From the NCBI GenBank assembly GCA_016183175.1, contig JACPFC010000003.1, positions 1 to 33,087 on the forward strand: a stretch of DNA of 33,087 nucleotides, given 5' to 3'. The notes under the pieces were generated by a model. The model worked only from the letters and a program-made list of their open reading frames with translations. It was not told the DNA's origin and did not search any database. Within the stretch, counting starts at the first letter, position 1. Each line of letters starts with the position of its first letter. Made by a program: the position numbers and the translations under genes. Shown here in pieces: positions 1 to 33,087 of the stretch. This DNA comes from Deltaproteobacteria bacterium (GTDB taxonomy: Bacteria; UBA10199; SBBF01).

Positions 1-195
1 GAAGTCGTCATTGAAGCTGATATCGTCCGCCAGCAGATCATCCCTTGTCAGGGAACCGGTGGTGGACAACAGGTCGTAATCACCGTCGGTTAAAGCGGAT
101 ATAGTGGACCCCAAAAACTGGACAGCAACCGACCCCTCAACTAGGGGGCTGGTGAACAGGATTAAAAACAGGATTTTCAGATGTCTTTTGTTCAT
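1..195 (-). CDS. Exported protein of unknown function, N-terminal part only
   Basis: The reverse complement has an ATG at 195-193 followed by 65 open codons that run off the window. The first residues, MNKRHLKILFLILFTSPLVEG, form a typical Sec signal peptide: a basic N-terminus, a hydrophobic core and small residues before the mature part. The visible mature part is acidic and rich in Asp, Thr, Ser and Leu, with no motif I recognise. It is transcribed divergently from the TIGR02147 regulator at 394. The ribosome binding site is weak (GGATAG about 4 bases upstream). The function cannot be assigned from this fragment. The call rests on the signal peptide and the uninterrupted frame. Confidence 0.6.
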   Translation of the reverse strand, partial: MNKRHLKILFLILFTSPLVEGSVAVQFLGSTISALTDGDYDLLSTTGSLTRDDLLADDISFNDDF

Positions 196-324
196 TTATC
201 TATCCAGACCCATGGCTTTGGCGCATTCCGGCGCCGATTCCCCTTAGACGACCGTTTGCCCCAATCGGTTCAATGATTATTATCGGCCATTGTCAAAAAA
301 AGTTGCTAAGTTTTTTTAACCGAT

Positions 325-340
325 GTTTTCTGTAGAAAAC
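325..340. promoter_or_regulatory. Palindromic putative operator, GTTTTC-N4-GAAAAC (copy 1)
   Basis: A perfect 6-bp inverted repeat, GTTTTC TGTA GAAAAC, ends 53 bases before the ATG of the regulator at 394. A possible extended -10 element (TGCTATCTT, 353-361) lies just downstream, so the palindrome would cover the -35 region. Nearly the same palindrome occurs at 2013-2028 upstream of another gene of this locus. The binding protein is not known. The HTH-bearing regulator encoded directly downstream is the obvious candidate, by inference. Confidence 0.5.
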
Positions 341-393
341 ACCTGTATATCATGCTATCTTTGGACCCATTGCTAAGGAGGCAAAGATAAACT

Positions 394-1224
394 ATGATTT
401 CAATCTACGACCATACGAACTACCGGGAATACCTGAAAAAGCGGTTCAATGAGCTGAAAAAGGAAAGGGACGACTTTTCGTACCGCGTCTTCAACCGGAA
501 GGCGGGAATCGCCTCGTCGGGATTTTTGAAAAACGTCGTCGACGGCAAGCGAAACCTGGCCACCGACGGCATCCGGAAGATCATTAAGGGCTTGGAACTC
601 AAACCCGACGAGGGAAAATATTTTGAAAGCCTGGTCCACTTCAATCAGGCCCAAAACCATGAAGACAAAGACCACTATTTTCAGGAACTGTTGGCAAACA
701 AGAGGTTTGTCCGGGCGCACCCGCTTACCGAGGCGCAATACAACCTCTTTTCGGAGTGGTATTATGTGGCCCTTCTGGAGCTGATCCGGCTGGAGAGCCG
801 CGAAACAAAGGATATCTTGTGGATTCAGAGGAGCTTAAGGGAAAATGTCCCTCTGTTGGACATTAAAAAGGCGGTCAAAGACTTGATCGAGCTGGGTCTT
901 GTCAAAGAAGGCAAACAGCTCTTACTAAGAAAGCAGACCATGCTCTCCACACCGGATGAGGTCAAATCGGTTTCGGTGGCCAATTTTCATTTTCAGATGG
1001 GCCAAATAGCCGCCAAGGCCTTGAAAGAGGACTCGCCGCAGGATCGCGAGTTTTCGGGGCTCACGGTGGCGCTCTCCGACACCGGCTTCGAAATCGCCAA
1101 AAAGGAACTCCAGAAATTCCGGCGGAAGCTTCATTCGCTTGTGGAAGAGGATACCGAGCATCCCAAAACCAACGTGGCGCATTTGAATTTACAGTTGTTT
1201 AAGATCAATCGAAAGGAAATATAA
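394..1224 (+). CDS. TIGR02147/DUF4423 family protein, putative HTH regulator
   Basis: This 276-residue protein matches the TIGR02147 (DUF4423) family: an opening like YDHTNYREYLKKRF, then an Xre-like helical segment at about residues 28-70 (SYRVFNRKAG, SSGFLKNVVDGKRNL, IRKIIKGLEL), then the conserved YFESLVHFNQA and SEWYYVALLEL segments. The family is common in Fibrobacter, Bdellovibrio and deltaproteobacterial lineages and often lies next to lipoprotein genes. Its biochemical role is poorly defined. A strong Shine-Dalgarno (AAGGAGG, 374-380) precedes the ATG. The next gene, a lipoprotein, starts 3 bases after the stop, so the two are probably co-transcribed. DNA binding and autoregulation through the palindrome at 325-340 are inferred from the HTH-like segment and the repeated site. 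Confidence 0.85.
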   Translation: MISIYDHTNYREYLKKRFNELKKERDDFSYRVFNRKAGIASSGFLKNVVDGKRNLATDGIRKIIKGLELKPDEGKYFESLVHFNQAQNHEDKDHYFQELLANKRFVRAHPLTEAQYNLFSEWYYVALLELIRLESRETKDILWIQRSLRENVPLLDIKKAVKDLIELGLVKEGKQLLLRKQTMLSTPDEVKSVSVANFHFQMGQIAAKALKEDSPQDREFSGLTVALSDTGFEIAKKELQKFRRKLHSLVEEDTEHPKTNVAHLNLQLFKINRKEI

Positions 1225-1227
1225 AAA

Positions 1228-2004
1228 GTGAAAGGGCGGTTCTACATCCGGCCGCTTCTCTTTTTTGCACTCATCGGCGGTTTCCTTGCCTGCACCGAAC
1301 AAAAAGGGGTGGAGGCGGGAAACCCGGATTTGACCGACACAAAAGTCCGGACGGTGACCTCCGACAGCACCGAAGTCTATTATGCAACCATCGAGGACGA
1401 GGACACACTGAGCATCGAACAGATCAGTGTTTCGGCGGATGGCCAAACCTCAGAAACCCTAGAGACGGTCACGACGTCTTATACCCAAAGTGAAAGCACC
1501 CTCACTTATAGTGCGGCCTTCACAAACCATAAAACAATCGAGGTCAGCGTAACCATCGATGACGAAACCGATACGGTGACGACCGGCTCTTTGACCCTCA
1601 ATGGCGAGACCAATTCAGCCACCTTCGATTTTGAGCCGACACTCAACCGTTGCCGTCGGGCTACCGATCATGCAGCGCGGCAGTTGCTTGAGGCGGGAGT
1701 CGACCGGCTTGTCGGCTGTTTTCCCCATAAAACCTGCTCGAACATCGGTGATGGCCTGGCCGATGTGATCAATCTGTCGGAAGAATTCGGCGGTCCGGCC
1801 GACACCAGCATGACCAATGTGATCGCGATGGTGGATGACGGATCGCTCATCGCCAATGAAACGAACCTCACAACCTGCCTTGCCGCCCTTGGGGAAATTA
1901 CCTGCGCCGATTTTGTCGGAGTTTTCGATCCGGCATTAGTTCCTCCCGATTTCAGCCAGATTCACACCCTCGTCCCCGCCGAATCGTGCAGTGAGGTGTT
2001 TTGA
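1228..2004 (+). CDS. Lipoprotein with GNP motif, paired with TIGR02147 regulator
   Basis: The start is GTG at 1228, 3 bases after the regulator stop, with AAAGGA about 10 bases upstream. The N-terminus has a signal peptide ending in a lipobox (GGFLAC), which predicts lipid attachment at Cys22. The mature protein begins with a short linker and VEAGNPDL. Lipoproteins carrying this type of GNP motif shortly after the lipidated Cys are, as I recall, common next to TIGR02147 genes. The middle (about 40-135) is Thr/Ser/Asp/Glu-rich and looks like beta-strand sequence. The C-terminal half has eight cysteines after residue 135, which suggests disulfides in an exported protein. No enzymatic motif is visible. 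It is probably a membrane-anchored surface or periplasmic protein; its function is unknown. Confidence 0.75.
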   Translation: MKGRFYIRPLLFFALIGGFLACTEQKGVEAGNPDLTDTKVRTVTSDSTEVYYATIEDEDTLSIEQISVSADGQTSETLETVTTSYTQSESTLTYSAAFTNHKTIEVSVTIDDETDTVTTGSLTLNGETNSATFDFEPTLNRCRRATDHAARQLLEAGVDRLVGCFPHKTCSNIGDGLADVINLSEEFGGPADTSMTNVIAMVDDGSLIANETNLTTCLAALGEITCADFVGVFDPALVPPDFSQIHTLVPAESCSEVF

Positions 2005-2012
2005 CATCACCT

Positions 2013-2028
2013 GTTTTCTCTGGAAAAC
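2013..2028. promoter_or_regulatory. Palindromic putative operator, GTTTTC-N4-GAAAAC (copy 2)
   Basis: GTTTTC TCTG GAAAAC repeats the arms of the palindrome at 325-340 exactly; only the 4-base spacer differs (TCTG against TGTA). It lies 9 bases after the lipoprotein stop and ends 66 bases before the ATG of the MopE-like gene. A TTGACA hexamer at 2001-2006 would place the palindrome between -35 and -10, although no good -10 follows at 17 bases. Repression or activation by the TIGR02147 protein is inference. Confidence 0.5.
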
Positions 2029-2094
2029 GAAATCTTCTCTCATCCTGAACCTTTTACCCGGCTCCGGCGTCAAAGCAGGTTGAAAGGAGCCTTT

Positions 2095-3267
2095 ATGACG
2101 TTTAAAAAATCATTATTCTGTTTTGTAATCGCCTTTTTGGCCTTTTATGCCGCCCCGGCGGCAGTGGCGCATATTGATGATGCCGACGGCGACGGGATTG
2201 AAGATTCCGCCGACAATTGCGCCTCCGACCCGAACATCAGCCAGGCGGACGACGACGGCGACGGCATCGGCAACGACTGCGACAACTGTTCTGCCGTCTC
2301 GAATGCCGATCAGACCGATGACGATGCCGACGGCGTGGGCGACTCCTGCGACCTCTGCCTTGGCCTTTCCAGCCCCGTCAATTATGACTTCGACGGTGAC
2401 GGCCTGGGTCGAAAGTGCGATAGCGACGATGACGGCGACGACGGTATTTTGGATGATGGGGACGGCTCGGGAAGTACGTCGGATAACTACTGCACCGGTG
2501 GTAATACGACAAGCTGTGATGACAACTGTACCGGAACCGCAAATGCCGATCAGACCGATTCCGACGGCGACGCCCCGGACAACACCCAAGACGGCCTAAG
2601 CGGCGGCGATGCCTGCGACCTGGATGACGACGGCGACGGCTGGAACGATACCACCGACAACAGCCCCACCGTTGCCAATGACGACCAGAGCGATGTCGAT
2701 CTCGATGGCTTTGGCGATGTGAGCGACAATTGTGCCTCCGATTCCAACAGCGATCAGGCGGACCTGGACGGCGACGGGATCGGCGATATCTGCGACTCGG
2801 ACGCCGATGGCGACGGCTACACGGCTGATGATGGCGACTGCGACAACGCCGATTCGTCGCTCAATCCGGGCGCCGAGGAGGTTTGCGATGACGGCATCGA
2901 CCAGGATTGCGACGACCTCGATACCTCCTGTGACGTAACCACCACTGACGTAACCACCACCACCGACGCCGATGGGGACGGATATACGGCGGAAAGCGAC
3001 GACTGCGACGATTCCAATGCCGATGTCCATCCCGATGCGGAGGAGGTGTGTGACGACGCCATCGACAATGACTGTGACGGCACGGCGGACAACGAAGAAG
3101 TCTGTCCTGTGAGCAACGAAAGCACCGACGAGAGCGCCGCGGAAGACGACGGCGGCTGTCAGCTCAACAAAGGCTCCCGGAACAGCGGCCTTGCCGGTCT
3201 CATCCTGTTGGCCCTCTCTCTGGCCTTGGTATCGATCGCAAGGCGAAAAACGATTTGCCGCGGATGA
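2095..3267 (+). CDS. MopE-like Asp-rich repeat protein with MYXO-CTERM-like anchor
   Basis: The ATG at 2095 is chosen because AAAGGAG (2083-2089) lies 5 bases upstream and a signal peptide (about residues 1-25, ending AAVA-H) follows directly. An in-frame TTG at 2080 is less likely. The body is a run of thrombospondin type-3-like calcium-binding repeats (DxDxDG..D.CP/A types: DADGDGIEDSADNC, DDDGDGIGNDCDNC). Two copies of the MopE-type metal-binding motif follow at about residues 236-280 and 291-338 (DADGDGYTA..DCDD ... PGAEEVCDDGIDQDCD). The last 38 residues contain GGC (Cys355), a short polar stretch, a hydrophobic helix and a basic ARRK end. This matches the MYXO-CTERM layout, in which a myxosortase processes the protein and the Cys anchors it. 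No myxosortase gene lies in this window. Predicted location: outer surface. Confidence 0.8.
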   Translation: MTFKKSLFCFVIAFLAFYAAPAAVAHIDDADGDGIEDSADNCASDPNISQADDDGDGIGNDCDNCSAVSNADQTDDDADGVGDSCDLCLGLSSPVNYDFDGDGLGRKCDSDDDGDDGILDDGDGSGSTSDNYCTGGNTTSCDDNCTGTANADQTDSDGDAPDNTQDGLSGGDACDLDDDGDGWNDTTDNSPTVANDDQSDVDLDGFGDVSDNCASDSNSDQADLDGDGIGDICDSDADGDGYTADDGDCDNADSSLNPGAEEVCDDGIDQDCDDLDTSCDVTTTDVTTTTDADGDGYTAESDDCDDSNADVHPDAEEVCDDAIDNDCDGTADNEEVCPVSNESTDESAAEDDGGCQLNKGSRNSGLAGLILLALSLALVSIARRKTICRG

Positions 3268-3291
3268 TTCGTGTGGCAAAATAGATTTGCG

Positions 3292-4428
3292 ATGAAACGA
3301 CTAGTTATAGCGATGATCCTTTTAAGTGCCGGCTCGATTCTTCCCTGGGGAGGAATCGAGTCGGTGCGCTTTGCCGGCGCGCAATCGGGAAGTCCCGGTT
3401 ACATTGACGTTCACATGCATCTTGACGGACGCTATCGGCAACAAGGGGGTGAAAGTGGCGGACCCGGCGGACGGCGAAGGCCCGGGGGCCCCGGAAGGGG
3501 CCCAGGCGGACCGGGAGGGGAGGATGGAGGGTCGATCAAAGATTACGAATCGGCCGCGGTCAATCTGATCTCCCGGATGGACAGGATGGGGGTGGCCAAG
3601 GCGCTGATCATGCCGCCGCCTCAGAAATCCAACCAGAAAGGGGGCTATACCTATAAAGATCTGCTCGAAGTGGTGCGAAAACATCCCGACCGGCTGGCCC
3701 TGGCGGGCGGAGGAGGGGAACTCAATCCGATGATTGTCGGCACCGACTCATCGGCGGTAACTGCGGCGATCAAAGCGGAGTTTGAAAAAAAGGCGGAAGA
3801 AATCGTGGGTGACGGCGCCAGGGCGTTTGGCGAAATGACGGCGCTCCACTTCAGCTTCCACGAGGGACATCCGTTTGAGCAGGTGGCGGCGGATCATCCC
3901 CTTTTTCTCCTGCTGGCCGATATTGCCGCCCGGTATAACATACCGGTCGACCTCCACATGGAAGCGGTATTGAAAGACCGATCCCTTCCCCCGCGTCCGG
4001 CAAATATGAGTTCCGCCAATCCGTCGACCATCAAGGCGACGATCCCCGGTTTTGAGCGTCTGCTCGATCACAACAAATCGGCCAAAATCGTCTGGCAGCA
4101 TGTGGGGTGGGACAACACCGGCGAAATGACCCCCGATCTCGTCCGGAGGCTTCTTCAAGCCCATTCGAACCTCTATTGTGCGATTCACGAAAGCCGGCAG
4201 ATCTTAGACGAGAACGGCAAGATCCGAGAGGCATGGATGAAACTCATCACCGATTATCCGGATCGGTTTATGATCGGGGCCGACACATTCATCGGGATTC
4301 CGGGCAAAACAAAATCAAAAGGGCCCGACATGTTCGACAAAACCTGGTTGATGCTTAACCAGCTTCCTCCCGACCTCGCCCAAAAAATCGGCCGCACCAA
4401 TGCGGCGAGGGTGTATGGTTTAAATTAA
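3292..4428 (+). CDS. Exported amidohydrolase-family metal-dependent hydrolase
   Basis: The ATG at 3292 gives a 378-residue protein with a signal peptide (about 1-31, ending FAGAQS). The alternative GTG at 3271 would add seven residues before it; neither has a convincing Shine-Dalgarno. Amidohydrolase (COG2159, TIM-barrel) hallmarks are an early metal-binding HxH at residues 41-43 (YIDVHMHLDG), DLHMEAV in the middle, WQHVGWDN with a conserved His, and GADTFIG near the end, where the catalytic Asp of this superfamily lies. The order and spacing fit a decarboxylase/hydrolase of the ACMSD-like type, but the substrate cannot be inferred. A Gly/Arg/Pro-rich insert (about residues 50-80), encoded by a palindrome-rich stretch (3465-3535), separates the HxH from the first conserved helix. 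The start lies 24 bases after the MopE-like gene, so co-transcription is likely. Confidence 0.78.
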   Translation: MKRLVIAMILLSAGSILPWGGIESVRFAGAQSGSPGYIDVHMHLDGRYRQQGGESGGPGGRRRPGGPGRGPGGPGGEDGGSIKDYESAAVNLISRMDRMGVAKALIMPPPQKSNQKGGYTYKDLLEVVRKHPDRLALAGGGGELNPMIVGTDSSAVTAAIKAEFEKKAEEIVGDGARAFGEMTALHFSFHEGHPFEQVAADHPLFLLLADIAARYNIPVDLHMEAVLKDRSLPPRPANMSSANPSTIKATIPGFERLLDHNKSAKIVWQHVGWDNTGEMTPDLVRRLLQAHSNLYCAIHESRQILDENGKIREAWMKLITDYPDRFMIGADTFIGIPGKTKSKGPDMFDKTWLMLNQLPPDLAQKIGRTNAARVYGLN

Positions 4429-4489
4429 TCGGCTGTACCGTCACAGTCACCAGTAATAGCCGTCGCCGTTTTTACCAGGAGGGTGCATG

Positions 4490-4561
4490 CGCCCCTGGCC
4501 AGAATCGAACTGGCGCACCCGGCTTCGGAGGCCGGTGCTCTATCCACTGAGCTACAGGGGC
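4490..4561 (-). tRNA. tRNA-Arg (CCG)
   Basis: The reverse complement folds as a cloverleaf: acceptor GCCCCTG/CAGGGGC, D-stem GCTC/GAGC, anticodon stem CCGGC/GCCGG with loop CTCCGAA (anticodon CCG, decoding CGG), and T-arm GCCAG-TTCGATT-CTGGC. It is 72 bases including discriminator G. No 3' CCA is encoded. About 85 bases upstream in the tRNA sense is a degenerate second copy of its own first 20 or so bases (see the repeat entry). Confidence 0.95.
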
Positions 4562-4659
4562 AATTTCAAAACTTCAGTGATCCTGCAACTTCCGCCCCCG
4601 CTCGCTCGGACCGGTGGCGCTCGCGGGGACCCCTCCACTTAAGCTACAGGGGCAAATTT
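4541..4659 (-). repeat. Insert flanked by duplicated 5' end of tRNA-Arg
   Basis: On the minus strand the tRNA-Arg start (TTGCCCCTGTAGCT followed by CAGTGGA) is preceded by a second copy that reads TTGCCCCTGTAGCT followed by TAAGTGGA (about 4637-4658). The exact match is 14 bases, about 22 with one small difference. Between the copies lie about 67 bases, GC-rich at first with imperfect hairpin arms (CCCCGC ... GCGGGG). The upstream copy lacks everything beyond the D-arm, so it is not a tRNA. It looks like the duplicated edge left by insertion of a small element into the tRNA start. Confidence 0.6.
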
Positions 4660-4665
4660 AATATG

Positions 4666-4737
4666 TGGGTGATGTAGGAATCGAACCTACGACCCCTGCT
4701 GTGTGAAAGCAGTGCTCTACCTCTGAGCTAATCACCC
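4666..4737 (-). tRNA. tRNA-Val (CAC)
   Basis: The reverse complement gives acceptor GGGTGAT/ATCACCC, D-stem GCTC/GAGC, anticodon stem CTGCT/AGCAG with loop TTCACAC (anticodon CAC, decoding GUG), and T-arm GTAGG-TTCGATT-CCTAC. It is 72 bases including discriminator A, with no encoded CCA. It lies about 100 bases upstream of tRNA-Arg on the same strand, so both may come from the promoter near 4801-4829. Confidence 0.95.
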
Positions 4738-4784
4738 AACTGCCAGCCAGAGGCTGGTCCGCCTCAGGCGGAAGCTAATCACCC
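4726..4784 (-). repeat. 35-bp double-hairpin insert with 12-bp duplication at tRNA-Val start
   Basis: The first 12 bases of tRNA-Val (GGGTGATTAGCT) occur twice on the minus strand, at 4737-4726 and at 4784-4773, as exact copies. The 35 bases between them hold two abutting 6-bp hairpins with 3-base loops: TCCGCC-TCA-GGCGGA (4758-4772) and CCAGCC-AGA-GGCTGG (4743-4757). The full tRNA is intact, and only its leader carries the insert. The layout fits a small palindromic element that inserted with a 12-bp target duplication. Confidence 0.7.
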
Positions 4785-4800
4785 GCGCCCGCCGCGCGTA

Positions 4801-4829
4801 TCTATAATACTCTTTGCCCCGCCGCAAGA
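4801..4829 (-). promoter_or_regulatory. Candidate promoter for tRNA-Val and tRNA-Arg
   Basis: On the minus strand TATAGA (4806-4801) could be a -10 element with a weak -35 (TCTTGC, 4829-4824) at 17 bases. A very GC-rich stretch follows (4785-4800), like the discriminator of stringently controlled stable-RNA promoters. The duplicated tRNA-Val start at 4784 begins about 16 bases after the -10, which suggests where the tRNA stood before the hairpin element inserted. The hexamer match is modest. Confidence 0.35.
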
Positions 4830-4851
4830 TTGAAAAATTCACCCCATCTTT

Positions 4852-5028
4852 TGCGTACTCTCCTGATCGCAGATCTGGATTTTCGCCCATCGGACTATCA
4901 CATCGGGGGCTTTGCCTCCGGCGCCCCCGCACCCCCAGCGCTCGCCACAGGATAAACCTGATGGCTCGCTTCTTTTACGAAACTTTCTGCGTACTCTCCT
5001 GATCGCAGATCTGGATTTTCGCCCATCG
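4852..5028 (-). repeat. 41-bp direct repeat of the kinase 3' end around a 95-bp insert
   Basis: The bases at 4852-4892 and 4988-5028 are identical over 41 positions. The second copy is the last coding stretch of the kinase gene (encoding RWAKIQICDQEST). Between them lie 95 bases with a hairpin GGGGGC...GCCCCC (4905-4928, with inner GCC-TCC-GGC) and an imperfect one around 4934-4956 (CCACAGG-ATAAA-CCTGATGG). Read through the distal copy, the gene would have ended ...STQKMG-stop; with the insert it ends ...STQKVS-stop. This is consistent with an insertion plus target duplication that changed only the last two codons. Confidence 0.75.
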
Positions 5029-8000
5029 CTCCTTCAAGGCGGCTACCTGCGCCTTTTCTTCCGGCGCCTTTGCCCACTCATCCAAACGCGCCAGCTCCGC
5101 CTGAAAGGGGTCAACCAGACGATTGTCCAGATAAAGCTCCGCCAGGTCGCGCCGGGTCGCGAATTGCTCCCCTTTAAGGGTCTCGGTCTTTTCCACCATC
5201 TGGGCCAGCTCCACCTGAAAGGAGAGCGCCTTCAGGTTGTCCTTTTCCTTGCGGGCGATATGCGCCAGTTCGTTATAGCATTTGGAAAGAAGCATCTGTT
5301 CATACGGAAGCCGCTTTTCCTTTTCCTCCAGAATCTGCCTCGCCAAAAGAAACCGGCGGGCGCTCAAAGTCCAGTTTTGCTCATGCCGATAGATCAACCC
5401 CTGGTTGGCCAAAAGGGCCGCCTTGGTTGTGGGGTCTTTAAGGCGGACGCTGATGTCAATGGCCTTCTGGTAGGTGCTCAACGCCTCTTCATATTTTTTG
5501 TCGGCCAGATAGATGTTTCCCAAACCGTTGTAGGCCCTTAAGAGAACGGGAAAGAGGTTCTCTTTTTGACAGATTCCGATGCAATGTTTGTATTCTTTTA
5601 CCGCCTTGCGGAATTTTTTGACGGCCCTGTAGCTCTCCGCCAGCGAATAGAGGGCTCTCGCCAGCGGCTCAAAGCTTTTCATGGTCGAAAAGAGTTTTGC
5701 GTCCCCTTTCAAAAGGGGAATGGCCCGCTCATAGTCCTTCAATTGATGGTAGACATGCCCCAAATCGTTGTTGGTGATATATTTGAGCTCGGACTTTGCA
5801 AGCTGTTTTGCCAGTTCCCGCGCCTCTGCGAATCCGGGAATCGCCTTTTCCAGATGTCCCGTGAGCACCTCGATTTCCGCCAAGTCGTTTAAAAACCGGA
5901 TCTGCTCCATGCGGGTATCGGCGCTCCCGGCGGCCAGTTCAAGGCCCCCTTTGAAATAGCGGCCCGCCTCCTCGATTTTTTCCTGATGAAGAAGGCTTAA
6001 TCCCTTCTTCTCCCATAACGCCAGACGGCTTTTTAACGGAATGGCATCGGCCCCTTTTTCCGCCTCCTTCTCAATGGCCGAAAGCATCTCGCAGGCCTCG
6101 CGGAACCGATTCAGCCAGATGAGGACATCCGCGGTTTTGATGATCCAATTCAGGCGCTGGGAAAGCGGGGCCGCAACAAAGAATGTTTTTTGCAAATTGA
6201 GGTAATGCTCCAGCGCCTCTTCCTTTCTCCCTTCCTGATTCATCAGGTCGGCCAGTTTTTCAAGGGACGTCTGGGCCAGAACGCGGTCTTCCCCCCAGCT
6301 TTGATGCAACCAGGTCAAAGCCTCCGAAAGACCGACATCCCGTTCGGCCAGACGGGTGTGACGCCTGCGGGCCTCCTCGATGGGGATTTTTTTGCGGACA
6401 AAAGGGACCATCGCCTGCCGATAAAACACATAATTGTTTCCCCCCTCAATCCGCACAATCCGCTTTTCTTCCATGGCATCCAGGATTCTGCGGATCTTCG
6501 GCAGACGGGTCGGTTTTTCAAGCGCCCGGGGGGTCAGCCCATGGCCGGCAATGGCCAGCCAGTCGACAATTTCTTTTTCTTCGGACGAGAATGAGGCATA
6601 GTCGAGCTCCATTTGCTCTTCAAGAGACCGGGGCATCTCCACCTTTTGAAGCGCCCTTGAAAGATGGGCCAGAAGATCCGGGCTCCAACGGCCCGACTCA
6701 TCAAAGAGCAACCCCTGTTGAATGAGGCTTTGGATAATTTGCGTGCAAAGGCCGGGGTTTCCCGCGGTATCCCGGTAGATCTCCTGGACAAAATTTTCCG
6801 GAATCTCTTTCTGGCCGATGACGGTCTCAAGAAAAACGCGCGTCTCCTCCCCGGCAAACGGCGCGAGCTTCACCTTTTCGAACTGAAAATCATCTTTGGG
6901 AAAAAGCCGCTCGAAGGGCGCCCAGTCCGCCTCACGCGTGCCGCTCACCACAAACAGAAATCGGGTCGTCTCGGGCGAGAGAATTTTTTGTTCGAGAAAT
7001 GAAAGGAACGCCTGAAGCCCTCCCCTCCCTTTCGGATCGGTCAGATAGTTTTCCATGTCTTCAAGAATCACCGCCCGGGAGCCGGCCAAAACATGCCGAT
7101 CCTCTTCGGTTAAAGGGAGCACCGCCTCCTCCACAACCACCTTTTCCAGCTGGAGTCTGTTCTTGATCTGGCCGATGAATTTTGTCTTTCCCAGCCCCCG
7201 GTCCCCGTAGATAAAGAGGCCAAAAAAGGGAGCCCCTTTTTCCCCTTTAAGAAAGTCGTTGACCATGTTTTCGATGCGCCACTGGATCTCTTTCCGCCCG
7301 ATCAGCTCGGAGGTGGTGGGAAGATAGGAAAGAAGCGTCTCCGGCGTTTCCACCGAATATTTCGTTTTGGAATAGGCTCCGATCTCCTCGATGACGGCAG
7401 AGGCCGAGGGATAGCGCTCCTCCGGCCTTTTGGACAAAAGCGCCGACACAACATCGCTCATGTACCCGGGCGCCTTCGGATTCAACTGCGAGATGGGAGG
7501 GGGTGTATAGGTGCGGTGCCGGTCATAAACCTCCTGCAGGCTGGCCCCCGAAAAGGGCTGGGTGCGGGTAAGACAGTTATAAAAAATGACGCCGACGGCG
7601 TAGAGATCGCTGGCGACATTGTGATGTTCGCCGCGGTAAATTTCGGGGGCCAGATAGGTGGGGGTTCCCACGATCGACTCCCCCCAGTAGCCGGCCAGGC
7701 CAAAGTCGATAAGGAGGATGTTGTCGTTTTCGACAAAAATATTCCCCGGCTTTAAATCACAATGAATGATCCCTTTCTGGTGCAGATAGTTGATGGCCCT
7801 TAAAACCTGAACGAAATAATCCTCGCACTTTTCAAAGGGGAGCCCATCGGTGGCGGCGTAAAGGTCGGTCCCTTTGAGCCATGGGGAGGTGAAAAAAACC
7901 TTTTTCTGCTCCGGATCAAAGCCGTAATCGCCGATCTTGCCGATGTTGGGATGCGAGAGTTTCTTCAAGACTTTGAACTCGTTTTCAAACTGGGAAATCG

Positions 8001-8145
8001 CCGCCTGCCCGCTGGCGGGCTCGAACGATTTGAGGAGTTTTAACGCCACCGGCTCCCCCCGCGGCGGCAAAACCAGAAAGACCTCCCCCATCGCCCCCTG
8101 CCCCAGGCTTTTGAGGACGCGGTATTTTTTGGCGATCAGTTCCAT
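4975..8145 (-). CDS. Ser/Thr protein kinase fused to P-loop ATPase and TPR array
   Basis: The protein has 1056 residues. The N-terminal kinase domain (about 8-260) has a glycine loop GQGAMGEV (15-22), ATP-binding Lys36, catalytic HCDLKPGN (128-135, Asp130), DFG (147-149) and APE (166-168), so it should be active. A central STAND/AAA-type ATPase follows, with Walker A GDRGLGKT (314-321) and a hydrophobic Walker B ending in ILEDMENY. From about residue 600 onward the protein is helical, with many TPR motifs (for example NNDLGHVYHQLKDYERAIPLL and NGLGNIYLADKKYEEAL). The architecture resembles PknK-like or MalT-like signal integrators: a kinase with an ATP-driven switch and a TPR sensor. No transmembrane segment is evident, so it is probably cytoplasmic. 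Its ATG overlaps the lpdA stop by one base (TAATG), suggesting translational coupling. The 3' end carries a 41-bp duplication. Confidence 0.9.
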   Translation of the reverse strand: MELIAKKYRVLKSLGQGAMGEVFLVLPPRGEPVALKLLKSFEPASGQAAISQFENEFKVLKKLSHPNIGKIGDYGFDPEQKKVFFTSPWLKGTDLYAATDGLPFEKCEDYFVQVLRAINYLHQKGIIHCDLKPGNIFVENDNILLIDFGLAGYWGESIVGTPTYLAPEIYRGEHHNVASDLYAVGVIFYNCLTRTQPFSGASLQEVYDRHRTYTPPPISQLNPKAPGYMSDVVSALLSKRPEERYPSASAVIEEIGAYSKTKYSVETPETLLSYLPTTSELIGRKEIQWRIENMVNDFLKGEKGAPFFGLFIYGDRGLGKTKFIGQIKNRLQLEKVVVEEAVLPLTEEDRHVLAGSRAVILEDMENYLTDPKGRGGLQAFLSFLEQKILSPETTRFLFVVSGTREADWAPFERLFPKDDFQFEKVKLAPFAGEETRVFLETVIGQKEIPENFVQEIYRDTAGNPGLCTQIIQSLIQQGLLFDESGRWSPDLLAHLSRALQKVEMPRSLEEQMELDYASFSSEEKEIVDWLAIAGHGLTPRALEKPTRLPKIRRILDAMEEKRIVRIEGGNNYVFYRQAMVPFVRKKIPIEEARRRHTRLAERDVGLSEALTWLHQSWGEDRVLAQTSLEKLADLMNQEGRKEEALEHYLNLQKTFFVAAPLSQRLNWIIKTADVLIWLNRFREACEMLSAIEKEAEKGADAIPLKSRLALWEKKGLSLLHQEKIEEAGRYFKGGLELAAGSADTRMEQIRFLNDLAEIEVLTGHLEKAIPGFAEARELAKQLAKSELKYITNNDLGHVYHQLKDYERAIPLLKGDAKLFSTMKSFEPLARALYSLAESYRAVKKFRKAVKEYKHCIGICQKENLFPVLLRAYNGLGNIYLADKKYEEALSTYQKAIDISVRLKDPTTKAALLANQGLIYRHEQNWTLSARRFLLARQILEEKEKRLPYEQMLLSKCYNELAHIARKEKDNLKALSFQVELAQMVEKTETLKGEQFATRRDLAELYLDNRLVDPFQAELARLDEWAKAPEEKAQVAALKERWAKIQICDQESTQKVS

Positions 8146-9566
8146 TACAAATGAATTGCCCCTTCGCCAAGGCCCAGGGCCGCTTCCTTCACCGCCTCGG
8201 AAAGAGTCGGATGGGCGTGGACCGTCATGGCGATATCCTGCGCGGTCGCCTCGAAGGCCATCCCCAAAACCAGTTCGGCAATCATGTCGGAGGCGCGCGG
8301 GCCGATGATGTGGGCGCCAAGAAGACGGTCGGTCGTTGAATCGGCAATGAGTTTGACAAATCCCTCCTTATACCCCATCGACAGGGCTCTGCCATTGGCC
8401 AGAAAGGGATATTTGAAGGCTTTATGCGCGATTCCCTGTTTTTTACATTCTTCTTCAGTCAAGCCGACGGAAGCAACCTCCGGCCAGGTATAAACAACGC
8501 TCGGAATCGTGTTGTAATTCACGGAGGCCTTCTCACCGCTGATAATCTCCGCCGCGGCGACCCCCTCTTCCATCGCCTTGTGCGCCAACATCGGTCCCGG
8601 AATCACATCGCCAACGGCGTAAATTCCGGGGACATTTGTCTGAAAATTTTTGTCGACGGCAATTCTTCCCTTCTCATCCAGCTTCACCCCCGTCTCTTGC
8701 AACCCTAACCCCTCCGTACATGGCTTGCGCCCCACGGCGACCAGCAGATAATCAGTAGAGACGGTTTCTTCCTTTCCCTCGGCGGTTTTGATTCCGACAT
8801 CGACCCTGTTCCCTTTGATCGAGGCGCCGGCCACCTGTGCTGACAGACGAAAATTCATCCCCTGTTTTTTAAGCGCCCGCAAAAGGGCCTCGCCCGTTTC
8901 ACCATCCATCCCAACGGCGATCCGATCGAGCATTTCGACAACCGTGACTCGGCTCCCGAGCCGAAGATAGACCGACCCGAGTTCCAACCCGATATAACCG
9001 CCGCCGATGACAAGGAGCTCTCCTGGAACCTCGGTGAGGGACAACGCCGCCGTTGAGTCGATGATTCGCTTACCGTCGAAGGGAATGCCGGGGAGGGCCA
9101 CCGGGACGCTTCCCGTGGCAATGAGAATATTTTGGGCGGAATAACTCTTCTTTCCTTCGGCGCCGGTTATCTCGACGGTTTTGTCTTTATGGACCTTTGC
9201 CGTCCCGGAGAGATGCGTAATCTTGTTTTTTTTGAATAATCCGGCCACACCGCCGGTCAGCCGTTTGACAACGTCATCCTTCCGGGCCATGAATTTTTTG
9301 AGATCGAGTGACACCGCCTCAAAGTTAATACCGTGCTCCTTGAAACTCTCCTTGGCCTGCGCATAGAGTTCGGACGACTCCAAAAGGGCCTTGCTGGGGA
9401 TGCAACCGACATTCAGACAGGTGCCGCCGAGGGTCTTTTCTTTCTCGACACAGGCGACTTTCAGGCCGAGTTGGGCGGCGCGAATCGCCGCCACATAGCC
9501 ACCCGGCCCGGCGCCGATGACAATGAGGTCAAAAGATGTTTGTTCCGTATTCGCCTTTTCTCTCAT
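8145..9566 (-). CDS. lpdA: Dihydrolipoyl dehydrogenase (E3)
   Basis: This FAD-dependent pyridine nucleotide-disulfide oxidoreductase regenerates lipoyl groups of 2-oxoacid dehydrogenase or glycine-cleavage complexes using NAD. It has 473 residues, the usual length. Visible are the FAD-binding GAGPGGYVAA (18-27), the redox-active disulfide GGTCLNVGC (Cys50 and Cys55), the NAD-binding GGGYIGLELGSVY, the second FAD motif YAVGDV, and the C-terminal catalytic HAHPTLSE (His452, Glu457). No E1 or E2 genes are adjacent, so the partner complex is encoded elsewhere. The start lies 1 base after the stop of the transglycosylase gene, so the gene belongs to the same operon. The N-terminal eleven residues (MREKANTEQTS) extend slightly beyond the FAD fold. 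Confidence 0.95.
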   Translation of the reverse strand: MREKANTEQTSFDLIVIGAGPGGYVAAIRAAQLGLKVACVEKEKTLGGTCLNVGCIPSKALLESSELYAQAKESFKEHGINFEAVSLDLKKFMARKDDVVKRLTGGVAGLFKKNKITHLSGTAKVHKDKTVEITGAEGKKSYSAQNILIATGSVPVALPGIPFDGKRIIDSTAALSLTEVPGELLVIGGGYIGLELGSVYLRLGSRVTVVEMLDRIAVGMDGETGEALLRALKKQGMNFRLSAQVAGASIKGNRVDVGIKTAEGKEETVSTDYLLVAVGRKPCTEGLGLQETGVKLDEKGRIAVDKNFQTNVPGIYAVGDVIPGPMLAHKAMEEGVAAAEIISGEKASVNYNTIPSVVYTWPEVASVGLTEEECKKQGIAHKAFKYPFLANGRALSMGYKEGFVKLIADSTTDRLLGAHIIGPRASDMIAELVLGMAFEATAQDIAMTVHAHPTLSEAVKEAALGLGEGAIHL

Positions 9567-9567
9567 T

Positions 9568-11739
9568 TCAATATAATGTTTTATAAATCCAGTAACTTGT
9601 CATTACCTTTTTTACATAGCCGCGCGTTTCGTCGTAGGGGATCAGTTCGATGAATTCATCCGGTTCGAGTTTAGCCCCCCATTTCTCCCACCTGTGGACA
9701 GCGTCCGGACCGGCGTTATAGCCGGCCAGCGCGTAGGGAACTTTTCCGCCGAATTCATCCAGCCTCTTTTTTAAATAAGTCACGCCGAATTCAATGTTTG
9801 TCGCCGGGGCCTTCAGATCTTCCGGATGAAAGACATCCCTCCCCAAAAGCAAGGCGACTTCCTTACCCGTCTGCGGGATCAACTGCAAAAGGCCGATCGC
9901 CTGCGCGGAAGAGACGATGGCCGGATGGAAAGAAGACTCTTCACGCATCATTGCCCAGACAAGGAGGGAATTCAGCGCCTGTTTTTTGGAAAAAAGGGTT
10001 GTCCACTGAAAATAGGCGCGCGGATAGGCCATGGTCCAGTACAACCCGTTATCCCGCCCGGCCGATATTTTTTTAAGGCCGGCCCGGCCGATGGCGCATA
10101 ACTGTCTGAAATTTTGCGCCGCCGTCAACGCCTGACTCAACGAATCAAGAGGAATTCCCTCCCTGGAAAGAGAGGAGCGCTCCGCCTCGTCAAAGGCGTA
10201 CTCCGAAAGCCCGATTTCAGCGAGCTGAACGGCTGTCATCAAGGGATCGTCGGGGGGAATTTTTTCGCGCCAGTTGTCGGCTTTATAAGCACCCCCTCCC
10301 TTAATCCCTCCCCCCTCGAGGGGGAGGGGCAGGGGAGAGGGGGTATTCGTGGGATCCACCAGTTCCATGGGATCGATTTTTTTTCCGGCCATTTTTTGCG
10401 CCGAGAGAAACCCGTAATAATGGGTGGGTTTTCGCCGATGGATATCCTCATAAATCAACCGGGCGGCGGACCCTTTGTTCATCTGTTCCAGACAGCGGGC
10501 CTTCCAGTAGGCGATTTTGAGAAGCTCATCTTTTTTTCTTTCTTTCTTCTCCAGGTTTTTGAGTTCGTCCAGGGCGCCGGAAAAATTTCCCGTCAGATAG
10601 ACGGCCCACAAGCGATTCCAGACCGCTTCGGCGCGGCGGTAATCGTTTTTTGTTGAAAGATATTCCGTGAAGGCCTCAACAGCCCGTGAATATTGGCCCG
10701 CGTCAAGATGGATGAAGGCTATTTTATAGCGGGCCATCCGGGCCATGTTTGAGCGGGGGTAGAGGTCGATGATCTTTTGGTTGTATTTGAGCGCCTCCTC
10801 AAACTGATCCGACCGGCCGTAAGAGGCGGCAAGCAGGGACAGAATCTCGGTGCGGTTTTGCCCCCCTTTCGGATGATCCATAAGTTCCTGAAGAAGGGAA
10901 GCAGACTTGGAATAGTGGCGGGCCTTAAAATGGGTCTTGGCGATTTCGAAGGAAAAATTCCGTCCCGTTGTCTTGTACAGATCGTCATAAATGGCGAGGG
11001 CATCCAACGGGCGGCCCGCCTCGATCAACGATTGGGCGCGTTTCTTCCAGTCGGCCTCGGAGAGAAAATCCGAAAGGGGGGTATTTTCTTTTTTCAGTTG
11101 ATCGATAATCTCTTCTTCAAAGGGGTTGCCGGCCGATTCCGTGAGGAGTTCTTTCCATGTCCGGTGGGCGATGGCCTTTTTGCCTTGGAGGGAGGCCATT
11201 TGCCCCCGGAGATACTTGATTCTTGTCCGGACCGGCTCGTCCTTTGCCGCCTCTTTCTTTCTGCGGTTTAACCCTGTTTCGGCTTCTTCCCACCGCGAGA
11301 GAAGAATCAGCGATTCCATCCGCTCCCAGAAAATGTCTTCCTCGATTTTTCGTTCGATCTTGTCGATTGGGGGGAGATAGGCAATCGCCTCCGCCGGCCG
11401 GTTGAGGGCGTTTAAGGTTTTGCCGATCCAATAGCGGATATGGGCGGCCAGAGGTGATCCCTCCACCTCCGCTCTTTTTAAATGTTCGAGGGCATCGTCA
11501 TATCGTTCCTCGTTGTAAGCCGTTGCCCCCATGAGAAAATAGACGGGGTGCGGCAGGGTTCCCTCTTCCACTTGTTTCCCCAGGTTTTGTATCGTGTCGT
11601 AAATGAGGAAATAGTTGCGGTCAACAAGGCCGGAAAGGAGGGGGTTGGAGGCGGATGGAAAAAAGACAAGGCCGAAGAGAAAAATTCCCTTGAGCCCCCC
11701 CTTATTCTGTTTTTTTCTTTGCGTCGTTCCAGAGTGCAT
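9568..11739 (-). CDS. Soluble-type lytic murein transglycosylase with TPR region
   Basis: The 723-residue protein resembles Slt70. A long helical TPR-like region (about 40-460) is followed by a C-terminal GH23 SLT domain with the catalytic glutamate in MMREESSFHP (Glu600/601), then AIGLLQLIP, NIEFGVTYLKKRL, YALAGYNAGP and ETRGYVKKV. It should cleave peptidoglycan to 1,6-anhydro muropeptides in the periplasm. The N-terminus has basic residues and a hydrophobic stretch (GIFLFGLVFFPSA) that can act as a signal peptide. No other usable start codon lies before that stretch, so the ATG at 11739 is kept although it overlaps mazG by 38 bases. A Pro/Leu/Gly insert (TPSPLPLPLEGGGIKGGG) just before the SLT domain is encoded by a CTCGAG-centred palindromic repeat. 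Confidence 0.88.
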   Translation of the reverse strand: MHSGTTQRKKQNKGGLKGIFLFGLVFFPSASNPLLSGLVDRNYFLIYDTIQNLGKQVEEGTLPHPVYFLMGATAYNEERYDDALEHLKRAEVEGSPLAAHIRYWIGKTLNALNRPAEAIAYLPPIDKIERKIEEDIFWERMESLILLSRWEEAETGLNRRKKEAAKDEPVRTRIKYLRGQMASLQGKKAIAHRTWKELLTESAGNPFEEEIIDQLKKENTPLSDFLSEADWKKRAQSLIEAGRPLDALAIYDDLYKTTGRNFSFEIAKTHFKARHYSKSASLLQELMDHPKGGQNRTEILSLLAASYGRSDQFEEALKYNQKIIDLYPRSNMARMARYKIAFIHLDAGQYSRAVEAFTEYLSTKNDYRRAEAVWNRLWAVYLTGNFSGALDELKNLEKKERKKDELLKIAYWKARCLEQMNKGSAARLIYEDIHRRKPTHYYGFLSAQKMAGKKIDPMELVDPTNTPSPLPLPLEGGGIKGGGAYKADNWREKIPPDDPLMTAVQLAEIGLSEYAFDEAERSSLSREGIPLDSLSQALTAAQNFRQLCAIGRAGLKKISAGRDNGLYWTMAYPRAYFQWTTLFSKKQALNSLLVWAMMREESSFHPAIVSSAQAIGLLQLIPQTGKEVALLLGRDVFHPEDLKAPATNIEFGVTYLKKRLDEFGGKVPYALAGYNAGPDAVHRWEKWGAKLEPDEFIELIPYDETRGYVKKVMTSYWIYKTLY
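10306..10328. repeat. CTCGAG-centred palindrome within the transglycosylase gene
   Basis: This is a near-perfect inverted repeat centred on TCGA at 10316-10319: CCCT, then a run of C, CTCGAG, a run of G, then AGGG, with a single-base bulge in the arms. It encodes the low-complexity segment LPLPLEGGGIKGGG between the helical region and the catalytic domain. Pyrimidine/purine-rich palindromes of this type are known as dispersed repeats in many bacterial genomes and are often tolerated in protein linkers. Confidence 0.55.
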
Positions 11740-12481
11740 CCCATTCTTTCGCCGTGAGTTGTTCCATCTTTTTCTTTTTTAGCCGGATTTGCTTCTCCAT
11801 GGCCGAAAACCTCGCCCGAAACCGGTTATTGGCCTTTTGCAGGACCTCTTCCGGCTGGATTTTTATAAAACGGCACAGGTTGGCGAGGGCGAAAAAGAGG
11901 TCGCCCACTTCATGTTCGAGATTGTTTCGGTTTTTGCTTTTGACCGCTTTTTTCAGTTCGCCGATTTCCTCGTCGATCTTTTGAAGCACTTCATCGGTCT
12001 TGTTCCAGTCGAAGCCGATTTTGGAGGCTTTTTTGGAGAGCTTAAAAGCCTGAAAAAGGGCGGGGAGCGATTTGGGCACCGGGTCGAGGTACGAATCTCC
12101 CTTGTGCTTTTTGGCCTCGTTTGCTTTTATTTTGTCCCAGTTGGAAACCACCTCCTCGGCCCCGGAGACTTTTATCCCGCCGAAAACGTGCGGATGCCGG
12201 CGGATGAGTTTGGCTGAAATTTCATTGACCACGTCGTCGATATCGAACGATTTTTCGTCCCGGCCGATTTGGGCATGAAACAAAACATGCAGAAGCAGAT
12301 CGCCCAGCTCTTCGCACAAATGGGGATCGTTTTTGTTTTCGATGGCGTCCAGGACTTCGTAGCATTCCTCGATCAGTTGAGGGGCGATCGACTGGTGGGT
12401 CTGTTGATGATCCCACGGGCACCCGCCGGGGCTACGCAGGATGGCCATGATATCGACGAGTTGTTCGAAGGGGGCGGACAT
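11702..12481 (-). CDS. mazG: Nucleoside triphosphate pyrophosphohydrolase
   Basis: The 259-residue length fits two-domain MazG. The N-terminal signature LRSPGGCPWDHQQTHQSI is followed by the metal-binding LIEECYEVLDAI (Glu38, Glu39, Glu42) and CEELGDLLLHVLFHA (Glu57, Glu58, Asp61). The second MazG half is seen as DEEIGELKKAV and HEVGDLFFALANLCRF. The enzyme hydrolyses NTPs to NMP and pyrophosphate; in other bacteria it has roles in nucleotide house-cleaning and (p)ppGpp balance. The start lies 14 bases after the 3' end of tRNA-Thr and has no clear Shine-Dalgarno; a run of eight T lies directly before it. The 3' end overlaps the transglycosylase start by 38 bases. Confidence 0.93.
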   Translation of the reverse strand: MSAPFEQLVDIMAILRSPGGCPWDHQQTHQSIAPQLIEECYEVLDAIENKNDPHLCEELGDLLLHVLFHAQIGRDEKSFDIDDVVNEISAKLIRRHPHVFGGIKVSGAEEVVSNWDKIKANEAKKHKGDSYLDPVPKSLPALFQAFKLSKKASKIGFDWNKTDEVLQKIDEEIGELKKAVKSKNRNNLEHEVGDLFFALANLCRFIKIQPEEVLQKANNRFRARFSAMEKQIRLKKKKMEQLTAKEWDALWNDAKKKTE

Positions 12482-12495
12482 GAAAAAAAAGGATG

Positions 12496-12568
12496 AGCCA
12501 CCCGCCGGGATCGAACCGGCGACCTACTCATTACGAATGAGTTGCTCTACCAGCTGAGCTAGGGTGGC
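12496..12568 (-). tRNA. tRNA-Thr (CGT)
   Basis: The reverse complement has acceptor GCCACCC/GGGTGGC, D-stem GCTC/GAGC, anticodon stem ACTCA/TGAGT with loop TTCGTAA (anticodon CGT, decoding ACG), and T-arm GCCGG-TTCGATC-CCGGC. It is 73 bases with discriminator T and no encoded CCA. The gene sits inside the minus-strand run, 24 bases after the stop of a 42-codon ORF and 14 bases before mazG. Its maturation would therefore require processing from a longer transcript unless it has its own promoter. Confidence 0.95.
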
Positions 12569-12592
12569 GCGCGCCTGCTTCTATCAGAAACT

Positions 12593-12721
12593 TTACTCCT
12601 CGTCCATCCCCTCGGGCAGGTTTTTTGGCAGAAGGTGATGCGGCATAAACGACAGGTTGGCGATGAAGCTGGGGATAACGGCGCTGGCGATGACGGCGGC
12701 GAGGATGTAGATTTTTTCCAT
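12593..12721 (-). CDS. 42-residue predicted single-pass membrane peptide
   Basis: A small open frame starts at ATG 12721, 4 bases after the gltD stop, and ends at TAA 12593. The peptide has a short charged start (MEKIY), one hydrophobic segment ([20 protein letters not shown]) and an acidic end (EGMDEE). This is a plausible single-pass membrane peptide. The match between position, membrane-like composition and operon spacing supports a real gene. No family is recognised. A weak GGAG lies about 13 bases upstream within gltD. It could be a chance ORF; conservation downstream of gltD in relatives would decide. Confidence 0.5.
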
Positions 12722-12725
12722 ATTG

Positions 12726-14159
12726 TCAGGGAAGCTCCGTCTCACCCATCAGGAATTTGTCGATGCCGCGGGCGCATTTGCGGCCCTCGGCAATCGCCCA
12801 GACAATCAGCGAGGCGCCCCGCTTGACGTCGCCGGCGGCAAAGACGCCAGGCACCGAGGTCACATAATCGGCGTTTACCTCCACGTTGCCGCGGGGGTCT
12901 AGTTTGATTCCCATCTGTTCAATCGGCCCTTTCTTTTCCGGACCGGTAAATCCCATCGCCAGAAGCAGGAGGTCGACTTCGATCTCAAATTCACTGCCGG
13001 GAATTTCCTGCGGTTTGGGAGGGCCTCCGTTGGTGGAAGGGACCCATTCCAGCCGGACGGCATGGAGTTTTTTCAAGACCCCTTTTTCCCCTGATAATTT
13101 TTTGGTCATGATGGAATAGTCTCGATCGCCCCCCTCGTTATGGGCCGGGGAGGTGCGAAAAACCATCGGCCATTGCGGCCACGGATTATCCGGCGCCCTC
13201 TGATCCGGTGGACGCGGGAGAAGTTCCAGTTGGTGAATGTCGGCGGCCCCCTGACGGTGCGCGGTGCCGAGGCAGTCGGCGCCGGTGTCGCCGCCGCCAA
13301 GGATGATGACTTTTTTTCCCGTGGCCGTAATCTGATCGGCAATTTTGTCTCCGGCGTTTACCCGGTTTTGTTCCGTCAGATACTCCATCGCCAGATGAAC
13401 CCCCTTTAGCTCGCGTCCGGGAACACTCAAATCGCGCGCCTGTGTGGCCCCGGCGCACAACGCGATGGCATCAAACTCCCGGTGCAGGGTGTCTGCTGAT
13501 AGATCACCTCCGATATTACTTTTCGGCCTGAAAAAAACCCCTTCGGCCTCCATCTGTTTCATTCGTGTATCGATGCGGTGTTTTTGCATCTTGAAATCAG
13601 GAATGCCGTAACGGAGCAGGCCGCCGATCCGGTCATCGCGCTCGAACACCGTCACCGTGTGACCCACCCGGGCCAGTTGTTGCGCACAAGCCAACCCGGC
13701 CGGGCCGGAACCGACCACGGCCACCTTTTTTCCGGTCAATTTTTTGGGAGGTTGAGGCACAATCCATCCTTCTTTAAAGGCATGGTCGATGATGTGATAC
13801 TCAATGTATTTGATGGTCACCGGTTTTTCGTTGATGCCCAGAACGCAGGCCCCTTCGCAGGGGGCTGGGCAGAGAAGGCCGGTGAATTCGGGAAAGTTGT
13901 TTGTCGCATGCAGGCGTTCGATGGCCTCTTTCCAGCGGTTTTTGTAGACAAGGTCGTTCCACTCCGGGATATAGTTGCCCAGCGGACATCCCTGATTGCA
14001 AAAGGGGATGCCGCAATCCATGCAACGGGCCCCTTGGGCGCGTAATTTGTCGACGGGAAACTCGCTGTAGATTTCCTTGTAGTCGTGAATCCGTTCGGGG
14101 ATCGGCCTCTGCGGCCAGTCTTCCCGCGGAATTTCCATGAAGCCCGTGATTTTACCCAT
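12726..14159 (-). CDS. gltD: Glutamate synthase small (beta) subunit
   Basis: The 477-residue protein is an FAD/NADPH-binding subunit that passes electrons to GltB for reductive synthesis of glutamate from glutamine and 2-oxoglutarate. The N-terminal Cys clusters for 4Fe-4S binding are seen ([19 protein letters not shown] and [14 protein letters not shown]). Then come the FAD motif [16 protein letters not shown], the NADPH motif [15 protein letters not shown], and the C-terminal second FAD motif [19 protein letters not shown]. The ATG lies within the last codons of gltB (8-base overlap), indicating coupled translation and fixed stoichiometry. Confidence 0.96.
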
Positions 14160-17100
14160 ACATCGCCTGTTCTTCCGAGATTCCCTGCTCCTTCATTTTC
14201 CGCCTGATTTCCACCAGCGCCTTTTTGTAGTCGATCGGCATGACCTTCACAAAATGGGCCAGCTCCCGGTTGAAGTTGTCGAAGATCCTCTTGGCCACCG
14301 TGCTTCCGGTAAATTTGAAATGATTTTGCAGAAGCCTTTTGATCAACTCAATATCCTCGTCTTCGTTGACGGCCTGGAGTTCCACCATGGAAAGGTTGCA
14401 ATTTTTTTCAAATTCATTGTCCGGGTCATGAACAAAAGCAATTCCCCCGCTCATGCCGGCCCCAAAGTTTCGCCCGGTTTTGCCCAAAACAAGAACTCTG
14501 CCGCCGGTCATGTATTCGCAGGCATGATCCCCCACCCCTTCCACCACGGCATGAACGCCGCTGTTTCTGACGCAGAAGCGTTCGCCGGCAACGCCCCGGA
14601 TATAGGCACAGCCAGAGGTGGCGCCATAAAAGGCGACGTTTCCGATGATGATGTTTTTTTCCGGCACAAACGGCGATTCCCCTGGCGGATAAACAAAAAT
14701 TTTCCCTCCTGACAACCCCTTGCCGAAATAGTCGTTGGCGTCACCGATGAGGGTGAACGTCATCCCTTTCGGGATAAAGGCCCCGAAACTTTGCCCCGCC
14801 GAGCCGTTGAACGTGATTTGAATGGTGTCATCGGGAAGACCTTTTCCGCCATATTTTTTCGTCAATGTGTAGCCCAGCATGGCGCCGACGGCGCGATCGA
14901 TGTTGCGAATCGGAAGTTCAATCTGCACCGGTTGTTTTTTCTCCAGTGCGGGCCTTGCCCGTTCGATGAGTTTGTTGTCCAGCACGGCTTCAAGGCCGTG
15001 GTCCTGCGGGCGGATGCAACGGGTGGCGACATCGGGCCCCATCTCGGGGCGGTAAAAAACGGGCGAGAAGTCCAGCCCTCGCGCCTTCCAGTGGGCGATC
15101 GCCTTGTTGAAATCGAGCCGGTCGGAACGCCCGATCATTTCATCCACCGTTCTGAATCCCAGCCCGGCCATGATCTCACGCAACTCCTCGGCGACAAAAA
15201 AGAAATAATTGATGACATGTTCCGGTTGGCCGGTGAATTTTTTGCGAAGCTCCGGATCCTGCGTGGCCACGCCGACCGGGCAGGTGTTCAAGTGGCAGAC
15301 CCGCATCATGATGCACCCCATGGCGACCAAGGGTGCTGTGGAAAAACCGAATTCCTCTCCTCCCAAAAGGGCGGCAATGGCGACATCCCGGCCGGTTTTC
15401 AGCTGGCCGTCCACCTCCACGACAATCCGGTCGCGGAGTTTGTTCATCACCAAAACCTGCTGGGTCTCCGCCATCCCCAGCTCCCACGGGACCCCGGCAT
15501 GTTTGATGCTGGTTAGGGGGCTGGCGCCGGTTCCGCCGTCGTATCCGGCAATGAGCACCACATCGGCGTGCGCCTTGGCCACCCCGGCCGCCACCGTGCC
15601 GACACCGACCTCGGCCACCAGTTTGACGCTGACCCGCGCCTGCGGGTTTGAATTCTTCAGGTCGAAGATCAGCTGGGCCAGATCCTCGATGGAATAAATA
15701 TCGTGGTGCGGCGGCGGAGAAATCAGGCCGACATACGGCGTCGAATAGCGGACCTTCGCAATCCATGGGTAGACCTTCGGGCCAGGCAACTGCCCCCCCT
15801 CGCCCGGCTTGGCCCCCTGCGCGATCTTGATCTGCAATTCCTTGGCCTGCGCCAGATATTCGCTGGTCACACCGAAACGGGCCGAGGCCACCTGCTTGAT
15901 GGCGCTGTTTTTCGAGTCGCCGTTTGGCTGGGGGAGATACCGCGCCGGGTCCTCCCCCCCTTCGCCGGTATTGGATTTGCCGCCGATCCGGTTCATGGCC
16001 ACCGCCAGCGTTTCGTGCGCCTCTTGGCTGATGGAGCCATACGACATGGCGCCGGTCTTGAACCGTTTGACAATCTCCTTTGCCGGTTCTACTTCCTCGA
16101 TCGGAATGGGACTATGCCGTCCGCCCGGACTCTTCTTGAATTCAAAAAGGCCGCGCAGAGTGCAAAGGTTCCGGCTCTGGTCGTTGACCAGTTTAGAATA
16201 TTCCTTGAAGTCCTTGGTGCTACCCGCTTTGGTCGCATACTGAAGTTTGGCCACCGTATCGGGGTTGAAAAGGTGGTATTCACCGTCGCTCCGCCACTGG
16301 TATTGCCCTCCCCATTCAAGGAGGGGACGACCGCCAAGCCTTAAGGGATAGGCCCTTTGGTGATTCAGAAGGGCCTCCCTGCAGATCTCCGTAAGGCCGA
16401 TTCCCTCGATGCGCGAGGCGGTGTGGGTGAAATATTTGTCGATCACCTCCCGGTTCAAGCCGATCGCCTCAAAAATCTGGGCGCCGCAATAACTTTGAAC
16501 AACCGACACCCCCATCTTCGACATCACCTTGACGATCCCCTTTCTGACCGCCTTGACGTATTTTTTGACCGCCGTTTTGTGGTCGATCCCGTTTACGGAG
16601 CCGCTTCGGATCAGGTCATCCAGCGTTTCGAAGGCGAGGTATGGATTGATGGCGCCGGCGCCGTAGCCGATCAAAAGCGAAAAATGGTGGACCTCGCGCG
16701 GCTCTCCCGATTCCACGACAAGCCCCACGCGGGTGCGCATTCCCTTGCGGACAAGATGGTGGTGCAGGCCGGCAACGGACAGAAGGCTGGGGATGGGCGC
16801 CCGGTTTTCATCCACGCCGCGGTCCGAAAGGATGATGATGTTACATCCCTCGTCGATGGCTAACGAAGCCTCATAAAAAATTTCCTCCAGGCGGCGCTCC
16901 ATTCCCCCGGCTCCGTCTTCCACTTTGAACAGTGTGGGGATGACCCGCGAGCGGAAGCCCTTGAACGGTTTTTCGGCCAGATGCCTCAATTTGGCCAGCT
17001 CGTCGTTGTCGATGACGGGATTGGTCAGCTTGATCTGATGCGCGCTTTCCGGTTCGGGCTTCAACAAGTTTCGCTCCGGCCCGATGGTCGTGTCCACCGA

Positions 17101-18759
17101 CGTCACAAGCTCCTCCCGAATGGCGTCGAGCGGAGGGTTGGTGACCTGTGCGAAGAGTTGCTTGAAATAATTGAAGAGGTTTTGAGGACGTTCGGAAAGA
17201 ACCGCCAGCGGGGCGTCGTTCCCCATCGAGCCGATCGCCTCTTCGCCGTTTAAGGCCATGGGCGACATGAGCAGATTTACGTCTTCGTTGGAGTATCCGA
17301 AAATTATCTGACGCCTTGTGACCGTGTCGTGGTCGGGTTCTGGGAGATGGGGAGAGGGGGGTATCTCTTCCAGAGGGGTCAGATGTGCCTTTAGCCACTT
17401 TCCATACGGTTTTTCGCGGACGAGCCGGGTTTTCAATTCGGCGTCGTCGATAATCCTCCCTTCGCTTAAGTCCACCAGAAACATCTTTCCCGGCTGGAGG
17501 CGCCCTTTTATCACCACATCTTCGGGCGGCACATCCAGCACCCCGACCTCGGAGGCCATGATGACGAGGTCGTCTTTGGTGACATAATAGCGGGACGGTC
17601 TCAATCCGTTTCGGTCGAGCACCGCTCCGATGACCGTTCCGTCTGTAAACGCGATGGACGCAGGTCCATCCCACGGCTCCATCAGGCAGGAATGGTATTC
17701 ATAAAAATCCTTTTTCTCTTGCGGCATGTTTTCGTGCCCGCTCCACGCCTCGGGAATCATCATCATGACGGCGTGGGGGAGGGAGCGCCCCCCCATCACC
17801 AGCATTTCCAGTGCGTTGTCGAACGTGGCCGAGTCGCTTCCCCCTTCGCGGATCACCGGAAGGATTTTTTTGATTTCATCGCCGAAAATATCCGATTCGA
17901 ACAGCGCCTCGCGGGCGCGCATCCAGTTGATGTTGCCCCGCAGTGTGTTGATCTCGCCGTTGTGGCACATGTATCGGAAGGGGTGGGCCAGTTCCCAGTT
18001 GGGGAGGACGTTGGTGGAAAACCGGGCATGCACCATCGCCAGCGCCGATTTCATCGCCGGATTTTTGAGGTCGGGATAAAAGGGGACAAGTTGCGTGGAC
18101 TTGAGCATCCCCTTGTAAATCAACGTCCGGCAGGAGAGGGATGGGATATAAATTTTTGAAGAGTCCTTCAGCCCCGATTTGCGGATGGCGTTTTCAAAAC
18201 ATTTGCGGATGACAAAAAGCCACCGTTCGAAGGCTTGGGGGTCGGACGGGGTTTTTGATTTTCCCATGCCGATAAAAAACTGCCGGATCGCCGGCATCCC
18301 CTCGCGGGCCGAAGGGCCGATTGTCGCGTTGTCAACGGGGACATCGCGAAAACCGAGAAACAACTGCTGTTGTTCCTGAATAATTCTTTGGAGAATCCGC
18401 TCGGCCTTTTCCCGTTCCCCGGCAGTTTGCGGCAAAAAGAGGGTTCCGACGCCGTATGCGCCCGGTTTTGGGAGTTTGATGTCGAGCCTTTCACATTCTT
18501 TGGCGAGAAACTCATGCGGCACCTGTATCAGAATTCCCGCGCCGTCGCCGGTATTTACTTCGCACCCGCAGGCGCCGCGGTGTTCCAGATTCACCAGGGC
18601 CTGGATGGCCTTTTCGACGATGGTGTGCGACTTTTTCCCCTTTGTGTGCGCGACAAACGAAACGCCGCACGAGTCGTGCTCGTATTCGGGGCGATAAAGC
18701 CCCTTCCGGCTCAAATCTCTTTGGATTTGTTCCAAATTTTCAGGTGTGCAAAATTTCAT
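14152..18759 (-). CDS. gltB: Glutamate synthase large (alpha) subunit
   Basis: The ATG at 18759 is preferred to a TTG at 18765 two codons upstream. The protein has 1535 residues, the usual size. It carries a short propeptide, then the N-terminal nucleophile Cys31 ([11 protein letters not shown]) of the class II glutamine amidotransferase domain; cleavage before Cys31 is expected from the family. The FMN-binding synthase domain includes [38 protein letters not shown] and [13 protein letters not shown]. The 3Fe-4S motif is seen as [20 protein letters not shown]. The C-terminal GXGXG beta-helix domain is present ([11 protein letters not shown]). It works with GltD in ammonia assimilation. It lies 109 bases downstream of rpoZ on the same strand. 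Confidence 0.97.
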
Positions 18760-18868
18760 ATACAATCCCCGAATTTTCAGCCTACCCCCGATATTTTCAC
18801 GATTTCAAGCGGTTTTTTGGAAGATTTTTTGCCGATAAAATGGGAGAGTTACAGGCAAGCGGGCGGGA

Positions 18869-19075
18869 TCAATCTTGATCGGGGTCTTCGGGGAGTTCGC
18901 CGCGGGCCTTGCCGGCGGCGATTTCGCGCAGGGCCTGGACCACCAGTTTGTTATCCGAGGGGACCATTCGTTTCGCCCCTTTTTCAAGCTGACGCACCCG
19001 CTTGGCCGTCAGATGCACCAAGGCAAAGCGGCTGTCGATTTTTCGCAAACAATCTTCAACGGTGACACGGGCCAT
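18869..19075 (-). CDS. rpoZ: RNA polymerase omega subunit
   Basis: The 68-residue protein begins [30 protein letters not shown], which matches the omega family core, where VxxRF.LV..A..RARQL is conserved. It ends in an acidic tail. Omega helps fold and assemble the beta' subunit of RNA polymerase and in many proteobacteria contributes to ppGpp binding. AAAAGGA lies 4 bases upstream of the ATG. In many genomes rpoZ lies beside gmk or spoT; here it heads the gltBD run and diverges from nadE, which is an uncommon context. Confidence 0.92.
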
Positions 19076-19086
19076 AAATTCCTTTT

Positions 19087-19133
19087 ATTATTGAATTTTA
19101 CCTGTTTTTAGTCAATCCTCTCTTCTTCGTCAA
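19087..19133 (-). promoter_or_regulatory. Candidate rpoZ-gltBD promoter(s) in the divergent spacer
   Basis: The 60-bp spacer between rpoZ and nadE read on the minus strand has two overlapping sigma70-like candidates. One is TTGACG (19133-19128) with TAAAAA 17 bases on. The other is TTGACT (19115-19110) with AATAAT (19092-19087) at 17 bases. The second would give a leader of only a few bases before the ATG at 19075. Neither has been tested, and the nadE promoter must overlap the same spacer. Confidence 0.35.
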
Positions 19134-19960
19134 GAATGAAAATCGCGCTTGGACAAATCAACTCGACTGTCGGGGACATCGAGGGAAATTTAAAAAAGAT
19201 CCTTCAGGCCGTGCAAAAGGCGGGAGGAGCCGGCGCCGATCTGGCCGTTTTCCACGAAATGACCCTTCTGGGTTACCCGCCGCGTGATCTGCTGGAGCTT
19301 CCTCATGTCATCGAAAAAAACCGGGCGGCAGTTGAGAAGGTGGCGTCTGCGGCTGTCGGCATTGCGGTTCTTGTCGGCCTCGTGGAAAAAAATCCCGAAA
19401 AAACGGGAAAGCCCCTCTTCAATTCCGCCGCCTGGTGCGAGGAGGGAAAGATCAAAAAGGTTTTTCACAAGAGCCTTCTCCCGTCCTACGATGTGTTCGA
19501 TGAAACGCGCTATTTTGAGCCCGGCCCTGTCCGCGACACCATCGATTACCGGGGGCGCATCTGGGGGGTGTCGATCTGCGAGGATATCTGGAACGACCCC
19601 GCTTTTTGGGGCCGACGTCTCTATCCCGAAGATCCGATTGCCGAACTGGTGGGGAAGGGTTCCGAAATTCTCGTCAACATTTCCGCCTCCCCCTATTCCA
19701 TCGGCAAGTTTAATGTTCGTCGCGACATGATTTCGGCGCTGGCCAGGCGCCACCATCTGCCGGTGGTCTATGTGAATCAGGTGGGGGGGAATGACGAGCT
19801 GATCTTTGACGGCGGCTCGATGGTCGTTGGGCCGGAGGGAAATCTTCTGGCGCTGGCCCCTTTCTTTAAAGAGGGGGTGACCTTTGTTGAGTTGGACAAT
19901 TCTAAAAAGGGGATTTTTAACCAGCCGCACAGCGGCGCTGAGGGGGGTCAAGCAGGTAAA

Positions 19961-20061
19961 CTCATGCCAGAAGGCATGAGGCAAACTGCGCGACAGTTCG
20001 ATGACTTGCCGATGGAGGGCCCGCCAAACAACGCGGCGGGTCCGCCGAGCAGTTTGGCGGA
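19961..20061. repeat. In-frame palindromic elements in the nadE linker
   Basis: Three symmetric units lie in the interdomain linker. The first is a perfect 8-bp hairpin CTCATGCC-AGAA-GGCATGAG (19961-19980). The second is AACTG-N5-CAGTT (19984-19998). The third is a 40-bp interrupted palindrome at 20021-20060, with outer arms CCGCCAAAC/GTTTGGCGG and inner arms CGGCGG/CCGCCG around a central GT. The last can also fold as two abutting hairpins, CCCGCC...GGCGGG and TCCGCC...GGCGGA; the latter stem is identical to the one inserted next to tRNA-Val. The reading frame stays open and codes for a Gly/Pro/Ala-rich loop. Confidence 0.65.
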
Positions 20062-20912
20062 GGCGACGCGAGCCCCTCTGAACGACATGGCGCTTCTGGA
20101 AGAGGCGCTTGTCTTTGGATTGCGCGATTATGTGAGAAAATGCGGATTCAAGAAAGTGGCCCTGGGGCTATCCGGCGGCATCGATTCGGCGCTCACCGCC
20201 TGTCTGGCGGTCAAGGCGGTCGGCCCCGCAAATGTGCTGGGGCTGATCATGCCCTCCCGTTATTCCAGCAACCACAGCCTCGCCGACGCAGAGCGGCTTG
20301 CCAAAAATTTGAAGATGCGGACAAGGGAAATTCGCATCAACCCCCTGCATTCCGCCTATGAAAAAAGTTTCCGGAAAATGTTCGGGAGGAGAAAGGCCGA
20401 TGCGACTGAGGAAAATATCCAAGCGCGCATCCGCGGCAATTTGTTGATGGCGGTCTCGAACAAACTGGGGCATCTGGTTTTAAGCACCGGGAACAAATCG
20501 GAACTGGCGGTGGGTTATTGCACCTTGTACGGCGATATGTCCGGCGGCCTCGCGGTGATTTCCGACCTGCCGAAGACGATGGTTTACAAGTTGTCGCGGT
20601 ATATCAATCGAAAAAAGGAAATTATTCCGCAAAACTGCCTCACCAAACCGCCGTCGGCGGAACTCAAGCCCAATCAAACCGACCAGGACAGCCTACCGCC
20701 GTATGAAATCCTCGACGGCATTTTAAAGGCCTACGTGGAGGATTTAAGGAGCGAGGAGGAGATTATCAAGATGGGTTATGAGAAGGGGGCGGTTCAAAAA
20801 GTCATCCGGATGATTGATCGCAACGAGTACAAACGCCGCCAGGCCGCCCCCGGTCTGCGCGTCACCTCCAGGGCCTTCGGGATGGGGCGCCGCTTTCCGA
20901 TTGCGCAAGCCC

Positions 20913-25025
<4,113 letters not shown>

Positions 25026-25042
25026 AAGGTTCTTGTGTTTGG

Positions 25043-25088
25043 GTGCCTGGGTGCCTGGGTTCCCGCGTAAACACGGGCACTCGGGCAC
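25043..25088. repeat. GTGCC/CCCGCGT palindromic element, copy A (rpoB-rpoC spacer)
   Basis: This element fills most of the rpoB-rpoC spacer. Its core, CCCGCGTAAACACGGG (25062-25077), is the exact reverse complement of the core of copy B at 31029-31044. It is flanked by GTGCCTGGGTGCCTGGG on one side and GGGCACTCGGGCAC on the other, giving GTGCC/GGCAC inverted ends. On the transcribed strand the arms pair with one G-U wobble. It ends 17 bases before the rpoC start. Confidence 0.75.
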
Positions 25089-25097
25089 ATGGGCGCT

Positions 25098-28000
25098 TTA
25101 TTTTTCTTCTATCAACTCCACGTTCAACGCCAGACTCTGCAGTTCGCGGATAAGCACGTTGAACGACTCCGGCAGTCCCGGTTCCAGAACGTGGTTGCCC
25201 TTCACGATATGCTCGTACATCCGGGTCCTCCCGATCACGTCGTCGGACTTGACCGTGAGAAATTCCTGAAGCGTATAGGCGGCGCCGTAGGCCTCCATCG
25301 CCCAGACCTCCATCTCCCCCAGCCGCTGGCCGCCGAACTGGGCCTTCCCCCCAAGGGGCTGTTGAGTCACCAGCGAGTAAGGGCCTATCGAGCGGGCGTG
25401 GATTTTGTCTTCCACCAGGTGATGGAGCTTGATGATGTACATCTCCCCCACCGTGACCGGATGCTCAAAGACCTCGCCGGTCTTGCCGTCAAAGAGGGTC
25501 GCCTGGCCCGTCTCGGGGAGGCCGCCCAGTTTGAGCAGATTTTTGATTTCCTCCTCCCTGGCGCCATCGAAGACAGGGCTGGCGAAATGGACGCCGTTTT
25601 TGGCGAGGTCGTGCGCCAGCTCCTTTATTTCGGAATCCGATGCCGATTCGAGGAACTCGTTGACGGCGGATGAGTGGTATATTTTTTTGATCGTGCCCGC
25701 AATCGCATCGCGGTCGAATTTTATGTCGAGAAGCGCCTGAATCTTCCGGCCCAGTTCGATTCCCGCCCATCCCAGATGCGTCTCCAGAATCTGCCCCACG
25801 TTCATCCGGGAAGGAACACCGAGCGGATTCAACACCAGATCCACCGGACGTCCGTCTTCAAGGTAGGGCATATCCTCTTCCGGCAGAACGATGCTCACCA
25901 CCCCCTTGTTTCCGTGCCGCCCCGCCAGCTTGTCGCCGACCCGAATCTTCCGCTTGATGGCGACATAAACCTTGACCAGCTTGATGACCCCCGGAGGGAG
26001 TTCATCCCCTTTCTTGAGCCGGTTCACCTTCTGGTCGTACATCATCTTGACGAGGTCGATCTGGTCTTCCATGTCTTCGATGATCTCGCCGATCTGCTCT
26101 TCGACCTCCGGCCCCCCCTCGCAGGAGATCTCCTTCCACTTTTCGAAGGGAACCTGCTTCAGGAGCGATTCCGTGATGGTCTGCCCCTTTTTGATGAGGA
26201 TTTTTTCCGCCTCCTCGTCCATCACCTTCGATGAGGAGACCTTTCCCGCAAGGAGCTGGGTCAGCTTTTTCTGGGCGGAAATCTGAATGACGGCGATTTC
26301 ATCGAGCTGGTCTTTTTTAAGCTTCTTGGCGGCCTGATCCTGCTGGTCTTTCGAGCGCTCGTCCAGGTCGACCCCTTCCCGGGAGAATACCTGTGAGGCA
26401 ATCACCGTCCCAACCACGCCGGGGCCGGCGCGAAGAGAGGTATCTTTCACGTCGCCCGCCTTTTCGCCGAAAATGGCCCGCAGGAGTTTTTCCTCCGGGG
26501 AGAGCTGGGTTTCCCCCTTCGGCGTGATCTTGCCCACGAGGATGTCGTCGGGCACAACCTCGGCGCCGATGCGGATGATGCCCGACTCGTCGAGATTCTT
26601 GAGCGACTCCTCCCCCACATTGGGGATATCGCGGGTGATCTCCTCCTTGCCGAGCTTCGTGTCGCGCGCCACGCACTCGAATTCCTCGATGTGGATGGAG
26701 GTGAAGACATCGTCTTTTACCAGACGTTCCGAAAGAAGAATGGAGTCCTCGAAGTTGTAGCCCCCCCACGGCATGAACGCGACCATCACATGCTGCCCCA
26801 GCGCCAGCTCCCCCCGGTCGGTGGAGGCGCCGTCGGCGATGATCTCCCCTTTTTTGACCTTGTCGCCAACGTGTACGATGGGAATCTGGTTTAAGCAGGT
26901 GTTCTGGTTGGAACGCTGGTACTTCATGAGGCTGTAGATATCGACCTCCGAGGCCCCATCTTTTTTCTTGGCCCTCTCCGCCTTGACGACGATGCGCGAG
27001 GCGTCCACCGAAATGACGATGCCGTCCCGTCTGGCGGAAACCGTCACCCCCGAATCGCGGGCGACAATCGGCTCGATGCCGGTTCCCACTATGGGGGCGG
27101 TATTTCGAAGCAGAGGAACCGCCTGCCTTTGCATGTTGGCCCCCATGAGGGCGCGGTTGGCGTCGTCATGCTCCAGAAACGGCACCAGCGAGGCGGCAAT
27201 GCTGACCAGCTGATTGGGGGAAACATCCATCAGATCCACCTCCCCCCGGGGCGCCAGCGCGAATTCGCCGTTCTTTCGGCAACTGACCATCTCGTCGATG
27301 AAATATCCCTTGGCATCGAGCTGGGCGTTGGCCTGCGCGATGACATGGTCTTCCTCTTCCAGCGCGGAATAATAGGACACCTCGGAGGTCACCCTCCCTT
27401 CAGTTACTTTGCGGTAAGGGGTTTCGATAAAGCCGTATTCGTTGACGCGGGCATGGGTGGACAAGGACGAGATGAGCCCGATGTTCGGCCCTTCCGGCGT
27501 TTCGATGGGGCAGATGCGCCCGTAGTGGGTGGCGTGGACGTCGCGGACCTCAAATCCCGCCCGTTCGCGCGTCAGGCCCCCCGGCCCCAGGGCCGAAAGG
27601 CGCCGCTTGTGGGTCACCTCGGCCAGAGGATTGGTCTGATCCATGAATTGCGAAAGCTGGGACGACCCGAAAAATTCCTTGACCACCGCCGAGACCGGCT
27701 TGGCGTTGATCAGGTCGTTGGGCATCAGCGTCTCAATTTCCTGAAGGCTCATCCTTTCCTTGATGGCCCGCTCCATCCGCACCAGCCCGATGCGGTACTG
27801 GTTTTCCAGCAGTTCGCCGACGGCCCGGATTCTGCGGTTTCCCAGATGGTCGATGTCGTCCACCGTCCCTTCGCCGTCCTTCAAGCGGCAGAGATACCGG
27901 ACCACTTCGAGGATGTCCTCCTTGCGAAGGGTGGTGACCTCGAGGGGCACATCGAAACCGAATTTGTGGTTTATTTTAAGACGCCCGACTTTTGAAAGAT

Positions 28001-29210
28001 CGTAACGTTCAGGGTTGAAAAAAAGATTCTCGAACAGGGTGGTGGCCGCCTCGAGCGTGGAGGGATCGCCGGGGCGCAGTCTCCGGTAGATTTCGATCAC
28101 CGCCTCTTCGGGGGTGGATATCTTGTCGATTAAAAGCGTCTGCCGGATGTAGGGGCCGACATTCAGCACATCCATGAACAAAAGGGGAATCTCGGGGATC
28201 TTCCGCTTGCGGATTTCAGCCAGCTTCTCTTCGGTCAGGGCACAGCCCACCTCGAGGATCACCTCGCCGGTCGACTTGTCGATCCCATCATGGGCCGCCA
28301 CACGGCCGATGATCTCTTCGTCTGTAACCGGCAGTTCCCTGATCTTGGCCTTGGCCATTTTTTCCAGCGCCGGCGCCGTAAACTTGCGGTCTTTTTTGAC
28401 GACCACCTCGCCCGTCTTGGGATTTTTTATGTCGTAAGGGGCCCGGAGATACTTGAGCACTTCAGGCACGACGTTTTTGGAGAGCTTTTTTCCATCGACG
28501 GCAATGACCTCGGCGCGGTAGAAATAGTTGAGGATTTCCCCGGCCGTCATGCCGAGGGCCCGGAGAAGAACGGTGACCGGCAGTTTGCGCCGCCGGTCGA
28601 TGCGGACATGGAGGATATCCTTGGCATCGAATTCAAAATCGAGCCACGAACCTCTGCCGGGGATCACCCGGGCGGAATAGAGGAGCTTGCCCGAGGCGTG
28701 CGTTTTTCCCTTGTCATGCTCGAAGAAGGAACCGGGTGAGCGGTGCAGTTGCGAAACCACCACCCGCTCGGTGCCGTTGACGATAAAGGTGCCGTTTTCG
28801 GTCATGAGGGGGATGGTACCGAAATAGACCTCCTGCTCTTTCACGTCGCGGATGGTCTGCGATCCGGTTTCGGAGTCGGTGTCCCAGACCACCAGCCGGA
28901 CCACCACCTTCATGGGGACCTCATAGGTCATGCCCCGGCTCCGGCATTCGTTTACGTCGTATTTGGGCTTTTCAAACGAATAACCGACAAACTCGAGCGA
29001 GGCGGTGTTGTTGAAATCACGGATGGGAAAAACGCTCTTGAAGATGGCCTGAAGCCCCGCGTCTTCCCGCTGGTCGGGGGGAACCTCCATCTGCAAAAAT
29101 TTGACATACGACTGCTTTTGAAGTTCAATGAGGTTCGGGATATCGACGATTTTTTTGATGCGCGAAAAATCCTTGCGCAAGCGAAAATTGCCCGCGGTTA
29201 ATGGGTGCAT
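25098..29210 (-). CDS. rpoB: RNA polymerase beta subunit
   Basis: The ATG at 29210 is used: AAGGAG lies 5 bases upstream, whereas the extra 31 residues of the longer frame (CHPRENGDP...WIPAFAGMT) are a translated repeat element. The protein has 1370 residues. The rifampicin pocket reads [32 protein letters not shown], with the Asp, His and Ser positions that usually mutate in resistance all wild-type, so sensitivity is expected from sequence. The active-site region ([14 protein letters not shown] and [10 protein letters not shown]) and the C-terminal [38 protein letters not shown] clamp anchor are intact. Confidence 0.98.
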
Positions 29211-29235
29211 GAAGACTCCTTCACAAACGGTTACG

Positions 29236-29299
29236 GTCATTCCCGCGAAAGCGGGAATCCATGTCAGGTTCACTGGATCCCCGTTTTCACGGGGATGAC
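29236..29299. mobile_element. 64-bp MITE-like double palindrome (rplL-rpoB spacer)
   Basis: Two tetraloop hairpins, ATTCCCGC-GAAA-GCGGGAAT (29239-29258) and ATCCCCGT-TTTC-ACGGGGAT (29277-29296), face each other. They are enclosed by inverted ends GTCATTCCC and GGGGATGAC. Elements of this GTCATTCCCGC...GGATGAC type are widespread MITE-like or REP-like repeats in proteobacterial genomes. No transposase lies nearby, so it would have been mobilised in trans. It occupies the spacer between rplL and rpoB, upstream of the rpoB ribosome binding site. Confidence 0.75.
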
Positions 29300-29304
29300 A
29301 CAAG

Positions 29305-29688
29305 TCACTTCAATTCCACTTTCGCCCCTGCCTTTTCCAGCTGGACCTTGATCTTTTCGGCGTCCGCCTTGTTGATCCCCTCCTTCACCGTCTTGGGGGC
29401 CCCTTCAACCAGGTCTTTGGCCTCTTTCAGGCCCAACCCGGTAATGGCGCGAACCTCCTTGATGACACCGATCTTGTTGTCCCCCGCATGGACAAGGACG
29501 ACGGTAAACTCCGTTTTTTCCTCCGCCGGGGCCGCGCCCGCCGGCCCTCCTCCCGTGCCCGCAACCACCATCGGGGCCGCCGCGGAGACGCCGAATTTTT
29601 CCTCGAATTTTTTGACCAGCTCGGAAACCTCCAGAACGGTCATCTTCGATACCGCCTCGAGAATCTGTTCCGCATTGATGTCTGCCAT
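29305..29688 (-). CDS. rplL: Ribosomal protein bL12 (L7/L12)
   Basis: The 127-residue stalk protein has an N-terminal dimerisation part ([26 protein letters not shown]), an Ala/Gly/Pro hinge ([15 protein letters not shown]) and the C-terminal factor-binding domain ([45 protein letters not shown]). Dimers bind L10 and recruit translation GTPases to the ribosome. The spacer to rplJ is 65 bases, contains a doubled GCTAGT motif (29700-29712) and shows no clear Shine-Dalgarno. Confidence 0.98.
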
Positions 29689-29753
29689 GTGAATGACTTG
29701 CTAGTCGCTAGTTGCCGAGACGCGGGTTGTTGCGCCTCAACGTCACCAACTTC

Positions 29754-30284
29754 CTAACAATCTTTAGTTTGTTTTTTATCCCGAATCGCCGCCAGCACAT
29801 TCACCACCCGCCGGGGGATTTGGGCCAAAACCGTCACCCAGTTTCGGGCCGGCGCCTGCATTGAGCCTGCAAGTCTGGCCAGCAGTTCCTCCCGGGAGGG
29901 CAAGGTGGCCAACGCCTTTATCTGCTGTTCCGTCAGCGGTTTTCCGTCCATCCCCGCCGCCTTGAACTTCACCTTTTCGTTGTCCTTGGCGAATTTGACC
30001 AGAATTTTGGCTGTCTGCGCGGGGTCCCCCTCCGTGGTCGTCACCGCCGTTGTCCCCCTGAAAAAATCGGTTAAAAATTCAAGAACGGTTCCTTTTACCG
30101 CGATTTTGGCCAAGCGGTTTTTAACCACCTTCATCCGGGAGGCCCCCTTTGAATGAAGTTCCAGACGCAGTCGGCTGGACTCGGACACCTTGAGCCCCTT
30201 GTAGTCGGTGAGAAGAAGGATCCTGGCCTTTAAAAACTGCTCTTTCAACTTTCCAACTTCAGCCTGTTTTTCCGCTTTATTCAT
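29754..30284 (-). CDS. rplJ: Ribosomal protein uL10
   Basis: The 176-residue protein has the L10 pattern: N-terminal NKAEKQAEVGKLKEQFLKARILLLTDYKGL, the rRNA-binding segment MKVVKNRLAKIAVKGT, and a C-terminal helical spine that holds L7/L12 dimers. It starts only 9 bases after the rplA stop. In well-studied bacteria a leader of 100 or more bases upstream of rplJ binds L10-L12 for autoregulation; here no separate leader exists, so any such site would lie within rplA. Confidence 0.97.
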   Translation of the reverse strand: MNKAEKQAEVGKLKEQFLKARILLLTDYKGLKVSESSRLRLELHSKGASRMKVVKNRLAKIAVKGTVLEFLTDFFRGTTAVTTTEGDPAQTAKILVKFAKDNEKVKFKAAGMDGKPLTEQQIKALATLPSREELLARLAGSMQAPARNWVTVLAQIPRRVVNVLAAIRDKKQTKDC

Positions 30285-30293
30285 AAAAAATTC

Positions 30294-30992
30294 TTATGCA
30301 TGCAATTTATCGACTTCGGACACATCGATCCGAACGCCGGGGCCAAACGTGGCCGAGAGGGCCAGCCCTTTAAAATAGTTTCCTTTTGCGGACGCCGGTT
30401 TCATTTTGGCGACCGTTTCGAGGAGGGCGGTAAGGTTGTCCTTTAATTTTTGAGGCCCGAAGGAGACCTTGCCGATGGCGCAGTGGACAATCCCCGCCTT
30501 TTCGGTCTTGAATTCCGCCTTTCCCATTTTGAGTTCCCTCACCGCCTTCCCCACATCAAAAGTCACCGTGCCGGTTTTCGGGTTGGGCATCAGGCCGCGT
30601 GGGCCAAGGATCTTCCCAAGCTTGGAGACCGCCGGCATCATGTCGGGGGTGGCCACGGCGCTGTCGAACTCCATCCATCCCTCCGCAATCTTTTTGGCCA
30701 GATCATCCCCCCCGACCTGGTCGGCCCCGGCCTCCCTTGCCTCTGCCTCTTTCTCCCCCTTGGCGAAGGCGATCACACGGATTTTCTTTCCCAGGCCGTG
30801 GGGGAGCGGGACAGCCCCGCGCACCTGCTGATCGGACTGTTTGGGATCAACCCCCAGGCGGATGGCGACATCAACCGTCTGGTCGAACTTTTCCCCCTTC
30901 ATCTCGGAAATGAGGCGGATCCCCTCGTCGAGGGAATACTTCTTCGCCGGATCAATTTTTTCACGCAAAGCCTTGTATCGTTTGCTTGGCAT
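30294..30992 (-). CDS. rplA: Ribosomal protein uL1
   Basis: The 232-residue protein has the usual length and motifs ([61 protein letters not shown]). It binds 23S rRNA at the L1 stalk and, in many bacteria, represses its own operon by binding mRNA. The expected mimic site near the rplK or rplA start is not obvious, because both upstream spacers are filled by repeat elements. There is only a weak AAGG before the ATG, itself inside the repeat. Confidence 0.98.
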
Positions 30993-31000
30993 GTTTTATT

Positions 31001-31079
31001 GTGCCTTAAGTGCCTGTGTGTCCGGGTGCCCGTGTTTACGCGGGAACTCAGGCACTCTGGCACTCTGGCACTCTGGCAC
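31001..31079. repeat. GTGCC/CCCGTGT palindromic element, copy B (rplK-rplA spacer)
   Basis: The core CCCGTGTTTACGCGGG (31029-31044) is surrounded by GTGCCTGTGTGTCCGGGTG on one side and ACTCAGGCAC followed by three further 8-base units (CTCTGGCA type, 31049-31079) on the other. The tandem unit on the transcribed strand is AGTGCCAG. This is the longest copy of the family; it runs up to the rplK stop codon and ends 8 bases before the rplA start codon. Confidence 0.75.
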
Positions 31080-31502
31080 TCAAACGACTTCGATCCCCAT
31101 GCTTCTCGCCGTTCCGGCCACCGTATTGACGGCGGCATCAAGCGTGGCGCAGTTCAGATCGGGAAGTTTGATTTTGGCAATTTCCTCCACCTGCGCCTTC
31201 GTGATCTTTCCCACCTTTTCCTTGCCGGTGAGCCCGCTCCCTTTTTCGACCTTCGCCGCTTTCTTGATGAGCACCGAGGCTGGAGGGGTTTTCAGGATAA
31301 AAGTAAACGACCGGTCGGAGTAAACGGTGATAATGGCCGGGATGATCATCCCCGCCTGCTTCTGCGTGGCGGCGTTGAACTGCTTGCAGAACTCCATGAT
31401 GTTGATGCCGTGCTGGCCGAGCGCCGGCCCCACAGGAGGCGCCGGGTTTGCCGCGCCGGCGGGACATTGCAGTTTGATTTGTGCGACCGCTTTTTTGGCC
31501 AT
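31080..31502 (-). CDS. rplK: Ribosomal protein uL11
   Basis: The 140-residue protein has the conserved N-terminal domain ([37 protein letters not shown]) and the rRNA-binding C-terminal domain ([30 protein letters not shown] and [15 protein letters not shown]). It forms the base of the stalk in the GTPase centre and is needed for RelA-type sensing. It is preceded by copy C of the spacer repeat, with only an AGG triplet near the start. Confidence 0.98.
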
Positions 31503-31510
31503 TTTTTACT

Positions 31511-31580
31511 GTGCCTGGGTTCCTGGGTGCCCGCGTTCCCGCGTTTACACGGGCACTCAGGCACGCAGGCACTCAGGCAC
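31511..31580. repeat. GTGCC/CCCGCGT palindromic element, copy C (nusG-rplK spacer)
   Basis: The core CCCGCGTTTACACGGG (31538-31553) is flanked by GTGCCTGGGTTCCTGGGTG on the left and GGGCACTCAGGCAC, repeated with variation, on the right. The arms match copies A and B; the loop varies between TTTA and TAAA. It fills the spacer, ending 7 bases from the nusG stop and starting 9 bases before the rplK start codon. Confidence 0.75.
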
Positions 31581-31587
31581 TTTGTAC

Positions 31588-32112
31588 CTAATTCTTCTCC
31601 ACCTGCGCAAACTCCAGCTCCACCGGCGTTGATCTTCCAAAGATGCTCACCAGCACTTTAAGCCGTCCCTTGTCCTCGTTCACCTCGTCGACGATGCCGT
31701 TGAACGTGTTGAACGGCCCGTCGATCACGCGCACCGACTCCCCCTTTTCGAAGGTGACCCGCATCTTGGGTTTCATCTGCCCCTCGTCGATGCGCTGGGT
31801 GATCTTTCGCACCTCTTCTTCCGGCACCACCGGCGGGTTTCGGCTGTTTCCCACAAATCCCGTGATTTTCGGCGTCCCCTTCACCACATGCCAGGTCTCG
31901 TCGTTTAAATCCATTTTGACGAGGATGTAGCCCGGAAAAAATTTGCGCATGGCGGTGCGTTTTTGGCCCTTTTTGATTTCGACAACGCTCTCGGAGGGGA
32001 CCAAAATTTCCTCGAACAGGGGCTTGACATTGAGCGATCTGATCCGTTCCTCAAGCGCCAGTTTGGCCTTCTGCTCGAACCCCGAATAGGTGTGAACGAC
32101 ATACCAGTTCAT
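31588..32112 (-). CDS. nusG: Transcription termination/antitermination factor NusG
   Basis: The 174-residue protein has the NGN domain ([23 protein letters not shown] ... [32 protein letters not shown]) and a C-terminal KOW domain ([45 protein letters not shown]). It binds the RNA polymerase clamp and links transcription to Rho or to S10 on the ribosome. It starts 29 bases after secE. The only purine-rich stretch upstream (GAAAGGG) lies inside a GGGCC hairpin shared with secE. Confidence 0.98.
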
Positions 32113-32118
32113 TGATAC

Positions 32119-32138
32119 TTGGGGCCCTTTCGGCCCGG
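32119..32138 (-). repeat. GGGCC-GAAAG-GGCCC hairpin upstream of nusG
   Basis: These 20 bases are identical to 32522-32541 upstream of secE. On the transcribed strand they give a hairpin GGGCC-GAAAG-GGCCC followed by CCAA, ending 6 bases before the nusG start codon. The AAAGGG of the loop and arm is the only candidate Shine-Dalgarno, so the element may influence initiation. Confidence 0.6.
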
Positions 32139-32141
32139 CGG

Positions 32142-32516
32142 TTAAAAAGCGAGCAACCTTTGGGTGGATGTCCCCCAGACAGTGTCGAATATCGAAAGGA
32201 TCACCGCGGCAATTCCCACCATAACGACCACAATCACCGCCGAAACGAGCGTTTCTTTTTTGAGCGGCCAGGTGACCTTACCCAATTCGGCCACGACCTC
32301 CCCCATAAAATCGCCGGCCTGCCGATTGCGTTTAAGAATAACAAAGGCGGCGCCCGCCAGTCCCAGCGAAGCCAGGTCGGGAAATTGAACCACCCATTCT
32401 TCAAAAAGCGGCCAGCGGAAATAGTCCCATACCGTCCCCAGAATCTGGCGGAAGACAAAAAAGGAGAGCACCGAGGCCACGCCGTAACTCAAGAATGTCC
32501 ACCGTTTGGGAGTCAT
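32142..32516 (-). CDS. secE: Preprotein translocase subunit SecE (three-helix form)
   Basis: The ATG at 32516 ([20 protein letters not shown]) is chosen because the frame before it is spacer repeat. The protein has 124 residues and three hydrophobic segments (about 8-26, 47-62, 93-114), like the E. coli form, rather than the single-helix form of about 60 residues. The conserved amphipathic part before the last helix reads [31 protein letters not shown]. It is the clamp of the SecYEG channel in the inner membrane. Confidence 0.95.
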
Positions 32517-32521
32517 AATAT

Positions 32522-32541
32522 TTGGGGCCCTTTCGGCCCGG
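32522..32541 (-). repeat. GGGCC-GAAAG-GGCCC hairpin upstream of secE
   Basis: This copy is identical over 20 bases to the element before nusG and is placed the same way, ending 5 bases before the secE start codon. A looser relative (GGGCC-TCAAAT-GGCCC, 32568-32583) lies about 27 bases further upstream. Confidence 0.6.
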
Positions 32542-32595
32542 TTGTGACTACTCGTGTCTAATTTATTTCGGGCCTCAAATGGCCCCAAACCCCGC

Positions 32596-32625
32596 GCGCA
32601 CCACCGGCAAAGCCAGATGGTGCGC
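32596..32625 (-). other. 8-bp hairpin between tRNA-Trp and secE
   Basis: GCGCACCA and TGGTGCGC pair over 8 bases with a 14-base loop that contains an inner GGC-AAA-GCC. It lies 40 bases downstream of tRNA-Trp and 80 bases upstream of secE. It might stabilise or mark the cut between the tRNA and the secE-nusG message, or be another repeat. No T-run follows, so it is not an intrinsic terminator. Confidence 0.45.
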
Positions 32626-32664
32626 TTCCACTAAGCAATTATCCCCCTCCCCCCGCATCAAAAG

Positions 32665-32735
32665 CGGGAGCGGGAGGAATCGAACCTCCAGTCCTGGTTT
32701 TGGAGACCAGTGGTTTACCGTTAACCGACGCTCCC
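32665..32735 (-). tRNA. tRNA-Trp (CCA)
   Basis: The reverse complement has acceptor GGGAGCG/CGCTCCC, D-stem GGTT/AACC, anticodon stem CTGGT/ACCAG with loop CTCCAAA (anticodon CCA), and T-arm GGAGG-TTCGATT-CCTCC. It is 71 bases with discriminator G, with no encoded CCA. Its place between rpmG and secE is the conserved bacterial order. Its 5' end is 1 base from the rpmG stop codon. Confidence 0.95.
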
Positions 32736-32736
32736 T

Positions 32737-32886
32737 CTACTTTGTCTCTTTATGCTCCGTATGCTTCCGGCAGGTCCGGCAATATTTGCTCGTCTTCATC
32801 TTTTCCGCGTGCTTTGTCTTGTTTTTGGTCAGCGTATAATTCCGGTTTTTGCACGCGGAACATTCTAAATGGATGATTGTTCGCAT
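32737..32886 (-). CDS. rpmG: Ribosomal protein bL33
   Basis: A 49-codon frame, [20 protein letters not shown]..., has the two CxxC pairs of the zinc-binding form (CSAC and CRTC) and the conserved [16 protein letters not shown] end. The ATG overlaps the tuf stop by one base (TAATG), suggesting coupled translation, and the stop lies 1 base before tRNA-Trp. The presence of all four cysteines marks the zinc-dependent paralogue type. Confidence 0.97.
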
Positions 32887-33087
32887 TATTCGATAATCTG
32901 CGTGACCACCCCCGCACCCACCGTCCGGCCCCCTTCGCGAATGGCGAACCGGAGTTCTTTCTCCATCGCAATCGGCGTGATCAACTCCACCTCCAAACCA
33001 ATATTGTCCCCAGGCATCACCATCTCCACCTTCTCCGGAAGTTTGACGGTGCCCGTCACATCCGTCGTCCGAAAATAAAACTGCGGA
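32886..33087 (-). CDS. tuf: Elongation factor Tu, C-terminal part
   Basis: The last 66 codons of EF-Tu are visible, from [14 protein letters not shown] to [15 protein letters not shown], which is the end of domain 3. The rest lies beyond the window. EF-Tu delivers aminoacyl-tRNA to the ribosome. Its position before rpmG and tRNA-Trp corresponds to the second tuf copy (tufB position) of many bacteria; whether there is another copy cannot be told here. Confidence 0.97.

Follow-up and report, generated by a model that had tools for sequence, protein, structure and literature searches.

TIGR02147 proteins are, in our reading, DNA-binding regulators that recognize palindromes of the form GT-NNNC-N4/5-GNNN-AC through a two-residue code and act as class-I activators of their own operon and a small regulon, an account that we consider probable. 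Very probably, this family has as its DNA site the palindrome that is repeated in the stretch of DNA studied here. An N-terminal Xre-like helix-turn-helix, presumably dimeric, would read the 16- to 17-bp palindrome, with bases 3 and 4 of the half-site set by residues 42 and 43, where the recognition helix begins, so that each paralogue has its own operator. The -35 element would usually follow the palindrome at 18 bp, and sometimes at a distance longer by one helical turn. TIGR02147 would then activate its own operon, consisting of the regulator and a lipoprotein, and the GTTTTC paralogue of this genome would also activate a small, dispersed regulon with secreted-protein genes among its members. 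We infer binding, dimerization, and the direction of control from the distribution of the sites, their covariation with the recognition helix, the promoter spacing, and the operon structure, all of which were read from the sequences.

The NCBIfam entry TIGR02147 (Fsuc_second) is described merely as a paralogous family. No published function, target, partner, or mechanism of TIGR02147 was found in the literature searched, most subscription journals lying outside it, and DUF4423 was mentioned there a single time, in a proteome table. This large family would now gain a predicted operator and promoter geometry, a two-residue rule of specificity, and a conserved lipoprotein partner. Given the predicted operator and the rule, the sites of many uncharacterized members should be predictable from sequence.

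The palindrome and the TIGR02147 protein of the window

The window, meaning the whole 33,087-nucleotide stretch of DNA that was analyzed, is the entire contig C3 of a genome of 137 contigs and 2,349,109 bases. The initial annotation had described two palindromes with identical arms lying 53 to 66 bases before start codons, and both proved to be exact, with the gaps as described. Operator 1, GTTTTCTGTAGAAAAC, occupies positions 325 to 340, 53 bases before the ATG at 394; it extends to TGTTTTCTGTAGAAAACA and recurs before orthologues. Operator 2, GTTTTCTCTGGAAAAC, occupies positions 2013 to 2028, 66 bases before the ATG at 2095. No strand is assigned to either site. A third copy with one mismatch (1718 to 1733) falls within the lipoprotein coding sequence. 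Within the window alone the palindromes would not be convincing; there were six matches at two mismatches, compared to about three expected. Over the whole genome (2.35 Mb), GTTTTC-N4-GAAAAC has eight exact copies compared to about 0.14 expected (2.35 Mb/4^12), far above the background frequency. GTTTTCTNNNGAAAAC fits each of the eight in one or both orientations; its reversed control gave 0 matches. Six of the eight are paired (two on C3, C16 2247 and 3914, and C28 15684 and 19246), and the remaining two are on C47 and C96. As a separate observation, one distant genome (G053) carries 12 dispersed copies of GTTTTCTKRCGAAAAC, which resemble an unrelated repeat family.

The gene downstream of operator 1 (394 to 1224, plus strand) encodes a TIGR02147/DUF4423 regulator of 276 amino acids and is one of five TIGR02147 genes in this genome. 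The protein matched the TIGR02147 profile over its full length (residues 1 to 272; 220.8 bits, cut-off 50) and DUF4423 (PF14394) over residues 108 to 270 (112.9 bits, gathering score 30). A Pfam search of the protein gave no helix-turn-helix match, and a PDB sequence search gave no match. The AlphaFold model has a mean pLDDT of 89.5, with 91 to 96 in ten-residue blocks across residues 1 to 70. It places residues 42 and 43 just before and at the start of helix 44-49 of an N-terminal helix-turn-helix; the recognition-helix region comprises residues 41 to 49 (SSGFLKNVV; 514 to 540, plus strand), of which residues 42 and 43 (517 to 522) track half-site bases 3 and 4. Foldseek related the N-terminal domain to HigA/GraA with probabilities of 0.90 to 0.99 and TM scores by target of 0.55 to 0.60, but with E values of 0.2 to 0.7. 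TIGR02147 may resemble these Xre-type antitoxins in its predicted N-terminal fold and, as predicted here, in having a palindromic operator. In contrast to them, it is longer by about 190 residues, part of which is winged-helix-like; a lipoprotein gene rather than a toxin gene comes after it; and its operator is in a predicted activating position. TIGR02147 genes are especially numerous in the phylum of Candidatus Raymondbacteria, which we take to be Fibrobacterota, often with 10 to 46 copies per genome (maximum, 46 matches).

Operators before TIGR02147 genes and their match to the recognition helix

The recurrence of the palindrome before orthologues and its covariation with two recognition-helix residues strongly support the suggestion that TIGR02147 proteins bind such a site. 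Among orthologues (43 to 55% identity) in other families of the class, most have the same palindrome 70 to 220 bp before the start; it was exact in G008, G013, G017, and G023 and had one mismatch in G018, G021, and G043. In a second paralogue of G013 (L085, 51%), the site reads GTTATC..GATAAC, with the change in both arms. Three of the 12 close relatives (L035, L037, and L084) had no convincing site. The initial annotation had also proposed a scan upstream of TIGR02147 genes in related genomes. A total of 96 members of the class were fetched, and perfect 6-bp inverted repeats starting with GT, ending with AC, and having a spacer of 4 or 5 bases were counted in 40-bp bins over 92 genes. An enrichment was found: the -120 to -81 bin held such palindromes for 25 of the 92 genes, compared to 0 to 3 in the other bins between -480 and +480, and other dinucleotide anchors gave at most 5 in the same bin. 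A perfect operator was present in the searched interval for just 27 of the 96 members, and most Fibrobacter-type members had no operator of the GT-N4-(4/5)-N4-AC form.

The half-sites vary by subfamily (GTTTTC, GTATTC, GTGTTC, GTTTAC, GTTATC, GTACAC, GTACCC, and GTATAC). In the present genome, an operator precedes the gene or operon of each of the five paralogues, and no two of the five share a half-site. A single binding site for the whole TIGR02147 family was rejected on this ground, and given that each paralogue would read its own half-site, GTTTTC is expected to be the site of one subfamily rather than of the family. The operators of the other four paralogues are single-copy in the genome. 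Of the only four places in the 2.35 Mb where the degenerate pattern GTRYWCNNNNGWRYAC occurs, three precede the C58, C73, and C95 paralogues, and their half-sites all differ. For the fifth paralogue, on C4, GTATTC was predicted from its recognition residues (SPNF) and then found ahead of the operon, in which the TIGR02147 gene is the second gene. This site is the sole copy of GTATTCTNNNAGAATAC in the genome, and 10 of the 12 copies among the 46 genomes of the class precede TIGR02147 genes or their operon. Such paralogues would form a natural set for studying how helix-turn-helix binding sites diversify without cross-talk.

We compared 38 operators, including four from the Raymondbacteria phylum and leaving out G264, with every column of the protein alignment (276 positions) by mutual information. 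Residue 42 ranked first for half-site base 3 (z of 12.8; next best, 6.4), and residue 43 ranked first for base 4 (z of 4.6). An A at base 3 was present in 20 of the 20 operators of members with P42 and in 2 of the 18 without it (Fisher p of 7e-9, phylogeny ignored). With the helix columns left out of the tree, P42 changed nine times and A3 seven times, and the two were concordant in 39 of 41 cases. The palindrome, therefore, both lies before the regulator's own gene or operon and co-varies with its recognition helix. By sequence comparison, the rule for residues 42 and 43 held in other phyla. In Raymondbacteria (G060) and genomes of the same phylum, SPSV was paired with GTACAC, SPSL with GTACTC, APNF with GTATTC, and SPSF, twice, with GTACAC; loci from other phyla comprised L157 and L308 (APNF, GTATTC), L153 and L183 (SPSV/SPSF, GTACAC), and L154 (SPSL, GTACTC). 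A further distant genome, G264, combined APNF with GTATTC and had a TTG exactly 18 bp on. L197 (GTATTC without P42) and L135 are exceptions. Given that the operator is missing in most Fibrobacter-type members, the rule is not established for the whole family.

Promoter geometry and the direction of control

When 27 operators were picked by the palindrome alone, 14 had TTG or GCAAC exactly at +18, compared to a mean per offset of 0.63. Two kinds of promoter were present downstream: TTGNNN-N17-TANNNT, which is sigma70-like, and GCAACTT-N13/14-CCGATAA, which has a sigma28-like -10. The genome holds 47 exact copies of GCAACTT-N13-CCGATAA, usually GCCGATAA, and these form, judged by their sequence, a large predicted alternative-sigma promoter class. 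GCCGATAA as a -10 is the FliA consensus. These promoters have this -10 in common with sigma28 (FliA/WhiG) promoters but carry GCAACTT rather than TAAAGTTT at -35, and the best match to a FliA_WhiG sigma factor in the genome scored 76.8 bits (cut-off, 189.6). In this genome, a perfect promoter follows at 18 bp for the sites on C3 (minus strand), C16 (2247), and C28 (15684) and at 28 bp for that at 19246 on C28. Copies of the palindrome before secreted-protein or lipoprotein genes of G004 and G018 have promoter spacings of 18, 28, and 29 bp. The spacing of the C4 operon operator is 9 bp, off the 18-bp rule. The sigma70-type promoters of L016, L116, L107, L119, L105, and L123 end 6 to 7 nt before the ATG, and their mRNAs are, thus, probably leaderless. 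An A/T-rich element like AWATANTTATAA was also seen about 8 bp upstream of many sigma70-type operators (L016, L098, L107, L116, L119, and L125); we make no claim for it because of its low information content.

A distance of 18 bp between the end of the operator and the -35 puts the operator center about 61 bp before the predicted start. The operators are, thus, upstream of the -35 and helically phased (18 or 28 bp), which is a class-I position, and from about -61 or -71 TIGR02147 would most likely be a class-I activator. Class-I activation of the CRP type offers a comparison, as its operator likewise has its center near -61 or, with an added turn, at -71. TIGR02147 differs from CRP in being an unrelated protein and in acting, as predicted, at promoters of two kinds, sigma70-like and sigma28-like.

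We considered that TIGR02147 could bind the palindrome and yet repress, as a classic autorepressor, for instance by forming a loop or by occluding an undetected promoter. Xre-like regulators usually act by autorepression, and so do the HigA/GraA antitoxins, which appear to be the nearest folds in the structural model. The operators, however, lie upstream of the -35 at exactly 18 or 28 bp and not over the -35/-10 or the start, and the 28-bp alternative, being one extra helical turn, suggests contact with RNA polymerase, and hence activation, from one face of the DNA. Repression is, thus, unlikely in our view; it had been the default reading and was dropped on the 18-bp spacing between operator and -35. 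By operator geometry, activation is the most likely direction.

It is considerably less probable that a different regulator binds the palindromes and that TIGR02147 genes are merely frequent targets of it. Such a regulator would fit the six of eight sites in this genome that lie on contigs without a TIGR02147 gene; however, half-sites differ among paralogues of the same genome and co-vary with TIGR02147 residues 42 and 43 over several independent changes, and the remaining operators in the genome are single-copy. We give almost no credence to chance palindromes or RNA hairpins, such as terminators or leader structures. Short A/T-rich palindromes are common, as the excess of two-mismatch matches in the window illustrates, but the sites are rare genome-wide and have a fixed position and a fixed promoter spacing. 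Being upstream of the predicted transcription start, they would not be transcribed from those promoters, which argues against hairpins. The bin enrichment, the single-copy operators, and the +18 spacing contradict both forms of this reading.

Targets in this genome and the lipoprotein partner

Operator 1 appears to point no less clearly to the divergent secreted-protein gene than to TIGR02147. A GCAACTT-N13-CCGATAA promoter with the sigma28-like -10 (280 to 306, minus strand; one of the 47 exact copies) begins exactly 18 bp from the operator. It faces a gene that is cut by the contig end and of which the 5' part is present (1 to 195, minus strand); the encoded protein starts like a signal peptide (MNKRHLKILFLILFTSPLVEG...), and the gene is the probable target. 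No promoter was recognized at +18 towards the TIGR02147 gene of the window; autoregulation there is, therefore, proposed from the orthologues. Operator 2 has as its candidate target a gene for a secreted protein with MopE motifs and thrombospondin type 3 repeats (2095 to 3267, plus strand). The protein matched Cu-binding_MopE in two stretches (53 bits, compared to 27) and TSP_3 (31.2, compared to 25), which places it by profile match in the MopE-motif family, with putative copper binding. The best promoter match downstream of operator 2 falls at +18 but scores 9/14, a typical random maximum, so that the proposed control of this gene depends on the exact operator alone.

The initial annotation had further suggested that the family controls surface-protein genes, and this was borne out in part. 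Four of the eight sites are followed at 18 or 28 bp by a perfect alternative-sigma promoter, and one of the four genes that these would drive, the secreted-protein gene behind the promoter at 280 to 306, has a recognizable signal peptide. The other three promoters would drive two paralogous long ORFs without a signal peptide and a 203-amino-acid ORF. The long ORFs are the tandem C28 targets (L022, 1-3575 and 4581-7127), whose N-termini are nearly identical and which each follow a GTTTTC operator; one has helicase and HNH-repeat domains, and the second is its paralogue. The predicted regulon is, thus, not purely one of surface proteins. At the other four sites (that of the MopE-like gene, C16 3914, C47, and C96), a recognizable promoter was absent at 18 or 28 bp; those on C47 and C96 precede 173-amino-acid genes with signal-peptide-like starts.

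The conserved partner of TIGR02147 is a lipoprotein. In the window, a gene for a Cys-lipoprotein with the motif GVEAGNP after its lipobox (1228 to 2004, plus strand) begins 3 nt after the TIGR02147 gene. An ORF with a hydrophobic N-terminus followed TIGR02147 in 81 of the 91 class members having enough downstream sequence (heuristic scan), and a simple pattern recognized a lipobox in 60, often with a 4-nt overlap with the stop codon. A lipoprotein was seen at 22 of 36 loci of the Raymondbacteria phylum, a related TGN motif being present in many of these, and L308 and L315 likewise show a lipoprotein after TIGR02147. Tentatively, and with more doubt than confidence, we suggest that TIGR02147 and the lipoprotein translationally coupled to it make up a two-gene module of the envelope that is widespread and could work as a signaling loop, in which the state of the envelope or lipoprotein would be fed back to an activator with a DNA specificity that diverges by the two-residue code. 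If so, genomes with dozens of copies would run many insulated lipoprotein switches. A G-x-E-x-G-N-P-like motif after the lipobox Cys is common to the partner lipoproteins (window, 1228 to 2004; L030-L150 and L152-L189), with forms such as GTETGNP or GIEVGNP directly after the Cys in many of them, and is possibly a sorting or export signal.
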